NCBI GenBank assembly: GCA_903857865.1
Contig: CAIOGO010000020.1
Location: 107,064-171,063, forward strand
Direction: 5' to 3'
DNA from: an uncultured bacterium
GTDB lineage: Bacteria > Bipolaricaulota > Bipolaricaulia > UBA7950 > UBA9294
DNA length: 64,000 nucleotides
Numbering within the stretch: position 1 is the stretch's first letter; each line of letters starts with the position of its first letter. The notes under the pieces are model-generated. The model was given only the letters and a program-made list of their open reading frames with translations. It ran no database searches and had not been told where the DNA came from. The translations under genes and the position numbers were made by a program. Positions 1-64,000 of this stretch are shown here, one piece after another.

Positions 1-8
1 GATGGTCA

Positions 9-3000
9 TCATAGAGCCGTGAACCTCGTCTCGTCGACGCGGCGGATCTGTCCTAGGGTTTCGAGGGTTTCGAGAATCTCCTGCAGGCGGTCCTTCCGCG
101 CTCCCTTGAAGGTGCTTGCGAGTTGCAGCATGTCGAGCGGCTCAGGGCTCCGCGAAAGGGCGGCGGTGACGGCTGCGGCCTGTTCAACCAGTGTCTTGGG
201 CCAAGATTCTTTCCGCCGCCGTCGCTCAGGACTGGGTTTGGCCTCTTCCTCAATCCCCGTCTGCACGGCTCCTTCCGGATTCTGGTAGGCGGGGCGCAGC
301 CAGCGGATCTCTCCTTGGGCCTCCTTGTCTGCTCGCTCTCGATTCAAGGCGGCGAGGCGTTCGAGAATCTCAGCCTCAGGGAGGGCGGCTGGCCAGCCGT
401 ACGCGGAGGCGACGACTTGATCGAGTTCGTCGTGGAGCTGACGAAGAACGGACACGAGACCCTGTTCGTGAATCGTACGCTCGGCTTCGCTGAGTGTCTC
501 TTCACTGCGAAGCTTCTCAAGCACGTTGTACATCCCGGTGAGCGTGAGATTCGGATGCAGGTTCTGCTGGCGCTTGCGATGGGCATCGAGTCTCTCGGCC
601 AGATTGCGGATCTTCTCAGTTTGCCTCTCCATCGGAACGGGAAATGGGAACGTTTCGAAGCATTCTGACTTGACGTAGACAGGCCTATCAACCAGTCGGC
701 TTCCCGCAGCGGCGGCCCAAGTCACGTGAATGCGACTTGAGAGGAGACCAAGAACATAGGCGTCATCGGAGGCGATGCCGACGAGCTTGTTGTCGGGCAG
801 GATTCCTGCGTCCAGGAAGATGAAGAACCGATGCTTGGCAGTTTCCACTGTGGCGATGTAGCGGTCGAGTCGCTCAAGCGCTGGACGGAAGCTCCCGCGC
901 GGCTCCCCGAAGATCCACCAGTTCTCTCGGTAGGTGGCTCTCTGGTTCTGATCGCGCTCAGGTTTCACCCGTTCAAGAACCCATTGGTAGACCTCGGGAA
1001 AGCAGTCGCGAACCTCACCCTCCTGCAAGCCAAACAGGTCGATCACCATCACTCCCCGCGGACCCTGGGTGATATCACGTCCGTTGCGGTACGGCCGGAT
1101 GTGGCGCTCGAGGCCGGGTATCCGCCCCAAGCCGAGATCGGCCGCCTGTTTCTGTGTCACGATGAAGCCCGAGCCATGCAGCTTGACACCCGGGCAGCTG
1201 ATGCCGCTGTTGGCCTTGAGCTGGATTGCATCGGACACAGGAGGGCCGACCGTCAAATCAGGGTGAATCTTCCCGACCTGCTCACTCAGCTCCACGTTTC
1301 GTCCGAGCTCTCCTGACGGCGATTCGCTCTCCACGGTGACAAGCCGGCCTTCCAGCTCGCCCGCACCGGCGACGGTCATTGCGATTCGGACATCGGCTCC
1401 ATCGGCGTCATCAACCCACGGATGGTCGGGAATCGCGAACAGTATCGACACGGGGTCCTTGGCTCGCAGATGCTTCTCCATCACGCGACGGTTGAGGGTC
1501 TGGCGCACGCTGTTGGTGGTGATGAAGCCAAACCGCTGAAGCTTCCCCTCACGGACTAGTTCTGCAGCATGGTCCCACCAGTACATGACGTAGTCGCAGG
1601 TTTCGGGAAGATCGGGGTGTGCCGCGCGGATGGCTTCCGCGTAGCCGTCCCCCAGCTCGGTCCGCATTCTCCAGTTGCCGATGTAGGGGGGATTGCCGAT
1701 GACAAAATCGGCGGGCGGCCAATAGGCACTCCTCGGATTGATGTAGCGAACCACGGGTACACGCGCCGTCTCGTCGGGCACTTCCTCACCGGTCGTAGGA
1801 TGGCGCTTCTTGGTCCGTCCATCCCATCGAGTCATCGGCTTACCATCGTCCTCGACCACGGGTTCCTCGCGATCCCACAGCAGAACGGCGTCCTTCTCAA
1901 GCATGTTGCGAACCTCTCGGATGATCGGCTCGGGCGGACTGACGTCACCTCGAGTCCGCACATGCCACTGGAGATAGCCGATCCAGAGAACAAGATCCGC
2001 GACAGCGACGGCCCGCGGATTCACTTCGAGGCCGAAGAACTGATGAGGGTCGACAGTCAAGCCCAGGGTTTCGAGGACCCGCGACTCCCCCAGACTCTCG
2101 AGGGTGTCGAGCACCTCGCCCTCCAGCCGCTTGAGATGCTCCAGCGTGACGTAGAGGAAGTTGCCGGACCCACACGCAGGATCGAGTACGCGGACTTTGC
2201 AGAGACGATCGTGGAAGGCATCCAGCTCGCGCTTGGCTTGATCGTCCTTTCCCTGTCGAACGTAGGTCATGGCGGCAGCTTGCACGGCTTGCCACTCCGC
2301 TCTCAACGGCTCGATAACAGTGGGGAGCACAAGGCGCTCCACGTATGCGCGAGGGGTGAAGTGCGCGCCCAGTCTGTGCCGCTCTGCCGAATCGAGCGCA
2401 CGTTCAAGAAGTGTTCCAAAGATCGCTGGTTCGACGTCGCGCCAGTCGGCGCGCGCCGCCTCGATGAGAAGGTCTATCTGTGGCGGCGTCAGCGGGAGCG
2501 CTGTTGCTTCCTGAAAAAGGTGACCATTGAAGTGCCGAATGTCTGCGCGAAGCGATGTGGAGAAAGACCCTGCCTTCATTGCTTGCCAGAGCTCCTGCAC
2601 CATCGGGGCAAAGGCTGTGGGCTGGCCCCGGAGAGTCTCCAGCAGCTCCGTGAAACGGCGTTCGGGGAGTAGATCAATGTCTTCGGCGAACATGGTGAAG
2701 ATCGCACGCATGAGGAAGGCGGCGACATCATTCGGGTTGTGGCCTGCGTCCTCGAGGGACCGTGCCAGAGCGGCCAAATGGGCGGCAATCTCCCTCGTGA
2801 CACGGGCGCTCTGGTGCGATGGATCAAGTGCCATCGGATCCATCCAGATGTAGCGCAGACGTTCACGGATGGACTCGTCCGCAAGCTCTTCGAGTCGGAT
2901 GCGGAAACGAAGAGGATCGGGGTACGGTACGTAGATGCCCCCTGTACACGTGAATTCCGAGAAGACCTCAATGACGTTGCCAACGTCAACGACCAGTATG

Positions 3001-3443
3001 AAAGGCGGGCGGCCTTCCGCAGCTGGGAGGTTCCTGGCATAGCGATCCGCCTGATTCCTTGCGCGGAGCATGATCCCATCCCAGCCCTGTGTCCCGCGGA
3101 CGCCCGTGCCGCGACGCCGTGGAGATTCCGCAGGAAGAAGCGGGAGCCCGCACTGAGCCGCGATTTCCCTCTCTACACCCTGCTTGGCTTCGAGAACGAA
3201 GCATCCCCGTTTGTAGAGGTCGATGAAGCCTGTCGTGAACTCGCCTGTTGCCTTCATCAAGGGCACTGAGCGCTCGAATACGTAGGCGTTCTCCTCGTTC
3301 TCGGCTCTCGCGGGATCTGCATGAGGCACTTCAAGGACGTCGCAGAGCTCGGTAAGGAAGAGCTGGTAGTTGGAGCGCTCGGCGGCGCCTGACTGGACCC
3401 AGCGCTCGACGAAATCTCGCGCTCGTTCTTCAGGTGTCGTCAT
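9..3443 (-). CDS. MmeI-like type IIG restriction-modification enzyme (nuclease plus N6-adenine methyltransferase)
   Basis: A 1,144-residue protein that appears to combine cutting, methylation and target recognition in one chain. The N-terminus carries a PD-(D/E)XK nuclease signature, D75-X9-E85-A-K87, which matches the spacing known for MmeI. The adenine methyltransferase follows, with motif [10 protein letters not shown] at 421-429 and motif IV NPPY at 584-587; the C-terminal ~500 residues should contain target recognition and a helical tail. The frame ends in a TGA at 9-11, so the gene is complete. Both active sites look intact, so it probably cuts and modifies DNA, making a separate methylase or specificity subunit unnecessary; none is seen nearby. 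A BREX PglX protein is an alternative reading, but the N-terminal nuclease motif and the absence of other BREX genes argue against it. Confidence 0.85.
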
Positions 3444-3810
3444 CTTTCAGCTTCGTCTCCTGGCGCGAATCGCCGCTTGGGTCTAGCGGTGCGGCGGCGC
3501 TCCTCCAAACGGATCTACGTGAGTCTAACGAAGCCGATGGTTCAATCCAAGACGGGGGGAAGTGAGAGAAAGGCAGAAGAGGGCTTGTGGCATGTAGCGC
3601 GTAGGCCGATTCGTTGGGTCTGTTGAGTTCGTTGAGTTCATTGAATCCGTTGGGTCAGCGAAGCGAGTTCGCGGCGCGTGTGTCCGTGGCTGCCGGGCGC
3701 TCTCTATTGCCCGCACCTAGAAGAGAAGGGCTACTCGACGACACAGGTTGCCGATGTCGCTGGCCACTCGGATGGCTTCTCACGAGCGGAGGGGCGCGGA
3801 AGGCGCAACG
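3444..3810. other. Intergenic stretch without a supported gene
   Basis: These 367 bases lie between the start of the restriction-modification gene and the end of the HEPN gene. They contain a short 9-base tandem repeat (3613-3657). No open frame here has both a ribosome binding site and a recognisable product. The restriction-modification promoter should lie in the low-numbered part, but I see no clear boxes. Confidence 0.6.
3613..3657. repeat. Five tandem 9-base units
   Basis: Five consecutive units follow the pattern RTTGRRTYN (GTTGGGTCT, GTTGAGTTC, GTTGAGTTC, ATTGAATCC, GTTGGGTCA). Units two and three are identical. It looks like a minisatellite-type repeat in a non-coding stretch at the edge of the restriction-modification gene. 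Confidence 0.75.
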
Positions 3811-4266
3811 CTACGACGCGCGACCGCCGGACTGCGGGGAAGGGCTTCGCTCTAGCCAGCGCACGAGGCGCTCGGAGAGCCAGACGGCCTCCTCAATCGC
3901 CTCGGCGACATCATGAGGGGAAACGTGGACGGCACCCTCGTAGATTTCCTTGTTGCGCAATCCCCGCAGTCGTTGGTAGTAGTCGATGCGCGTGCGCTCG
4001 ATCGCGAGGGTGTCCCCGAGCGACTCGAGCACGAACTGGTGCTTGCCCAGAACGTTGGTCGAGCGGAGTCCCTCGGCGCGTAGGGCCGCCAGGGCGCAAC
4101 TGAGAATGGCGTGATACGCCTGCTCGATTCGCGTCTCGGGGTGGTTCTCTACGCGCCGGGCATCGTCGAGGCGACGCGCGATTCCAGCCAGAAGTTGTCG
4201 GATCTCCTCCGGCACGGTCGGCTCTCGTCTCAACTCGCCGCGGAGGATCATTTCTTCGAGGCTCAC
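3811..4266 (-). CDS. HEPN-domain protein, putative toxin of an MNT-HEPN pair
   Basis: A 151-residue, mostly helical protein. Near its C-terminus is the R-N-K-E-I-Y segment, which aligns with the R-X4-6-H RNase motif of HEPN toxins but has tyrosine where the usual histidine sits. The start codon overlaps the stop of the upstream nucleotidyltransferase gene by four bases, the usual arrangement of MNT-HEPN modules. In the characterised MntA-HepT system the antitoxin AMPylates a tyrosine close to this motif and silences the RNase. By analogy this protein is the toxin or effector half, although the lost histidine means RNase activity is not assured. A HEPN protein acting only as a partner for the nucleotidyltransferase is possible. 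Confidence 0.75.
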   Translation of the reverse strand: MSLEEMILRGELRREPTVPEEIRQLLAGIARRLDDARRVENHPETRIEQAYHAILSCALAALRAEGLRSTNVLGKHQFVLESLGDTLAIERTRIDYYQRLRGLRNKEIYEGAVHVSPHDVAEAIEEAVWLSERLVRWLERSPSPQSGGRAS

Positions 4267-4838
4267 GCCGCACCTCCGACTACGGGGATCCGAGGTCCGT
4301 CGTGAGTGCGTCGCACGAACGATTCAGCATCCTGCCGTGCTTCGTCGTACTCGACTGGCCTGTATGCCGTGGGGTTGATCTCCCGGTGCAGAATTCCAGC
4401 TGCTTCCCGCAGGGGCGAGCTCAGATCGCGAAGCGAGGCGCGCCCGACGATCATGAGATCGATGTCACTGTCGCTGCGCTCTTCCCCACGAGCATGGCTG
4501 CCGTACACATACGCAAGCTCGATCCGGTCGGCGACCGACGCAAGCGTTTCGCGAAGGACGTCGGCTATGCCCACGGTCTTGCGGACGATCGAGCGCAGTT
4601 CGTCGTAGATCGGGCACCGTGGATCGAGGCTGTAGATGATCTGGCGGCCGACGCGCTTGGACTTGAGAATGCCCACCGCAGTGAGGGCATGCAGCTCCCG
4701 GGCGACGTGGCGACTGTTGACGCCCGTCCGCCGCTCCAACTCGCGCAGGTGGAGCCCATCGGGCTCCCTGTAGAGTTCGCGAAGAATCGCACTGCGCGTC
4801 TTCGGAAACAAGGCGCTAGCGAGAGCGTTTGAGGACAT
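4263..4838 (-). CDS. Winged-helix/MNT nucleotidyltransferase fusion, putative antitoxin and autoregulator
   Basis: The first ~85 residues form a MarR/ArsR-like winged helix, and the second half is a minimal nucleotidyltransferase with the signature G-S-x-A-R-G-E-x4-S-D-I-D-L, so both metal-binding aspartates are present. This is the expected AMPylating antitoxin of a HEPN pair, and the fused DNA-binding domain suggests it also represses its own operon. The frame is open to an ATG at 4859, but a near-consensus promoter (TTGACA at 4871-4876, TACAAT at 4849-4854) covers that codon. The in-frame ATG at 4838, four bases after the predicted transcription start, is therefore the better start (191 residues). 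It precedes the HEPN gene with a four-base overlap. Confidence 0.8.
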   Translation of the reverse strand: MSSNALASALFPKTRSAILRELYREPDGLHLRELERRTGVNSRHVARELHALTAVGILKSKRVGRQIIYSLDPRCPIYDELRSIVRKTVGIADVLRETLASVADRIELAYVYGSHARGEERSDSDIDLMIVGRASLRDLSSPLREAAGILHREINPTAYRPVEYDEARQDAESFVRRTHDGPRIPVVGGAA

Positions 4839-4848
4839 TTCGTCATCA

Positions 4849-4876
4849 ATTGTAGACATTCTGTCTGCGATGTCAA
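4849..4876 (-). promoter_or_regulatory. Sigma-70-type promoter of the MNT-HEPN operon
   Basis: TTGACA (4871-4876), a 16-base spacer and TACAAT (4849-4854), read on the minus strand. The predicted start of transcription is about four bases before the ATG at 4838, so the mRNA would be leaderless. Confidence 0.65.
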
Positions 4877-5310
4877 TGGCTGTCGGCCGATGGCTGCTCG
4901 GTAACGACCGTTCCGAGCAGCTAGGAAGAAGCCAGTGCTTCGGCTGCTTCTTCTGACGGGGCCGACAGCTAGCGAGTTCTCCCGCTGCATGCGTGGAGAA
5001 CTCGTGGTCGGTGCTCGCTGCCGAACTCCAGGCTCGGACGGCGTCGGCTTGGGCTATGGGTCGCCGGTTTCGGATGCCTCATCGGCTGGCGTGAAGCCGA
5101 TAGGGCGGCGATCGGAGGGCGGCGGCGTCATGAGCCGCCGGATCGCGTCGAACACGGCCCGGAACTGGCGATCGTAGCGCGACTCGAGCGCGTCTAGCTT
5201 CCGCGCCAGCTCCTCGTGGCCGGCAAGCGCTTGCCGCAGCCTCACGAACGTGCGCATGATCTCTACGTTCACTTGCGCCGCTCGGACGCTGCGCAGAACG
5301 CAATCGCACA

Positions 5311-5351
5311 GGAGAAACCGCAGGTTTCTCCCAAGCTGCCCGGAGGGCAGC
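5311..5351. repeat. Two adjacent perfect hairpins inside the broken ORF6N gene
   Basis: GGAGAAACC-gca-GGTTTCTCC (5311-5331) and GCTGCCC-gga-GGGCAGC (5335-5351). They coincide with the extra bases that split the reading frame, so they probably belong to a small inserted element. Confidence 0.8.
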
Positions 5352-5414
5352 CTAGCATCCTGCGACACCTTGTTCGGTGAACGCAAGCGGAGGGTATCTG
5401 CGACCACCCCACTG

Positions 5415-5443
5415 ACTTGAGGCGCCAGATTGGCGCCTCAAGT
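5415..5443. repeat. Perfect 13-base inverted repeat
   Basis: ACTTGAGGCGCCA-gat-TGGCGCCTCAAGT. It lies in the 5' half of the ORF6N gene, where the protein reads through as LRRQSGASS, close to the normal family sequence. It could be coincidence or part of the same decay event as the hairpins at 5311-5351. Confidence 0.75.
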
Positions 5444-5888
5444 GCGCAAACTCCACGCCCGATAGCTGAAACGTGAAGTCCGACGGGAAGCGCTCGGAGT
5501 TTCTGCGGACTGCGCGCGTGAGTGCCTTGGTCTCGACCCCGTAGAGCGCAGCAAGGTCCGCATCGAGGATGACCCTCACGCCTCGGATCTCGATGATCGA
5601 ACGTTCGACAGAATCAACCGGAACCAGCTCGCCCATTGCACTCTCCTGCAAAGGCGGTCGCAGAATGCGACGACCTTGCATGCTATATTCCGCTTGTCTC
5701 TGAGTGTACTCAAGGAGATGGACGGAGCCAAGAGGGAAGCCGCGGGATATGCGCCAGTGGGGTCCGCCCCTCGGCCCCGACCCCGAACGGCGCACTGCGC
5801 ACAGGGGACGGCAAGAGGCAGGGCGCGGCATTGGGCACCGGCGCCGGTCATGAAACACCAAGAGTGAAGATTTGACCCCGCGCCCCGA

Positions 5889-5922
5889 ATGCGTGATCGC
5901 AAGACCGGACCCTCGCGCCTAG
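5889..5922. repeat. Left copy of a split repeat flanking the HD-Hsp90 gene
   Basis: ATGCGTGATCGCAAGACC followed, after five bases, by CTCGCGCCTA. A near copy without the five-base spacer is at 9450-9477. The two copies sit just beyond the 3' ends of the HD-Hsp90 gene and of the PD-(D/E)XK gene. Confidence 0.55.
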
Positions 5923-8900
5923 TCTGGCGCCAGCGGCGCAACGCGCCATGAGTCGAACTCCTCCTCCCCGATAGCCTTCCATCCCCCCCTCGTCCAGTAC
6001 TTGTACGGTGGCCTAAGGGAGGTGTCGTACCGCCTCCAGTCAATCGCGTCGTACAGATAGGCGCACATCTTCTGCCCTCTCGAGACAGCGCCAACTGCGC
6101 GGGCGGAGCCGCCACACGCAAGCCAAGGGAGACAACTCGACACCGTCCGCGCATATTCCTGGATCGAGCTGAGCTCGCTCAGGAATCGGCTCTCGTTGGC
6201 TAGTCGCACCAACGGGTGCCTCAGATTGGCTATCTGGAACGGAGCCTCGACTGTAATCGCATCTGCTACCGTCCCGATGAACGGAAGATCGAACCTATGC
6301 ACGGGGCCGAAGTGGGATGTGTGTACGCGCGTGGCTAGGGTGTCGTCCGAGCCATCCGGATGTGCAGGACGTAGCGTGACTGCACCTTCGGAGGCATCAA
6401 CTTGCGAAGCAAGCGCAACTATCATGTTCATGCTGTAGCGAAGAGCCTCATGCTTGGTCCCGGTCGCCTCCCAAGACCTCAACTCCGGAGCGGGACCAAC
6501 CGCTCGGCCTTCATCGTCGACGAGTTCGAAGCTACCCTCTCTCTCGCCGTATGCAAGCATTCGCAGCGCCCCAAGATTGGCGATGCTCTCCCACCGAGAC
6601 AGCCCAGTGGCGGATGTCAGCGAGACCACCAGTCGCGCCATAACTTCTCGGTGCCGCATCTCCTCGAAGTGGACCCCGTAGAGAGATGCGAGCTGCCAAA
6701 GCGTCTCAGGCCTCAGCCCACTCTGTAGCTCCCTGAGGACCATCTCCCACAGTCGTCCACGGGCCTTCCCAATGGCTGCTTCAAGCCGCCGCCACCCGGG
6801 GTACCGCAGCTGCGGCGGACTCCACCGATCGGGCACCATCCGAGATGGAGTTAGCTCCGGCTTCATTCCCCCGCGTGCATCAGCTAGAACGGAGCTACAG
6901 GAATACACCTGCGATGCACGCGAACCGAGCAGCCCACTCAGCAACTTGGGAGAAGACCCGCGCCCGGGTGGCCCACCGACGAGAACCCCATCTGCGCAGA
7001 TCTGGCTGTCGTGCCTTGCTCTGAGCCAAGAGCGCTCGCCATCTGATTGGCGCTCAAGCACCCATTCCGGGTCCTTGCGATCCACACCACTGACGGTCCA
7101 ACAAGCCTCGTCATTCCCGAGACACAGGCGCCCATCGCCGTCGATCAAGAAGGATTCACTCACGCGACCGCCGAGGTCTGGATCAATCTCTGCTAGGTCA
7201 ACGTCAATTCTGCGAATCCGCGCAATGGCGGCGGTCTCAAGGAACGTGGGCAGCGGCTCGCAGCTGGTTGGTATCTCTACGCAATCTTCGACCCCGGGGA
7301 CAGTGCAGATTCCTTCGATCGGGAACTCGGTCGCAAGCGCATAGCCCCTGAGCACAGAAGTGAGACGTACTTCATCTGTCCAGACATCGAGGATGGGGAG
7401 TCTCCTCCTCGAGGTTATGCTGACCGATGTCCCCGGTTCCTGAGATTCGTCCCCGTCGCGGATGACGACGAGTCCGCTCAGGCCGTTGATTTCCACTTCT
7501 AGTGGATCCCCGTAGTCGCGCCCGGGCCCGTAGTCCCTCCTTGTCTTGATCAAGATCCTGTCTCCGACCATGAAGCACGACATGAAGCCGATACCGAATC
7601 TCGAACATGGGTCGAACCCAAGACCCAGCTGAGTCAAGCGTATGCGCTCGCGCTCGAACTCAGGCGACCTGTAGTAGCTCCTGCCCACTTTCGTGAGGTA
7701 CTTCGTGACGATCTCCTCATCCATACCGACGCCGTTGTCAATGCACTCGACAATCTCGTAGCCAGACGGCGCACGTGAGTGCGTAATCTTGATTGCACCA
7801 GCGTCCCATGCCGCATGGGCACTGAGGTGAAGCGCCCTTCGGTAGCGAAGCGCATCGAGGCTATTCTGTAGCAGCTCTCGGATGCAGATATGCGGACCAT
7901 CGTACAGGTTGTCGGTCATGAGCAGGTGCACGATCTCATCACGCTGTAGCTCGAAACTGAGGTCATGGTACCGATAGAGTCTGTCGGCGGGACCTATCCT
8001 ATCCTGAGAGACGCGCTGAGGTAGCAGTAGCCCATGCGACGTACAGCCCGCTGGCTGACTGCGGGCCGCGGAGGCGCATGCAGTGAGCTCGTCGTCTATG
8101 TAGCCGATGAACTCCCGGATAGCCTTCTCATACGCCGGGTGAGTGCACTGCGCCGTGAACCGAATCTCGTCTGGCGAGATGCTCCATCCCTGCACCGCTC
8201 GGTGCTTCTCCCACTCTTGAAGGCTGATCCGATCGGTGAAGTGGATGGAGGAGTACAGGACATCCGGGGTCCGCTCCCTGTCGAAGTCCAGTAGGTCCGC
8301 AAGCCTGAGCACGAGGGCGAGGAAGACCATGTTCGCCGTGTGTGCCCCGACCTGCTCGTCGTAGTTGAAGCCGTCGGCCGGCGCGATGGAAGCGACCGGG
8401 ACAACATGCGACCGGCAGAGCAGTCCAACCAAGCGGGCTAGATTCACGCCTGCGATCTCGAGGTGCACGTCGCTGCCTAGCAGCTCGAGCGCCAGCCGCT
8501 CCGACCGCTCTGCGTGCGTCTTTCTGAGATATTCCGTTAGGAACGCAGCTTCCAGCTCTGCCAGCTTCCCAGCGAGCTCTCGCCGCTCTTCCTCCGAGAT
8601 AAACCGCTGCTGGGATTGGTGGTCGACCTCGCCGTAGTTGGGATGGCTCGCGATCCACGTTTCCTTGCCAACTAGGAAGTCACCCTCCTGGGTGAGCTTC
8701 TCCAAGTCAGCCTGAGCGGGAACCATCCCCTGATCGTGGTAGTAGCCACCAAGAATCAGCAGCACGAGCTCCACGGCGTTGAGGTCGTGCAGCGTGTCGC
8801 CGAGGATGCGTCCCATCAGGTCGACTGCCCGGAGCAGGTGCTGCTCATCGTGCAGAGTGTATTGCGGCGCATAGGCAGGCACTAGCTTCATTCTCTGCGC

Positions 8901-9023
8901 TGCACGCTCGCATTGCCGCCTGACGATCTCCGATATGCCGTGCGCACCCGCGCTGCTCTCCTTCTCCAGGAGTTCTATCCACAGTGCGGTCTCTTCAAGA
9001 CGTGTCGCCGGACTGAGAAGCAT
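5919..9023 (-). CDS. HD-domain protein fused to an Hsp90-like (GHKL) ATPase, putative defence protein
   Basis: A 1,034-residue cytoplasmic protein. The first third resembles an HD phosphohydrolase: H58/H62 in HDEQH, the H96-D97 pair and D243 in LRLADLLD. From about residue 350 comes an Hsp90/GHKL ATP-binding fold with the N-box E383-LLQNS-LD, the D429-N-G-V-G433 box and the G477-I-G-F box. The C-terminal half has no recognisable domain. HD-plus-Hsp90 architectures occur in predicted biological-conflict systems, and the neighbours here (restriction-modification, toxin-antitoxin, PD-(D/E)XK nuclease) fit that setting. The substrate is unknown. The ATG at 9023 follows AAGGTGGG at good spacing, and a TACAAT -10 box lies at 9063-9068. 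Confidence 0.7.
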   Translation of the reverse strand: MLLSPATRLEETALWIELLEKESSAGAHGISEIVRRQCERAAQRMKLVPAYAPQYTLHDEQHLLRAVDLMGRILGDTLHDLNAVELVLLILGGYYHDQGMVPAQADLEKLTQEGDFLVGKETWIASHPNYGEVDHQSQQRFISEEERRELAGKLAELEAAFLTEYLRKTHAERSERLALELLGSDVHLEIAGVNLARLVGLLCRSHVVPVASIAPADGFNYDEQVGAHTANMVFLALVLRLADLLDFDRERTPDVLYSSIHFTDRISLQEWEKHRAVQGWSISPDEIRFTAQCTHPAYEKAIREFIGYIDDELTACASAARSQPAGCTSHGLLLPQRVSQDRIGPADRLYRYHDLSFELQRDEIVHLLMTDNLYDGPHICIRELLQNSLDALRYRRALHLSAHAAWDAGAIKITHSRAPSGYEIVECIDNGVGMDEEIVTKYLTKVGRSYYRSPEFERERIRLTQLGLGFDPCSRFGIGFMSCFMVGDRILIKTRRDYGPGRDYGDPLEVEINGLSGLVVIRDGDESQEPGTSVSITSRRRLPILDVWTDEVRLTSVLRGYALATEFPIEGICTVPGVEDCVEIPTSCEPLPTFLETAAIARIRRIDVDLAEIDPDLGGRVSESFLIDGDGRLCLGNDEACWTVSGVDRKDPEWVLERQSDGERSWLRARHDSQICADGVLVGGPPGRGSSPKLLSGLLGSRASQVYSCSSVLADARGGMKPELTPSRMVPDRWSPPQLRYPGWRRLEAAIGKARGRLWEMVLRELQSGLRPETLWQLASLYGVHFEEMRHREVMARLVVSLTSATGLSRWESIANLGALRMLAYGEREGSFELVDDEGRAVGPAPELRSWEATGTKHEALRYSMNMIVALASQVDASEGAVTLRPAHPDGSDDTLATRVHTSHFGPVHRFDLPFIGTVADAITVEAPFQIANLRHPLVRLANESRFLSELSSIQEYARTVSSCLPWLACGGSARAVGAVSRGQKMCAYLYDAIDWRRYDTSLRPPYKYWTRGGWKAIGEEEFDSWRVAPLAPD

Positions 9024-9519
9024 TCATCCCACCTTCTCTCGCTTGCTGCGTACGGTCCCCCCATTGTAGCGCGGGACGTTATCAGCTAACGCGGGTGTCC
9101 GCAATCTGCCGCCAGCTGGCGAGTGACCTTGCCGACCGCGGTGGATCGCACGCCGTCGCTCTGGTGACTGCCGAGCCGTAGGCGCTGGCTCCAATGCTTC
9201 GACACGCGCCGACTCACGGGCGAGAGGGGTCTTGCGATGACACATCGTGGGGGGTTGTGAGAATCGGGAAGCTCGCGCGGACTAGGGGAACGTCGGCTGC
9301 AAGTGGAAACGCCGCCGGGCTGGAGCTTGGCGGCGGTGAAGCCTGCGGAACCGATTCACGCGAGCGGAAGGGTACACCTTCGATCATCCAGTGGGACTGC
9401 AAGAGAGAGTTTCCCCGGCAGTGAGTTGACGGCTCCAGGCGACTCCATGATGCGCGATCGCAAGACCTCGCGCCTATGTCGCCACGTGAGGGGACCCTGC
9501 ACTGCTCCGCAAGAGAAAG
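9024..9519. other. Intergenic stretch without a supported gene
   Basis: These 496 bases separate the HD-Hsp90 gene from the PD-(D/E)XK gene. They hold a minus-strand -10-like TACAAT (9063-9068) and the right repeat copy (9450-9477). Short open frames are present, but none has a ribosome site with a plausible protein. The gap makes it unlikely that the two flanking genes share one transcript unless read-through occurs. Confidence 0.55.
9450..9477. repeat. Right copy of a split repeat flanking the HD-Hsp90 gene
   Basis: ATGCGCGATCGCAAGACC directly followed by TCGCGCCTAT. It matches the copy at 5889-5922 in the same orientation except for one base and a five-base deletion. Confidence 0.55.
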
Positions 9520-11127
9520 CTACGGCTGTGGCGCATCCGCCGCGCCCGCATAGCGCCCACTCCCATAGGTGATCTGCATATCGCCGGTCATGGCGACACA
9601 GACCCCGCCGTCGGATAGCCCCTCTTCGACGATTGTGATGGGGCTGGTCATGAGCGATTCGCAGGCGAACTCGTACAGGCGTCCGAATAGCGTGAAGCTC
9701 TCGATGCAGCCCTTTGCCAACCAGGTAAGTGCTTCACCGCTATCCGCGAGTCTGCGCAGCTCTGCCTGATCACGGGGGACGACGACGACTTGTGCGGTTC
9801 CACTCCGTGTCGCTCTCTTCTCGCGCAGTGCGCGCGCGATACCCACCAGAGACATGTAGTCAGCTTCCGTCATCTCCTCTGGAACGGTCACCTGCGGATC
9901 GAGGTTCCTCTCGATGAGCAGGAGGTCCTCACAGAGTCGGAGTCTGCCCTCTGACAGATCTTCGCCCGTTACGTCGATAGGTGATGTGATAGTCGCTCCG
10001 GTGCTCAGCGACTCCAGCGTGATCGTCGCGCCGGGACGCCCTATGATCGCTAGAACTCTCTCGTGTTCTATCACAGCACTTGGTTTCATGCCGGCGGTGC
10101 TCGTGAGCCAGACCTGAAGCGCGCCGGCCGCTTTGCCCTTGAAAGTCAGAGAGAACCTGAAAGGGATTCCCGCCTGGGCAACGTTCGAGAACTCCAGCTC
10201 CTCTCTACCCCGCCGGACAAGCCGGAGGTCTACGTATGCAACACGCGCCACATCTCCGCCATGGGCCGCGTGGACCCGGATGGGAAGGCGGATATCGGGA
10301 ACTCTCGGGATGATGTGTAGCTCGCTGATCTGGTGACCATCACCAATGAACTCATCAAAGACGGATTCGAGAATCGTGACGTTCTGGCCTGGGATGGCTA
10401 CGGGACGACCGGCATCAACATCAGCCATGTACTTCCCGATGACCGCCTTTCGTTCTGCATCGTCGCCGGGAGCCGTGAACATGATTCTCGCCAGAGGCAT
10501 GTGTCGAGCCTCAGGTGTCCGGGGTTCGACCCAAATGCGCGTCTCGTCTTCCGCGAACGAGAACCGGAACTTGAAGTGAGGGCTGTTGTCGTTCAGGATT
10601 TCGACATCTCTCTCAACGTTCTGGAGGATGGCCGCCTTCGGCTGACACCCCTCACGATCACGTGACAGCAGTCGCATCAGTGCGTCGGTCTTCTCTTCCT
10701 GCAAGGGGAAGTACTGCTTGCGAATGCCTTGGTACGTGATGAGCATCTGGCGGATTCGTGTAGCTGGAACGATGTTGATGTTCGTTCCCGGGAAATCGCC
10801 GCGCTGCTTCTTCACCCACCTTTCGTTGTCCAGACTGAGATCGGTAGACGTGAGCAGCGTCCAGTTCCTTGGCTGGTGTCTGCTGATGGCGGTTCGCAGC
10901 GAAGCCCGGATTTGGTCTTGCTGGCGCTTCCCAATGCCGTGCGGGAAGTGCTTGAACTGCCAGACGTGGCTCACGACTTCGTCGATGGCACCCTCAAACG
11001 AATCCACTCCTTCATCGCCCGGCATCGCCTCGACAGGCATAGCGTGCGGGTGTTCAGCGCACACGAGTTGTCGACACATCTCCTCGAACTGCTTCTCGCT
11101 CTCCATGTTCCTGAAGTTGATCGCCAT
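9520..11127 (-). CDS. PD-(D/E)XK (Mrr-like) nuclease-domain protein of unknown role
   Basis: A 535-residue protein when started at the ATG at 11127, which follows AAGGA at proper distance; the frame stays open further upstream without support. Residues 5-110 look like a restriction-endonuclease fold: F4-R-N-M-E-S-E-K-Q-F-E-E-M resembles the Mrr helix, followed by GDEGVD (D42) and WQFK (Q57, K59), the expected D...QxK triad. The remaining ~400 residues are unrecognised and appear rich in beta strands, so they may recognise a ligand or partner. It lies upstream of the HD-Hsp90 gene on the same strand, and the two may act together, but a 390-base gap and separate signals leave that open. Confidence 0.6.
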   Translation of the reverse strand: MAINFRNMESEKQFEEMCRQLVCAEHPHAMPVEAMPGDEGVDSFEGAIDEVVSHVWQFKHFPHGIGKRQQDQIRASLRTAISRHQPRNWTLLTSTDLSLDNERWVKKQRGDFPGTNINIVPATRIRQMLITYQGIRKQYFPLQEEKTDALMRLLSRDREGCQPKAAILQNVERDVEILNDNSPHFKFRFSFAEDETRIWVEPRTPEARHMPLARIMFTAPGDDAERKAVIGKYMADVDAGRPVAIPGQNVTILESVFDEFIGDGHQISELHIIPRVPDIRLPIRVHAAHGGDVARVAYVDLRLVRRGREELEFSNVAQAGIPFRFSLTFKGKAAGALQVWLTSTAGMKPSAVIEHERVLAIIGRPGATITLESLSTGATITSPIDVTGEDLSEGRLRLCEDLLLIERNLDPQVTVPEEMTEADYMSLVGIARALREKRATRSGTAQVVVVPRDQAELRRLADSGEALTWLAKGCIESFTLFGRLYEFACESLMTSPITIVEEGLSDGGVCVAMTGDMQITYGSGRYAGAADAPQP

Positions 11128-11432
11128 GTCCGTCCTTGGCCAATGTACTGGCAATGGGGCGCCCGCTTCCAGAGCTGCCACCGGTCTCTCCCTGTCGGGC
11201 AACTTGACACGCAGCCCGTGATGGCGAGACACAGCCTGTTCGCTGCGACAGGCCGGTTGCGGGGAGCAGAGGGCATGCATTTGGATGCCGCGCTTCATGA
11301 GCGCGGGGCACGGTGGCGCTATCGACGACCAGGTCCCATGGGTCTCTGTCCCGACTCGGCGGATTCGAAGGCCTGGGCGGCAGACCGACAGCCACTACCA
11401 GCGAGCGATTCGCACATCGACCGACCTTGTAG
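11128..11432. other. Divergent intergenic region between the nuclease gene and tetR
   Basis: About 300 bases with no supported gene. They must hold the promoter of the nuclease gene, for which no clear boxes are visible. The tetR promoter begins at 11433. Confidence 0.5.
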
Positions 11433-11477
11433 TTGACAGTCCTTCGTAGCGGTGTATACTCCGTGACCGCGTGCGGT
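11433..11477 (+). promoter_or_regulatory. tetR promoter with overlapping palindromic operator
   Basis: TTGACA (11433-11438), 16 bases and TATACT (11455-11460) form a near-consensus promoter. Directly downstream, over the expected transcription start, lies the inverted repeat ACCGC-gt-GCGGT (11466-11477). This placement suits self-repression by the TetR protein encoded 23 bases further on. Confidence 0.7.
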
Positions 11478-11499
11478 TTATATTCACAGGGATATTGCG

Positions 11500-12222
11500 A
11501 TGCCAAGAGCGTTCACGGGAACTGAGAAAGAAGAGATCCGAGCCCGACTCATGGAGACGGGCCTTGCCTGCTTCACTCGCTACGGGTTGAAGAAGACGAC
11601 GATCGAGGACTTGGTGAAGCCGGCCAAGATCTCGAAGGCGGCGTTCTACCGCTTCTTCCCGTCGAAGGAGGCTCTGTTCGCCGAGCTCTTGCTTGAGCGA
11701 TTCCCGGCGATGCAGCGCCGCGTTGTCGAGAGATCGCTGCGGGCGACGGACGACGTGCGCGAGGCGATCGTGCGATTCCAAGAGGAACTGGTGCGAGAGA
11801 TGGAGGCGGACGATCTGATTCGGCCGATCATCCTCAACCCGGCGGAGCTCGAGCAGATCATCCACGGCGTGCCCGACGGGCTTCGCGGCATCGCGGCGCT
11901 CGACCTGGGAGCGCCAGTGCTCGAGTGGATCCGGGACGCCCAGGCGCGCGGCGACATCATCGAGGGCGACCCCGAGGTCGTAGTGTGGATGCTCGGATTC
12001 GTGAAGTTCCTACCGACCCACCAGGACGACATCGATCCGGCCCTCTACCCAAAACTCCTCAACATGGTGACAAACGTCGTGGCTGACGGCCTCACTTCCG
12101 CAGCTAACGCTGGGAAGGTGGGCCGTCCGACGGCGCGAACGAGCCGGCGTCAAGCGCCGGCTGTTCGCGTGCCCGCACGGAAGGCGGCCCCGGATAGGGG
12201 TAAGAAAGCGAGAGCGAAATGA
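11500..12222 (+). CDS. TetR-family transcriptional regulator
   Basis: A 240-residue regulator. Residues 10-60 form the TetR helix-turn-helix (FTRYGLKKTTIEDLVKPAKI, then SKAAFYRFFPSKEALF), followed by an all-helical ligand domain and a basic C-terminal tail of about 40 residues rich in Arg, Lys and Ala. Its stop overlaps the start of the next permease gene by four bases, so it is the first gene of the ABC export operon and very likely its repressor. The inducing ligand is not visible from sequence. The basic tail is unusual for the family and could add non-specific DNA binding. Confidence 0.9.
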   Translation: MPRAFTGTEKEEIRARLMETGLACFTRYGLKKTTIEDLVKPAKISKAAFYRFFPSKEALFAELLLERFPAMQRRVVERSLRATDDVREAIVRFQEELVREMEADDLIRPIILNPAELEQIIHGVPDGLRGIAALDLGAPVLEWIRDAQARGDIIEGDPEVVVWMLGFVKFLPTHQDDIDPALYPKLLNMVTNVVADGLTSAANAGKVGRPTARTSRRQAPAVRVPARKAAPDRGKKARAK

Positions 12223-13442
12223 ACACGACAACTCTGCGGATGGCGTGGCGGAATCTGTGGCGTCATCCGCAACGGACGATCCTGATGATCGCGATGGTCG
12301 CGTTCGGCAGCTTCGTGATCCTCATCCTGTGGGGAATCACGGACGGCTTCCTCGCGTCGATGACGCACTCCCAGGTCGCCCAGAACCAAGGCGCTTTCCA
12401 GATCCGAGCGGCCGGCTACGCGGAGGATCCGGTGCCGTCGAGCGGCCTCAGGTTGGACGATCTGGTGCGCATAGAGGCCGCCCTCGCGGGGCTCCGCCTG
12501 CGGGCGACGGCGCCGCGGCTCGAGGTCTACGGGATGATTCGCAGCGCCTACGGGTCCGACGGGGTGACGATCCGCGGGGTGGATCCGACGCGGGAGCCGC
12601 GGGTGACGGATCTGCAGGATTCCCTCACCGCCGGGCGCTACCTCGTCGGGCCGGGCGAGGTCCTGCTCTCGGCACAGCTCGCCGCGGATCTCGACGTCCG
12701 CGTCGGCGAGCGCGTCGTCCTCCTCGCCTCTGGCGCGGACGGGACAACGTCGCAGGCATTCCGGGCGGTCGGTCTCTTCTCGTCGACGGTGACGGAACTC
12801 GAACGGGTGGCGCTCGTCTCGATCGTCGACGCGCGTGCGCTGACGGGCTGGGGCGGCGTCACGGCGCTCGCGGTTGCCCTGCCGCCCGGCGCGTCCACGT
12901 CCGCCGCCGTGGCCCACGCCCGCGAACTCCTGGCGAATCAGTCCGAAGCGGAGGTCGCCGACTACTTCGGCCTCAACCCGCTCGCGCGGCTCATGGTCCA
13001 GGGGAGCACAATCAAGATGATCCCGTTCGTGGTCTTGATCTCGCTCCTCGTCGGGTTTGGGGTCGCTAACACGACCTTCTACTCGGTCCTCGAGCGCACG
13101 CGGGAGTTCGGGGTGATGGCCGCGCTGGGCATGAGCCGCCGGCAACTCGCGCGGATGGTGCTCGTCGAATCGGTCTTCGTGTCGGCGATCGGCTTCGCCG
13201 TCGGCGGGAGCATCGGCTACGGCGCGCTCCTCTACATGGCCCGCGTCGGCCTCGACCTGACGCCGCTCATGGCCGGGTTCGGCGCCGAGCTCGGGATCCC
13301 GACGGTTATCTACGCCTCGGCTTCGGGCCTGTACTGGCTGGCGGCGCTGTCGGTCGTCGTGTTCACCGCGCTGGTCGCGGCGTGGTATCCGGCTCGACGA
13401 GCCAACCGACTGGAGCCGGTGACCGCGATCCGCGAGGGATGA
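12219..13442 (+). CDS. FtsX/MacB-type ABC transporter permease
   Basis: A 407-residue membrane protein with one N-terminal transmembrane helix (about residues 20-42), a large extracytoplasmic domain (about 50-260) and three C-terminal helices. This is the usual layout of LolC/LolE/MacB permeases. The segment ERTREFGVMAALGMSRRQL before the last helices is the typical FtsX coupling motif. It starts inside the tetR stop (ATGA) and is followed 13 bases later by a LolA-like gene. With the second permease and the ATPase it should form a heteromeric exporter that extracts lipidated or hydrophobic substrates from the membrane. Confidence 0.88.
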   Translation: MNTTTLRMAWRNLWRHPQRTILMIAMVAFGSFVILILWGITDGFLASMTHSQVAQNQGAFQIRAAGYAEDPVPSSGLRLDDLVRIEAALAGLRLRATAPRLEVYGMIRSAYGSDGVTIRGVDPTREPRVTDLQDSLTAGRYLVGPGEVLLSAQLAADLDVRVGERVVLLASGADGTTSQAFRAVGLFSSTVTELERVALVSIVDARALTGWGGVTALAVALPPGASTSAAVAHARELLANQSEAEVADYFGLNPLARLMVQGSTIKMIPFVVLISLLVGFGVANTTFYSVLERTREFGVMAALGMSRRQLARMVLVESVFVSAIGFAVGGSIGYGALLYMARVGLDLTPLMAGFGAELGIPTVIYASASGLYWLAALSVVVFTALVAAWYPARRANRLEPVTAIREG

Positions 13443-13455
13443 CCCTGGAGGAATC

Positions 13456-14220
13456 ATGAGGATACGAACAGCTCGTCGACGCACTGCGGTTCTTGCTTTG
13501 CTCGTCGCCGTCTTCTCGCTTGCCGTGGCGGGGCTCGCGGCCCAGTCGCCGGAAGCAATGCCCACCGCGACCGAAATCCTCGACCGAGCGCGCGGCGCGT
13601 GGCAGGGTGACAGCTTCCACGCCGTCGTCAGCGTCGAGGTGACCCTCGCCGGGCAGACGAAGGTCCACGTCCTCGAAGTGTGGACGCTCGGCAGCGACTA
13701 CGCGCTCTTGCGAGTTCTCGAACCGAAGGACGATGCGGGGTCGGGCTACCTCCAGGTTGGCGACAAGCTCTGGTACTACTCGCCGCTCGTCGGCGGCTCG
13801 ATCGAGCTTCCGTCGATGGCGATCGGAGACACCCTGTTCGGCTCCGGGCCGTCGATCGAGGATCTGGCACTCGGGACGCTGTCCGAGGACTACGACGTGA
13901 CCGCCGAGGCGATCGACGGCGGGTACTTGCTGACCCTCGTCCCGCACCCGGACGCGCCCGTCGTTTACGGGAAGCTTGAGCTCACCGTGACGTCCGACTA
14001 CGCGATAGAGCGCATCGTGACCTACGACCAGCGTGGCGGAGTGCTTCGAACCGCGACCTTCTCCGAGGTCGTCGAGGTCGACGGTCAGAAGCTCCCCACA
14101 CGGATCGTGGTCGAGGACGCGTCGGGGAATCGGACGATCCAGCGGATTACGAACGCAGAGTACAACCTGAACCTCGATCCGTCATTCTTCACGCTCGAAC
14201 GGTTGGAGGGGGCGGAATGA
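13456..14220 (+). CDS. LolA-like outer-membrane lipoprotein-sorting protein
   Basis: A 254-residue secreted protein with a cleavable signal peptide: an Arg-rich start, a hydrophobic stretch at about 11-28 and an AxA-type cleavage site. The mature part matches the lipoprotein-sorting family related to LolA, with ATEILDRARGAW at the start and a long beta-rich body with the L-Y-Y-SP segment. It sits between two FtsX-type permeases, so it probably takes substrate from the transporter. The start has a strong GGAGG six bases upstream, and its stop overlaps the next permease by four bases. Confidence 0.85.
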   Translation: MRIRTARRRTAVLALLVAVFSLAVAGLAAQSPEAMPTATEILDRARGAWQGDSFHAVVSVEVTLAGQTKVHVLEVWTLGSDYALLRVLEPKDDAGSGYLQVGDKLWYYSPLVGGSIELPSMAIGDTLFGSGPSIEDLALGTLSEDYDVTAEAIDGGYLLTLVPHPDAPVVYGKLELTVTSDYAIERIVTYDQRGGVLRTATFSEVVEVDGQKLPTRIVVEDASGNRTIQRITNAEYNLNLDPSFFTLERLEGAE

Positions 14221-15452
14221 AGGCCGCGATTCGGCACCTCGTGCGCAATCGGCGCCGCAGCTTGTTGACGCTCCTCGCGGTGCTCTGCCCGGTCTTCGCG
14301 CTCGTGGTGATGTTCGGGTTCGCGTCGGCCAACCTCTCCGACATGTTCGACACGGTGACGCGCGTCGACACGGGCCACCTCCAGATCCGGCACGTGGACA
14401 CGCGCGCCGCCGGGTCGGCGACGGCGCTGATGCAGGATCCGTCGCCCGCGATCGAGGCGCTCGCGGGAATCGACGGGATCGAGTGGCACACGGTGCGCCT
14501 CGACCTCCCGGCGCTGGCGAGCGCGGGGGATCGGTCGCGGACAGTCCTCATCCAGGGCGTCGTCCCCGAGGAGATCGATCCGATCAGCTCAACGCGAAGT
14601 CTGATCGTCGCGGGAACCTACCTGACGAGTGACAGCCCGGGCGTCGTCATCGGGAAAGAGCTCGCCGATCTCCTCAGGGTCGGCGTCGGCGACGACCTCG
14701 TCCTCCTCGGCGCGCACCCGGAGACCGGTGTCGGCGTCCTGCGCGTGCCGGTGGTCGGGATCGTCGACGCCCCCATCGCGGAGATGGGGCGCTCGGTCGT
14801 GCAGGCGCCGCTCGCGCTGACGCGCCAGCTTGCCCGCAGCGCCACGGCGGCGACCGCCGTGGTTGTCCGCGTGGCCGGCGTGACGGGGCCGTGGGACAGC
14901 GACCGAATCGACGCCGTCGCCGCGAAGCTCCGCGCCGTCCTCCCGGCGGACTATGTGGTCCTCGACTGGCGGGACCTCGTCCCTCAAGTCGACGTCTTCC
15001 TGCGAATTCTCAACCCGGCCCTCCTCATCGTCGCGGCGATCTTCTTCGGCCTCGGGGCGCTCGTCGTACTGAACACGGTCTACTTGTCGGTGATGGAGCG
15101 GACGCGCGAACTTGGCCTCATCCTCTCGCTCGGCGCGTCGCGCGGCCGGGTGATGCGGAGCATCCTCTCCGAGGCGGGGATCCTCGCCGGGGTGGGGGCC
15201 GTCGGGGGGGCGCTCGGCGGCGTGGGTCTCGTCTGGATCGTCGAGGCTCTCGGCGGGATTCCACTCCCGGCGGAGTACAGCGCATTCGCCAAGGCGGTGG
15301 GGATCAACTCAGTCCTTCACCTGCGGGTCGACGCCCCGCAGGTGCTCCTCGCCGCGGCGGCGATGGCGGTGGTCGCCGTGCTGGCCGCGTGGGTCCCGGC
15401 CCTTCGGGCCTCGAACCTCGAACCCGTGGAGGCGATGCGGTATGTCGAATAG
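14217..15452 (+). CDS. FtsX/MacB-type ABC transporter permease (second subunit)
   Basis: A 411-residue protein with the same layout as the permease at 12219: an N-terminal transmembrane helix, a periplasmic domain, and three C-terminal helices with ERTRELGLILSLGASRGRV as the coupling segment. The two permeases are clearly paralogous but diverged, which fits a LolC/LolE-like heterodimer. It overlaps both the preceding LolA-like gene (4 bases) and the following ATPase gene (11 bases), indicating tight translational coupling. Confidence 0.88.
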   Translation: MKAAIRHLVRNRRRSLLTLLAVLCPVFALVVMFGFASANLSDMFDTVTRVDTGHLQIRHVDTRAAGSATALMQDPSPAIEALAGIDGIEWHTVRLDLPALASAGDRSRTVLIQGVVPEEIDPISSTRSLIVAGTYLTSDSPGVVIGKELADLLRVGVGDDLVLLGAHPETGVGVLRVPVVGIVDAPIAEMGRSVVQAPLALTRQLARSATAATAVVVRVAGVTGPWDSDRIDAVAAKLRAVLPADYVVLDWRDLVPQVDVFLRILNPALLIVAAIFFGLGALVVLNTVYLSVMERTRELGLILSLGASRGRVMRSILSEAGILAGVGAVGGALGGVGLVWIVEALGGIPLPAEYSAFAKAVGINSVLHLRVDAPQVLLAAAAMAVVAVLAAWVPALRASNLEPVEAMRYVE

Positions 15453-16143
15453 CCCACTCATCCGAACGATCGATCTGCGCAAGGCCTACGAGACCGAAGC
15501 GGTCACGACGCCGGCTCTGTGCGGCGTCGACCTCGACCTGCACGAGAAGGAGTTCACGGCGATCGCCGGCCCGTCGGGGTCGGGCAAGTCGACGCTCCTT
15601 CACCTGCTCGGCGGGCTCGATCGCCCGACATCTGGCGAGATCCTGCTCGAGGGACGGCCGCTGTCGGGACTGTCCAAGGATCAACTCGCCCGCCTCCGCA
15701 TGACGAGCATCGGCTTCGTCTTCCAGGCGTACAACCTGATCCCGGTGCTGACGGTTCTCGAGAACACGGCGTTCGTGCTCGAACTGCAGGGTGTCGCGCG
15801 CGCGGAGCGAATCGAGCGTGCGAGGCGGATCCTCGGGGAACTGGGGATCGAGAAGTACGCGGACCAGTTTCCGAACCGGATCTCGGGCGGCGAGCAGCAG
15901 CGGGTCGCGGTCGCTCGCGCGGTGGTCTCGGAGCCGTCGATCGTTCTCGCCGACGAGCCGACGGCCAACCTCGACTCGGCGGCAAGCCTGGAACTGATCG
16001 ATCTGATGCGGCGGCTCAACGAGGGCAAGGGCGCGACGTTCCTGTTCGCGACGCACGACGCGCGGCTGCTCGACCGAGTGAGCCGCGTCGTGACGCTGGT
16101 CGACGGCCGAATCTCTACCGATGAGGTCCGGGATTCGGCTTGA
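15442..16143 (+). CDS. ABC transporter ATP-binding protein (LolD/MacB class)
   Basis: A 233-residue ATPase with all expected motifs: Walker A GPSGSGKST (43-51), Q-loop VFQAYNL, signature ISGGEQQR (146-153), Walker B VLADEP and the switch histidine in FATHD. The sequence is closest in character to LolD/MacB ATPases, which use ATP for mechanotransmission rather than substrate passage. It is the last gene of the five-gene tetR operon and energises the two permeases. Confidence 0.93.
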   Translation: MSNSPLIRTIDLRKAYETEAVTTPALCGVDLDLHEKEFTAIAGPSGSGKSTLLHLLGGLDRPTSGEILLEGRPLSGLSKDQLARLRMTSIGFVFQAYNLIPVLTVLENTAFVLELQGVARAERIERARRILGELGIEKYADQFPNRISGGEQQRVAVARAVVSEPSIVLADEPTANLDSAASLELIDLMRRLNEGKGATFLFATHDARLLDRVSRVVTLVDGRISTDEVRDSA

Positions 16144-16154
16144 CCACGATGGAG

Positions 16155-16312
16155 GCCGAATCGCGCGGGATGAGACACGCGATTCGGCTTGAGGTCCTCC
16201 ACGGCAGGATCGCCAAGGCCAGAGCCGCGATTCAATCTACGCAGGCCAAGCAGTTCGTCAACTGGTGGACGGCCGAACTGCCTAGCGACTCAGCCGCGCT
16301 CGGCTGAGTCGC
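16155..16312. terminator. Hairpin cluster between two convergent operons
   Basis: Three perfect inverted repeats lie between the end of the ABC operon and the end of the PHP operon: GCCGAATCGCG/CGCGATTCGGC (16155-16165 and 16178-16188), GCAGTTCG/CGAACTGC (16250-16257 and 16274-16281) and GCGACTCAGCCG/CGGCTGAGTCGC (16285-16296 and 16301-16312). The last covers the stop codon of the PHP gene. None has a T-tract, so they are terminator-like by position and structure only. Confidence 0.5.
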
Positions 16313-17159
16313 CGCCGACAGCCGTGATCCGCTTCAGAACAGCAACGCGCTCGTAGGGCAGACGAATCTGGCCAAGCGTCGTCTTCGTGGAGTCGATCCC
16401 GTGATCGTCTGAGCCGCCGGTGACGAGCAGGCCCCGCTGCCCAGCCTTCATCGCGAGCAGCTCGGGAGAGATGCTGAACTCGGTCGTCGGGGACGTCCGA
16501 TACGGGTAGACGGTCTCCATCGCGTCGACGCCGGCCGCCACGAGGCCGTCGAGGAAGCTGTCCCAGTCGGCAACGCGCATCAGACAGGGATGAGCGACCG
16601 ATACGGCCCCGCCCGCCCCATGCAGGATCTCGACAGCTTCGCGGAGTCCGGTTTTCTCGAGCGAGACGTAGCACGGTAGCCCGCGGCCGATGAATCGCTC
16701 GAATGCCTCGTCGGACCGTTTCACCGCGCCGCACTCTACGAGAACCCGCGCGAGGTGCGGGCGGCCGAGGTTCCCGGCCGCGTGACGCCGCACGTCGGAC
16801 ATCCCGATGTCGAATCCCGCCTCGCGACACTTCTCGATCATGCGTTCCATGCGCAGGAGCCGCGCCTTCTCCATCCATCCCAAGAGCTCCGCCAGGGGCG
16901 GCGATGCTGGATCGACGAAGTAGCCGAGCAGTTCTCCGGCCACGCCGTCGAAGTCGGCCTTCAGCTCGACGCCGGTGATGACTTCGACCCCCAGAAGCGT
17001 CGTCACCCTCCCGGTCAGCTCGGACGAAATGGCATCGTGATCGGTGATCGCAATCGTCGACAACCCACACGCCCGCGCTCGTGCCACCATCTCCGCGAGG
17101 GTCTGCGTGCCGTCGGAGGCCACCGTGTGCAGATGCAGGTCGGCGTAGGTGGCGTTCAC
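16290..17159 (-). CDS. PHP-domain metal-dependent phosphoesterase
   Basis: A 289-residue single-domain PHP protein. Metal-binding motifs are in order: DLHLHT near residue 7, TDHD at about 39-42, GVEL at about 64-67, the AHP segment mid-protein and GGSDDHG near the C-terminus. The length and pattern match the RNase AM/YciV-type nucleoside 3',5'-bisphosphate phosphatases, which hydrolyse short oligonucleotides or pAp, though the exact substrate cannot be read from sequence. Its start overlaps the folD stop (ATGA), making it the last gene of the housekeeping operon. Confidence 0.88.
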   Translation of the reverse strand: MNATYADLHLHTVASDGTQTLAEMVARARACGLSTIAITDHDAISSELTGRVTTLLGVEVITGVELKADFDGVAGELLGYFVDPASPPLAELLGWMEKARLLRMERMIEKCREAGFDIGMSDVRRHAAGNLGRPHLARVLVECGAVKRSDEAFERFIGRGLPCYVSLEKTGLREAVEILHGAGGAVSVAHPCLMRVADWDSFLDGLVAAGVDAMETVYPYRTSPTTEFSISPELLAMKAGQRGLLVTGGSDDHGIDSTKTTLGQIRLPYERVAVLKRITAVGGDSAERG

Positions 17160-18016
17160 CGTTCCGCCTGCTCTTGCCGTTGCAGGCGCGCCGCGCGCGC
17201 GACGTTCTCGAGGAGCATGATCGTGGTGAGGGGACCGACGCCGCCGGGAACGGGGCTGACGGCTCCGGCCACCGGAGCGACGGCGGCGAAGTCGATGTCT
17301 CCCACAAGCTTCCCATCCACGACGGTCGTGCCCACGTCGATGACGACGGCCCCGGGCCTCACCATCGATCCGCTGAGGAATCGCGGGCTACCCACGGCGA
17401 CGCACAAGATGTCGGCCGTCTTCGTCATCGCCGCGAGGTCACGAGTACGAGAGTGGCAGACGGTCACGGTCGCATCCCGCGCAAGCAGGAGCTGACTGAG
17501 GGGGCGTCCCACGACGAGACTCCGTCCGACGACAACCGCGTGCTGTCCCGAGATCTCCACGTCGTACGCGTCGAGAAGAGCCATCACGGCGGCCGCAGTC
17601 GCGGGAACGAAGGCCGCCGCGCCGCGGAAGAGGCTCCCCAAAGCGAACGTGCCAGCGCCGTCCACGTCCTTGGCTCCAGGAATCGCGTCCTGCACGGCAC
17701 GCAAGTCGATGCTCGGCGAGATGGGCATCTCGACCAGGATGCCGTCCACCGAGCCATCGCGTCCCAGCGCATCGACCTTGTCTACGAGTGCCTCCGTCGT
17801 CGGATGCTCGAAGCGTACGACCTCGACGTCAATCCCCAACGCTTTGCCCGCCCGCTGCTTCGCCCGGGCATACGCCACGGCGGCCTCGTCCTCTGTGGCA
17901 AGCACCACGACGAGACGAGGCGCCCGGCCGGTTTTGGCCAAGGTCGCGACGTCGTCCCGCAAGGCCGCCTTCCTTCGTTCCGCCAGCGGTTTCCCCTCAA
18001 GACGCCGTACGCTCAC
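17156..18016 (-). CDS. folD: Bifunctional methylenetetrahydrofolate dehydrogenase/cyclohydrolase
   Basis: A 286-residue FolD that interconverts methylene-, methenyl- and formyl-tetrahydrofolate in one-carbon metabolism. Visible are the catalytic-lysine segment AYARAKQRAGKALGI, KDVDG, the NADP-binding VVVGRSLVVGRPLS and the C-terminal PGGVGPLTT. The motif usually read as GILVQLP is GILVEMP here, so the active-site glutamine is replaced by glutamate. The GTG at 18016 follows GGAGGGA and overlaps the nusB end by 20 bases; longer upstream readings of the frame fall inside nusB and are rejected. Confidence 0.93.
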   Translation of the reverse strand: MSVRRLEGKPLAERRKAALRDDVATLAKTGRAPRLVVVLATEDEAAVAYARAKQRAGKALGIDVEVVRFEHPTTEALVDKVDALGRDGSVDGILVEMPISPSIDLRAVQDAIPGAKDVDGAGTFALGSLFRGAAAFVPATAAAVMALLDAYDVEISGQHAVVVGRSLVVGRPLSQLLLARDATVTVCHSRTRDLAAMTKTADILCVAVGSPRFLSGSMVRPGAVVIDVGTTVVDGKLVGDIDFAAVAPVAGAVSPVPGGVGPLTTIMLLENVARAARLQRQEQAER

Positions 18017-18398
18017 GCTCGTCCCTCCAGATTCGATCGAGGATTCCGTTGATGAACGACTGGGCCTGTTCTGTCCCGTACTTCTTCGCCAGCTCGACGG
18101 CCTCGTCCATGGCCACTTCGGCCGGCACATCGTCACAGAAGAGGAGCTCGTAGACGCCGACACGCAGGATGTTTCGATCGAGAAGCGCCAGTCGCTCGAA
18201 CCGCCAGCCCACCGTGCGCTCGCCGATCAAGCGATCGATCTCGTCCCGATGATCGTTCACGCCGCGGAAGGCGCCGGCAATGTAGTCCCGCTGATCCCCC
18301 GGATCCTCCTCTTCGAACATGTCCTCCAATGAAACAGGGAGGAACTCGCTTTGGTAGAGGGCGAACAGCACGAGCTCGCGTGCCCGGGTGCGATGCAT
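17997..18398 (-). CDS. nusB: Transcription antitermination factor NusB
   Basis: A 133-residue all-helical RNA-binding protein starting MHRTRARELVLFALYQ, the normal NusB N-terminus, and ending with the FINGILDRI motif. NusB binds boxA RNA with NusE/S10 in rRNA antitermination complexes. The ATG at 18398 has no clear ribosome site. The frame runs further upstream, but this start gives the family length. It sits between the second Asp23 gene and folD. Confidence 0.92.
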   Translation of the reverse strand: MHRTRARELVLFALYQSEFLPVSLEDMFEEEDPGDQRDYIAGAFRGVNDHRDEIDRLIGERTVGWRFERLALLDRNILRVGVYELLFCDDVPAEVAMDEAVELAKKYGTEQAQSFINGILDRIWRDERERTAS

Positions 18399-18512
18399 TA
18401 GCGGAGGGCGCGCGGACGCGCCTCGGTCTGGGCGGAGGGATGACGGGGCGCCGTGCCTAGAATCGTGCGTCCGATGGGGCATCGACCTCGACCCGTTCTC
18501 CAAACCACGATC

Positions 18513-18893
18513 CTACGCCTCATCCTCATCTTCCCATTCCCCGCTCTGGTCACCCACTGGGCTCTCGGGCTTGACGATCTTCTGCACGTCGACGTTGACG
18601 GCGCTGACCCGAAGCCCGGTCATTCGCTCAATCTCGGACTTGATCCGCGCCTGAACCTGTTTCGCGATCTTAAGGATCGGATACCCGTAGACGACGGTGA
18701 TGCGAGCGGTCACGGCGACAACATCCCCGTCAACGTTCGTGTCTACGTACCGCTTCATCCCTTCCCCGCGGCGGAATGCTGTGTCACCGGGGCGCAGACT
18801 GGCGATCCCATCGATTTCGGAGATCGCAATGCCGGCGATCGCCGTCACCACTTCGCGCGAGATCCCGACACTTCCTTTGTCTAGATCGGCCAC
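18513..18893 (-). CDS. Asp23/Gls24 family envelope stress response protein (copy A)
   Basis: A 126-residue protein of the Asp23 family: GISREVVTAIAGIAISEIDG at the start, then the VTARITVVYGYPI strand and the RVSAVNVDVQKIV ending. The C-terminus is a short acidic tail (EWEDEDEA). Family members associate with membranes and affect envelope homeostasis in Gram-positive bacteria; the role here is inferred. It lies nine bases after copy B in the same operon and shares about a third of its residues, so the pair looks like an old duplication that may form heteromers. Confidence 0.85.
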   Translation of the reverse strand: MADLDKGSVGISREVVTAIAGIAISEIDGIASLRPGDTAFRRGEGMKRYVDTNVDGDVVAVTARITVVYGYPILKIAKQVQARIKSEIERMTGLRVSAVNVDVQKIVKPESPVGDQSGEWEDEDEA

Positions 18894-18902
18894 TGCGCCC
18901 TC

Positions 18903-19283
18903 CTAGTTCGTTCCGGAGTCGTGCGTTTGGGGCGGCACGACCTTCTTGACGTAGACATCGACTGAGGAAACGGCGACGCCAGCCAGCCTTTCGACGTCCA
19001 CTTCGACGTTCTCCTGCACGCCCCGCGCGACGGCGTGGACAGCGTACCCATACTCCACGGCGATCCGCAGCTCGATGCGCGCCTGATCGTTGGCCAGCTC
19101 GATCTTCACGGCCGGCGCGATGTCCTCGCCGCCGAAAATCCCCTTGAGGCCGCCCGGGCCACCAGACGATCGCGCGATCCCAGTGACCCGTTCGGCGGCG
19201 ATTCTCGCGATGGCGACGATCACTTCCTCGGCCATCGTGATTCGGCCGTTCTCGTCGACGATCTCGATCCGCTTCTCCGCCAT
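18903..19283 (-). CDS. Asp23/Gls24 family envelope stress response protein (copy B)
   Basis: A 126-residue Asp23 family protein with EEVIVAIARIAAERVTGI, RIELRIAVEYGYAV and VSSVDVYVKKVV as family landmarks, plus a Gly/Pro-rich insertion (GGPGGLKGIFGGE) in the first half. It starts nine bases after the EF-P stop and ends nine bases before copy A, so the three genes are clearly cotranscribed. The placement of asp23-nusB-folD is seen in many bacteria and supports the assignment. Confidence 0.86.
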   Translation of the reverse strand: MAEKRIEIVDENGRITMAEEVIVAIARIAAERVTGIARSSGGPGGLKGIFGGEDIAPAVKIELANDQARIELRIAVEYGYAVHAVARGVQENVEVDVERLAGVAVSSVDVYVKKVVPPQTHDSGTN

Positions 19284-19292
19284 GTCGTCCTC

Positions 19293-19853
19293 CTACACGC
19301 GCTCGACGTACGTGCCGGTGCGGGTGTCCACCTTGAGCGTGTCCCCCTCTTTCACGAACAACGGGACGCGAACGACCACTCCTCTCTCCAGGGTGGCGGC
19401 CTTGTCGACGTTGGACACCGTATCCCCGCGTACGCCAGGCTCCGTCTTCAAGACCTTCAGTTCCACGAAGTTCGGGAGGTCGACCTTGACCAAGTCGGAG
19501 TTGTAGTAGTAGCCGATGACGTTCGTGCCCTCGATCATGTAGTCCCCCTGAGGTCCCAATACCGCCTTGGGGATGGGGAATTGGTCAAACCGCTCCACAT
19601 CCATGAAGATATAGTTGTCCCCGTCATGGAATAGATACTGCAGCTCGCGCGACTCGAGAAAGGCGGTCGACGTGTCTTCGAAACCGCGGAAGGTATCGCT
19701 GGTAACCTTGCCTGACTTGAGATGCTTCAGCTTCGCCGACCCGACCGCACTTCCTCGGCCTCGCTTGTTGTGCTCGTAGTCGACGATTTCGTACAGCTCG
19801 CCTCCGTAGAGGATCGTCATCCCTTTGCGCAGTTCGCTAATGGACAGTCCCAT
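19293..19853 (-). CDS. efp: Translation elongation factor P
   Basis: A 186-residue three-domain EF-P that helps ribosomes through polyproline stretches. The start at 19853 follows a purine-rich GGAGAAGGGAG. The domain I loop reads KRGRGSAVGSAKLKHLKSG, which puts arginine (R33) at the tip where E. coli has the modified K34. Arginine at this place is known from EF-P proteins that are rhamnosylated by EarP; no such enzyme is in this window. Domains II and III include the usual LPNFVELKV and the C-terminal VDTRTGTYVERV. Confidence 0.95.
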   Translation of the reverse strand: MGLSISELRKGMTILYGGELYEIVDYEHNKRGRGSAVGSAKLKHLKSGKVTSDTFRGFEDTSTAFLESRELQYLFHDGDNYIFMDVERFDQFPIPKAVLGPQGDYMIEGTNVIGYYYNSDLVKVDLPNFVELKVLKTEPGVRGDTVSNVDKAATLERGVVVRVPLFVKEGDTLKVDTRTGTYVERV

Positions 19854-19944
19854 GTCGTTGCTCCCTTCTCCTCCGGCGGCTTCCTCCCCGGACGTCGCAT
19901 GCCCATGATACCCACAACGCGCGCGCGTCCCCATGAATCTGCTC

Positions 19945-20412
19945 TCACATCCGCCGACGATGCCGCGTCGCCACGGCATCGACCACCGTGTGAACCACGT
20001 TCGGCACGTACACCCCTGCGAGGATCGCCCACACGTTCGCGCGAGGTCTCCCAAACGAGACGGGAGAGCCAAACAGTGCGCTGGCGCCGACAGCGGTTGC
20101 CGCCGCGAGCAACGTCAAGTACGCAATCCGCGTTAGAGGTCCCCAGACGATGTGATGCGACACCCCGCGGTGCCGGAAGATCTTTGCATAGGGCCACCAC
20201 AAGATCGAAAGCCGCCCCCATCGCCGCGTCGGCCGGCTGCGCACGAGGTCGAGATCGGGAGTCAGAAAGATCATAGAGAATGCGAAGCCACCCAAGAAGG
20301 ACAGAAGGGATTCGGTCGGCAGGCTTCCCTTGCGGACCAGGACGGCGCCACCGACCGCGAAGGCCGAGAGGATTCCCGCTTCGATGGCCAGGTGAGTCCT
20401 TCCCGAAGGCAT
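19945..20412 (-). CDS. Predicted integral membrane metal-binding protein (DUF2227-like)
   Basis: A 155-residue membrane protein beginning MPSGRTHLAIEAG. Histidines and aspartates in GRTH, TPDLDL and RHRGVSHH resemble the metal-dependent membrane hydrolase families (DUF2227, YdjM-like), and there are about three to four hydrophobic segments. The function is unknown; phospholipid or small-molecule hydrolysis is a guess from the motifs. It is the first gene of the efp-asp23-nusB-folD operon, 91 bases before efp. The ATG at 20412 is six bases downstream of a -10-like box, which predicts a leaderless mRNA. Confidence 0.75.
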   Translation of the reverse strand: MPSGRTHLAIEAGILSAFAVGGAVLVRKGSLPTESLLSFLGGFAFSMIFLTPDLDLVRSRPTRRWGRLSILWWPYAKIFRHRGVSHHIVWGPLTRIAYLTLLAAATAVGASALFGSPVSFGRPRANVWAILAGVYVPNVVHTVVDAVATRHRRRM

Positions 20413-20418
20413 GCCCCC

Positions 20419-20447
20419 ACTATGCAACAAGACGCGATTTCACACAA
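20419..20447 (-). promoter_or_regulatory. Promoter of the efp-nusB-folD operon
   Basis: TTGTGT (20442-20447), 17 bases and CATAGT (20419-20424) on the minus strand. The -10 box is only six bases from the ATG at 20412. The boxes are weak, so this is a candidate. Confidence 0.45.
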
Positions 20448-20460
20448 CTGCATCGTTGCC

Positions 20461-20489
20461 TTGACGGACTCCTGACCGGCCGCTACAAT
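20461..20489 (+). promoter_or_regulatory. groES-groEL promoter
   Basis: TTGACG (20461-20466), a 17-base spacer and TACAAT (20484-20489), close to the sigma-70 consensus. A CIRCE-like operator begins four bases downstream. Confidence 0.8.
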
Positions 20490-20492
20490 CGG

Positions 20493-20519
20493 TTAGCAAA
20501 CTCAAGACGCCAGTGCTAA
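20493..20519 (+). promoter_or_regulatory. Degenerate CIRCE operator (HrcA site)
   Basis: TTAGCAAAC-N9-CAGTGCTAA. It has exactly the 9-9-9 geometry of CIRCE (TTAGCACTC-N9-GAGTGCTAA) and matches seven of nine and eight of nine positions in the arms. It covers the predicted transcription start of groES, the usual place for HrcA repression. No hrcA gene is in this window. Confidence 0.8.
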
Positions 20520-20541
20520 GAGCCCGCGAAGGAGGGAAAAG

Positions 20542-20835
20542 ATGACAACGAAGCCGTTGGGCAAGAGAGTCAAGCCGCTCGGCAAGAGGATTCTCGCTAA
20601 GAAGCTCGAGCAGGAGCACCGCAAGACCGCAGGGGGGATCGTCCTGCCCGACTCCGTGAAGAACGAGAAGACGGTTCGCGCGCAGGTTGTGGCCATCGGC
20701 ACCGACGAGAAGTTCGAAGTCAAGGTTGGCGACACCATCCTCGTACAGAGCTTCTCGGGCACCGAGATCGAAGAAGGCGAAGACAAGTACATCCTCGTCG
20801 AGGAGAGCAAGGTCCTCGCCATCGTCAAGGACTAG
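20542..20835 (+). CDS. groES: Co-chaperonin GroES
   Basis: A 97-residue GroES that caps the GroEL chamber. The mobile loop is recognisable around [14 protein letters not shown], and the roof and C-terminal strands follow ([22 protein letters not shown] in several pieces). It begins with about ten extra residues rich in Lys ([14 protein letters not shown]), which look like a short internal duplication of the PLGKR segment. An AGGAGG precedes the ATG, and groEL follows 19 bases after the stop. Confidence 0.97.
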
Positions 20836-20854
20836 TCGAAAAGGGGGAATTCAG

Positions 20855-22468
20855 ATGGCGAAAGAGGTCATCTTCGGTGAGGAAGCACGACGGCGGATGA
20901 AGGTCGGCATCGACAAGCTGGCGGATGCCGTTCGCATCACCCTCGGCCCGCGCGGACGCAACGTCATCATCGACAAGAAGTTCGGTAGTCCGGACATCAC
21001 GAACGACGGCGTCACGATCGCGCAGGAGCAGGAGTACAAGGACGTTTTCGAGAACATGGGCGCGCAGCTCGTCAAGGAAGTCGCCTCGAAGACGAATGAC
21101 ATTGCCGGCGACGGGACAACGACGGCCACGATTCTCGCACACGCCATGATCGAGGAAGGGTTCAGGAACCTCGCTGCAGGCGCGAACCCGATGGAGCTCA
21201 AGCGCGGCTTGGAGAAGGGTTCGGCCGCCATCGTCGCAGAGCTGAAGAAGATGAGCCGCAAGCTGAAGACCAAGGAGGAGACCGCGCAAGTCGCGACGAT
21301 CTCCGCCAATGACGAGGCGATCGGCAAGATCATCGCCGATGCGATGGAAGCCGTCGGTGAGGACGGCGTCATCACGGTCGAAGACTCCGACACGATTGAG
21401 ACGACCTACGACGTCGTCGAGGGAATGCAGTTTGACCGCGAGTACATCTCCCCGTACTTCGTCACGGACCCGAAGAAGATGGAAGTCCTCCTCGAGCGAC
21501 CGTTCATCTTCGTAACGGATCAGGAACTCAAGAGCGCGAACGATCTCGTCCCCGTACTCGAGCGTGTCGTCCAGGCCGGCAAGCCACTTCTCATCATCGC
21601 CAAGGACGTGACGGGCGAGGCGTTGACGACGCTCGTCCTGAACAAGCTGAAGGGCACCCTCACCAGCTGCGCGGTCAAGGCTCCCGGGTTCGGCGACCGC
21701 CGCAAGGCGATGCTCGACGATGTCGCGGTCCTAACCGGCGCGACCGTTGTCGCCGAGGATGCCGGCATGCAGATCAAGGACACGACGCTGGACATGCTCG
21801 GCTCGGCGGAGCGGATCAAGGTCGACTCGGCCAACACGACGATCATCGGCGGCAAGGGCAAGTCGGACGCCATCCATGGTCGCATTGAGCAGATCGAGGC
21901 TCAGATCGAGACGACCGATTCGGACTACGACCGCGAGAAACTCGAAGAGCGCAAGGCCAAGCTGGCCGGCGGCGTCGCCGTCATCAAGGTCGGCGCGCCG
22001 ACCGAGACCGAGCTCTCCGAGAAGAAGCACCGCATGGAGGACGCCCTCGAGGCCACCAAGGCCGCGGTCGACGAGGGGATTCTCCCTGGCGGCGGCGTGG
22101 CGCTGCTCAACGCCTCGAAGGTCCTCGACAAGCTGCCCCTGGAGGGCGACGAGAAGGTCGGCGTGCGGATCCTCGCTCGAGCCCTTGAGGCTCCGCTCCG
22201 CCAGCTCGCTCTCAACGCCGGATTCGAGGGCGCGATCGTCGTAGGAAAGGTGCGTGAGCAGAAGGCCGGCGTCGGATTCGACGTGGTCAAGGAGGAGTAC
22301 CGCAACATGTTCGAGGCCGGCATCATCGACCCGACCAAGGTGACTCGCTCCGCTCTGCAGAACGCCGTCTCCATCGCTGGCATGCTGTTGACGACCGATG
22401 CGCTGGTCGGCGAGATCAAGGAAAAGGATGAGTCGGCGGGGCCGCGAATGCCGGACATGCCCTACTAG
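20855..22468 (+). CDS. groEL: Chaperonin GroEL
   Basis: A 537-residue chaperonin subunit with the ATP-binding NDGVTIA and GDGTTTAT motifs, the apical domain and the returning equatorial GGGVALL segment. GroEL folds client proteins in an ATP-driven double ring with GroES. The C-terminus ends GPRMPDMPY and lacks the flexible Gly-Gly-Met tail found in many species. The ATG at 20855 follows AAAGGGGG. Transcription probably ends at the strong terminator at 22490. Confidence 0.98.
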
Positions 22469-22489
22469 AGTCACAAGCGATTGCTTTTG

Positions 22490-22527
22490 CCCCTCCCGCC
22501 CGACTACCCTCGGGTGGGAGGGGTTTT
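22490..22527 (+). terminator. Intrinsic terminator of groES-groEL
   Basis: A 14-base stem (22490-22503 pairing with 22510-22523, one G-U pair) with a six-base loop, followed by TTTTC. The right arm includes GGGAGGGG, which also lies 12 bases before the start of the next gene. Confidence 0.9.
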
Positions 22528-22535
22528 CTCTTTCC

Positions 22536-23414
22536 ATGGACAGACGAATCGGCCTTGCGTTAGGAGGTGGAGGCGCTCGGGGACTCGCGCACCTCGGCGT
22601 CCTGATCGGGCTTGACGAAGCCGAGCTACCGATCCACGCCATCGCCGGAACGAGCATGGGGGCCGTGCTCGGAGCGGCTCGCGCGATCGGCGCGAACCTC
22701 CAGCTCCTGGCCAGGCTGCTCACAACGCTCGACCTGAACGCCCTCCTTCAGGTGTCGGACAACACGCTGCGCGAGGTCCAGAAGATCGTCGGCCGAAGCA
22801 TGGTAGAGTACGTTCGCGGCGCCGCGTGGCGCGCCGAAGACGCCTCGCCCCCGGATCTCGCCCGACTGAACGAGCTCTTCTCCCTGCTCACGGCCCGCAA
22901 GACGTTCGCGGAAACGCTTGTGCCATTCGCGGTGGTCGCGACCGACATCGAGACAGGACTGCGAGCAGTTCTCGATCAAGGACCTATCTGTCGCGCCCTG
23001 ACCGCCAGCACGGCGGTGCCGGGGATCTTCTCGCCCGTTGCCCATGAAGGCCGCTTCCTCATCGACGGCGGCATTGTCGACAAGGTCCCCGTGGACGTCG
23101 TCATCGAGATGGGTGCGACGGCGGTGATTGCCGTCGATACCGGCGCTCCGATTGCCCGGCGCGTCGAGACGCAACTCGAGGCCATCCTCCAGGCGCAGCG
23201 GTCTACGTCGAAGCACCTGACGCAGATGCAGCTCGACGCCGCCCGGCGACTCCTTGACGACCGCCTGGTGATCCTCCGCCCTGACGTCGGATGGATCCGG
23301 ATGTTCGCCTTCGAGTACGCCGAGGAGGCCATCCAGGCGGGCCGAGCCTCCGTCTCGGCCCACCTGGACGAACTGATGGAACTCCAACAGTCCGGCTCGG
23401 CCGACGACGACTAA
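22536..23414 (+). CDS. Patatin-like phospholipase (RssA/YchK type)
   Basis: A 292-residue lipid acyl hydrolase-like protein. The oxyanion hole GGGGARG (10-16), nucleophile elbow GTSMG (S40) and the catalytic D177 in LIDGGIVDKVP are all present, giving the Ser-Asp dyad of patatins. No signal peptide is seen, so it should act in the cytoplasm or at the inner membrane face on phospholipids or fatty esters. The ATG at 22536 comes right after the groEL terminator, whose right arm may provide its ribosome site. Its stop overlaps the stop of the convergent lamin-tail gene. Confidence 0.88.
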   Translation: MDRRIGLALGGGGARGLAHLGVLIGLDEAELPIHAIAGTSMGAVLGAARAIGANLQLLARLLTTLDLNALLQVSDNTLREVQKIVGRSMVEYVRGAAWRAEDASPPDLARLNELFSLLTARKTFAETLVPFAVVATDIETGLRAVLDQGPICRALTASTAVPGIFSPVAHEGRFLIDGGIVDKVPVDVVIEMGATAVIAVDTGAPIARRVETQLEAILQAQRSTSKHLTQMQLDAARRLLDDRLVILRPDVGWIRMFAFEYAEEAIQAGRASVSAHLDELMELQQSGSADDD

Positions 23415-24328
23415 CGAAGAGTGAACGGGGTACTCGTCGCTGCCCCGACTCGGTCTTCCCAATCCGTTGCCGACACCCGCACCTCGTACGTCACCCCTTT
23501 GGCGAACGACGAGCAGTCCCACGCGAAACTCCCCTGGTTGGCCAGATTCTCTATAAGGACCGTCCACTCCTCCGCTCCCTCAACTCGGACCGCGATCGCG
23601 ATCTGCAGCCCGGCGGGCAGCCCATCCGGGTCGATGGCCTGCCACTGGACCACGAGGGGGCAGCCGGCCTCACCGGCGATCGGCGCCAGGAGCTGCACGC
23701 GCGGAGCCGTCAGGTAGTCGACCGTGGCCGAGTTGGCTGCACGGGGAGTCCCCTGGATGGGAGCGCCAGCAGCGTCGACTCCGCAGTGGACAAGCCCGTC
23801 GTTCGTCCGCCAGACATTGCCCATCTCGATCGGGTCGACGCGCTCCATCGTCGCGTAGGGCAGGGCACCTTCACTCGCACACCCGGCCGGCCAGCCGACA
23901 TCGGCACACAGGACCTGGTCCACCACGTTCCCCATGGCATCGAGAAGCTTCACGTTGGCCCCGGTGTTCGAGAGCGCGCCCTTGTAGATGACGTCCGCCG
24001 CAACATCGGACACCGTGGTGTCGTCGGTTCGTTCGAGGAGAAGAAATCCGCCCGGTTCGAGCGTCGATCGCCGCACCTCGAGGGTGCTTTCCTCGACCAC
24101 CGAAAGCGGAATCCGCGCGTCGCCGATCGTCACGACCCACCCGGCGAGATCGACCGGGGACGCTCCGCAGTTGCGGAGCTCGATCCACTCGTCTTGTCCG
24201 CCCGCCGCGGTGCCCCCCCAAGCGACTTCGTTGAGGACCACATCAGGAGATGCGCCCAGCGCGACGAGGGGTCCGAGGAACCCCAGACTCACCACCAACA
24301 TGACCGTCGTACGCCCGCCTTTCTTCAT
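23411..24328 (-). CDS. Secreted lamin-tail-domain protein
   Basis: A 305-residue exported protein. The start at 24328 has a GGAG site and gives a clear signal peptide (MKKGGRTTVMLVVSLGFLG with ALGA cleavage). Residues about 28-190 form a lamin-tail domain: VLNEVAWGG...DEWIELRN...VDLAGW and FLLLERTDD. A smaller Ig/fibronectin-like domain follows (PRVQLLAPIAGEA to the end). The lamin-tail part is clearly related to the one at the C-terminus of the 1,818-residue protein encoded at 51865, including the ATMERVDP/GSMERVDP segment. Such domains mediate surface or matrix attachment; no enzymatic residues are seen. Confidence 0.82.
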   Translation of the reverse strand: MKKGGRTTVMLVVSLGFLGPLVALGASPDVVLNEVAWGGTAAGGQDEWIELRNCGASPVDLAGWVVTIGDARIPLSVVEESTLEVRRSTLEPGGFLLLERTDDTTVSDVAADVIYKGALSNTGANVKLLDAMGNVVDQVLCADVGWPAGCASEGALPYATMERVDPIEMGNVWRTNDGLVHCGVDAAGAPIQGTPRAANSATVDYLTAPRVQLLAPIAGEAGCPLVVQWQAIDPDGLPAGLQIAIAVRVEGAEEWTVLIENLANQGSFAWDCSSFAKGVTYEVRVSATDWEDRVGAATSTPFTLR

Positions 24329-24345
24329 GGTTGTCTCCTTTCTCC

Positions 24346-24374
24346 GATCGGACGTATGATTCGGATGTCCGATC
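24346..24374. promoter_or_regulatory. Perfect inverted repeat upstream of the lamin-tail gene
   Basis: GATCGGAC, 13 bases, GTCCGATC. It lies 18 bases before the start codon at 24328 and could be a protein-binding site or a 5' leader hairpin. Confidence 0.5.
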
Positions 24375-24485
24375 CTTTCGTATATGATCATACCTCCTTT
24401 TCGCCTTTCTAGTCACTCTACTCTACAAGTCGCGATCTGCAGGCGCCGTTCCCGGACTTCCGCCTGACCTGGCGTCGCATACCGC

Positions 24486-24515
24486 TTCCCTCTCACACGC
24501 CGTGACCTCTATACT
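24486..24515 (+). promoter_or_regulatory. Promoter of the M1-type peptidase gene
   Basis: TTCCCT (24486-24491), 18 bases and TATACT (24510-24515). The -10 box is six bases from the ATG at 24522, so the transcript is predicted to start at the A of the start codon. Confidence 0.6.
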
Positions 24516-24521
24516 GCACGC

Positions 24522-25967
24522 ATGGGTACAACGGAGACCTACGTTGGCCGCTCGTCTTGTCTGAGTTCCCTCATCCTCGCCCTGCTCTTCGCGCTCGCGG
24601 GGTCTCCTGGCGCGTCGGGGACTCCCCCAGCCTACCGGATGACTCTTGACGTCAACTACGCCGAGGGCACGTTCCGCGGCGAACTCATCCTTACCTACGA
24701 GAACCACTCGACCGTTCCTCTCGAGGAGATCTTCTTCAGGCTCTACGGGAATGCGCGGTCCCTCTACGGGACAGCCTCTCTCGACGTGGGCGAAGCACGC
24801 GCCGACGGAGAGAGTGTCATCGTCTCGCTCTTTGCCAACAACACCGTCCTCTTGGTCCCGCTCGGCCGCCCCCTCGCGCCTGGGGCCTCCGCCGAGATCA
24901 CTCTCTCGTTCCTGGGACGTGCTGCCAGCGCACCCCCCGAGGGCGGGTTCTCCTCGGAAAGCGAGTACGGCTTACTCCTCAAGTCCTCGCACGCCCTCAC
25001 GCTCACGGCGTTCTATCCTTTCGTCGCGCCGTACACTGAGGAAGGCTGGGCCATCGACCCCATTAGCGCTGTTGGCGACGCGCTGTTCGCAGACTCCGCG
25101 ACGTACGTTGTCACCCTGCGCGTCGACTCCGGGGTCACGGTCATCCCCATCGCCGACGAGGTCGTGGCCGAACCCGACGGGCGAACCCGGCACTCGTTCC
25201 ACCGCGACGCGCTGCGCGACTTTTCGCTTGTTCTTGTCGACGACGGCCGCCAGCCGCTTGTGACGACAGCGGACGGCATCACCCTGCGGTCATGGTTTTC
25301 TCCGCAGCATGACCAAGCGGCCGACATCGCTCTCCAGCGGGGAGCCGCCGCGATCGAGGTCTTCTCCTCGCGCTTCGGGGCCCTACCCTATGAGGCGGTC
25401 GACATGGTCGAAGTCCCGCTGCAACGCGCGGCGGGCGTGGAGTGCTCCGGGCTGTTCCTCGTCTCCGCCGCGTACGCCGCGGAGCCACGCGACGTGTTCT
25501 TCGACATCATCGTGTCCCACGAGATGGCCCACCAATGGTTCTACGCCGTGGTCGGCAACGACCCGACGGAAGAGCCGTGGCTCGACGAGGCGCTCGCAAC
25601 GTACGCATCGAACATCTACCTCGCCGCCATCTCTCCCGCCGCCGCCCAGTCCGAGCGGTCGACGTGGTCCTCACTCTACGATTGGGTGCGCCGCGACTAT
25701 CCGGACCTACGCGTGACGAGCCCCTTGTACGACTTCCCCGATTCCGCCACATACTCCGCCTTCGTCTATAGCGGCGGCGCGCTCGAGTTGGACGCCATCC
25801 GGCGCGATATCGGCGACGAGGTGTTCTTCCAGGCCCTCGCCGAGTACTACACGGACCACGCGCTGGCCATCGCGTCGGGCGCCGATCTCTTCGCGAGTCT
25901 CAGCCACGCCTGCGCTTGCCAACTTTCCAGCGTGCTCTTCGGCTCAGAGTCCGCAACGGGACCTTGA
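24522..25967 (+). CDS. Secreted M1-family zinc metallopeptidase-like protein
   Basis: A 481-residue protein with an N-terminal signal peptide (hydrophobic stretch at about 15-33). A beta-rich N-domain comes first, then a gluzincin core with H333-E-M-A-H337 and E356 in LDEALAT, exactly 18 residues after the second histidine, as in M1 aminopeptidases. The substrate-binding GAMEN box is replaced by AAGVECSG, so specificity may differ and a non-peptidase role is conceivable. The C-terminal helical domain of full-length M1 enzymes is absent. There is no ribosome site; a leaderless promoter explains the start. Confidence 0.8.
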   Translation: MGTTETYVGRSSCLSSLILALLFALAGSPGASGTPPAYRMTLDVNYAEGTFRGELILTYENHSTVPLEEIFFRLYGNARSLYGTASLDVGEARADGESVIVSLFANNTVLLVPLGRPLAPGASAEITLSFLGRAASAPPEGGFSSESEYGLLLKSSHALTLTAFYPFVAPYTEEGWAIDPISAVGDALFADSATYVVTLRVDSGVTVIPIADEVVAEPDGRTRHSFHRDALRDFSLVLVDDGRQPLVTTADGITLRSWFSPQHDQAADIALQRGAAAIEVFSSRFGALPYEAVDMVEVPLQRAAGVECSGLFLVSAAYAAEPRDVFFDIIVSHEMAHQWFYAVVGNDPTEEPWLDEALATYASNIYLAAISPAAAQSERSTWSSLYDWVRRDYPDLRVTSPLYDFPDSATYSAFVYSGGALELDAIRRDIGDEVFFQALAEYYTDHALAIASGADLFASLSHACACQLSSVLFGSESATGP

Positions 25968-26032
25968 GAAACCTCGATGCGGGGCAGCGTGTAGGTTCGT
26001 TGTCATTCTCAATGCACTCGAAGGAGGCAGAC

Positions 26033-26833
26033 GTGAGACGGATGCACCTCATGGTGAAAGGAGCCGTTTTGGCTCTCGTGGCGGCCCTTGCCGTCGCTGC
26101 AGCCGGGGGAGCTGTGACGCTCGACCCGCAGACGTACTACTGCTTCTCCGTCGGCAATCTTGCCGTCGGCATCCAGACGCTGAGTGTCGCCGCGGCAGAC
26201 GGGGGGTTCGATGTCCTCGCCTACTCTGACAACACGGTGTCCGTACTCCACGGCACGCAGACGGCGTCAGGGAACGTACAACAGGTTCTCCTCTCCTCCG
26301 ACCGCCTTCTCGTCGTCGATGGCGACCGCTTCTACCTGCGCGTGAACGGCGCAACGCTCTCGTACGCGATTCGCCCCGCCAGCCTTGGCTTGGAACTCAT
26401 CATCAGCCCCAAAGGGTCGATCGACCTCTTCGAGGCGCTGACCTCAGTGCTCGTCGAGCTCCAAGATGTGGGCATTGCCGGAATGGACGTCGACGTCGAC
26501 GGGTATCGGACGTTCGCTCGCAATGCACTGAAAGGACCTGCGGCACCGCAGGACCTTGCGGCGAAGCTCGACTACGCGCTGTACGGATTGGGAGTCGCCG
26601 AGGATTGGTTTGCGTACGCGTCCCAGAAGGGCCTCGCGCTCCTTGGCCTGCGCATCGAAGTCGTCGTGGAGAAGATTCCGGGCGGGATCCTTCCCGCCAC
26701 GTTCTCGGCGGACATGATCTCGGAAACCAACACGGTAGCGAGCCTCGTCGTGCCCGTCGATCAGTTGGTGTCTCTCGCCCGTTCGACCGGCGTCGGGTAT
26801 GTGCGACTGCCGTATGTTCCCGTCGTACCGTAG
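26033..26833 (+). CDS. Secreted protein of unknown function
   Basis: The GTG at 26033 follows GAAGGAGG at good distance and gives a 266-residue protein with a signal peptide (VRRMHLMVKGAVLALVAALA, AAAGGA). The mature part alternates strands and helices and has no motif I recognise. The acidic D-V-D-V-D-G-Y segment near residue 160 could bind calcium, but that is speculative. It follows the peptidase gene by 65 bases on the same strand and could be cotranscribed. Confidence 0.6.
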   Translation: MRRMHLMVKGAVLALVAALAVAAAGGAVTLDPQTYYCFSVGNLAVGIQTLSVAAADGGFDVLAYSDNTVSVLHGTQTASGNVQQVLLSSDRLLVVDGDRFYLRVNGATLSYAIRPASLGLELIISPKGSIDLFEALTSVLVELQDVGIAGMDVDVDGYRTFARNALKGPAAPQDLAAKLDYALYGLGVAEDWFAYASQKGLALLGLRIEVVVEKIPGGILPATFSADMISETNTVASLVVPVDQLVSLARSTGVGYVRLPYVPVVP

Positions 26834-26992
26834 GACTCGGGAGGCATGTGACCTTGTGCCCGCTGAGGTCGACGTGCGCGAGAGCACCCTGACTCCGTAA
26901 GCGCGAACAAGACGAGGACTGTGCGCGGTGCCGCTCGGGGGTCCCCGAGTACTTCGAATGGCACCGCTATCGGTGAAAACAGGTAGCGCCGC

Positions 26993-27021
26993 GCTTCTGC
27001 GCCGCAATGCGGCGCGGAAGC
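26993..27021 (-). terminator. Hairpin downstream of tRNA-Pro
   Basis: On the minus strand: GCTTC, one mismatch, GCGCCGC, a three-base loop, then the complementary arm. A TTTT run follows only about ten bases later, so termination is likely but not textbook. Confidence 0.5.
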
Positions 27022-27032
27022 ATGGCGCTTTA

Positions 27033-27109
27033 TGGTCGGGACGCCCGGATTTGAACCGGGGACCTCTTGCACCCCAAGCAAGCACGCTACCAGGCTGCGC
27101 TACGTCCCG
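27033..27109 (-). tRNA. tRNA-Pro (anticodon GGG)
   Basis: A complete cloverleaf of 77 bases: acceptor CGGGACG/CGTCCCG, D-arm GCGC/GCGT, anticodon arm CTTGC-TTGGGGT-GCAAG with anticodon GGG, T-arm CCCGG-TTCAAAT-CCGGG, discriminator A and an encoded CCA at 27033-27035. Proline tRNAs are also the ones most relevant to EF-P function. Confidence 0.97.
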
Positions 27110-27121
27110 AGATCGCCTCCG

Positions 27122-27150
27122 ATGGTACCCGCCGCGTCCTCGTGGGGCAA
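27122..27150 (-). promoter_or_regulatory. Candidate tRNA-Pro promoter
   Basis: TTGCCC (27145-27150), 17 bases and TACCAT (27122-27127) on the minus strand, 13 bases before the mature tRNA 5' end. Confidence 0.5.
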
Positions 27151-27162
27151 TCGTCGCGCCTG

Positions 27163-27444
27163 TCACTCGAAGGACGGCGTCTCGCGCGCAGGACGATGTC
27201 CGAACAGCGAGATCCCGGCGGCGTAGTCCTCGATCAGCGTGGCCGTGGCCTCGCGATCGAGGCCGCTGCGCCGAAGGCGACGACCGAACCGCCATACGGC
27301 GACCCGCCTCACGACGGGGATCGAGCAGACGATCCAGAGGATCGATCCGAGCACCCGCGCAACGAGCAGCGAACTGATCAAGACGGCCATGGTGTTGCGC
27401 AGCAAGCGTCCGACTCTGGCTACGACGCCCAGGATTCGTCTCAA
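27163..27444 (-). CDS. Small membrane protein in the ECF sigma operon
   Basis: A 93-residue protein with one or two hydrophobic segments (about residues 12-45) and a basic C-terminal half (VRRVAVWRFGRRLRRSG). I do not recognise the family. Its start overlaps the preceding gene by four bases, so it is the fourth gene of the sigma/anti-sigma operon and probably part of the same response, perhaps the membrane sensor that the soluble anti-sigma factor lacks. Confidence 0.65.
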   Translation of the reverse strand: MRRILGVVARVGRLLRNTMAVLISSLLVARVLGSILWIVCSIPVVRRVAVWRFGRRLRRSGLDREATATLIEDYAAGISLFGHRPARETPSFE

Positions 27445-27746
27445 CTCGCTTCCCCCTTCTCCGGTCGCCGGTCTCCGAGCGTGATCCCCTTGCCGCGAAC
27501 GAGATCGCGCAGGTTGATCATGTAGCCTCGCGTCATCTCCATCGCATCCTCTCGCGGGATGCCCGCCTCGACGAGCTTGCGGTAGAAGGTGCTCACCGCA
27601 TCGGCCATGCTCTCCGCTGCATCCTTTGAGTACAACACACCTCGGAGTTCTCTCAGGAGATTCGGCACCAGCTCTGCGACGGTACTAAGAACCTCACGAA
27701 GGTCCTCCACCTTCCCCTTCCCTTCATCGGAGATGTCGATGTTCAC
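27441..27746 (-). CDS. Small helical protein in the ECF sigma operon
   Basis: A 101-residue, acidic-then-basic, all-helical protein (EDLREVLSTVAELVPNLLRE, then DAMEMTRGYMINLRDLV). No known domain is visible and no membrane segment is present. It overlaps the anti-sigma gene and the following small membrane protein by four bases each, so it is almost certainly translated together with them. Confidence 0.7.
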   Translation of the reverse strand: MNIDISDEGKGKVEDLREVLSTVAELVPNLLRELRGVLYSKDAAESMADAVSTFYRKLVEAGIPREDAMEMTRGYMINLRDLVRGKGITLGDRRPEKGEAS

Positions 27747-28123
27747 GACGATCCTCCTCCTTTCCGTCGATTGATCAGATGAACCTCACGCCCGAGGAGC
27801 CGCAGGTCCGCGCGCACGGGATTCCCGCGCCGCGTCAGCCAAGCTCCAAGACGGAACCCTACGATGAACGAACCGACATCGAGTTGTACTAGCCGGCGGC
27901 CCAGAGCCTGACGCGAAACCCGTTCCCACATCTCCTCGGAAACCAAAGGCAAGGCGGAAAAGGCGGCGCGCACCGAGGCGCGGACGCGGAGCGCCGCCGC
28001 CACGTCGTGGAGACAGTCTGCGCACGCGCCGATGTGGGTCGCCACATCCGCGCCCTCTTCCGTGGCGAGGTTCCCCTCGACGTACCAGGGAATGAGCTCG
28101 CGGACTTCCTCGCATCCTCTCAT
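27743..28123 (-). CDS. Anti-sigma factor with zinc-finger (zf-HC2/ZAS) domain
   Basis: A 126-residue protein. The H30-xxx-C34-xx-C37 signature with helical surroundings is the ZAS domain that grips ECF sigma factors. No transmembrane helix follows, so it is a soluble anti-sigma factor. It overlaps the sigma gene by four bases, as expected for a cognate pair. Redox control through the cysteine pair is possible, given the thioredoxin-like gene nearby, but this is inference. Confidence 0.85.
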   Translation of the reverse strand: MRGCEEVRELIPWYVEGNLATEEGADVATHIGACADCLHDVAAALRVRASVRAAFSALPLVSEEMWERVSRQALGRRLVQLDVGSFIVGFRLGAWLTRRGNPVRADLRLLGREVHLINRRKGGGSS

Positions 28124-28665
28124 GTCAGTGCCTCCGCCAGCGCTCGCCGCGCGTAGTACATCCTTGACTTCACGGTGCCTTCGGGGATTCCTAGCATGCC
28201 GGCGATCTCGCCGTATGACAGCCCCTCGTAGAACGTCAGGAAGACAACCTCCCGCTGTTCCTCAGGCAGGGTCTTGATGGCTCCAAGCGCCCGCTCCCGG
28301 TCATGAACGGCCGGAGCCGGGTCAGGCTCCACCAGCGTGGTCTCCGGTACGCGCGCGCCCCGCTGCTCCTTGCGAAGCAAATCCAGGGCCCGGAATCGCG
28401 CGATCCCGAACACCCAGGTCGAGACCTTCGACCGCCCCTCGAACTTCGCTGCCTGCCTCCAGACGACGACCATGGTTTCCTGGGCCACTTCTTCCGCGAG
28501 GTGTCGGTTGTGCAAGAGACTGAACGCGTATCGAAACACCCGCTCCGCCAACCTCTCATAGAGCAGACGAAACGCAGACTCGTCTCCGTTCGCCGTCCGT
28601 GCGATCAGCGCACGATCGGTTCGGTCGTCCGCCTCGCCAGTCGCCCGTTGGTTCTGCGTCAACAC
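28120..28665 (-). CDS. ECF-type RNA polymerase sigma factor
   Basis: A 181-residue sigma factor with region 2 (LLYERLAERVFRYAFSLLHN, EEVAQETMVVVWRQA) and region 4 (LPEEQREVVFLTFYEGLSYG, IPEGTVKSRMYYARRAL). There is no region 3, so it belongs to the ECF class. The start is a GTG at 28665 or the TTG at 28662, both after AGAGGA. Tandem TGAACC units at 28739-28750 upstream resemble ECF -35 elements, so autoregulation is plausible. It heads the four-gene operon with its anti-sigma factor. Confidence 0.92.
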   Translation of the reverse strand: MLTQNQRATGEADDRTDRALIARTANGDESAFRLLYERLAERVFRYAFSLLHNRHLAEEVAQETMVVVWRQAAKFEGRSKVSTWVFGIARFRALDLLRKEQRGARVPETTLVEPDPAPAVHDRERALGAIKTLPEEQREVVFLTFYEGLSYGEIAGMLGIPEGTVKSRMYYARRALAEALT

Positions 28666-28738
28666 CCCATCCTCTTGAGATCCACGAACAACGGCCCTCG
28701 CAGGCCCTCGAGGGTGAGTCGTCGAGGAGGCGGCATAA

Positions 28739-28750
28739 GGTTCAGGTTCA
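28739..28750 (-). promoter_or_regulatory. Candidate ECF-type -35 elements
   Basis: Two tandem TGAACC units on the minus strand, about 75 bases before the sigma gene. They resemble the GAAC-type -35 sequence bound by many ECF sigma factors; the -10 element is not certain. Confidence 0.3.
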
Positions 28751-28796
28751 CCGGGGGAGCATGGCCGGACCTACGTCTGGCGGACCGGGCGCGCGA

Positions 28797-29378
28797 CTAG
28801 AGGAACTCCACGGAGCCTGACGCAAGGTCGTAGTACGCGCTCACGATGCTGAGCCGCCGTCGTTCGACTGCCTCGTGCAGAAGCGCGGACATCCGTGCGA
28901 TGTCGGACGACGTGCGACGCGCGTGCTCACGCGCCGCGTTCTCGACCGCGTCCCCCTGAGCGGACACCGTGGCCCACACGGAGGGACGAATCGCGTTCAT
29001 CACCCAGTCTATGCTCCCCGGACCCGGGCGTCCCGCGACGGCGGACGTCACTGCACCGCAGCAGCTGTGCCCGAGAATGAGTACGAGCGGGATCTGGAGG
29101 TGCTCCAGGGCGTACTCCAGGCTTCCTACGGCCCCACGGTCGAGGACATGCCCCGCCGTCCGCACGACGAAGAGGTCGCCAAGCCCCTGATCGAAGAGGA
29201 GCTCAGGCACGACCCGCGAGTCCGAGCACGTCAGAACTGCGGCCTTCGGCGACTGCTTGGCAGCGACGGCGCGCCGTCGCTCTGCGTCACGCCTGGGTCC
29301 CTCTGCGTGTCCGGCACAGAATCTGAGATTCCCGGCATTCAGGTCGGCGAGCGCTTCACTGGCTGCGTCCTGTCGCAT
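28797..29378 (-). CDS. Beta-class carbonic anhydrase
   Basis: A 193-residue enzyme that hydrates CO2. The zinc site is complete: C51-S-D53-S-R55, H104 and C107 in GHSCCGA. The length is normal for the family. No signal peptide is seen, so it is cytoplasmic and would supply bicarbonate for carboxylation reactions. It lies 27 bases after the thioredoxin-like gene on the same strand and is probably cotranscribed with it. Confidence 0.95.
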   Translation of the reverse strand: MRQDAASEALADLNAGNLRFCAGHAEGPRRDAERRRAVAAKQSPKAAVLTCSDSRVVPELLFDQGLGDLFVVRTAGHVLDRGAVGSLEYALEHLQIPLVLILGHSCCGAVTSAVAGRPGPGSIDWVMNAIRPSVWATVSAQGDAVENAAREHARRTSSDIARMSALLHEAVERRRLSIVSAYYDLASGSVEFL

Positions 29379-29405
29379 GCGACTCCCTCGATGCCCCCTC
29401 GCTCC

Positions 29406-29900
29406 TCACAACCACGGAGCCACCAACTCCTCGGTCACACCCGACGGTCCTCCCGAGTAGCGAACGAAGCCCTCACGGTCGATGAGGAACGTGCGGGGGA
29501 TGCCGGCCACGCCGTACAACTCCTTCACGACCCTCGCTTCGTTGAGCGATCCGTAGAGCACGCTGTTCGCCGAAAGACCGTGCGCGCTCGCGTACTCCCG
29601 CGCCGCCTTTTCCGTCCGATCCAGACTGATCGCAAGGAGAACGACATCGCGATCCGCAAGGCGAGTCGCCAACTCATCGAGCCCAGGCAACGTCCTTGTG
29701 CACGGGCTGCACCAACTCGCCCAGAAGTCGAGGATGATCAGCTTGCCACGCAGCGCCGACAACGTCACCGTCTCCCCGTTCAGACTCTCAAGCGAAAAGT
29801 CAGGGGCCGGGGCGGGCAAGGACTCGGACCGAGGCAGCATCAAAAACAAGACAGCCATCGCGACAAGGCCGGCGATCACCCAAGGCGCCGCTTCCTTCAT
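29406..29900 (-). CDS. Membrane-anchored TlpA/ResA-like thiol-disulfide protein
   Basis: A 164-residue protein with an uncleaved N-terminal anchor (about residues 6-23) and a thioredoxin fold on the outside of the membrane. The active site is W-C64-S-P-C67, and the cis-proline segment GIPRTFLIDREG is present. Proteins of this type reduce disulfides in exported proteins or cytochrome c precursors. The ATG at 29900 follows GGAGGGGGAG; upstream extension of the frame has no support. Confidence 0.9.
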   Translation of the reverse strand: MKEAAPWVIAGLVAMAVLFLMLPRSESLPAPAPDFSLESLNGETVTLSALRGKLIILDFWASWCSPCTRTLPGLDELATRLADRDVVLLAISLDRTEKAAREYASAHGLSANSVLYGSLNEARVVKELYGVAGIPRTFLIDREGFVRYSGGPSGVTEELVAPWL

Positions 29901-29995
29901 CTCCCCCTCCTGAAGTGCTGACCCCGTGAGAGGAAGTGTATCCGCCGAACTGCTACTCACCAACGGCACTCGCGAGGAGGTGCGCGCGTGGCGCG

Positions 29996-30193
29996 CTACG
30001 AGGAGTGCTCCAGGGTTTCGACCTGAACCGCGCCGACACGGCTTGTCCCGAGTCGGCGTGGCATCTGCTCAAGAACATAGGCCTGCACAGCGAGATTGAG
30101 CTCCTCAACGAGGGAGCGATCGTTCGCCTCGGCAATCAGGGCAAGACTCGCCAGCATGCGCGCTTCGATGATTTCATCTCGGCTCGGGCGCAC
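29996..30193 (-). CDS. Small ribbon-helix-helix-like protein
   Basis: A GTG at 30193 preceded by AAGGAGG with six bases spacing opens a 65-residue frame. Residues 8-45 (IIEARMLASLALIAEANDRS followed by LVEELNLAVQAYV) look like the two-helix part of a CopG/Arc-type ribbon-helix-helix antitoxin. No partner toxin frame is visible beside it, so it may be an orphan or a remnant of a toxin-antitoxin pair. It was missed by length, not by coding signs. Confidence 0.5.
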   Translation of the reverse strand: MRPSRDEIIEARMLASLALIAEANDRSLVEELNLAVQAYVLEQMPRRLGTSRVGAVQVETLEHSS

Positions 30194-30513
30194 GGTCTTC
30201 CTCCTTGGGTTTCGTGGACAAGAGATAGCCGCCACACCCCCCCGAGGTCAAGTGACATTCCCTGGTCGACACCCTGCGGCACGCGTCCTGGAATCTCGTT
30301 CGCAGACGCTCTCCGCTCGCTTCGTGCTGCACATCACGCCCGCGATGTGGCATTCCTACGATGGTCCGCAATGAGGGTGGAACTTCGTCACCCTCCCGCA
30401 CTGCCATGCTTGTGTGGAGACACACGGGCGAACCCGGGAAGAGACACCGGCGTCACTTCCCGACTCGTCGTGCGGCCTACTCCCGAGTCAACGTCCCGTG
30501 TACAGCGTACGGT
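30194..30513. other. Divergent intergenic region without a supported gene
   Basis: About 320 bases between the ribbon-helix-helix gene and the LolA-like gene. Open frames read through it from both sides, but without ribosome sites. No clear promoter, hairpin or repeat stands out. Confidence 0.4.
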
Positions 30514-31665
30514 ATGCCAACACCCATCACTCTCTTTGCTCACGCTGTGTCCGAGGCGGCCCGCGCGAGGACCGCGTTCGAGGCTCGCCAAACGATGCGT
30601 GCCGGGAAGATCGAAGCGGTGGCACGGATTCGTTCCCTCGCGCCGGACCGCCTCATTGTGGACTACGATGCGTACACGAACCCTCTCGCTGAGTTCGACG
30701 ACCTCTGGGGCGGCAACGCCGAGTTCATGGGCTCTGATCTTGTGGGCTCCTCGCTTCTCTATGACGGGCGAGCCACGTGGTTCGTGAATCCGAAGACGGC
30801 CACCGCACTCCACGCCTCGGGCCGCCTTCTCTACGAACCGCTCCCCGGCTACGACGCCCTCGGAGAGACGAGATTCCTTGACGACCTGGCGCGTGACTTC
30901 CTGTTGCGCGATGCGGGACAAGGCGTCCAGGGCGGTCGCCCAACGCGCATCATCGGGCTCAAGCCGAAGCGACAGCGCGTCGCGTCTCTCTTCCGCGTCG
31001 CCACCTACCCATTCGAACGCGCCGAGGTCGCCCTCGACGCCGAGACGCTCTTCCCACTCCGGATCGCGTTCATTCCCCCGCCAAACCTCTCGCTGTCCTC
31101 GTTCCTTGGCACTGACTCCGGAGTCACCATCGAGTACACGGAGGTACGCGAGCTTGACCTGGACGAGTCCGCGTTCACCCCTGCCCTTCCGTCTGGCACT
31201 CGAGTCTTCGAGGAGATGCTCGTCGCCGAGAGTGAGCTTGGAGTTGCACTGCCGTTCCCTCTCCCGGCGGATGCACTGCGCCGGTGCGGATACATCCTCG
31301 CGGATCACAGTGTGCGTTTGGTTCTCGACGCGACGCGCGAGCGCGGCTACGCGACCCTCTTCTGCGTCCGAGTGGACGAGAACGAGGAGGCTACGAGCGC
31401 GGTTGTGGTGAGGGTCGGCAACTACGTCTCGCGGTTGATGGCGCGGCGTCGTACGACGGTCGGCGAGCACGGCGAATCCGTCGACCTTGACGGTCAGCCG
31501 GCGCGCTACCTCGATCGTCGTCTGCTGTGGAAGGAGGGACCGCCCGCCATCGAGATGCCGGTCCTCGCGGATCTCGTGTGGGAGCGCGAAGGCATCTTCT
31601 GGGTTCTCACGAGTGAGAGGCTGGCCAGGGAGGATCTGCTGGCGCTTGCCCGAAACCTGAGCTAG
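30514..31665 (+). CDS. LolA/LppX-like protein of unknown role
   Basis: A 383-residue protein if started at the ATG at 30514; the frame is open upstream to 30361 and the start is uncertain, with no ribosome site at any candidate. The first ~240 residues follow the pattern of outer-membrane lipoprotein carrier proteins: AFEARQTMRAGKIEAVARIR, LLYDGRATWFVNPKT, ALDAETLFPLRI, VTIEYTEVREL. The last ~130 residues resemble the anti-sigma-regulator/DUF4367-type domain. No signal peptide is apparent, which is odd for such a protein, so the true N-terminus may be different. It converges with the GAF gene; the stop codons overlap. Confidence 0.6.
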   Translation: MPTPITLFAHAVSEAARARTAFEARQTMRAGKIEAVARIRSLAPDRLIVDYDAYTNPLAEFDDLWGGNAEFMGSDLVGSSLLYDGRATWFVNPKTATALHASGRLLYEPLPGYDALGETRFLDDLARDFLLRDAGQGVQGGRPTRIIGLKPKRQRVASLFRVATYPFERAEVALDAETLFPLRIAFIPPPNLSLSSFLGTDSGVTIEYTEVRELDLDESAFTPALPSGTRVFEEMLVAESELGVALPFPLPADALRRCGYILADHSVRLVLDATRERGYATLFCVRVDENEEATSAVVVRVGNYVSRLMARRRTTVGEHGESVDLDGQPARYLDRRLLWKEGPPAIEMPVLADLVWEREGIFWVLTSERLAREDLLALARNLS

Positions 31666-32354
31666 GCTCGGTGGGCTGGGTCATCCTGAGCCGCGGCACG
31701 ACGGAGCGCAATGAGCATTCGCTCGACGTCGTCAACGAGGCGGGCGATTCGTCGCGCTTGATGCTCGACCGTCGCTGCAAGCTCGCGGTGCCGAAAGATC
31801 AGCGTCGCATGACATGCAACAAGCCGCCCGATCCGCACTTCCTCTGCAGTGAACGCACGAGGGGTCGGATACGTCGTGAGAAGCGCCCCGAGCGTCTTGT
31901 CCCCAGCCACCATCGGCATCGCAAGTCCGCTCGCATCGTTTCGTGGGCCGCCGTCCCAGCGGAACGCGCGAACCGTCCCGCCCTCCCGGCAAGCGCATAC
32001 GGGTGCGCCGCCGAGGGCGAATGCCCAGTCGGGAGCCGTCCCTTCAAGGATGGGGCGAAGGGGACTCTCCTCCCATGTCCCGACGGCTGCGTGGATTCGG
32101 CTCTCTCCCGCCAGACTGTCCCACTCCATGAGGGCACACCCCGTCGCTTTCGACAGACGCGCCGCGCAGCCACAAAGCTCTTCGATCTGGACTTCCTCGG
32201 CCGCCGCCTTGACGAGCAAGGCGGCCAGATCCTCCAGGATAGACGCTGGAACCGCGAGACATTCGCCGCTCCCGATCGAGAACGGGGCCCGCTCCGTCCA
32301 TCGCGGCCCACTGACTCTCCCAGCGAGCCCCGCAAGCCACTGCCTCCATCGCAT
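31662..32354 (-). CDS. GAF-domain protein
   Basis: A 230-residue protein started at the ATG at 32354, preceded by GGAGGAG. The region of about 55-195 is a GAF-like sensor fold: LSKATGCALMEWD at its start and GLAMPMVAGDKTLGALLTTY near its end, then AFTAEEVRIGRLVACHATLI. A C-terminal coiled segment follows (ELAATVEHQARRIARLVDDV). There is no output domain, so it probably works by binding a partner. The ligand is unknown. It converges with the LolA-like gene, sharing a CTAG at the two stops. Confidence 0.75.
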   Translation of the reverse strand: MRWRQWLAGLAGRVSGPRWTERAPFSIGSGECLAVPASILEDLAALLVKAAAEEVQIEELCGCAARLSKATGCALMEWDSLAGESRIHAAVGTWEESPLRPILEGTAPDWAFALGGAPVCACREGGTVRAFRWDGGPRNDASGLAMPMVAGDKTLGALLTTYPTPRAFTAEEVRIGRLVACHATLIFRHRELAATVEHQARRIARLVDDVERMLIALRRAAAQDDPAHRA

Positions 32355-32432
32355 CGCTGTACCAGCTCCTCCGCGCGGCCGGCACCCGTCGCTGGATCGG
32401 AGTATAGCTTCGCATTGATCAGCACGCAATAG

Positions 32433-35581
<3,149 letters not shown>

Positions 35582-35592
<11 letters not shown>

Positions 35593-36466
35593 GCAGGGTC
35601 CGGTAGTAGTCGAGCGCCCGCTTGCCCCATCGATCGGCGAGGTGATCCATTCCCTCTTTCACGAGTTGGCGGGCCCGCTCGCGACTGATTCCCATGATCC
35701 GCCCGACATCGGAGAGGTTGTTGGGGCATCCGTCGTCGATCCCGTGGTGCAACCGAATGGCCTGCGCCTGTCGCGCCGGGAGGTTGCTCAGGAGACCGTC
35801 CAGTTCCTCGCGGAACAGGAGTCGAAGGGCCTCGTGTTCTGGGGAGAGCCCCCCCTCGTCCGACAGCCGCTCCTCGAGCAGTTCGTCTTCGTTGTCGCCA
35901 ACGGGGCGATCGAGCGACGTCATCTCGTTGACCTGTCTCTCCACCTGGAGAAGCCGGTCGGCGGATAGACCGGTCGCTTCCATCACTGCGGCCTCGTCCA
36001 CCGGCTCCTCGTCGCCAAGCGAGCGGATCTCCGCCATGCGTCGTACCGCGCGGAAAAGGTAGTCGGGGATGCGAATCATCCGCGTGTACGTTCCGATGGC
36101 TGCGAGGATCCCGCGCCGCACCCACCACGCGGCATACGTGCTGAGCCGGTAGCCGCGATCCGGGTCGAATCGGTCCACGGCCTCGATGAGGCCCATGTTG
36201 CCTTCTTGGATGATGTCGGCGATGGGCATGCCGGTGTCCGCGTACTCCTGAGCGATGCTCGTGACCAGCCGAAGATTCGAAACGATCAGGCGCTCGCGCG
36301 CACCCGCCACTCCTTGGGCCATCTGCCGTGCCAACGCTTGCTCCTGCTCCCGAGATAGGACGGGGAAACGAGCGATGTCGCGATAGTAGATCTGGAGGGT
36401 CGACGGAGACCGATCCTCCTTCGCCGGCGTGGGCTCGAGGTCCTCCTGCTCGTCGTTCATGGCCAT
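35582..36466 (-). CDS. Sigma-70 family RNA polymerase sigma factor (RpoD/RpoS-like)
   Basis: A 294-residue sigma factor with regions 1.2 (STLQIYYRDIARFPVLSREQE), 2 (NLRLVTSIAQEY...DIIQEGNMGLIEAVDRFDP, YAAWWVRRGI), 3 and 4 (LHHGIDDG, ISRERARQLVKEGM). It lacks the long 1.1 region, and its size is that of a group 2 or 3 factor; whether it is the primary or an alternative factor is not decidable here. The ATG at 36466 lies 11 bases after the pus10 stop, so it may be expressed with pus10-lhr. Confidence 0.92.
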
Positions 36467-36476
36467 CGGGACCACT

Positions 36477-37757
36477 TTACGACACGCCACTTCGCGAATC
36501 CATCGCATCGTCGTGGCAGTCAGGGAACTCGTTTGACGCGACGTCGAGGACGTCGAGTTCGCGCACTTGCGCCACCATTCCCAGCCGGCCCGCGAGGCTC
36601 GGCTCCGTTCGCCCCTCGTCTCCGGACACGAGTTCCTTCACGTACAGCCCTCCGTCCGTCCGGAACTCGATCTCGGCCTCCCGCACGCCGCAGACCGCTC
36701 CGGACGCTGCGTGCACGCGCCGCGTGCGGACGAGATCCGCCCTTCGGTGAGCGACCCGCCGGGGCGTCCGCTGCGCGATGTCCCCGACAAGCGATCGAAG
36801 CGCCCTCTCGAGGGTCTCCGCCGACACGTCGTCGGCGAATTCCACGACCGCGCGGTAGGTCTTCGTTGCCAGCGTCTCCTTGACCCGAGCGACGGTTCCG
36901 CGGGATGACCACGAGATCCTGCCCAACGTGACCTTCCCCGCTGCCGCCGCGTTGGCCGCTTCGCGCAACGCATCGAGATCGATCGACCGCGTCCGAGGCT
37001 CGCACAGTTCGAGCACAAAAGGCCGGCCCGTGCCAAGCATTCGCGCGTCGATGTCCTCTCGCCCCGCACCGTGAAGCACCGCGCCGGACGCCCGCGCCGC
37101 CTCCACAAACGGGCCGGCGATGATCTCCTCAACCGACTCCGGGTACTGCTTTCCGGTTCCGCCGCACGTTGCACAGCCTCGCCCACGGCAGCGCTTGCAC
37201 GGCCAATGTGTTTGGGGAATTCCTCGCACGAGCTTCTGATAGCGTCCATAGAGAAAGAGAGACGCGATGTAGAGGGAGATCGATCCGTCAACGAGGTCGA
37301 TCGTGAACTTCACGTCAGGATCGTTGAAGTCCACCGTCCCTCGATTCACGAGCGACTCGAACGCTTTGCCCACCGACCGGTTCCACGCGTGCTTCTGAGG
37401 CTCCGCGTGCTCGAGGCCGAACCGCTCCGTGAAGAACGCCTCTGCCTCTTGCCAGCGCAGCGCGGGCTTCACCGCGAAGAGATAGGTGGAGAATTCGACG
37501 CCACCCACTTTCTCCCGCGCTCGCTCTGCCCAGACACCGACGTCCGCAAACAGATCGTGGCACACCCAACAGCGCCCCTCGCCGCCCTTGACGCCGTCGA
37601 GCCCAAGCACGGTGCGTAGCGCGCGGCCGCGCTCTTCGTTCGACCAGCCGCGGCCGAGGCGCCCAAAGGCGCTCCCAAGACAGGAATCGCAGATCGGCCC
37701 CGACGCCAAGATCGCCCGCGCTGAGGACACTACCCCCGACAGGACGTCGACCGTCAC
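36477..37757 (-). CDS. Pus10-type tRNA pseudouridine synthase
   Basis: A 426-residue protein with the two CxxC pairs of the Pus10 N-terminal domain (C23-xx-C26, C63-xx-C66), a further Cys cluster CKRCRGRGCATC near 187-198 and the catalytic core GREDIDARMLGTGRPFVLE, where D237 is the expected catalytic aspartate. In archaea Pus10 makes pseudouridine 54 and 55 in tRNA. Bacteria usually use TruB for U55, so a Pus10 here is notable. The GTG start is embedded in the lhr stop (GTGA), so the two are coupled. Confidence 0.88.
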   Translation of the reverse strand: MTVDVLSGVVSSARAILASGPICDSCLGSAFGRLGRGWSNEERGRALRTVLGLDGVKGGEGRCWVCHDLFADVGVWAERAREKVGGVEFSTYLFAVKPALRWQEAEAFFTERFGLEHAEPQKHAWNRSVGKAFESLVNRGTVDFNDPDVKFTIDLVDGSISLYIASLFLYGRYQKLVRGIPQTHWPCKRCRGRGCATCGGTGKQYPESVEEIIAGPFVEAARASGAVLHGAGREDIDARMLGTGRPFVLELCEPRTRSIDLDALREAANAAAAGKVTLGRISWSSRGTVARVKETLATKTYRAVVEFADDVSAETLERALRSLVGDIAQRTPRRVAHRRADLVRTRRVHAASGAVCGVREAEIEFRTDGGLYVKELVSGDEGRTEPSLAGRLGMVAQVRELDVLDVASNEFPDCHDDAMDSRSGVS

Positions 37758-40700
37758 GCCAGGCCTCGGAAACTTCGATACAAGACCATGGCCTGATCAT
37801 CGCGGATGCAGCCGAGGGCTGCCAAGTCGTCGGCAACTTCGCTCGCCGCAGCGGGCACGCCGTCCCACGTCTCGACCCGAATCGACGGACGCTGTCCGGC
37901 GCGACGGACGAGGTGAACCAAGAGGAACAGCGCCTCCCGCCGCTCCCCGACCGAGAGATCCGCGAGGGGGACGAGCCTCCTCGCCCACGCTTCGACCGCG
38001 ACGAGAGGCTGGCCACCGCGGACGATGACATAGTTGCCGGGACCGCGCCGCGGGGCGCGCGCGATCGGCACAACATCCCCGACTAGGTTCGCCGGATCCA
38101 TAACGTGCAGGAGCTGCAGTCGACTCTCCTCGTGCCCCGCTTGCAGAACGTGGTGCCATCCGGCGACCGCGAACTGCGGCCCGGAGAGATCCGACACATA
38201 CACGCCGCGCTCGACATCCCCGCGCCACTCCATTCGTGACAAGGCCGGGTACGCCTCGCTCCAGCGAAGTTCGATCAACTCGCGGTCGACGAGCTCGCGA
38301 GAGAGAAAGCCGTACCTGGAGAGCAGCACGTGCAAGATCCGGGACACTTCGTCGTCTCGGTCGCCCGCGCGCGCCGCTGCGACCGCGGACCACCTGCCCA
38401 GTCCCGGAGTCGGCCGCCCCCTGCCGGGTCCGGCGCGCTGCGCGGCGACGAGCGAGTCGTTCGTCACCCATCCCCGCCAGGTCAGTTCCCACAGCGCCTG
38501 ATCGGCCGCCGCCGGTGGCGACTCGAGCGCCCCGGCGATCTGGTGGAGGAACGATGCCCCCTTCTCCGAGAGAAACTCGACAACCCGCGCAGCAAGGCCT
38601 TCGAGTTCCCCCTCGCGACATGGTAGGACGATGCCGGCCACGTCCGGCGGCGCGAACCCGAGGACGCGCGTAGCGCCGAGGCGCCAGCCGCGCCACTCGA
38701 TGAACCCGCCGCGCACGAGCGGTTCGATACGGATGCGCTCAGGGTTTTCCAGTCGCGCTTCGAGCAATTCCGGCCACACGGCCGCCGGGGCAAGCCACCC
38801 GGCCAACTGGTCCAGCACGGAGCGCAGGCCCTCGCCGCCCACGAGCGGCTCCATGACATGCTGTCGACGCAGAATCGCGGCAGCGAAGGCAATTGGGGAG
38901 ACCGGCTCTGCCTCACGGCGGCGCGCCGAGAGCGTCATCCGCCGTAGGCCGAGGAGGACGCCCCGATCCACGAATGCGCCACGCCGCCCGGGAAGATCCA
39001 CCTGAACGATGTGCTTCTCCGCGCGCAGCGCGCCCATCGCGTCGCTCGCACCCGGGTACCGTGCGAGAATCTGAGCCTCCGTTCGGCCCGCGTGCCCCGA
39101 CACGTAGCGCACGAGGAGTCTCGCCAGCAGGCTGGCGCCGGCATCCTCCTCGTAGGTCGGCACATCGTCGGACGCCACGAGGCGCTCTTCACCGAGGAGC
39201 GAGGGGCGGATCCGGCGGACTCTGTCGTCCCGCACCAACTCATCGAGTGCCGCGATGGCCTCGGGCTCGCACCGGGCGCGCACTTCAGCCTCGGTCAGGT
39301 CCCCAATGCGCTGCAAGAGTTCGACGATCTCGACACCGTTGCGGGCGTGGTGGAAGGCCGACAGGCTCTGCAGACGTTCTTCCATCGTCCGCAGAGCATC
39401 CTCTCCCACAAGATCCCCAACGTCCGGACGTCGGAGAAGTTCATCCAGGAGATCGCGGTCGACGGGCGTCGCCTTGGCGACGGGCTGGTCGGCCTCGTAC
39501 ATGTACTTCCCCACGAAGTCCAAGAGGAGCGCTTCGGTGAACGGCGACGGAGAGCGCCCGCGGCGCACGGCGAACCTCGCCTCGCCGACCGCGGCGCGAC
39601 GTACGAAGCGTTCGAGCGCAGCGATGGGAAGGATGTCATCGAGGATCTCTCGGTGAGTCTCCGCCACGATCGGGAATCGCGGATGCTCGCTCGCGTAGGC
39701 GAGAAGGTCGTGCGACCGCAATCGCTGCAGCCACAAGGGAACCCGCTTTCCCGGTTGCGATCGCGGGAGAAGCAACGCGCGCCCGGCGTTGCGGCGAAAA
39801 CGCAAGGCGAAGTACGGCGAGTCGTGCAGCTCCTCAGCCAGGCGACCGCGGATCTCGCCGTCCCCAAGTCGCTCGATCGCCCCGACGATGGCCTCGATCG
39901 GGACCGCCCCCGGGCGAAGGAGGATCCCATCGTTCGACACGATGCCCTCCGGCGGCTCGTGCCCGGCTCGCCGCAGTTCGGCCCGCACGGCCAGCCAAAG
40001 CGCCACGTGAAACGATCGCCCGAACGTCGAGACAACGCCCACCCGCAGGTCTCCCACTTCGTTCGGGAAGACATCGACGAGGATCGTTCGATCGTCGGGC
40101 AGGACGCCGGTCGCCGTCTGCTCTCCCACGTAGTCGGAGAGATTGCGCGCCGCGTCCGCATCGAGCGCGCACTCGCTCGTCAACCACCCCACGAGGTCGC
40201 CGCCCGCATGCCGCCGCGCACACTCCGCCACGAACGCTCCCCACCGCTCGCCGAACTCCGCATCGTGTCCGAGTCCTTCGCCCTTCCAGAACGGAAGCTG
40301 CGCCTCGTCCGACGCGGACGCCGCGACCACGACGCGATCGTGCCGCACCTCGAGAATCTTCCAGCGGCCGGTGCCGAGAACGAAGGTGTCGCCGACGCGC
40401 CGCTCGAACACGAACTCCTCATCCAGTTCGCCAAGCCTCGTCTTGCCATCCTCGAGCACCATCGCGTATTGCCCCGTGTCGGGAATCGTCCCGCCGGAGA
40501 CGATCGCCGCATGCAGGGCTCCCGGCAACGCGGAGAGGCGGCCTGTGTCCCGCTCCCACACCACGCGAGCCCGCAGGAGCGGGAACGATGGGGACTTGTA
40601 GCCGCCGGAAACCATCTCCAGCACCTCGTCGAAGCTCGACCGCAGCAGCCGGTGGAACGGATCGGCCTGGCGAACGCGGGCGTACAACGCGTCCGCATTC

Positions 40701-42001
40701 CAGTCCTCGACCGCCACCATCGCCACGACCTGCTGCGCAAGAACGTCGAGCGGGTTCTCGGGGACATGCACCTCGGAGATCTCTCCCCGCAACATGGCCC
40801 GCGCCATCGCCGCCATGCGAAGGAGATCGCCCCGAGTCTTCGGGATCATTCGCCCGACACTCGTTCGGCGGAAGACGTGGCCGGCGCGCCCGACCCGCTG
40901 AAGTCCGCTCGCGACCGACGACGGACTCTCCACCTGGCAGACCAGATCGATCGCCCCCATGTCGATGCCGAGTTCGAGCGACGCCGTCGCGACGAGGGCG
41001 GGAAGTCGACCTGCTTTGAGTTCTTCTTCAATCTCCCGACGATACTCCTTCGACACACTGCCGTGGTGCGCACGCACCATGCGATGCCCCGCCAGCCGGT
41101 TCATCTCCGCCGCGATCCGCTCCACGGCCCGCCGGTTGTTGGCGAAGATGAGCGTCGACGCGTGCGCCGTCGCGAGCTGCAAGAGGCGCTCGTAGATCGC
41201 AGGCCAGACGGACGGCGCCTGCCCGTCCGGTCGAGGCAGAAGTCGCATGTCCGGCACGGGAGAGACGACGGCCAGGTCAAGATCCTTGCGCACCCCACAG
41301 TCGACAATCGACACCGGCCGTGGCTCTCCGCGCTCGTCATGCCCGCCGAGAAACCGCGCCACGCGTACGAGCGGACGTTGCGTGGCGGAGAGCCCGATGC
41401 GGACGATGGGCCGTCCTGCGACGTGCTCCAGGCGTTCCAGAAGGAGTGCGAGGAAACTGCCGCGCTTCTCGCCGCACAGCGTGTGGATCTCGTCGACGAT
41501 CACGTAGCGAATCTGCCGCAAGGTCTCTCGCGAGCGCTTCGCCGTGAGCAGCAGGTGGAGAGACTCCGGGGTCGTGATCAGGAGGTCGGGTGGACGGCGC
41601 AGCATGCGCTGCCGCTCCGCCGGCGACGTGTCGCCGGTCCTCACCCCCACACGGAGATCGGCGATCGGAACGCCCATCTCTCCCGCACACGCGCGGATCC
41701 CTGCGAGCGGACCCTCGAGGTTTCGCTCGATGTCGGCCGCCAAGGCGCGAAGCGGCGAGACGTAGACCGCGTGGACTCCGCGGACCGGCGTCTGTTCCTC
41801 CGCGCGTTTCGTCACGAGTTCGTCGATCGTGTAGAGGAACGCCGCGAGCGTCTTCCCGGAGCCCGTCGGAGCGAGGATGAGCACGTTCTCGCCGCGCGCA
41901 ATGCGCGGCCACCCCAATTCCTGAGGCGGCGTCGCGCTCCCGAATGTCTCGTGGAACCAACGCGCGACCGGCGGGGAGAAGAGATCAAGGACCGAAGGCA
42001 T
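37754..42001 (-). CDS. lhr: Lhr-family superfamily 2 helicase
   Basis: A 1,415-residue DNA/RNA helicase. Walker A is APTGSGKT (44-51), Walker B is D170-E-I-H173, motif III is SATQRP, and motif VI is SGLQRVGRAGH near residue 370. The Lhr-core winged-helix and middle domains follow, and the long C-terminal extension (about 870-1415) matches the full-length bacterial Lhr type, which works in DNA repair, including uracil-DNA processing in some species. The start at 42001 begins the pus10-sigma operon. Nothing looks truncated. Confidence 0.92.
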   Translation of the reverse strand: MPSVLDLFSPPVARWFHETFGSATPPQELGWPRIARGENVLILAPTGSGKTLAAFLYTIDELVTKRAEEQTPVRGVHAVYVSPLRALAADIERNLEGPLAGIRACAGEMGVPIADLRVGVRTGDTSPAERQRMLRRPPDLLITTPESLHLLLTAKRSRETLRQIRYVIVDEIHTLCGEKRGSFLALLLERLEHVAGRPIVRIGLSATQRPLVRVARFLGGHDERGEPRPVSIVDCGVRKDLDLAVVSPVPDMRLLPRPDGQAPSVWPAIYERLLQLATAHASTLIFANNRRAVERIAAEMNRLAGHRMVRAHHGSVSKEYRREIEEELKAGRLPALVATASLELGIDMGAIDLVCQVESPSSVASGLQRVGRAGHVFRRTSVGRMIPKTRGDLLRMAAMARAMLRGEISEVHVPENPLDVLAQQVVAMVAVEDWNADALYARVRQADPFHRLLRSSFDEVLEMVSGGYKSPSFPLLRARVVWERDTGRLSALPGALHAAIVSGGTIPDTGQYAMVLEDGKTRLGELDEEFVFERRVGDTFVLGTGRWKILEVRHDRVVVAASASDEAQLPFWKGEGLGHDAEFGERWGAFVAECARRHAGGDLVGWLTSECALDADAARNLSDYVGEQTATGVLPDDRTILVDVFPNEVGDLRVGVVSTFGRSFHVALWLAVRAELRRAGHEPPEGIVSNDGILLRPGAVPIEAIVGAIERLGDGEIRGRLAEELHDSPYFALRFRRNAGRALLLPRSQPGKRVPLWLQRLRSHDLLAYASEHPRFPIVAETHREILDDILPIAALERFVRRAAVGEARFAVRRGRSPSPFTEALLLDFVGKYMYEADQPVAKATPVDRDLLDELLRRPDVGDLVGEDALRTMEERLQSLSAFHHARNGVEIVELLQRIGDLTEAEVRARCEPEAIAALDELVRDDRVRRIRPSLLGEERLVASDDVPTYEEDAGASLLARLLVRYVSGHAGRTEAQILARYPGASDAMGALRAEKHIVQVDLPGRRGAFVDRGVLLGLRRMTLSARRREAEPVSPIAFAAAILRRQHVMEPLVGGEGLRSVLDQLAGWLAPAAVWPELLEARLENPERIRIEPLVRGGFIEWRGWRLGATRVLGFAPPDVAGIVLPCREGELEGLAARVVEFLSEKGASFLHQIAGALESPPAAADQALWELTWRGWVTNDSLVAAQRAGPGRGRPTPGLGRWSAVAAARAGDRDDEVSRILHVLLSRYGFLSRELVDRELIELRWSEAYPALSRMEWRGDVERGVYVSDLSGPQFAVAGWHHVLQAGHEESRLQLLHVMDPANLVGDVVPIARAPRRGPGNYVIVRGGQPLVAVEAWARRLVPLADLSVGERREALFLLVHLVRRAGQRPSIRVETWDGVPAAASEVADDLAALGCIRDDQAMVLYRSFRGLA

Positions 42002-42051
42002 GGCTCGCCCATTCTCCGAATTGCCTCTGGAAGGTCAACTATGGCGGTCGC

Positions 42052-42080
42052 TTGATTTCCCGTAAATCTTATTGTATAGT
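42052..42080 (+). promoter_or_regulatory. Strong candidate promoter reading toward the beta-lactamase-fold gene
   Basis: TTGATT (42052-42057), a 17-base spacer and TATAGT (42075-42080). It would start transcription near 42087, leaving a leader of about 208 bases before the next coding start. Confidence 0.7.
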
Positions 42081-42086
42081 GCGCCT

Positions 42087-42294
42087 ATCCGGCCCGGGAA
42101 AGAGAAGCTCCTGCGGTCGTTCTCTCCGGATGATGTGAGAGATGGGGGAGAGCCGAAGCGTCGACGGGTCGACGCCCTCCTTGCGCAGGACGGGGCCGCA
42201 GGGCGCGCCTGTGGCCCCGTCTGGCTTTACGGAACGCACTTCTCAGGCACCCCCTTCGCCCATCACGCTCCACTGCGGTACCCTCCTCACTTCA
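42087..42294 (+). promoter_or_regulatory. Candidate structured leader RNA
   Basis: Between the promoter and the gene lie several stems: a 7-8 base palindrome (42158-42165 with 42168-42175), a 14-base stem with a five-base loop and one G-U pair (42189-42202 with 42208-42221), and two mutually exclusive short stems (AGAGAA 42101-42106 with TTCTCT 42120-42125, or CTCTCC 42122-42127 with GGAGAG 42147-42152). No long frame with a ribosome site fits. It could be a riboswitch-like leader or a separate small RNA. No known class fits; a glycine riboswitch was considered and rejected. Confidence 0.4.
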
Positions 42295-43197
42295 ATGATG
42301 CCCCTGCGGAATGCCACCCTCAGCGTGATTGACGTGACCCAGTTCGGAGAGCCGAACGCGGGCTGCGCCTACCTGCTGAGCGCGACGAAGATCGCTCTCA
42401 TCGACACGGGAACGGCCGCCAGCGCCCCTCGTCTTCTTGAGGCTCTGCGCGGGCTTCGACTCGACTACGTCTTCATCACACACATCCATCTCGACCACGC
42501 GGGCGCCGCGGGACACCTGGCCCTTGCGCACCCGGAGGCCCTCTTCGTCGTACACTCGCGCGGGCTTCCCTACCTCCTGGATCCGACGCGCCTCGTCGCC
42601 GGCGTGCGGGCCGCAAGCCCGACGCTCGCCCCGATGTACGGGGAACCCCTCCCGGTCGACGGCGACCGCGTCGCCGCCTGCGCGGACGGTGAGTCCTTCC
42701 CGCTCGGCCTCGATATCGCCCTCGTCGCCATCGAAACGCCGGGGCACGCTCCGCATCACGTCTGCTTCTTCGAGCCGACGAACGGGGTCCTCTTCGCCGG
42801 CGACGCCGTCGGCCACCACGGTGCGCCCGTGGATCTGCCGCTCACGGTTCCCCCGCGGTTCGACCCCGCGGCTTCTCGAGCGTCTATCGTCCGGCTTCTG
42901 GGCCTCCAGCCGCGGACGCTTGCGTTCACTCACTACGGTCTTGCCAACGACGCGCCAGCGCTCCTCATGGCCTACCCACGCCACGTCGACGAATGGTTGG
43001 CCCGCGTCGACGCCTTGCGAGCGCGACTCGGCCCCGAGGAGGTTCCCGACGCGGTCTTGAGCGAACCGCGCTACGCCCTCCTCTCCCCGGTGGGGCGCGA
43101 GGTCGTGCGCCTCTGCGTTCGCGGCGCGCTGCTCACACTCGACGCCCAACCCGAAACACGAGCGTCACAGCGTGTTCGAGAGCAGCGTGCTGGCTAG
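42295..43197 (+). CDS. Metallo-beta-lactamase-fold hydrolase
   Basis: A 300-residue cytoplasmic protein started at the ATG at 42295 (a second ATG follows directly). The zinc motif THIHLDHAG, the GHAPHH segment, the FAGDAVG aspartate and the late histidine in THYG are all in place. It is closest in look to glyoxalase II-like hydrolases with a C-terminal helical extension (ALLTLDAQPETR). The substrate is unknown. No ribosome site is visible; the long leader upstream may control it. Its stop overlaps the stop of the convergent dnaC-like gene. Confidence 0.82.
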   Translation: MMPLRNATLSVIDVTQFGEPNAGCAYLLSATKIALIDTGTAASAPRLLEALRGLRLDYVFITHIHLDHAGAAGHLALAHPEALFVVHSRGLPYLLDPTRLVAGVRAASPTLAPMYGEPLPVDGDRVAACADGESFPLGLDIALVAIETPGHAPHHVCFFEPTNGVLFAGDAVGHHGAPVDLPLTVPPRFDPAASRASIVRLLGLQPRTLAFTHYGLANDAPALLMAYPRHVDEWLARVDALRARLGPEEVPDAVLSEPRYALLSPVGREVVRLCVRGALLTLDAQPETRASQRVREQRAG

Positions 43198-43886
43198 CTA
43201 GGCTCCATCGACGCCCTTCGGTCCTCGCCGAGCACCGTGACGAGTTCGCATGACGCCGCCCAGCGTGACAGGGCGCGCTGACCGTACTTCATGGTGATTC
43301 GCGCGATGTCGAGATTCGTGGCGATCGCCGACGGCCGCATCGTGCGGTACCGCCAGTCCACGATGCGTTCGAGCTCGGCGAGCACAAAGTCGGTGACTCG
43401 CTCGGCGCCGAAGTCGTCGAGGACGAGGAGGTCGCACTCCCGGCAGCGGCGGGAGACTTCCTGGTAGCCGCGCGTGATCTCCGAGCGCAGCTCACTCGCC
43501 AGGTCAAGCAACGGCCAGTACTCGATGTGCGTGCTCCGCTCGATCTCGTCGGGAGACAGCGTCGGCTCGCCAACACCAACATCCTCGTCCGTTTCCGTCG
43601 CCGCAACCCGCAACAGCTCCGTCACCGGCGGCACGCGTACGCTCCCGGAGCCGTCCTCGCGTCGATTCATCGACGGGAGGGAGGTCCTTCGGTCGTACTC
43701 CTTCATGAGGGCAACCAGGAGGTGCGTCTTCCCGAGGCCGTTCTTCCCCATGATGAGGACGCCGGCACCCCCCTTTTCGGCGAGCCGACGGCACGCCTCG
43801 TAGGCCTCGCGGTTCTCGTTCGATACCTCGAAGTTGTCGAACGTGCACCTCTCGAAGCGTGCACCCAACGGCGCGCCCTGGATCAC
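43194..43886 (-). CDS. DnaC/DnaI-like AAA+ helicase loader ATPase
   Basis: A 230-residue ATPase with Walker A GKNGLGKT (47-54), Walker B LLVLDDFGAE (D157, D158) and the sensor segment SAIATNLDI. The fold and size match DnaC/DnaI/IstB ATPases, which load the replicative helicase. An IstB of an insertion sequence is excluded because no IstA transposase or terminal repeats are present. Its start overlaps the DnaD-like gene by four bases, so the two are a loader pair, DnaD-like plus DnaC-like. Confidence 0.85.
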   Translation of the reverse strand: MIQGAPLGARFERCTFDNFEVSNENREAYEACRRLAEKGGAGVLIMGKNGLGKTHLLVALMKEYDRRTSLPSMNRREDGSGSVRVPPVTELLRVAATETDEDVGVGEPTLSPDEIERSTHIEYWPLLDLASELRSEITRGYQEVSRRCRECDLLVLDDFGAERVTDFVLAELERIVDWRYRTMRPSAIATNLDIARITMKYGQRALSRWAASCELVTVLGEDRRASMEPS

Positions 43887-44638
43887 GTCTTGCCCCCTTT
43901 GAGCCGCTTCTCGTAGATCGCGGGATCGTGCCCCGCAGCGGCCTGCTGCGCCAGTAACCCAGTGCCCGGGGGACGCCCGCGCGCATCCCAGTCCCGCGCC
44001 ATGGCCAGGTTACGTTCGAAGTTCTGCGTGTTGAACGTGGTGACGGTGTCGAAGTACCTGCGCGACGCGTCCTTCCCGCCATCGATCGCGGCGAGGTACT
44101 CGAGGACGAAGATCAGGTCGACCTCCGTGTAACCCTCTCGCAGCCGAGCGTGAATGGGCCCCATCCTCTTCGCGTGCTTCGACGAGAGGGGCGTGTATCG
44201 CGCCCAGATCCAGCTCGCCTGGCGCAGTTCGTTCAGCCGCGCAAGAATCCGCTCCGCCGCCGTCTTCAGCGACTCCTCATCCCCGGCCTTCGCCGCGCGG
44301 CCGCTCCGGCGCGGCTCGGTAGCGGATCGTCGTGAGATCGAATCGAACTGGGGCAGCGCGCTTGTCTCTCGTACCGTCCCCGCGAGCGGAGACGCGTCGC
44401 TCGCCCCGGGCTCCGCTCGCGTGAAGTACCCAGCTTTCTCCAATTGGCGAAGCGCTGCCTCGACGGCGCTCGCTCGCTCGCCGGACGCCGCCGCTAGCGT
44501 CTGCAGATCGACGCCGACGACGTCAGGACGGGAGAGGAGAACCGCAAGGAGCCCTTTCGCGCGAAATGACAGCCGCGGGTCGTCGAGGAAGCCACGTCGA
44601 AGGACGACGCGATCCTCGTCTCGGTCGATCTCGATCAT
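43883..44638 (-). CDS. DnaD-like replication protein with winged-helix N-terminus
   Basis: A 251-residue protein. Residues 15-75 form a winged helix typical of replication initiators (FRAKGLLAVLLSRPD, LQTLAAASGERASAVEAALR, QLEKAGYFTR). After a Ser/Arg-rich linker, residues about 125-230 match the DnaD/phage-replisome C-terminal domain (RILARLNELRQASWIWAR, GPIHARLREGYTEVDLIFV, TFNTQNFERNL). DnaD-type proteins recruit the helicase and its loader to origins. It is cotranscribed with the loader ATPase. A domesticated phage module is possible, but no other phage genes surround it. Confidence 0.75.
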   Translation of the reverse strand: MIEIDRDEDRVVLRRGFLDDPRLSFRAKGLLAVLLSRPDVVGVDLQTLAAASGERASAVEAALRQLEKAGYFTRAEPGASDASPLAGTVRETSALPQFDSISRRSATEPRRSGRAAKAGDEESLKTAAERILARLNELRQASWIWARYTPLSSKHAKRMGPIHARLREGYTEVDLIFVLEYLAAIDGGKDASRRYFDTVTTFNTQNFERNLAMARDWDARGRPPGTGLLAQQAAAGHDPAIYEKRLKGGKT

Positions 44639-44767
44639 CCGTTCACCGCCTGACTTCCCTGCCCCACGCCGAGTACAGCACCCTCGCCACAGAGTACCGG
44701 TCGCGCTCCGGCCAGCGCAAGTAATGGCTCTCCAGACCGCGAGAGCAGCACCACGCTCAGGAAATCC

Positions 44768-45754
44768 CTACCCGACGTGGATCTCGACGATGTCGCCGTC
44801 CGCGAGGCGATAGTCGGACGGCACCTGTTGACCGTCGAAGCGCCCGGATCCCCAGATGCGGACGTACTTCAATCGCTCCGCGAATTCGCCGTGCACGATC
44901 CGCACGGCGTCGAGCGCCGTGCTCCCTGCAGGCAGCGCGTACGGCTCCTTAAGGTCGGGCTTCTTCCCCGGCAGCTTCGTGTAGATGCGGATGACTTTGA
45001 GTGCATCGAACGTCATCCGCGCGAAGCCGTCGAGACCCTTGCCGGACAGCGCGGACACAGCGACGCCGGGGAACGGAAGCCCGGCGAGCACCGTCGCGGC
45101 GTCTCGAACGAGGTCGGCCTTGGTGAGAACGATCCGGGCCGGAACCTGGATGACGTGGTCGGCGCCTTCCTCGCTGCTCAAACGGTCCACGACAAGCTCA
45201 ATTCGCCGCTCCTCGATCCAGAGGAGAATCTCCTCCAAACGCCCCTCAAGGAGATCGAGCTCGTCGAGCCCGAGGACGATGAGCGCCACGTCGGCGGCAC
45301 GAATGAGGCTATACACCCACGGCTCGGTGTACTCGACGGACAGGGGGGGCAAGTCGACGAGCTGCATGGGCACGTCCTCGAACCGCATCATTCCGGGCAC
45401 CGGCACCAGGGTCGAGAACGGGTAGTCAGCCACCTCCGGCCGGGCGTTGGTCAACGCCGCGACGAGGCTCGACTTGCCGCTGTTCGGCGCGCCGACGAGC
45501 ACGGCCTGGCCCGCGCCCTCCTTCGCAACATGGTCATATCCGGTTCCTCCGCCTCGTCCCTTCTTGGCTCGCAGGCTGACGTCGCGCAGTTTGCCGATCT
45601 GCTTGCGGATGTCGCCCACCATCTTGGTCGTCCCCTTGTGCTTCGGGATCGTAGCAAGCATGTCCTCGAGCGCAGCCAGCTTCTCCTCGGGCGTCGTCGC
45701 CTTGTGGGAGCGCTCGCGCGCCTTGATGAACTGGGGGGTCAGGTTGGCCGGCAT
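44768..45754 (-). CDS. DRG/Obg-class GTPase with TGS domain
   Basis: A 328-residue GTPase. A helical N-terminus like that of DRG proteins (ARERSHKATTPEEKLAALED, RGGGTGYDHVAKEG) is followed by G1 GAPNSGKS (88-95), the G3 DLPP (D134; usually DxPG) and G4 TKAD (211-214), then a C-terminal TGS domain (LKVIRIYTKLPGKKPDLKE...DIVEIHVG). DRG-type GTPases act on translating ribosomes. G3 without glycine may alter hydrolysis. The start has GGAG at correct spacing. Confidence 0.82.
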   Translation of the reverse strand: MPANLTPQFIKARERSHKATTPEEKLAALEDMLATIPKHKGTTKMVGDIRKQIGKLRDVSLRAKKGRGGGTGYDHVAKEGAGQAVLVGAPNSGKSSLVAALTNARPEVADYPFSTLVPVPGMMRFEDVPMQLVDLPPLSVEYTEPWVYSLIRAADVALIVLGLDELDLLEGRLEEILLWIEERRIELVVDRLSSEEGADHVIQVPARIVLTKADLVRDAATVLAGLPFPGVAVSALSGKGLDGFARMTFDALKVIRIYTKLPGKKPDLKEPYALPAGSTALDAVRIVHGEFAERLKYVRIWGSGRFDGQQVPSDYRLADGDIVEIHVG

Positions 45755-45813
45755 CCGTCGTCTCCTCGGACGTTAGAATATGCGCCACCCCGGCGGCGTT
45801 CAACGGTCCAGGG

Positions 45814-47301
45814 CTACTCGTTGTGCGGGATCTTGATCGTGCTGTTCCCGATGAACTCACGCACCACGGCGTCGCCGGGAATGACCTTGTGGTCGTTGAC
45901 GACATCGAGGGGCAGTCCCTCGACCGACTCGAGCAGCTTCGATACGCGCCGGTGCCGGATCTGCGCATCCAAGAACGAGGGATAGCCCTTCAGATCCTGC
46001 GTCGTCGGCCAGACGCCTCCGTCGCCGACGAAGAACGGCTTCAGCACGGGCAGGTCGAACGGCGTCCCGCCGTTGATGATGCAGTCGGCAAGGCCCTTGA
46101 GCGGAATGATCGAGAAGAGTTCGCCGGCACGCACGTAGTGCCAGTGAAGGATCGTCGCCAACGGCGGGTGATTCCTGTGCTTGGCGTCACGCAACATGCG
46201 TCGCAGCAGGCGCACGTCCTCGAACCGCGCGAGTCGGCGGTCGGTGCGGTCGCCGTGATAGAGCGGCATCATCGGGGTGGGCTCGTAGAGCGGGTTCATC
46301 GCCTCGATGTAGACGCGGAAGACGGTCGACGGGTCAATGCCTTCCGTAGTGGGCGGGTAGAACCCGTGCAGACAATCGAGGAGCAGGATCTGATCTTTCT
46401 CCCGCTGGATGCGCTTGGTACCGACGCGCCTCCCCTCTTTGAAGGAGTAGATGGGCTTATCGATGGGTTCTCCCGCAAGGAGGGCGCGAAGCTGCTCGTT
46501 CATGAGCTGGATGTCGAGCGCCTCCGGCGTCTCGAAGTTGCGGTCATCGATCCAGTCCGTCGGATGCTCGATGAGCGACCAGAAGTAGTCGTCCAGATTG
46601 AGCATGAGGAAGCGGAGCCCCGCCTTCTCCAGGCGGGCCGTGAGCTTCATCGTAGTCGTCGTCTTCCCGGACGACGAGGGGCCGCTGACCCAGATCATGC
46701 GGATCGCGTCCCCGGCCTCGATGCGATCGATGAAGCGCTTCGCCGCCTCGTCCAGCGCCTTCTCGTAGACGTCGAGCGACTCTTGCACCAGTCGGCCGAT
46801 GCGCCCGGTCCGGACAATCTCGTTCAGGCCTTCGACCGTGTCACAGTCTCGTTCGCGATTCCAGGCAATGAGCCGCTCCAGGTCCTCCACCGGGTAGCCA
46901 TTCCGCACGAATTGCTCCTCGGTGATCGCGCCTTCGCGAACCCAGTGATGACCCCATCGGAAACAGGTGTACGTATCCGCGACCTTCGTGAATCCGTTGC
47001 TTTGGAGGACGTGGACGACCACGTCTTGGATCTCCTCGACGGTCGGCGGGAAGTTGGACACGTGGTGGCGCTCGTCGGCGTTCAGGCACACCACGACGAG
47101 ATCCGAGAGGAAGTGAGCGATCCCTTCGTCCGTCTCTCCCGCGGCGAAGATCCGGTCGTTGATGCCCGGCAGGTAGTCCTGTTCGAACCCCCCGACCGAG
47201 GAGGCCGCGCGCAGGATGACGCGGACGATGCGGTCTTGGTCAAAAGCCACCAGCGCGTGATTGCGCCTGCGGATCTTGCCGATCTGGTTCACAACGGCCA
47301 T
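45814..47301 (-). CDS. ATP-cone domain fused to a uridine kinase/phosphoribulokinase-like domain
   Basis: A 495-residue protein. Residues 7-100 look like an ATP-cone (IGKIRRRNHALVAFDQDRIV, RVILRAASSVGG, then EEIQDVVVHVL), the nucleotide-sensing domain of ribonucleotide reductases and NrdR. From residue 200 comes a P-loop kinase of the uridine kinase/PRK class: GPSSSGKT (207-214), LDDYF, and the long C-terminal body. It probably phosphorylates a nucleoside or sugar phosphate under allosteric control by nucleotides. The ATG at 47301 is right behind a TATAAT box, so it is probably leaderless. Confidence 0.8.
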   Translation of the reverse strand: MAVVNQIGKIRRRNHALVAFDQDRIVRVILRAASSVGGFEQDYLPGINDRIFAAGETDEGIAHFLSDLVVVCLNADERHHVSNFPPTVEEIQDVVVHVLQSNGFTKVADTYTCFRWGHHWVREGAITEEQFVRNGYPVEDLERLIAWNRERDCDTVEGLNEIVRTGRIGRLVQESLDVYEKALDEAAKRFIDRIEAGDAIRMIWVSGPSSSGKTTTTMKLTARLEKAGLRFLMLNLDDYFWSLIEHPTDWIDDRNFETPEALDIQLMNEQLRALLAGEPIDKPIYSFKEGRRVGTKRIQREKDQILLLDCLHGFYPPTTEGIDPSTVFRVYIEAMNPLYEPTPMMPLYHGDRTDRRLARFEDVRLLRRMLRDAKHRNHPPLATILHWHYVRAGELFSIIPLKGLADCIINGGTPFDLPVLKPFFVGDGGVWPTTQDLKGYPSFLDAQIRHRRVSKLLESVEGLPLDVVNDHKVIPGDAVVREFIGNSTIKIPHNE

Positions 47302-47310
47302 AGCGAAGCC

Positions 47311-47339
47311 ATTATAGCGGAACCGGCGACGGGACCGAA
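47311..47339 (-). promoter_or_regulatory. Promoter of the ATP-cone kinase gene
   Basis: A perfect TATAAT (47311-47316) with a weak TTCGGT (47334-47339) 17 bases upstream on the minus strand. It is nine bases from the start codon. Confidence 0.65.
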
Positions 47340-47488
47340 CATCGCGGACCCCGTACCCCCAAAGACGGCGCTGACACCTTGCGCGCGGGTTGTCGACGAT
47401 CGTCGGGATCCCGTGCCTAGGCGCGCGAGTAAGGGAAAAGAAGGAGAACCGGGCCAGCCGCAACGGCTCGCCCGGCTCGTGTCGTCGT

Positions 47489-48148
47489 CTACTCGCGCGT
47501 CCCGATCTGCTCGGGCACACGGAGCGGGACTCCCGCCTGTCGCAGAGCGTCGAAGATTTCGAGCGCCTGCCACTGCCGACAGCCATCGAGGACGATGGCC
47601 CTCGGGTTGCTCATCAGCCACTCGTCGTGCAGCGCCTCCAAGTCCTTCAGGTACGCGAGAGGAATGGCGTTCTCCTCGTTCCGGCCGCGTAAGTCGATCC
47701 GCTCGTGACACACCTCGGCCGGCGTGCGTAGGTAGACGATCTTGTCCGGTTCTGCACACCAATTCTTCTGGAGCCAGTCCCACAACTTGCAGTACAGCTG
47801 CCACTCCGTCTTGGTCATCAGCCCGGACTGGTAGCAGTTCTTGGCGAAGACGTAGCGGTCGCAGTAGATCGAACGCTCCAGCACCACATTCGTGTGGTCG
47901 GTCATCGCTAGGACTTCCGTCCACGTCTTCGCGCGCGTCGTGAACGCGGCCAGCTGGAACGTGAATGCCCAGCGGTGCGCGTCGCGGTAGAAGAGATCGA
48001 GGAGGTTCTCCTCGAAGTCCTTCTGCCAGGCGCCCACCGGCTCCTCGATGAACCCGAAGAGCTTCGACTCCGCCAGCCTTCGGCCCACCGTGCTCTTCCC
48101 CGCCGCGATGTTTCCCTCGAAGAGAATCATGATTTGCTGGTCCCTCAC
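47489..48148 (-). CDS. Deoxynucleoside kinase
   Basis: A 219-residue kinase from the GTG at 48148; an ATG at 48130 is an equal alternative. It has the P-loop EGNIAAGKST near 10-20, the ERSIYCDRYVF motif (the DRS/ERS of dNKs) and the lid arginines in RIDLRGRNEE. It is of the dCK/dGK-like family and salvages deoxynucleosides. It precedes the ATP-cone kinase on the same strand, so both may serve nucleotide salvage. Confidence 0.9.
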   Translation of the reverse strand: MRDQQIMILFEGNIAAGKSTVGRRLAESKLFGFIEEPVGAWQKDFEENLLDLFYRDAHRWAFTFQLAAFTTRAKTWTEVLAMTDHTNVVLERSIYCDRYVFAKNCYQSGLMTKTEWQLYCKLWDWLQKNWCAEPDKIVYLRTPAEVCHERIDLRGRNEENAIPLAYLKDLEALHDEWLMSNPRAIVLDGCRQWQALEIFDALRQAGVPLRVPEQIGTRE

Positions 48149-48501
48149 ACGCTCCCCCTTGCGCGTCCCCTTTTCCACACCCCAACGACTCAGCAAACGA
48201 CTGTTCCCGTCTGCATCGCCGGCTGGATCCCCTCGTTCAGCCCACCTTGCTTCCATCATACTCCCCGCGGGTTCTTCGCCGAACTCCCGTCAACCCCCCA
48301 TCGACTAGGCGAACGGACCCCCTTTCGTCGCTTGCCGCGACGTCCCCGCGCGTCCGAAGACAGACGTCCGTGCGGAACGAGGTCCATCCTTGATAGGGGC
48401 ACGTCGGCCAGTCCGCAGGCGGGACCAGAGTCCCATATGCCAATCGATCCGGGACCGTCTACAATCCGCCCTCCGTGAGAAGCGAAAGCGGGGAAGGGAT
48501 C
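48149..48501. other. Divergent intergenic region
   Basis: Between the deoxynucleoside kinase and the radical SAM gene. A plus-strand TACAAT at 48460-48465 may be the -10 box of the radical SAM gene, and a minus-strand TATGAT near 48255 may serve the kinase. No coding frame is supported. Confidence 0.4.
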
Positions 48502-49623
48502 ATGCGAAGCGATGAGACATCTATAGCCTTTGAGGCCTCCTTGTTCGACGTCCTGCGGACGGGACTGCGGATCACGCGCGGCGACCCGCGTCTTGCGGCC
48601 CGCGCTATTCGCCTCCTGTGGCGCCAGAAGACGGCTGCAGCCCGGCGCGATCGCGCCGAGGCTCGAGGCGTGCACGTGCCGCCGTTCGTCATCTACAGCG
48701 TGACCGGTCGCTGCAACCTCCAGTGTGCGGGGTGCTACGCGAACCTGCTCCATCGACACGATTGCCCTGAGATGTCGCCGGCGCGGACGGCCGAACTCCT
48801 CGCAGAGGCGAAGGATCTCGGCGTGTCGGTCGTGCTCCTCGCTGGCGGCGAGCCCTTTCTCCGCCCCGATCTCCTCGACCAGATGGCGCAGCGGCCGGAG
48901 ATCCTGTTCCTCCTATTCACCAACGGCTCGCTCCTCGACGAAGCGCGCATCGCGCGCCTCCGCAGTTTGCCGCACGTCGTCCCGGTGCTCAGCCTGGAGG
49001 GGGGAGAGACCGAGACCGACGAGCGCCGCGGCGGAGGCACGTACGAGCACGTCACGGCGGCCATGGGACGTCTGCACAAGGGTGGGACGTTCTTCGGGAC
49101 CTCGGCCACCCTGACGCGCCGGAACTTCGACCATGCGACCGACGAAGCTCACCTACGCAGCCTGATCGGCCGAGGGTGTCGCCTCTTCTACTTCATCAAC
49201 TACGTGCCCGTCGAGCCCGGGACGGACGATCTCCAGCTCGACACCCGCCAGGTCGCCGAGCTCGAACGCCGACTCGCCCGCTATCGCCGGACCCTCGGAT
49301 CCCTGTTCATTGCGTTTCCGCACGACGAAATGGCGCTCGGCGGCTGCCTCGCTGCCGGGCGGGGTTTCGTTCACATCAACGCCTACGGCGACGTGGAACC
49401 GTGCCCGTTTTCTCCCTACTCCGACTCCAGCTTGACCGAGATGTCGCTTGAGCAGGCGCTCGCATCGCGCCTCTTCCACGCAATCCGCGACAGCGACGCG
49501 CTCGATGAAGCCGACGGCTGCTGCGCGCTGTGGAAGCGAAGAGAGTGGGTCAAGGGCCTGGTCGAGAAGAGAGAGCCTGTGCGTGGTCCCATCGAAGAGA
49601 GGAAAGAGGCGCTTCGCGAGTAG
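48502..49623 (+). CDS. Radical SAM protein (SPASM-like)
   Basis: A 373-residue protein with the radical SAM cluster C71-xxx-C75-xx-C78 (SVTGRCNLQCAGCYA), the GGEPFLRPD segment, and several C-terminal cysteines (GGCLAAGRGFVHINAYGDVE PCPF, then DGCCALW) suggesting a second iron-sulfur cluster, as in SPASM proteins. The first 60 residues include a basic helix. The reaction is unknown; peptide or protein modification is the usual role. The ATG at 48502 follows GGGAAGGGA; the upstream frame start at 48475 is less likely. Confidence 0.8.
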   Translation: MRSDETSIAFEASLFDVLRTGLRITRGDPRLAARAIRLLWRQKTAAARRDRAEARGVHVPPFVIYSVTGRCNLQCAGCYANLLHRHDCPEMSPARTAELLAEAKDLGVSVVLLAGGEPFLRPDLLDQMAQRPEILFLLFTNGSLLDEARIARLRSLPHVVPVLSLEGGETETDERRGGGTYEHVTAAMGRLHKGGTFFGTSATLTRRNFDHATDEAHLRSLIGRGCRLFYFINYVPVEPGTDDLQLDTRQVAELERRLARYRRTLGSLFIAFPHDEMALGGCLAAGRGFVHINAYGDVEPCPFSPYSDSSLTEMSLEQALASRLFHAIRDSDALDEADGCCALWKRREWVKGLVEKREPVRGPIEERKEALRE

Positions 49624-49631
49624 CCGACTCA

Positions 49632-49844
49632 GGCCAAGGGATCCTCTAACACCCGCAGAGGTCAGCTTACCGTTGCTCCCTTCCGGGCCTCACGGGGTTC
49701 ACCGACATGCGCCGCAGAGGGCTCAGCCGTCAACGTCGCTTGCTCGTGGACGGACCCTCCCGCCACTCCCCTCCGGGAACCCTTCGGTTCCACTAGAGCG
49801 GGTTGTGGATGTAGGGGACCGCTAGCCCCCCACCTAGCACAGGC
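49632..49844 (-). ncRNA. ffs: Large-type signal recognition particle RNA
   Basis: The minus strand carries the universal SRP RNA tip with the GGAAGGGAGCAACGG loop pair (around 49672-49690), flanked by the GTGAGGCCC and GCTGACC arms. The 5' part GTGCTAGGTGGGG...CTAGCGGTCCCC (49810-49840) matches the Alu domain found only in large bacterial SRP RNAs. Ends are approximate. The 5' end abuts the tRNA-Ser gene. It targets ribosomes carrying signal peptides to the membrane together with Ffh. Confidence 0.92.
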
Positions 49845-49935
49845 TGGCGGAGGGGGCGGGATTTGAACCCGCGGTACCCACGAGGAGTACACTGGTTCTC
49901 CAAACCAGCGGCTTAGACCGCTCACCCACCCCTCC
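49845..49935 (-). tRNA. tRNA-Ser (anticodon GGA)
   Basis: A 91-base class II tRNA: acceptor GGAGGGG/CCCCTCC, anticodon arm CTGGT-TTGGAGA-ACCAG with anticodon GGA, a long variable arm (GTACTC...GTGGGTAC), T-arm GCGGG-TTCAAAT-CCCGC, discriminator G and an encoded CCA at 49845-49847. The SRP RNA begins directly at the next base. Confidence 0.97.
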
Positions 49936-49954
49936 GAAAGAACGTTCGGACAGG

Positions 49955-49984
49955 ATTCTACCGGGTGCGGCCTTGCGCAAGCAA
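49955..49984 (-). promoter_or_regulatory. Candidate promoter of the tRNA-Ser/SRP RNA unit
   Basis: TTGCTT (49979-49984), 18 bases and TAGAAT (49955-49960) on the minus strand, 20 bases before the tRNA. The -35 box lies inside a perfect 10-base palindrome (GCGGCCTTGC-gcaa-GCAAGGCCGC, 49967-49990). Confidence 0.6.
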
Positions 49985-50118
49985 GGCCGCGGTTTCCGCG
50001 TGAGCGGCCGGGCGCTCGGAGCGTCCCCTACCGCTAGTTCGCATCCGCCCGCTGCGGGGCCACGCTGTCGGAGAATCTCCACGGGCAGATCTACCTCGGG
50101 CGGCGAGAAGTCGGGCTG

Positions 50119-50595
50119 CTACCGTTGCCCTCGCCCACCTACGCCTTTGCCACAGGCGCCGCCGGGACTAGAGCCGGAACCGCTTCCCATAGACCCGCGG
50201 CCGCTCATCATCGGCCCGCCGAGGGCTCTGCCTCCGATCAGGCTGGCCTGCTCCTGAGTGATCTTCCCGCTCGCCACCCCATCGGCAACCAACTGATCCA
50301 TTGCCTTCCGCGCCGCGAGTCGTTCCTTCATCGCCGCGGCCAGCTCTGCGGTGATGAGCCCGGCGGCCAGCGCGTCATCAGCGGTCTGCTCCTGGGCCGT
50401 CTGCATCGCCTCGACCAGCGCGGCTTCGGTGATGCCGAGACTCTTTGCCACCTTCGCAAGGAACGTTGTCGTGACCGCATCGGAGCTCGACGAGCTATTC
50501 GACGCCTGCGCAAAGACAACGGCTCCCGCCACCGCGAGGGCTGCGAGAACCACAAAGGTCGCTACGATCCCGATTCTCTTCGTCTTCTGGTCCAT
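50119..50595 (-). CDS. Secreted small helical protein (DUF2680-like)
   Basis: A 158-residue protein from the ATG at 50595 with a good GAGGAGGA site. A signal peptide or anchor comes first (IGIVATFVVLAALAVAGAVVF), then a Ser-rich linker and a helical domain whose pattern FLAKVAKSLGITEAALVEAM resembles DUF2680/YckD proteins, with the ITEEQ-like repeat K-I-T-Q-E-Q-A. The Gly/Ser-rich C-terminus with one Cys is probably disordered. The function is unknown. Confidence 0.75.
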   Translation of the reverse strand: MDQKTKRIGIVATFVVLAALAVAGAVVFAQASNSSSSSDAVTTTFLAKVAKSLGITEAALVEAMQTAQEQTADDALAAGLITAELAAAMKERLAARKAMDQLVADGVASGKITQEQASLIGGRALGGPMMSGRGSMGSGSGSSPGGACGKGVGGRGQR

Positions 50596-50838
50596 GGGTG
50601 AATCCTCCTCATCTCGTGATGTGTCGAGAGGATGCCTCGCGACTGTGCGCAGCGACGGGCAGGCGTGTGGCCGAATTGTGACTCTCAGCCCCGACGAGAA
50701 GCCGGCCGCGCTATGGTCGACGCGCCCGCAAGTGGAGTTGTAGGCTTGAGGTGCCTCCGGTAGGGTGTAGCAGAGACTACGCAACGAAAGGACTTTGCCG
50801 ACAGGCGTACGAGCGGTCACGGGGAGAACCCGGAGGAA

Positions 50839-51582
50839 ATGATGACGCGCGGAATAGCGAGAGCGGCTCTGTCCTTGGCGATGTTCGGCGTTTGTGGGCT
50901 TCTGCTCACTGGGTGCTGGCCGTGGGCGCCAAGCGCGACGTTCGGGGTCGAGGTCAGGCCGGCGGAGATCACGGACTTGGCACAGAATGCCTCGGGCCTC
51001 TTCCTCGTCACCGTGACCGAACTGGGCGGCAGTCGCGTAGCGGAGCCCGTGACGCTGCAGGTTGATGCGTCGGATAGCACGGTGATCGCCCCCGCGACGG
51101 TCGCGAGCGGCGAGGTCGCCGAGGTCAGGCTCTGGGGCACCGCCGTCGCCTTCGGCACGACGCTGACCGTGACGATCGCCGGGGAGCGAGATGATGAGTT
51201 CCACACCGCTACGGCGACCGCCGTCGTGACTGACCCCATCGAAAGTCCGGACGATCGGCTTGTCACCGGGACCACGATGCGCGACGCCTTCATCCCATGG
51301 CTCGCGGCCGAGCACCCAGAGCTCGGGATCGATGCCGACACCGCCTGGACGCCGATCCCGGTCCGCCCGCACATTCTCGAAGTCTCGTTCTACATGTTCC
51401 TCTCCGAGGAGTGGGAGCTGGTCGTCTGGTGGCACGTCATGATTCCGCCCTACGACTGGACCCGCATGTACCTGCGCCACCGCTCCACGGAACCCACCCC
51501 CTCGTTCGGCGCCGAGATCAGCTCGGTGACCGCCGGAGGAGATCCCCACACGATGGCTCCTCTCGAGGAAGTCTGGCGATAG
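50839..51582 (+). CDS. Lipoprotein of unknown function
   Basis: A 247-residue exported protein with a lipobox: hydrophobic AALSLAMFGVCGLLLTGC, cysteine near residue 26. A strand-rich domain of Ig/CARDB type follows (GVEVRPAEITDLAQNASG, VTVTELGGSRVAEPVTLQVD), then a Trp-rich C-terminal domain. The start is ATG-ATG after GGAGGAA, so 50842 is equally possible. It stands alone between divergent and convergent secreted-protein genes. Confidence 0.7.
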   Translation: MMTRGIARAALSLAMFGVCGLLLTGCWPWAPSATFGVEVRPAEITDLAQNASGLFLVTVTELGGSRVAEPVTLQVDASDSTVIAPATVASGEVAEVRLWGTAVAFGTTLTVTIAGERDDEFHTATATAVVTDPIESPDDRLVTGTTMRDAFIPWLAAEHPELGIDADTAWTPIPVRPHILEVSFYMFLSEEWELVVWWHVMIPPYDWTRMYLRHRSTEPTPSFGAEISSVTAGGDPHTMAPLEEVWR

Positions 51583-51864
51583 AGCATCGACTCGGGGCCG
51601 GCGCTGTATGCATGTACGCTGACGGTGTCGAGGCGGCTGCCGACTTTCTACCCCTGAGCATTCGGGCGGAGCCTACGACACGGGACGCGGACGGCTTGAT
51701 GTCGCTGCGTACTCACCGACTATGCGGGCGCCATCCCGCGTCCGTGGACCCTGACCGTACACTCGTCGGCCGGAGTGAAGCCCCCCCTGGACGGCGCACA
51801 ACGATTACCCCCGGACGTTCTCCGCTGGAGAGCGTCCGGGGCCATGCTTTCTCTTTCCTTGTCC

Positions 51865-54800
51865 TCACGGGGTGATGAGCACGGGCATCAAGAGAGCCTG
51901 CCCTTCGCCGTACACGATCCAGAATAGGTGTACTCCGGGCGTGACGCCGCCGGTGCCGATGTCGAGGACGTACTCGTCTCCCGCTTTCGCATGACCGGAG
52001 AAGGTGCTGGCGGACAGACCCAGGCCGCCGCCCGCTCCCGCCGCGAGGTCGAGGCCCGGCCGGGTCGTGATGATCCACGGCCACCCGGTCGTCCTCCGGT
52101 TCTCACGTGACAGCGAGAAGCTCACCGCTAGAGGCGCGCCGGCGCGAAGAGCCACGGGCTCCATGCCGGTCTGTTCGTAGAGAGCCTCGAGTTCCGGCGA
52201 GTTAGGCGCTCCAGGCGTCGCGCGGAGAGGATGCTTCTGCGCGTCCTCCCCTCGCGTGACGACGCCCATGTTCGTGCTCCAGTTCTCCGCGACATCGGGG
52301 CCGAGAGGATCCACTCGTTCCATCGATCCGAAGGTGCTTCTGTTCCCAGCGGCCCACTCATCGCTCCCGATGTTGGACGCGTTCGCCGTGTCGACGACGT
52401 CCCCACGATCGTCCACCAGCATGATCACCTCGCCGAGATCGGAGAGGGCGAGCATGGGCGATTGGGTGGCGTCGTAGACCATGTCAGATGCCACATCGCT
52501 GACGACCTCTTCTCGCGTGCGCTCGAGAACGAAGTAGCCACGCGTTTCCGGGTTCGGGTCATACGATATCTGCCACAGGAGGCCGCTCGGGTCGTTCGTC
52601 GACACGAGAACCCCAGACGTCTCGTCTTCCGTCTCGGCATCGCACGCCGAGACGGAAGACGCGGCAAGGACCCCGGAAAGTTCGACGGTCTTCCAGATGT
52701 AGTCCTCCGGGGTCACGGGGCGTGTCCGTCTCCACTGCAAAGTCCATCCTGTCAGATCGACGGGCGCGGTTCCAAGGTTGCGCAGCTCGATCCACTCGTC
52801 CTCGGCATCCGCCGCGGTTCCCGCCCACGCGACTTCGCTGATGATCACCTTGCCATCGCAAGAGGAGCCCGACGCCGCGCCTCCGCCGCCCGCGACGCCC
52901 GCCACTCCCACGGTGACCGCACCCGTAGTAGTCAGTCCTTGGGGGTCCGCCACGGTGTAGCTGAAGGAATCGGTTCCCACGAATCCAGCGTCCGGCGTGT
53001 ACAGGACTCCGGTTCCCTGGTTGGCCACCATACCGTGGAGAGGTTGCGTGAACGAGACCACGGCGAGCGCGTCGCCGTCCTCATCCCTGTCGTTCGCCAG
53101 CACGGGGATCGAGATCGGAACGTCCATATCGGTCGTCGCGCTGTCATCCTGTGCCGTCGGCGCATCGTTCATCGAGACGACGACCACCATGACGCTCGCC
53201 GTCGCTGTGCCGCCGCGTCCGTCGGACACCGTGTACGCGAAGAGGTCGACTCCGCTCCATCCCGCCGCCGGCGTGTACGTGATGGCCGCGCCGTCGCGGA
53301 CCGCGAAGCCTGCGGAAGGCTTCGTGATGGACTCCACTCGGAGAACGTCCCCGTCGGGGTCTAGGTCGTTCAGCAGCACGGGAATCCCCACCGGCATATC
53401 CTCGTCCGTGACACCGCTGTCGTCGCGAGCGACAGGAGCCTGATTGGCGGCAGCGACGGACATGGTCACGCTGGCCGTTGCTACGCCGCCATTCCCGTCG
53501 GACACGGTGTACGAGAACGTGTCCACGCCGTGGAATCCGGCGTCCGGAATGTACGAAATGCCCGTCCGGCTGTTGAGCAGAGTGCCGTGGGCCGGGTTCC
53601 CGATCGACTGGACGAGCAGGAAGTCGCCGTCCGGATCGCTGTCGTTCTGCAGAACCTCAATCATCAGCATGGCACCCTCGCTGGTGACGGCGCTGTCGTC
53701 CTGAGCGGCCGGACCGTGATTCGCGTGAACGACCGCGACCGAGACCTGCGCGGTGTCCGTCCCTCCTCGCCCATCCGCCACGGTGTACGCGAAGCTGTCG
53801 GTGCCACTGAATCCGGCACTCGGGATGTACGTCACCTCAGTCCTCCCATTCACGACAATGCCGTGGAAAGGCAGGGTCACTGCCTGGACCGTTAACCCAT
53901 CGCCGTCTGGGTCCCGGTCGTTGCTCAGCACGGCGATGCTCACGACTCCGTCCTCGTCAATCGTCGCGCTGTCGTCCTGCGCGACGGGGACGTCGTTCAC
54001 CGCGACGATGGTCACCGTGACGGTTGCCACTGCAGTGCCCCCGTTCCCGTCCGCCAGCGTGTAGGTGAAGGCGTCTTCACCAGAGTAGTTCGGAGCGGGA
54101 GAGTAGATAATGGCAGATCCGCTCCGGATCGTCGCGCCGTGAAGCGGCTGTGAGTTGGACTCGATGGTCAAGGAATCCCCGTCCGGATCCGAGTCATTGG
54201 CAAGGACGGGGATCGTAACCGGGGTGTCTTCGAGGGTCGAGATGCGGTCGCCCACGGCGATCGGAAGGTTGTTCACGCTCGCCACATCGACGGTGACGAG
54301 AGCCGGGGCGCTTCCTCCCTGACCGTCGATGACGACGTAGGTAAAGCTGTCGACACCATGGAAACCCGGCGCGGGCGCGTAGATGACCGTAGCCCCGCTG
54401 ATCTCCGCCGCCCCGCTGGCCGGCGAGGACACCGATTGGATGGTGAGGAGGTCGCCGTCGGAGTCGCTGTCGTTCGAGAGGACAGGAATCACGACCGAAG
54501 CATCCTCATCGGTCGACGCGCTGTCATCATGAGCCAGAGGCGCATGATTGACGGCAGCAATCGTGATCGTGATCGTCGCGCTCGCCGTCCCTCCGCGCCC
54601 GTCCGACACGGTGTACGTGAACGCATCGGCACCGTGGAAGCCTCTGTTCGGGCTGTAGGTCGCGCTCGTTCCGCTCTTCGTAAGCGATCCGTTGCCGGGC
54701 TGCGTCACGGACTGGAGCATGAGCGTGTCCCCGTCAGGATCGGTGTCGTTGGCGAGAAGCGAGATCGTCACCGGAGCGTCCTCGCCCGTCGCCACGCTGC

Positions 54801-57321
54801 CGCCGCGAGCCACGGGTGGATGGTTCACCGTAGCCACGTTGACCGTGACACGAGCTGCCGCAGTTCCTCCCTGTCCATCGGCGACGACGTACGTGAAGCT
54901 GTCAACGCCGTGGAATCCCAGGATAGGCGCGTAGCTCACGACCGAGCCGCGGATCTCCGCCGTCCCGTTGGCCGGCGATGACAGCGATTGGATGGTGATG
55001 AGGTCGCCATCGGGATCGCTGTCATTCTCGAGAACGGCAATCGTCACGGCGACGTCTTCGTCGGTGGACGCACTGTCATCCTGAGCCAACGGCTCGTCGT
55101 TGACGGCAGCGACGACGATCGTGAGGGTCGCGCTCGCTGTCCCGCCATGTCCGTCCGAGGCCGTGTACGTGAACGCATCGACGCCGTAGAAGTCGCTGTT
55201 CGGGGTGTAGGTTGCCATCGTTCCGCTCGTCGTGACCGCTCCGTGGTCGGGCTGCGTCACGGATTCGAGGGTGAGGAGATCTCCGTCCGGATCCGTGTCG
55301 TTGTCGAGGACGGAGATCGAGAGCGCGACGTCTTCGTCCGTGAACACCGTGCCGCCCTGAGCCTGCGGTTGGTCGTTGATCGAGGCGACGGTGACGGTGA
55401 CGACCGCGCTCGACGCCCCTCCGACACCGTCTGATGCGGTGTACGTGAACGTGTCGACGCCGTGGAAGTTGCCATTCGGAGTGTAGGTCACACTCGTCCC
55501 GTGACTCGCCACCGAGCCGTTCTCTGGCTGCGTCACAGACTCGACCGCAAGGACATCCCCGTCGGGATCGCTGTCGTTGGCGAGGACGGAGACCGTGACG
55601 GCGACGTCCTCGTTCGTCGACGCGCTGTCGGCCTGGGCGATCGGATCGTCGTTGACGGAGGCGACGCGGACCGTGACCGCGGCGCTCGCTGTCCCTCCAT
55701 GTCCGTCCGACGCCGAGTAGGTGAACGTATCGATCCCGCAGAAGTTGGGATCTGGCGCATACTGGATTCTGGTGCCGAGGTTCGATACCCGCCCGTTCGC
55801 CGGGTCACTCGCCCAATCCACCGACAAGGAATCCCCATCCGGATCGCTGTCGTTCGCCAGAACGTCGATCGCAACCGACGCATCTTCCTGGGTTGCCGCC
55901 TCGTCGGCAGTCGCCAGCGGCGCGTCGTTCGTCGGACTGATGACGAGGCTCACCGCAGCTACGTTCGAGTCCTTGAAGGTGTCGTTCGCCACATAGGTGA
56001 ACGCATCGTCCCGGGTCTCCGTGCCGTCGTGGACGTAGACGAACGAGCCGTCGGAGTGCAGAGTCAATGTGCCGTGATGAACACCCGAGACGAGGACAGC
56101 CATGAGGGGATTCCCCGGCGTGTCCTTGTCATTCGCGAGCACGCCGCGGGCAGGGACGCTGAGAGCTCCGCCCTCCGCGGCGTTGTAGAGGTCGTCGATC
56201 GCCAGGGGCGGGTCGTTGCACAGCACCGACACAGTGACTCGAGCCGGATTCGACGTGGCCCCGTCATCGTCTCGGATCGTGTACTCGAAAGAGTCGTCGC
56301 CGCATCCTCCCGCCGCAGGCGTGTACGTCACGACTCCCGTTCTCGGATGGACGCTCAAGGAGCCGGATCTCGGATCCTGGGAGATCGAGATCGACTCAAG
56401 ATCGAGCGCCCCATCGGCGTCACGGTCGTTGGCTGCGACGTTGATCGCGATGGCTGTCCGCTCGTCGGTCGTGGCACTGTCGTTGCTCGCTACGGGCGAT
56501 GCGTTGCCGACGACCGCGATTGCCACTCGAGCTTCGTTGGACGTCGCTCCATCGTCGTCACGAACGGTGTACCGGAACGAATCTTCACCGCTTGCCCCAT
56601 GCGTGGGAACGTACGTCACCGTGCCCATCGTCGGATCCAAGCTCGCCGAACCGGACGCGGGCGCCTGCGTGATGGTCACCGTCGTGCGATTCAGGGTTCC
56701 ATCGTCGTCTCTGTCGTTTGCCAAGACGTCGATCCGCACGGACTCGTTCTCGTTCGTGCTCACGCGGTCGTCCAGGGCGCTAGGAGGCGTGTTCTCCGCA
56801 GCCATCTTCTCTCCTGGACCCGAGATGGGTTCCGCCACCGTCGCGTCCTTCCCCGCCTTCACGCCGATGCGAGTCGGGATCACGCTGTGCCAACCATCAA
56901 GGGTGAACGACACGGCGCGAGCCTCGTTGTCCTTGTAGCCGCCGTCGAACTTGAGCCCGTAGACGCCCGTCGTCGGGTCGGTGTTGACCTCGTATCGCTC
57001 CGAGCAACTGACGACGTTCGACCTTCCCAAGAACGACGAGTCGAACCCAAGCACCCAATGGCTGAGTGCGGGCTTCCTGCCCGAGGTCACGCTGTACGAC
57101 CACGTCGATGTGCCGTCGCTGTTGTACGTGACCCCTCGAAACTCGAACGTATGGTCGCCCACTTGCAGGACGTCGCTTGCCGACACCGCAATGCTCAACC
57201 CGAGCACCACGAACGCGAGCGTCAGCCTGCTCCACCAAGAAACTCGGGAGGCTCTCATCCGTTCCGAATCGTGCCGTTCTGATCCCTTGCGCGTCGTCTC
57301 TCGGCCCCGCTGCACGAACAT
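51865..57321 (-). CDS. Giant secreted cadherin-like repeat protein with C-terminal lamin-tail domain
   Basis: An 1,818-residue surface protein. The start at 57321 follows GGGAGG; a signal peptide (about residues 22-48) comes first, then an unrecognised domain (50-170, SHWVLGFDSSFLG). Fourteen cadherin-like repeats of about 93 residues run from about 180 to 1478, each with the D-D-S...NDSDPDGD calcium-binding signature; the third is of VCBS type. A lamin-tail domain (about 1485-1680) and a C-terminal beta domain follow. No sortase or PEP-CTERM sorting signal is visible. The likely role is calcium-stabilised adhesion or matrix formation. Expression should be set by the c-di-GMP riboswitch in its leader. 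Confidence 0.88.
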   Translation of the reverse strand: MFVQRGRETTRKGSERHDSERMRASRVSWWSRLTLAFVVLGLSIAVSASDVLQVGDHTFEFRGVTYNSDGTSTWSYSVTSGRKPALSHWVLGFDSSFLGRSNVVSCSERYEVNTDPTTGVYGLKFDGGYKDNEARAVSFTLDGWHSVIPTRIGVKAGKDATVAEPISGPGEKMAAENTPPSALDDRVSTNENESVRIDVLANDRDDDGTLNRTTVTITQAPASGSASLDPTMGTVTYVPTHGASGEDSFRYTVRDDDGATSNEARVAIAVVGNASPVASNDSATTDERTAIAINVAANDRDADGALDLESISISQDPRSGSLSVHPRTGVVTYTPAAGGCGDDSFEYTIRDDDGATSNPARVTVSVLCNDPPLAIDDLYNAAEGGALSVPARGVLANDKDTPGNPLMAVLVSGVHHGTLTLHSDGSFVYVHDGTETRDDAFTYVANDTFKDSNVAAVSLVISPTNDAPLATADEAATQEDASVAIDVLANDSDPDGDSLSVDWASDPANGRVSNLGTRIQYAPDPNFCGIDTFTYSASDGHGGTASAAVTVRVASVNDDPIAQADSASTNEDVAVTVSVLANDSDPDGDVLAVESVTQPENGSVASHGTSVTYTPNGNFHGVDTFTYTASDGVGGASSAVVTVTVASINDQPQAQGGTVFTDEDVALSISVLDNDTDPDGDLLTLESVTQPDHGAVTTSGTMATYTPNSDFYGVDAFTYTASDGHGGTASATLTIVVAAVNDEPLAQDDSASTDEDVAVTIAVLENDSDPDGDLITIQSLSSPANGTAEIRGSVVSYAPILGFHGVDSFTYVVADGQGGTAAARVTVNVATVNHPPVARGGSVATGEDAPVTISLLANDTDPDGDTLMLQSVTQPGNGSLTKSGTSATYSPNRGFHGADAFTYTVSDGRGGTASATITITIAAVNHAPLAHDDSASTDEDASVVIPVLSNDSDSDGDLLTIQSVSSPASGAAEISGATVIYAPAPGFHGVDSFTYVVIDGQGGSAPALVTVDVASVNNLPIAVGDRISTLEDTPVTIPVLANDSDPDGDSLTIESNSQPLHGATIRSGSAIIYSPAPNYSGEDAFTYTLADGNGGTAVATVTVTIVAVNDVPVAQDDSATIDEDGVVSIAVLSNDRDPDGDGLTVQAVTLPFHGIVVNGRTEVTYIPSAGFSGTDSFAYTVADGRGGTDTAQVSVAVVHANHGPAAQDDSAVTSEGAMLMIEVLQNDSDPDGDFLLVQSIGNPAHGTLLNSRTGISYIPDAGFHGVDTFSYTVSDGNGGVATASVTMSVAAANQAPVARDDSGVTDEDMPVGIPVLLNDLDPDGDVLRVESITKPSAGFAVRDGAAITYTPAAGWSGVDLFAYTVSDGRGGTATASVMVVVVSMNDAPTAQDDSATTDMDVPISIPVLANDRDEDGDALAVVSFTQPLHGMVANQGTGVLYTPDAGFVGTDSFSYTVADPQGLTTTGAVTVGVAGVAGGGGAASGSSCDGKVIISEVAWAGTAADAEDEWIELRNLGTAPVDLTGWTLQWRRTRPVTPEDYIWKTVELSGVLAASSVSACDAETEDETSGVLVSTNDPSGLLWQISYDPNPETRGYFVLERTREEVVSDVASDMVYDATQSPMLALSDLGEVIMLVDDRGDVVDTANASNIGSDEWAAGNRSTFGSMERVDPLGPDVAENWSTNMGVVTRGEDAQKHPLRATPGAPNSPELEALYEQTGMEPVALRAGAPLAVSFSLSRENRRTTGWPWIITTRPGLDLAAGAGGGLGLSASTFSGHAKAGDEYVLDIGTGGVTPGVHLFWIVYGEGQALLMPVLITP
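52887..56782 (-). repeat. Fourteen tandem cadherin-like coding repeats
   Basis: About 280 bases per unit. Units 4 to 14 are more alike than units 1 to 3, suggesting recent expansion in the middle and C-terminal part. Boundaries are estimated from the protein repeats. Confidence 0.75.
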
Positions 57322-57345
57322 GAAACCTCCCTGTGGGCGTCCCAG

Positions 57346-57427
57346 CCGGCAACCTGCTGCCTCCACGAAGGAGGCAGTAGGCCTCAGGCTCTGGGCTTTG
57401 CGTCCCACCCTTGCGAGTGGCCTGCCC
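57346..57427 (-). promoter_or_regulatory. c-di-GMP-I (GEMM-I) riboswitch aptamer
   Basis: On the minus strand the leader of the giant surface protein gene reads GGGCAGGCC, then a six-base stem closed by a GCAA (GNRA) tetraloop, then the hallmark GGGACGCAAAGCC (ACGCAAAGCC at 57394-57403), an eight-base second stem (57357-57364 with 57370-57377) and the closing CAGGTTGCCGG. Order, spacing and tetraloop match the Vibrio cholerae Vc2 aptamer almost base for base in the conserved core. The ribosome site GGGAGG lies about 15 bases downstream, so control of translation is likely. Confidence 0.92.
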
Positions 57428-57686
57428 TTCCCAGCCCGAGGTAGGTGATCGCCGCCGCCTCACATCCCATGACGACTGTACCTCCTCGCGCCCAGACGCA
57501 GACGCGGTATCGGCCGGCGACCGGATCATTCTAGCAGGTCGCAGGGGACAGGCACGGCGGGTCCGGAGGCCCAAGACGCTGGGTCGGCCTCCGGGGGCGG
57601 AGAACAAGCCCTCTGCGTCCCAACGCAGGGGCGTCCCGGTGCTTGCTTCTGGACTCGCCACGCAGCGGGATGATAGAGTGATCGCA
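57428..57686. other. Divergent region between riboswitch and the beta-helix gene
   Basis: About 260 bases with the promoters of both flanking genes. On the plus strand there is a perfect nine-base stem (CCGGAGGCC 57563-57571 with GGCCTCCGG 57586-57594) in the probable leader of the beta-helix gene. No second ACGCAAAGCC core is present, so that leader is not a c-di-GMP-I riboswitch. Confidence 0.5.
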
Positions 57687-60155
57687 ATGACCCTGACTCG
57701 ACGCAAACGTGCCGTGGCGCTCCTCGGACTCCTGCTTGTCGCTGCGGGAGCCTTCGGGATCGTCCGCTATGCTCTCTTTCCTCCCGAGCGCATTCCGCGC
57801 GGCGCTATCGTCGTTCCTCGCGACGTCGCCACGCTGGACGCAGCGCTTCGGCGCGTCGAGCCTGGAGGAACCATCGTCCTCGACACCCACGAACAGGCCC
57901 TGGTCGGTCCCGTCGTCATCGACGTTCCCGAGGTCACCATCTGCTCGTTCGGGCCCCCGGCGCGCGTGACGGCGCAGGGCAATGCCCCCGCGCTCGCCAT
58001 CCGAGCAAACGATGTCACGGTTCGAAACCTGGAGATTTCGGCCGAGAGCGTCGGCCTGGTCATCGCGTCGTCGCGCTGCCGTGTGGAGGATCTCACCGTC
58101 CGTGGGACTCCCGTGGCCGTGCGCCTTTCTGACGCACGAGACTGCACGCTCGATCGGATCGACATCAGTGGCGGCAACATCGGGGTGGAACTCTCTTCCT
58201 CCAGCGGGACCGAGATCCGAGCGGTGGCCGTGAGCGATGTCGCGGAGGTGGGGATCCGCGCTATTGGATCCTGGGGCAACATGCTGGAACGGATCACGGT
58301 CGCGCGCGCTCCTGTCGGGATCTCCGTTGAGGACGGGTCGAGGGAGACCCTCCTTGCCGATTGCCACGTGGAGGATTGCGGCACGTCCGGCGTCATCATT
58401 CGCGGCTCGAACGACATCACGCTCGCGAGCAGCATCGTGCGGGATGCTCCCGTTGGCATCGCCCTCGACCGAGCGACCGGGTGCGAGATCCGCGGCTGCA
58501 CCATCGAACGCCCCGCGGTCACCGGCGTGTCTCTCGAACGATCGGTGCAGAATCGCGTGCAGAACACCGTGATCCGAACTCCGGGGCAGTTCGGCCTTCG
58601 CTTGTCCGAGAGTTCCGAGAACGCGTTCTCGGACAACGAGATTCGCGGCGGCTCGGCCGTGGCGATCGATCTCACCGCAAGCAATCGCAACCTCGTGATG
58701 CGAAACGAGATCACCGACACGGCCGTCGGGATCCGGATCGACGGAAGCGAGGCCTTTCGCATCCTGAGGAACACGATCGCCAGTCGGCGCGTCGGGCTCG
58801 TCTTGGAAGGCGCAGACGGTGGCCGCATCCTCGACAACCGGGTGACGGGCGGAGTCTTCGGCATCGCGATCGTTTCCTCAACGGGGAACGTGGTCCTCCG
58901 GAATCGGGTCGAGGATCAGGCGGAGAGCGCGTTCGCGCTGCTTGGCGGCTCGACGAGCACGACGCTCGCGGAGAACAGGGCGACTCGCTGCGGCACCGGA
59001 ATCCTGATCGCGGCGTCATCGCGCAGCGACCTGCTCGACAATGTCGTCGTCGGAAACGACGTCGGCGTGCTCCTCCTCCGTTCGGGTCCCGAACTGCGGC
59101 TGGAGGGCAACCGCATCGAGCGGAACGCCGTGGGGTTGCGCCAGGCCGACCCGTCGGACGATCCGCCAGCTCGCCTCGATCTCCTCTACGCGGACATTCC
59201 GGCGGACGTCGGCGGGATCTCTCCGCCGATTCTCGCGAACAACACGTTCTCCGGAAACCGAACCCTCGACGTCGAGAACAACGCCGCGTCGCCGCTCTAT
59301 GCCGCGGGCAACCAGTGGGGTGACGGACCGAGCGGCGGCATCGCGGAGGCCCTCGTCTCCCCGGATGTCAACTTGCTGGAGTCGGCGTGGAAGGGCACGA
59401 TCGCGGTCGGAACGGAGGCGAGCGATCTACAAGAGATCCTCGGTGATATCCTTCGAATCGCCCTCGCTCGTGCGGGTTATCGCGTGGTCGATCTGATCGG
59501 CATGGGAAGCGCTCTGCTCGTTCAGGATGCCGCCAAGGCCGGCGACATCGACCTCATCACTCTGGAGTCTGCAGGCGTTGGGGCACCCAACGCCGACGCC
59601 GGGCTCACAAGCTTCGTCCTTCCCGCCCGGGCGGGTTGGGTCGCCGTGGTCCCTCAGGGCGTCGCGGACCGGTTGCCGGAACGCAGCTTGTCCGCGCTCG
59701 CTGCCATGCTCGGCGGCGACGGTCAGGCCCTCCTCTGGGCGGTCCCCCAGGCGGTCGGCGAGCCTGCCGTTGCGGCCCTTCGCGACGCCTACGGCCTCGG
59801 CGGACAGGTTCGCGCCGTCGTCTGGGCGAAGACGCTGGCCGAGGCCGAGGCCCTCCTCACATTCGGGGCTGCGGAGTTCGCGCTTCTCGAAAGCCTCGAG
59901 GAGACGGTGACGCTGTCCGGCTTCGTCACCCTCGAGGACGATCGTCACATCCTGCCGTCTGAAACCCTGGTCGTCATGGTGCGAACCGGGCTCCTTGCGG
60001 ACCACCCGGATGTCGGGGACGTGTTGTCTCGCCTCGTGGCGCGGCTCACCCCGCTCGCTCTCCGCGATCTGATGAGCCGCGTCCGTCTCTTGGACCGAAG
60101 TCCGGAGGCCGTGGCGATGGACTTCCTGGCACAGGAAGGGCTGCTTGCTGAGTAA
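57687..60155 (+). CDS. NosD-like parallel beta-helix fused to an OpuAC-type solute-binding domain
   Basis: An 822-residue exported or membrane-anchored protein. One N-terminal hydrophobic segment (about 8-28) is followed by a right-handed beta-helix (about 90-540) with NosD/CASH-type coils such as GNRIERNAVGLR and NRVTGGVFGIAIVSSTGN. The C-terminal ~260 residues resemble periplasmic glycine betaine/choline-binding proteins (VGTEASDLQEILGDILRIAL, IDLITLESAG). No permease or ATPase is encoded beside it, so it may sense or bind rather than import. The start at 57687 lies 16 bases downstream of a -10-like TGATAG. The next gene begins 16 bases after its stop. Confidence 0.8.
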   Translation: MTLTRRKRAVALLGLLLVAAGAFGIVRYALFPPERIPRGAIVVPRDVATLDAALRRVEPGGTIVLDTHEQALVGPVVIDVPEVTICSFGPPARVTAQGNAPALAIRANDVTVRNLEISAESVGLVIASSRCRVEDLTVRGTPVAVRLSDARDCTLDRIDISGGNIGVELSSSSGTEIRAVAVSDVAEVGIRAIGSWGNMLERITVARAPVGISVEDGSRETLLADCHVEDCGTSGVIIRGSNDITLASSIVRDAPVGIALDRATGCEIRGCTIERPAVTGVSLERSVQNRVQNTVIRTPGQFGLRLSESSENAFSDNEIRGGSAVAIDLTASNRNLVMRNEITDTAVGIRIDGSEAFRILRNTIASRRVGLVLEGADGGRILDNRVTGGVFGIAIVSSTGNVVLRNRVEDQAESAFALLGGSTSTTLAENRATRCGTGILIAASSRSDLLDNVVVGNDVGVLLLRSGPELRLEGNRIERNAVGLRQADPSDDPPARLDLLYADIPADVGGISPPILANNTFSGNRTLDVENNAASPLYAAGNQWGDGPSGGIAEALVSPDVNLLESAWKGTIAVGTEASDLQEILGDILRIALARAGYRVVDLIGMGSALLVQDAAKAGDIDLITLESAGVGAPNADAGLTSFVLPARAGWVAVVPQGVADRLPERSLSALAAMLGGDGQALLWAVPQAVGEPAVAALRDAYGLGGQVRAVVWAKTLAEAEALLTFGAAEFALLESLEETVTLSGFVTLEDDRHILPSETLVVMVRTGLLADHPDVGDVLSRLVARLTPLALRDLMSRVRLLDRSPEAVAMDFLAQEGLLAE

Positions 60156-60171
60156 GGAAGAAGGAGATCCG

Positions 60172-61464
60172 ATGGACGAGAGGAAGACGGCCGATCGGCG
60201 GCCCGGCTGGCCGATCCGGCTTCGATCTTGGGTTCGGTACGGAACGGGCCTTCGGGCGAAGCTCATCGTCCTAGTGTTGGCGATCGCGTGCCTGGTGGTC
60301 GGCGCGCTGTATTGGTTCTCCTACAGTTCCATGCGCACGTTGATCGTGTCGATCTACGAGCAGAGGGCGCGAAGCGTCGCCGCCATCATCTCCAAGTCGA
60401 TCCAGGAGAAGGACTACATCCTGTACTACTCGGAGGAGTTGAACGCCGACATCGACCGCCTCCTCGAACGGTACGAGTCCGTCATCGGGATCACGGTCAT
60501 CGGCGTGACCGCGCGCGGCTTCGTCTCCATCGCCAGCACGGACCCGAGCCTCGTGGGATCGCTGGCCACCGCCGAGGAGCGCGATCGACTCGACGCGTTG
60601 CGGGAGGTGGACGTCGCCCCTGTGAAGCTGCGCGGCGCCTCGTATCTTCGCGCGCACGACCCGATCTTCTCCGGACCCGATCTCATCGGAGTCGTCGTCG
60701 TAGACATGTCTCTCGACGAGCAAGCGCAGGCCATCTCCCACCTCTCGTGGCGGTTCGGGGGCGCCTCCGTCCTTGGCTGCCTCTTGCTGGGGGGCTTTCT
60801 GTACCTCGCGATGCGAGGAATCGTGACGAGGCCCGTCGGTCAGTTGGCGGGGGCAATGGGTGCAGTCGCGCGGCGAAAGTACGACGTCGAGGCGAAGCAC
60901 CCGTTCCCCAGACTCCCCGGAACTCGCCTCAAGGACGAAGTCGCGCAACTCGTCGACGGCTTCAACTTAATGACCCGCGTGATCCACTCCCACGAGCAGG
61001 AACTGATGAAGCTCGTGGTGCTCGACGCGCTAACGGGAGCGTACACTGTCGACCATCTCCGAGCGGAGTTGGAGCGCGAGCTCTGCAAGACGCGCCGGTA
61101 CAAGCATCCAACGTCCGTTCTTGTCGTCGACATTCGAGGAGCCGAGACACGGCCGTCCCAAGACCAGGACAGCGTCTTGATCTCGACGGCCCGCTTCCTT
61201 GTCAGCAATCTCCGGAACGTGGATGTGTTGTTCCGCGTCGGCCCGTTCCGGTTCGCCTCGCTCTTGCCCGAGACGCCGCCCGCCGGAGCCGCCGTGGCCG
61301 CGGGGCGACTGCGAATCCAGGTCCCCGACGTCACCGCCCAGTACTCGTTCTCCGTCGCCCTAGACGTCCGGGTCATGGGGTGGGGAGAAGAGGGTGCTCC
61401 GGCAATTGACGAGGTCCTCAAGGACATCGCTGGCTCGGATGGCGCTCCTCGCGAAGAGACGTAG
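60172..61464 (+). CDS. HAMP receptor with degenerate GGDEF domain
   Basis: A 430-residue membrane receptor: TM1 at about 30-52, an extracytoplasmic sensor of Cache type (55-190), TM2 at about 195-215, HAMP (216-270) and a GGDEF-like domain from 280 (LVVLDALTGAYTVDHLRAEL). The active-site GGDEF is replaced by V-G-P-F-R-F (356-361), so cyclase activity is lost; it could be an inactive allosteric or protein-binding module. The ATG at 60172 follows AAGGAG, and its stop is next to the beta-helix protein gene upstream and a small membrane protein downstream, so the three form an operon. Confidence 0.85.
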   Translation: MDERKTADRRPGWPIRLRSWVRYGTGLRAKLIVLVLAIACLVVGALYWFSYSSMRTLIVSIYEQRARSVAAIISKSIQEKDYILYYSEELNADIDRLLERYESVIGITVIGVTARGFVSIASTDPSLVGSLATAEERDRLDALREVDVAPVKLRGASYLRAHDPIFSGPDLIGVVVVDMSLDEQAQAISHLSWRFGGASVLGCLLLGGFLYLAMRGIVTRPVGQLAGAMGAVARRKYDVEAKHPFPRLPGTRLKDEVAQLVDGFNLMTRVIHSHEQELMKLVVLDALTGAYTVDHLRAELERELCKTRRYKHPTSVLVVDIRGAETRPSQDQDSVLISTARFLVSNLRNVDVLFRVGPFRFASLLPETPPAGAAVAAGRLRIQVPDVTAQYSFSVALDVRVMGWGEEGAPAIDEVLKDIAGSDGAPREET

Positions 61465-61515
61465 ATGAGACGCCAGCGACGCAACATGCATCGGAGCAGA
61501 GGGAGGGAGGAAGGC

Positions 61516-61686
61516 GTGACCAGCGCTCTTGTCGGACTGTCGATGCTCGCGCTCCTGATCCTTGCCGCCATGGTCACCCCTCGCGATGTCGCCAAGCACG
61601 AGCGCCGCGGCATGGTCACCGACTGCCAGCGGGACCTGCTCAGACCCTACGCAAGATCGCGGCGAGGTCGCGACAACTCCGGCTAG
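61516..61686 (+). CDS. Small single-pass membrane protein
   Basis: A GTG at 61516 preceded by GGGAGGAAGG opens a 56-residue frame with one transmembrane helix (VTSALVGLSMLALLILAAMV) and a basic tail (ARSRRGRDNSG). The frame continues upstream to 61465 without a ribosome site. It is the last gene of the receptor operon and might be an accessory of the HAMP receptor. No family is recognised. Confidence 0.45.
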   Translation: MTSALVGLSMLALLILAAMVTPRDVAKHERRGMVTDCQRDLLRPYARSRRGRDNSG

Positions 61687-61770
61687 TGCCCGCCCTTCGC
61701 GACACGTCGAACGGCCCGCCGTTGCTCGCGAGTGCCCCACAACCGGCCAGCAGGAGTGAGGGGACTCTGC

Positions 61771-63105
61771 TTACGTGTTGGGCGTAACACGCTCGGCATC
61801 GGGCAGAAGGGTCTCGATGTCGCGCACCGGTCGATAGAGGTAGCCGGCGACGGCCGCGGCGACCCCGACGAGCCCCGCCAGAACGAACATCAGCCCGATC
61901 CCGGCACCCGGGCCGCCTCCGACGAGCGGCTGGAGTACTCTCGCCAACGCGCTCGAACCGCTCATGAACGGCTCAAACACGCGGTCGGCGAGGATCCCGC
62001 CGAGGATCATCGCGAGGGTCGCACCCAGTTGGGTGACCACAATGCGAGCGGCGAAGATGCGTCCCTGGAGATGCGCAGGCGTCTTCATCTGCCAGATCGC
62101 CTGGTTCGCGCCGAGCGCGACCGGCATGAGGGCTTCGGCAAGGAACGCGCCTGCAGTCCACAGGAAGAGGCCGCGACCGACGCCGACGACGACCGTGCCG
62201 ACGAGACTCGACGCGCCGACCGCTAGCAGGATCCACTGCATCCTGTGCGTCTTCGGGCCTCCCCAGATACCGACCACGATCCCGCCGACCACCCCGCCGA
62301 TCCCGAGGATCATCCGCACCGTCGCGAGGGAGAGCTCGCTCCCGCCACTGCGAGCCAGGATCAGCGGCGAGAGCAGCGCAAACCACACAGACGCCGTGAT
62401 GTTCACAACGAGGAGCAGCGCAAGAAGACCGCGCAGGCTCCGGTGGGCAAAGATATAGCGGAAGCCGAGCACCGTGTCGGCCCACAAACCTCGCTTCTTC
62501 GGCTCCTCGGACGAGACCCGCACCGGTTGAGGCACCTGAACGAACAGAAGCACGGCGATGGCGAAGACAAAGCTTGCCATGTCGATCATGAGAATGGTCC
62601 CGATCCCTGCGAATGCGAGGAGCGCGCCGGCGGCGATCGGTGAGAAGATGCTCGAAGCAGACTCCACGAGCCCGAGCATCGCGTCAGCGCGGGTGTAGTG
62701 CTCTTTCGGCACCATCAACGTGATCGACGCGGAGTACGCCGGGATCTGGAATGATCCGAAAACGCCGGAGAACGCTGCCGCCGCGTACAGGTGCCAGATC
62801 TCGAGGTGCCCTGTCTTGAACAGCATGAAGATGGCGATCGTCGTGAGCCCGGCCGCGAGGTCGCTCAGCATCATGACCAGCTTCCGGTTCCAACGATCGA
62901 CCAGCGCCCCGGCGATGGGCGTCATCACGATCCGCGGGAAGTAGCCGAAGAAGACGACGAGTGCAAGCACGGTGGCCTGTCCCGTGACCTGCCACGCCCA
63001 GATCGTCAGGGCAAACTGCGTCATCCCGCTTCCAAGGACCGACACCATCTGCCCGAACCACACGACGGAGAAACCGAGCATTCCGGAACGTCGCAGCGAA
63101 GACAC
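61771..63105 (-). CDS. MFS transporter (MdfA/enterobactin-exporter-like)
   Basis: A 444-residue protein with about 12 transmembrane helices. The start is the GTG at 63105, preceded by AGGAGG; the longer upstream frame is not supported. The A-like motif GALVDRWNRK lies between helices 2 and 3, as in the major facilitator superfamily. The character is that of a drug or siderophore exporter, but the substrate is not determinable. It converges with the receptor operon. Confidence 0.85.
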   Translation of the reverse strand: MSSLRRSGMLGFSVVWFGQMVSVLGSGMTQFALTIWAWQVTGQATVLALVVFFGYFPRIVMTPIAGALVDRWNRKLVMMLSDLAAGLTTIAIFMLFKTGHLEIWHLYAAAAFSGVFGSFQIPAYSASITLMVPKEHYTRADAMLGLVESASSIFSPIAAGALLAFAGIGTILMIDMASFVFAIAVLLFVQVPQPVRVSSEEPKKRGLWADTVLGFRYIFAHRSLRGLLALLLVVNITASVWFALLSPLILARSGGSELSLATVRMILGIGGVVGGIVVGIWGGPKTHRMQWILLAVGASSLVGTVVVGVGRGLFLWTAGAFLAEALMPVALGANQAIWQMKTPAHLQGRIFAARIVVTQLGATLAMILGGILADRVFEPFMSGSSALARVLQPLVGGGPGAGIGLMFVLAGLVGVAAAVAGYLYRPVRDIETLLPDAERVTPNT

Positions 63106-63125
63106 CGGTGCCTCCTTTGAGTCGG

Positions 63126-63211
63126 GGGGGGACACATACCACATTCCGTCGCCCGCTCCGAGGAGTGGTACGTGTCGCGGGAAGCACCCGCGAACGAGAT
63201 ATGTGTCCCCC
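63126..63211. repeat. REP/MITE-like inverted-repeat element
   Basis: Terminal arms GGGGGACACATA (63126-63137) and TATGTGTCCCCC (63200-63211) are perfect. A nested copy (GACACATACCAC 63130-63141 with GTGGTACGTGTC 63164-63175, one mismatch) and a six-base stem CGCGGG/CCCGCG (63175-63180, 63187-63192) lie inside. Similar GACACATACC sequences flank Y1-transposase-associated REP elements in many genomes, so this may be a non-autonomous copy. No transposase is in the window. Confidence 0.6.
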
Positions 63212-64000
63212 GATCGGACATCCGAGCAGACTACCGCCGACATCGATCGTGACTCATGGACGCGGGTCTCGATCAGGGAGGACTCGGGTTCGATCCGGCT
63301 CGTGCGCACTCGTCGACGGGTCGCGCGTGCACCACCGCGAACCCTTGGGGTCACTGAGCCGTCACCAGTTCCACCTTCAGCATCTGGCCTCGGGAACCGA
63401 AGCCGGCAGGGGCAAGAGCTGTTCGGGCCGTTCGCGAGGCGGCTGAACCCCCAGATCCAGTTCCTCCAGGCCATCCCAACGGCCCGGATATCGCACGCCT
63501 TCTAGGCCTCCAGCGCTTGCTGAGTTCGGCCTACTACCCACATGGCCAGCCCCTCTCGTCGCCGGAGCCTTGCCGGAACGAGGCCTCCCCGCCGACCGCG
63601 GCGCCGCGCGCGGGTCTCACACGCGAGCTCGGCGGCTCAGCGAGACTGCTCGGGGGATTCGGAGCACGCCGTCACGGCCCCGCCGCGCAGGCTCAGCGGC
63701 GCTTCGGATGCGGCTCGACCGTCCGGTACCGCATGCAACTGCTGCTTCGGAGGCATCCGGCCAGGCAATGTGGTCGTGTGTGTCTGCGCGGACACGGATC
63801 GCCGTTCTCCGAAAGCCGGAGGACGTGACTTCCACTTGAGATGCGCCGACCGTGCGGCACCACATCGAGATGACCGCGCACTCATGATTGGGCCCGGGCT
63901 TCATATCTCTGCCACAAGCCTGCTTGCCCCAACCCACAAGCGCGAAGTATCCTCTCCCACGCAATCGATGAACACGCTGGAACAATGCAGGAGGTGCCAC
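63212..64000. other. Window end without a supported gene
   Basis: About 790 bases with only short or shadow-like open frames. A minus-strand frame is open into the window end (63617-64000), but its composition is Arg/Ser-rich and no ribosome site or domain is visible. The sequence may hold the 3' part of a neighbour or decayed DNA. Confidence 0.45.

Follow-up and report, generated by a model that had tools for sequence, protein, structure and literature searches.

A diverged c-di-GMP-I aptamer preceding the gene for a giant Big_9/lamin-tail protein in an uncultured Bipolaricaulota bacterium

We analyzed a 64,000-nucleotide stretch of contig CAIOGO010000020.1 from an uncultured Bipolaricaulota bacterium (hereafter, the window). 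Its minus strand carries a gene for a giant secreted protein of 1818 aa, in which an extended signal peptide is followed by an N-terminal head of its own, 14 Big_9/cadherin-like repeats, a lamin-tail domain (35.9 bits vs. a cut-off of 34.3) and a conserved C-terminal domain. We infer a surface location and an adhesive role for this protein, and refer to it below as the adhesin. The gene starts at the ATG at 57321, a start supported by the identity of GGGAGGTTTCATG in the sister species G003, and an RNA aptamer ends 23 nt upstream on the same strand. The first-pass annotation had placed this aptamer directly 5′ of the ribosome site of the gene, and the coordinates agreed (P1 end at 57344, Shine-Dalgarno at 57331–57326). 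The features of the locus were as follows.

51865–57321, minus strand: gene for the giant secreted protein, 1818 aa (open reading frame; domain matches)
57326–57331, minus strand: Shine-Dalgarno GGGAGG, 4 nt 5′ of the ATG (sequence)
57345–57436, minus strand: c-di-GMP-I (GEMM-I) aptamer (RF01051, 41.4 bits; family model, 46.3 bits)
57344–57348, minus strand: 3′ strand of P1, CGGCU (sequence; family model)
57349, minus strand: equivalent of C92, within GGUUGCC (family alignment)
57399, minus strand: equivalent of A47, the first A of CAAAGCC in ACGCAAAGCC (family alignment)
57405–57420, minus strand: first stem CCACUC/GGGUGG, capped by the GNRA loop GCAA (sequence; family model)
57421–57423, minus strand: AGG in place of AAA (family alignment)
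57426, minus strand: specificity position 20 (Vc2 numbering), a G (family alignment)
57432–57436, minus strand: 5′ strand of P1, GGCUG, partner of CGGCU at 57348–57344 (sequence; family-model pairing)

The divergent neighbor at 57687–60155 (plus strand) encodes a protein that joins an OpuAC substrate-binding domain to a beta-helix of the NosD type, a seemingly unusual combination.

An Rfam cmscan search of the whole window matched RF01051 over the full model length at 57436–57345 on the minus strand. The score was above the gathering score of 35 bits, bearing out the earlier proposal of a GEMM-I aptamer. The E-value was 1.1e-4 across all 4227 Rfam families and both strands, and 9e-7 for RF01051 taken singly with the host's 2.24-Mb genome as the search space. 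Against a family model, a covariance model made from aptamers of 39 relatives, the E-value was 3.5e-10 in 414 kb. Covariation supported the structure of this model, with 90% of cells paired vs. at most 48% when slid. That structure was the known core, imposed by hand on the family alignment in place of an RNAalifold consensus, which we dropped because it paired GGC with the 3′ GCC and not the known core helices. The c-di-GMP-I-GGC subclass (RF03167) was ruled out, at 37.4 bits vs. a cut-off of 59. A chance resemblance without homology to GEMM-I is hardly credible: the Rfam score lies only 6 bits above the cut-off, but the E-value under the family model contradicts chance, the closest aptamers are those in adhesin leaders of other genera, and both position and strand are right for the gene. 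We concluded that the leader contains a genuine c-di-GMP-I aptamer. The interval first given for it, 57346–57427, misses the P1 strands; 57344–57436 on the minus strand fits better.

Alignment to the model showed that the pocket residues G20, A47 and C92 and the long-range partners C44 and G83 are present, in Vc2 numbering that we take to apply by analogy to A47, C92 and the C44/G83 pair. The GNRA-capped first stem was found as described, CCACUC-GCAA-GGGUGG. The description of the aptamer as complete is borne out for the ligand contacts and the GNRA loop but is overstated for the whole: the first internal loop has AGG where AAA is near-invariant after GC, and the CGG/CCG segment of P2 is changed at two positions. 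A G20A change has been tied to cGAMP (PMC6274999); because position 20 is a G in the window, c-di-GMP is the expected ligand and not cGAMP, and the cGAMP-selective GEMM-Ib class was rejected on this residue. Geobacter has 3′,3′-cGAMP riboswitches of this class (G20A; PMC8835794, PMC6274999), which share the fold and family of the window aptamer and differ from it at this position.

We examined 126 aptamers, using downstream open reading frames predicted by a simple script. Four of them lie 5′ of giant Big_9 genes: the window copy and those of G017, G004 and G023, three relatives that belong to two other genera. The aptamer precedes a 2312-aa frame in G017 (contig C18, gap of 25 nt) and a 2848-aa frame in G023 (C218, gap of 142 nt), and in both giants a lamin-tail domain is again C-terminal. 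In G004 (C86, gap of 24 nt) the contig stops before the gene end, and a lamin-tail end opens another contig of that genome. Many copies of the giant gene are broken inside the repeats by contig ends; among 33 family genomes, the N-terminal head of the window protein was found in 7 and the lamin-tail C-terminus in 24. A search with that head had suggested that no other species has the pairing, a result we rejected because giants with the same repeats, the lamin-tail end and other heads do have the aptamer. Of the 125 other aptamers, none is closer to the window's than the adhesin copies of G023 and G004, and the chance that both of these two nearest fall in the set of three is ~4e-4. Given this recurrence, and given that the nearest aptamers are adhesin copies, the gene and its aptamer were most likely inherited jointly across three genera, with the protein heads changing meanwhile.

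A search for the same leader on orthologues had been proposed as a check, and its outcome was divided: the aptamer is present in G017, G004 and G023 but not in G003, and the leaders searched in G002, G015, G040, G007 and G020 had none 5′ of the orthologue. The leader of the sister species G003 is homologous to that of the window on both flanks, Shine-Dalgarno and ATG included, and the aptamer core between them is gone; the gene is divided between two contigs with an overlap of exactly 141 bases. The four aptamer-bearing adhesin leaders and the aptamer-less G003 leader form a natural series on riboswitch retention and loss.

We looked for a terminator-like site in the window leader and found none; with the Shine-Dalgarno 12 nt past P1, translation control is therefore the natural reading. 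In computed folding, the cost of opening the window Shine-Dalgarno was unchanged on forming the aptamer (4.7 vs. 4.6 kcal/mol). Across the 39 family leaders with a nearby Shine-Dalgarno, this site becomes easier to open by more than 1 kcal/mol in 13 once the aptamer forms, whereas in 4 it becomes hidden. The opening cost in the G023 adhesin leader falls from 8.3 to 2.2 kcal/mol on aptamer formation, and P1 overlaps the hairpin that hides the site. This G023 Shine-Dalgarno serves a short frame that directly follows the aptamer; the predicted start of the giant frame lies ~120 nt further on. The short frame (L167, reverse strand, 9615 downward), opened by the Shine-Dalgarno and an ATG, reads MKKHWAMW...; it could be a leader peptide or the frameshifted original start of the giant gene.

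By analogy with the relatives and with known cases, the window switch would act in the ON direction. Diguanylate cyclases would raise c-di-GMP, which would clamp P1 and the P2/P3 core; the clamped aptamer would free the nearby Shine-Dalgarno and allow translation of the adhesin, with no terminator involved, and more adhesin would make a more adhesive cell. The opposite arrangement, a working OFF switch in which the ligand leaves a CCC/GGG hairpin over the Shine-Dalgarno and the adhesin is repressed, seems improbable to us. The GGG of the Shine-Dalgarno does pair with an upstream CCC in both computed states, and the 4 of 39 family leaders mentioned above compute as OFF; against this, the family trend is ON (13/39) and c-di-GMP normally favors adhesion. 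The known c-di-GMP-I adhesin switches are likewise ON (PMC4744006, PMC4933901).

Within the family, the window copy ranks with the most diverged of the full-length aptamers. Its family-model score was the lowest of any full-length aptamer in the set, and the lower scores belonged to truncated tandem partners and chance matches. Of the 19 near-invariant columns (at least 95% conserved), four are changed in the window aptamer; 99 of 121 relatives are changed at none of these, and a single one at four. The internal-loop AAA occurs in 121 of the 126 aptamers, and the AGG of the window in no other copy. This AAA and the CGG/CCG segment of P2 are near-invariant in relatives and lie outside Rfam's definition. 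The window aptamer was also the hardest full-length copy to fold: its folding cost was 12.9 kcal/mol vs. 6.9–9.3 in the three other adhesin leaders, and with the alignment's full set of pairs it came last of 133, because of a strong register-shifted rival hairpin, GGCCUACUGCCUCC/GGAGGCAGCAGGUU; these computed energies leave out tertiary contacts and ligand. The pairings in G017, G004 and G023 are better preserved than that of the window.

A relic could produce this pattern, that is, an ancestral control of the adhesin in a copy that no longer binds usefully and is being lost as in the sister species. Such a history would fit the weakest full-length copy of the family, with its unique AGG, its strong competing hairpin and no computed effect on the Shine-Dalgarno, and would also fit a G003 leader that is homologous except for the absent core. 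We nevertheless find it rather doubtful that the copy is a relic, for all recognized ligand contacts are retained and the score still exceeds Rfam's cut-off. Relative to the G023 aptamer, moreover, changes affect 3 of the 19 near-invariant columns vs. 26 of 70 variable ones, which may be a weak sign of remaining constraint. We consider it reasonably probable, though well short of certain, that the leader holds an inherited c-di-GMP-I switch on a giant Big_9/lamin-tail adhesin, with c-di-GMP as the presumed bound ligand and translation turned ON; the switch is probably weakened in the window species.

The host's 2.24-Mb genome has seven c-di-GMP-I sites, nine GGDEF matches and nine HD-GYP-type matches, and no EAL or PilZ match was found in it. 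Sites of this class occur in at least 38 of the 40 genomes searched, the host's own included, with a maximum of at least 14 per genome, the tallies for relatives being lower bounds; among the matches listed, those in relatives lie mostly 5′ of predicted secreted or envelope proteins. The sole closed Bipolaricaulota genome described in detail was reported to be without flagella, pili and surface adhesin genes (PMC6092417). We suggest tentatively that an ancestral adhesin switch is being lost or re-tuned, such that it would be intact in other genera, weakly binding or altered in ligand here and deleted in the sister species; in the host genome, which has GGDEF and HD-GYP enzymes and no PilZ match, RNA would then carry much of the c-di-GMP output. 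About 2.8 kb from the adhesin gene and divergent from it, a HAMP/GGDEF protein is encoded at 60145–61464 of the window (plus strand); it reads FRVGPFRF at the site of the GGDEF motif, and is probably inactive as a cyclase.

Control of attachment proteins by c-di-GMP-I riboswitches is established (PMC4744006, PMC4933901, PMC6200980), so that the annotation was correct in calling c-di-GMP control of such surface proteins known from other bacteria (PMC4744006, PMC4933901). Its view that the pairing with a lamin-tail protein appears new also agrees with the literature searched, mainly open-access papers, in which we found none tying c-di-GMP-I to lamin-tail proteins or to Bipolaricaulota. One close parallel is Vc1 of gbpA in Vibrio cholerae (PMC4744006), where a c-di-GMP-I aptamer likewise stands in the leader of a secreted colonization/attachment protein, c-di-GMP raises expression, and there is, as here, no apparent terminator; Vc1 also lacks an apparent anti-Shine-Dalgarno. 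GbpA is a chitin-binding protein, however, whereas the window target is a giant repeat protein, and Vc1 is experimentally active. In Bacillus thuringiensis, Bc2 of cap (PMC4933901) likewise places a surface adhesion protein under a c-di-GMP-I switch and is of the ON type, the direction presumed here, but it works by transcription anti-termination, unlike the terminator-free window leader with its Shine-Dalgarno close to P1. The c-di-GMP riboswitch regulon of Clostridioides difficile (PMC6200980) resembles the present case in having one second messenger, many riboswitches and surface-related targets, and differs in phylum and in the targets themselves. The type of control is thus already known, and the target family, the phylum and the signs of weakening are apparently unreported; with this locus, the control of adhesins by c-di-GMP riboswitches would reach into an uncultured phylum.

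Several other aptamers were observed. In one class of c-di-GMP-I aptamers the P3 loop contains the Shine-Dalgarno, and the start codon too falls within the aptamer (L206:411–494 and L208:369–451, both plus strand; also L211, L230, L039, L241 and a number of other loci in related genomes). The conserved 3′ end of this class codes for M-x-AGLPK, with which the proteins of a predicted secreted family present in 7 genomes begin; sensor and ribosome site would here form one RNA element, perhaps of greater novelty than the adhesin pairing. In many genomes a short (~50–75 nt) c-di-GMP-I-like unit lies from a few to ~35 nt 5′ of a full aptamer, before small secreted proteins (L008:1556–1612 with 1647–1737; L021, L026, L036, L037, L217, L219, L228, L238, L257 and L258); by eye, the L008 unit is without the CGG/CCG part of P2. 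Position 20 is a C at L008:1647–1737 (plus strand) and L260:3093–3184 (minus strand), in two species with the same small secreted protein downstream. In the host's own genome (C4, L010:2003–2100, minus strand), an aptamer with A20 (cGAMP-type) precedes the gene for a 109-aa protein, whose likeness by eye to an MshEN domain was discarded on finding no Pfam match, and a second aptamer, with G20, precedes the next gene.

Follow-up and report, generated by a model that had tools for sequence, protein, structure and literature searches.

Two genes of an uncultured member of the Bipolaricaulota, here called A and B, lie beside a c-di-GMP riboswitch and the adhesin gene that follows it. Do they encode a receptor for this messenger, and is such a receptor tied to adhesion? 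The locus is part of a 64,000-nt window (positions 107,064 to 171,063 of contig CAIOGO010000020.1, assembly GCA_903857865.1), to which all coordinates refer (Table 1). An earlier note on the window had described three tightly spaced genes, divergent from the adhesin gene, as one operon. The locus was compared with those of relatives, all of which are MAGs with mechanical gene calls.

Table 1. Coordinates and domain content of features at the locus, given as window positions.
Feature	Position	Strand	Description	Basis
Gene A	57687..60155	+	822 aa; N-terminal membrane anchor, NosD-like right-handed beta-helix, C-terminal OpuAC-type substrate-binding domain (residues 571-816)	Pfam, NCBIfam, AlphaFold, PDB matches
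Gene B	60172..61464	+	430 aa; TM, sCache-like domain, TM, HAMP, degenerate GGDEF	Pfam, 23-orthologue alignment, AlphaFold model
Short ORF	61465..61686	+	73 aa; third gene of the earlier note; module membership unsupported	
c-di-GMP-I riboswitch aptamer	57345..57436	-	Just upstream of the divergent adhesin gene	RF01051, 41.4 bits (cut-off 35)
Surface protein (adhesin)	51865..57323	-	Big_9/cadherin-like repeats, C-terminal LTD domain	Pfam, sequence

Genes A and B are a conserved pair

In all 22 complete pairs, which come from Bipolaricaulota MAGs, A and B are neighbours, separated by -11 to +102 nt, and solitary copies of either occur only at contig ends. The earlier note would have abandoned its grouping had orthologues mostly occurred without each other. 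The opposite was found, since A and B stand side by side wherever either occurs, barring cuts at contig ends. Pairwise distances among A proteins correlate with those among B proteins (r=0.87), and mean identity between orthologues is 34% for A and 54% for B. Among the matches found, the B family is confined to Bipolaricaulota, and the window's genome carries a second A-B copy. One B-like protein (G040, 29% identity) was excluded from the family, as its 3.9 kb locus has no adjoining A and its domain is more GGDEF-like. That A and B are real genes that belong together is well supported by these comparisons.

Gene A joins a NosD-like beta-helix to a substrate-binding domain

In Pfam searches A matches NosD (E 3e-44), Beta_helix and, at its C terminus, OpuAC (PF04069; E 2.8e-20, 73.5 bits). 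An AlphaFold model of A (mean pLDDT 89) aligns with PDB NosD chains at a Z of about 28 and with the OpuAC-type binding proteins YehZ, ProX and OpuBC at a Z of about 26. The beta-helix of A thus fits the family and fold of NosD, the NosDFY component, whereas NosD itself has no OpuAC domain. Against the full-length NosD model (NCBIfam TIGR04247) A scores 96.9 bits, far under the cut-off of 300, and no nos genes were found among its scanned neighbours. A literature search for a NosD-OpuAC fusion returned only unrelated papers and none that matched. The binding fold of the OpuAC domain is kept; its residues are poorly conserved among orthologues, which makes a common ligand for A doubtful.

Glycine betaine transporters bind their substrate with an OpuAC domain, and NosD proteins are mounted on an ABC transporter (NosDFY, 7o0y). 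A might accordingly be the solute-binding part of an ABC transporter for compatible solutes, with B its neighbour by accident. We rejected this reading and consider it highly improbable: no permease or ATPase gene was recognised among the scanned neighbours of representative loci, the genome's only two OpuAC proteins are the two copies of A, and A is strictly paired with B.

Gene B has lost the active site and kept the inhibitory site

Both the HAMP and GGDEF domains of B exceed their Pfam cut-offs (PF00990, 33.5 bits against 23.8), and the sCache match is sub-threshold. Translation could alternatively start at an in-frame TTG at 60145. The modelled GGDEF domain superposes on those of PleD and FimX with a Z of about 17 (rmsd 2.3 across about 140 residues). 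No EAL domain was matched in B, and the protein stops after the GGDEF-like domain.

The signature motif of B reads GPFRF where GGDEF is expected, and GG[DE]EF is found in 0 of 23 orthologues. Motif positions 1-3 drift, position 4, the catalytic Glu, is Arg in every orthologue (23/23), and Glu or Thr often replaces the metal-binding Asp at 320. The alignment thus supports the proposal of the earlier note that B has lost GGDEF catalysis, and loss of the active site is well supported at this level. Activity is known for diguanylate cyclases whose motif reads AGDEF or SGDEF (PMC3974145), and B might on that precedent be a working enzyme with an unusual motif. The known active variants, however, alter the first residue only, whereas residues 2, 3 and 4 are altered in nearly all B orthologues; together with the invariant Arg at the fourth position and the substitutions at Asp 320, this leaves continued cyclase activity very unlikely.

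The inhibitory site (I-site) tells a different story: R348, D351 and R379, an RxxD motif plus a further Arg, are kept in 23/23 orthologues. The probability that all three preset columns would be invariant by chance is 0.005. Six canonical GGDEF proteins of the window's genome also carry RxxD, so presence of the motif is in itself ancestral; what counts is that it stayed invariant as the active site decayed. B therefore has the sequence features of degenerate-GGDEF receptors of the PelD/PopA type, namely the fold, a lost active-site motif and the I-site. It seems to be a membrane receptor that swapped c-di-GMP synthesis for sensing, and on this evidence we think it rather probable that B binds the messenger.

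Signalling could instead run from outside to inside. A small molecule on the OpuAC domain of A would change B, whose dead GGDEF domain would serve as an adaptor, switching a partner diguanylate cyclase or phosphodiesterase, and B would neither make nor sense c-di-GMP. The retained OpuAC fold, with its similarity to binding proteins, favours such a scheme, as does the encoding of a solute-binding protein with a HAMP-GGDEF receptor, which is the NspS-MbaA arrangement (PMC8079147, PMC5646818). A candidate partner, a PAS-GGDEF-EAL enzyme, is encoded upstream of A in five loci (G004, G029, G023, G017 and G007), an association that also speaks for B as a c-di-GMP receptor. A pure adaptor, however, would need no invariant I-site residues, the GGDEF-EAL gene is absent from most loci, including that of the window, and the OpuAC residues vary strongly between orthologues. 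We consider this scheme unlikely, and continue with B as a c-di-GMP receptor.

The usual third gene encodes a secreted subtilase

The earlier note had counted a micro-membrane protein, encoded by the short ORF after B, as an operon member. This was not borne out. By tblastn, no homologue was found in 22 loci, including that of a relative whose B is 85% identical (a single hit of 23 residues, E 5.2), and Pfam gave no family over cut-off. No relative has a homologue downstream of B, and the ORF was rejected as a third partner; the tight spacing and divergence from the adhesin gene hold for A and B. The ORF may be a real orphan gene, for an internal GTG at 61516 has a GGAGG-like ribosome-binding site ahead of it.

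The third place is instead occupied at 17 of 24 loci, the genome's second copy included, by a gene for a secreted subtilase. The protein belongs to Peptidase_S8 and has a signal peptide, and its D/H/S triad is intact in 15/15. Its gene lies directly 3' of B, with a 4-nt overlap in 11 of 15 loci. The window copy lacks it, and no remnant was found at the position of the third ORF; hence this partner was invisible to the earlier note.

Riboswitches and adhesins adjoin the pair in several genomes

The adhesin probably starts at the ATG at 57323, which follows GGGAGG. Its family (cluster c10) adjoins A-B in eight genomes of several genera. In five of these (the window's own, G004, G017, G023 and G032) a riboswitch-adhesin unit diverges from A-B, with the aptamer at the same position. 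In the other three, G003, G015a and G027a, which are the closest relatives keeping the adhesin, no aptamer was detected even at E<=1, and in G027a an aptamer-like remnant is visible by eye. A riboswitch ahead of the adhesin in all relatives was therefore rejected. In G005 four aptamers surround A-B, where secreted proteins under riboswitch control form a separate cluster. All five riboswitch sites in the window's genome precede apparently secreted proteins, and a small protein encoded upstream of A (c8) resembles secreted proteins that are under riboswitch control (hhalign 96.8%).

These genomes lend partial support to the link with c-di-GMP-regulated adhesion that the earlier note had proposed; many A-B-subtilase loci have neither adhesin nor riboswitch, and a nearby riboswitch is missing from most long-form loci. 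These absences, and the undetectable aptamers of the closest relatives, would fit neighbourhood inertia, in which A-B is real and its proximity to the riboswitch-adhesin unit carries no functional link. The recurrence of the adhesin beside the module across genera and the separate cluster in G005 argue against this, and we judge it improbable.

A proposed receptor-protease module

We propose that A and B constitute an obligate two-protein transmembrane c-di-GMP receptor, in which B binds c-di-GMP, A is the extracytoplasmic partner, and the state of the receptor controls proteolysis or adhesin retention; as a whole, we hold this to be an evenly balanced proposition. B would be a Cache-HAMP receptor in which the GGDEF domain has given up c-di-GMP synthesis and instead binds the messenger at the inhibitory site that it has kept. 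A would be its dedicated partner, the beta-helix forming a stalk, anchored in the same membrane, that presents the OpuAC clamshell to the Cache domain of B; physical contact between the two is likely. The fuller operon would add the secreted subtilase, translated with B, so the receptor state would most likely control proteolysis outside the cytoplasm, or how surface adhesins and fimbria-like proteins are retained. Such control of a protease or adhesin is possible, if doubtful, and a ligand on A, the direction of signalling and the target of the protease are putative. Through riboswitches, c-di-GMP would raise or lower expression of those same adhesins and fimbria-like proteins. The window copy would be a derived version beside the adhesin, with the protease gene missing.

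More speculatively, and with less confidence than we place in the receptor, the Bipolaricaulota may have assembled an inside-out adhesion switch from non-homologous parts. In it a beta-helix/OpuAC co-receptor and an I-site pseudo-GGDEF protein would gate the subtilase translated along with them, which would trim or release adhesins and fimbria-like fibres; c-di-GMP riboswitches would set the expression of some of these. One messenger would then act on both the making and the keeping of an adhesin.

Most known c-di-GMP sensors built on a dead GGDEF domain, and most known circuits of receptor, protease and adhesin, come from Proteobacteria and Firmicutes. Should an uncultured phylum have a strictly conserved pair of this kind, with a co-receptor of new architecture, these circuits would have had more than one origin; the A-B module suggests that a switch for attachment to surfaces was built independently here. 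A literature search on Bipolaricaulota with c-di-GMP gave nothing beyond a general biofilm essay, and the module offers a first concrete hypothesis for how the phylum might control attachment. The three invariant residues of B provide a clear binding test, and the list for reconstitution is short: A, B, the subtilase and the adhesin.

Comparison with known systems

Several characterized systems resemble parts of this module. In Clostridioides difficile, c-di-GMP riboswitches control surface adhesins that the secreted protease ZmpI/PPEP-1 releases (PMC6366702). The riboswitch ahead of an adhesin and the secreted protease are shared, whereas control there is by expression only, the protease is a zinc metalloprotease, the adhesins are sortase-anchored and there is no receptor pair like A-B. 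In PelD, the residues of a degenerate GGDEF domain that bind c-di-GMP are Arg367, Asp370 and Arg402 (PMC7112168). This layout, an RxxD I-site plus a further Arg, is kept in B, for which binding is predicted from sequence; PelD, however, has a GAF domain and is part of the Pel polysaccharide machinery, whereas B combines HAMP with a Cache domain outside the cytoplasm.

The LapD-LapG-LapA system of Pseudomonas and Vibrio, in which c-di-GMP controls attachment (PMC3032553, PMC5231407), shares a membrane receptor with HAMP and a catalytically dead GGDEF domain, an extracytoplasmic protease (usual here) and a large repeat adhesin alongside (sometimes here). LapD, however, binds c-di-GMP at an EAL domain, which B lacks, and has its own type of periplasmic domain where that of B is sCache-like. 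The module's subtilase is not LapG, and its control is putative; nor does the Lap system have a counterpart of A. NspS-MbaA of Vibrio cholerae and Sinorhizobium likewise couples a solute-binding protein outside the cytoplasm to a membrane receptor that acts in the c-di-GMP pathway (PMC8079147, PMC9993111), and similar co-encoding, of OpuAC in A and HAMP-GGDEF in B, is found in all complete loci. NspS is a free polyamine-binding protein, whereas A carries its binding domain fused to an anchored beta-helix; MbaA is an active enzyme with GGDEF and EAL domains, whereas B lacks EAL and is predicted to be non-catalytic. On our best reading, A-B would be analogous to both LapD-LapG-LapA and NspS-MbaA, assembled from different parts.

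Pairing of A and B

Genes A (beta-helix/solute-binding fusion) and B (degenerate GGDEF receptor) had been proposed to belong together, and their pairing is strongly supported. We searched the A and B proteins in 100 genomes of the phylum, with loci then rebuilt as neighbourhoods. The source MAG, G000 (2.24 Mb, 22 contigs, 91% complete), carries two A-B copies, as do G002, G015 and G027. Rather than standing mostly apart, the orthologues adjoin in all 22 complete pairs (18 genomes; spacing -11 to +102 nt). Neither gene was seen without the other in the 100 genomes except where a contig end cuts one partner (G021, G024, G025 and G032); in G021 the last 45 residues of A are still visible beside B. 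Pairwise distances of A and B are correlated (r=0.87). Of 33 genomes in the family, 12 lack both genes; beyond it, only G085 among those searched has the pair. A scan of one genome per species (84,980 species), resting on two short peptide patterns that can miss distant relatives, gave two further matches, in proteobacterial MAGs, with GGDEF-level similarity only. The module has so far been found in Bipolaricaulota only. In another family of the same class, G040 encodes a distant Cache-HAMP-GGDEF relative of B, with no A beside it on that short locus. The third ORF, taken earlier for a micro-membrane protein of the same operon, has no counterpart in any relative and does not hold up as a member.

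Coordinates of the module and associated features
Feature	Location	Strand	Remarks
Surface protein (adhesin)	window 51865-57323	minus	
c-di-GMP-I aptamer	window 57345-57436	minus	score over Rfam cut-off
A	window 57687-60155	plus	hydrophobic N-terminal anchor, NosD/Beta_helix region, C-terminal OpuAC domain
B	window 60172-61464	plus	sCache-like domain flanked by two transmembrane helices, HAMP, GGDEF-like domain
Third ORF	window 61465-61686	plus	
Second A-B copy	G000:C10:203289-206974		long form, with subtilase
Intergenic region with apparent decayed aptamer	L054 2000-2370		G027a; GGCGGGATGTGAAGG
Tandem aptamer pair	G000:C9:40055-40236		
Single aptamer	G000:C20:205005-205110		
Two aptamers, ~400 bp apart	G000:C4:1533-2100	minus	
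Adhesin C-terminal region	window 51865-53300		
HYR protein C-terminal region	L062 10421-11500		G002b
Distant B relative	L118 1534-2829		G040:C9

Structure of A and B

The fusion architecture ascribed to A is borne out by its domain matches and by an AlphaFold model built with 19 orthologues (mean pLDDT 89). The modelled beta-helix aligns with NosD of the NosDFY transporter (Z 27.7-28.3), as well as with alginate epimerases, and residues 568-822 match the binding proteins YehZ, ProX, OpuBC and EgtU (Z about 24-27). A diverges faster than B (mean identity among orthologues 34% versus 54%). Despite poor conservation elsewhere, R361, D383 and R405 form a near-invariant Arg-Asp-Arg series on three successive beta-helix coils, just ahead of an Asn ladder, and are possibly a binding face.

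B has the domains of a HAMP receptor, as the earlier note held, and loss of its active site is strongly supported. GG[DE]EF occurs in 0 of 23 orthologues; every one of the 23 has Arg in place of the catalytic Glu at motif position 4, the residues at positions 1-3 vary, and the alignment shows that the first-strand metal-binding Asp is not retained. Active diguanylate cyclases with degenerate motifs are known, but in these it is the first residue that varies (PMC3974145). At the inhibitory site, R348, D351 and R379 show no variation (n=23); 25 of the domain's 141 columns are invariant, and three preset columns would all be so by chance with P=0.005. Their layout is that of PelD, whose degenerate GGDEF domain binds c-di-GMP through R/D/R and loses binding when these are mutated (PMC7112168). 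Since RxxD is also found in six canonical GGDEF proteins of G000, only its retention while the active site decays counts as evidence. B is probably a receptor, judged by these residues, and c-di-GMP binding is moderately supported.

Riboswitches and surface proteins

The c-di-GMP riboswitch reported beside the module is confirmed: GGGAGG and then an ATG at 57323, opening the repeat-rich surface protein, lie downstream of the aptamer. The suggested tie to c-di-GMP-regulated adhesion stands in part. The adhesin cluster adjoins A-B at eight loci, with an aptamer at five (G000, G004, G017, G023 and G032) and none found at G003, G015a and G027a in a search to E<=1; what looks like a decayed aptamer in G027a suggests riboswitch loss in that branch. 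Four aptamers lie within about 5 kb of the pair in G005, ahead of small secreted proteins. The association with surface proteins under c-di-GMP control thus recurs, without being universal.

RF01051 has seven matches at five sites in G000, each ahead of an apparently secreted protein. The tandem pair precedes a small secreted DUF4402-like protein, whose close paralogue has the single aptamer. The minus-strand two lie near a secreted PKD-domain protein, the N-terminal region of which is homologous (35% over 242 aa) to a 1855-aa HYR-repeat protein encoded directly upstream of A in G002b. The latter and the adhesin have unrelated repeats and share a C-terminal stretch of ~300 aa, consisting of an LTD domain and a tail, that may serve in anchoring or sorting in this lineage.

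Subtilase and proposed mechanism

A secreted subtilase of ~455 aa follows B in 17 of 24 loci with a readable downstream region (15 complete genes, G085 with the gene cut by a contig end, and G025 with B cut). The D/H/S triad is intact in 15/15, and the gene starts 4 nt before the end of the B stop codon in 11/15. The only counterpart in genomes lacking A-B is a shorter relative matching the subtilase core. The N-terminal domain of the ~455-aa protein, roughly 150 residues long, accompanies A-B; it is related (hhalign 99.4%) to the C-terminal domain of c14, which is secreted and encoded upstream at some loci. Other upstream neighbours are a PAS-GGDEF-EAL enzyme (G004, G029, G023, G017 and G007) and c8, a small secreted protein akin to DUF4402-like proteins that elsewhere stand directly behind c-di-GMP riboswitches. 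The window copy falls in a 'short' clade that lacks the subtilase (branch support 100/100), sister to the long-form G004/G017/G023 group, which also has the riboswitch-adhesin. The simplest history, with the tree root not fixed, is a single subtilase loss in the window-copy branch.

Inside the cell, B dimers would bind c-di-GMP, and the state of B would be relayed via HAMP, across the membrane, to a Cache domain that would touch A; this contact is moderately supported. The main rival runs in reverse, a ligand on A signalling to the cytoplasm. With c-di-GMP as input, the output of long-form loci would likely be the co-translated subtilase, which would act on surface proteins. The window copy may act with the second locus, or as a sensor only. 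Control of the protease by A-B, with the adhesin as target, is speculative.

In outline the module would work like LapD-LapG-LapA, and its solute-binding partner recalls NspS-MbaA, but defining features of both systems are missing: there is no EAL domain, no LapG and no catalysis. By ligand site, the nearest known system is PelD.
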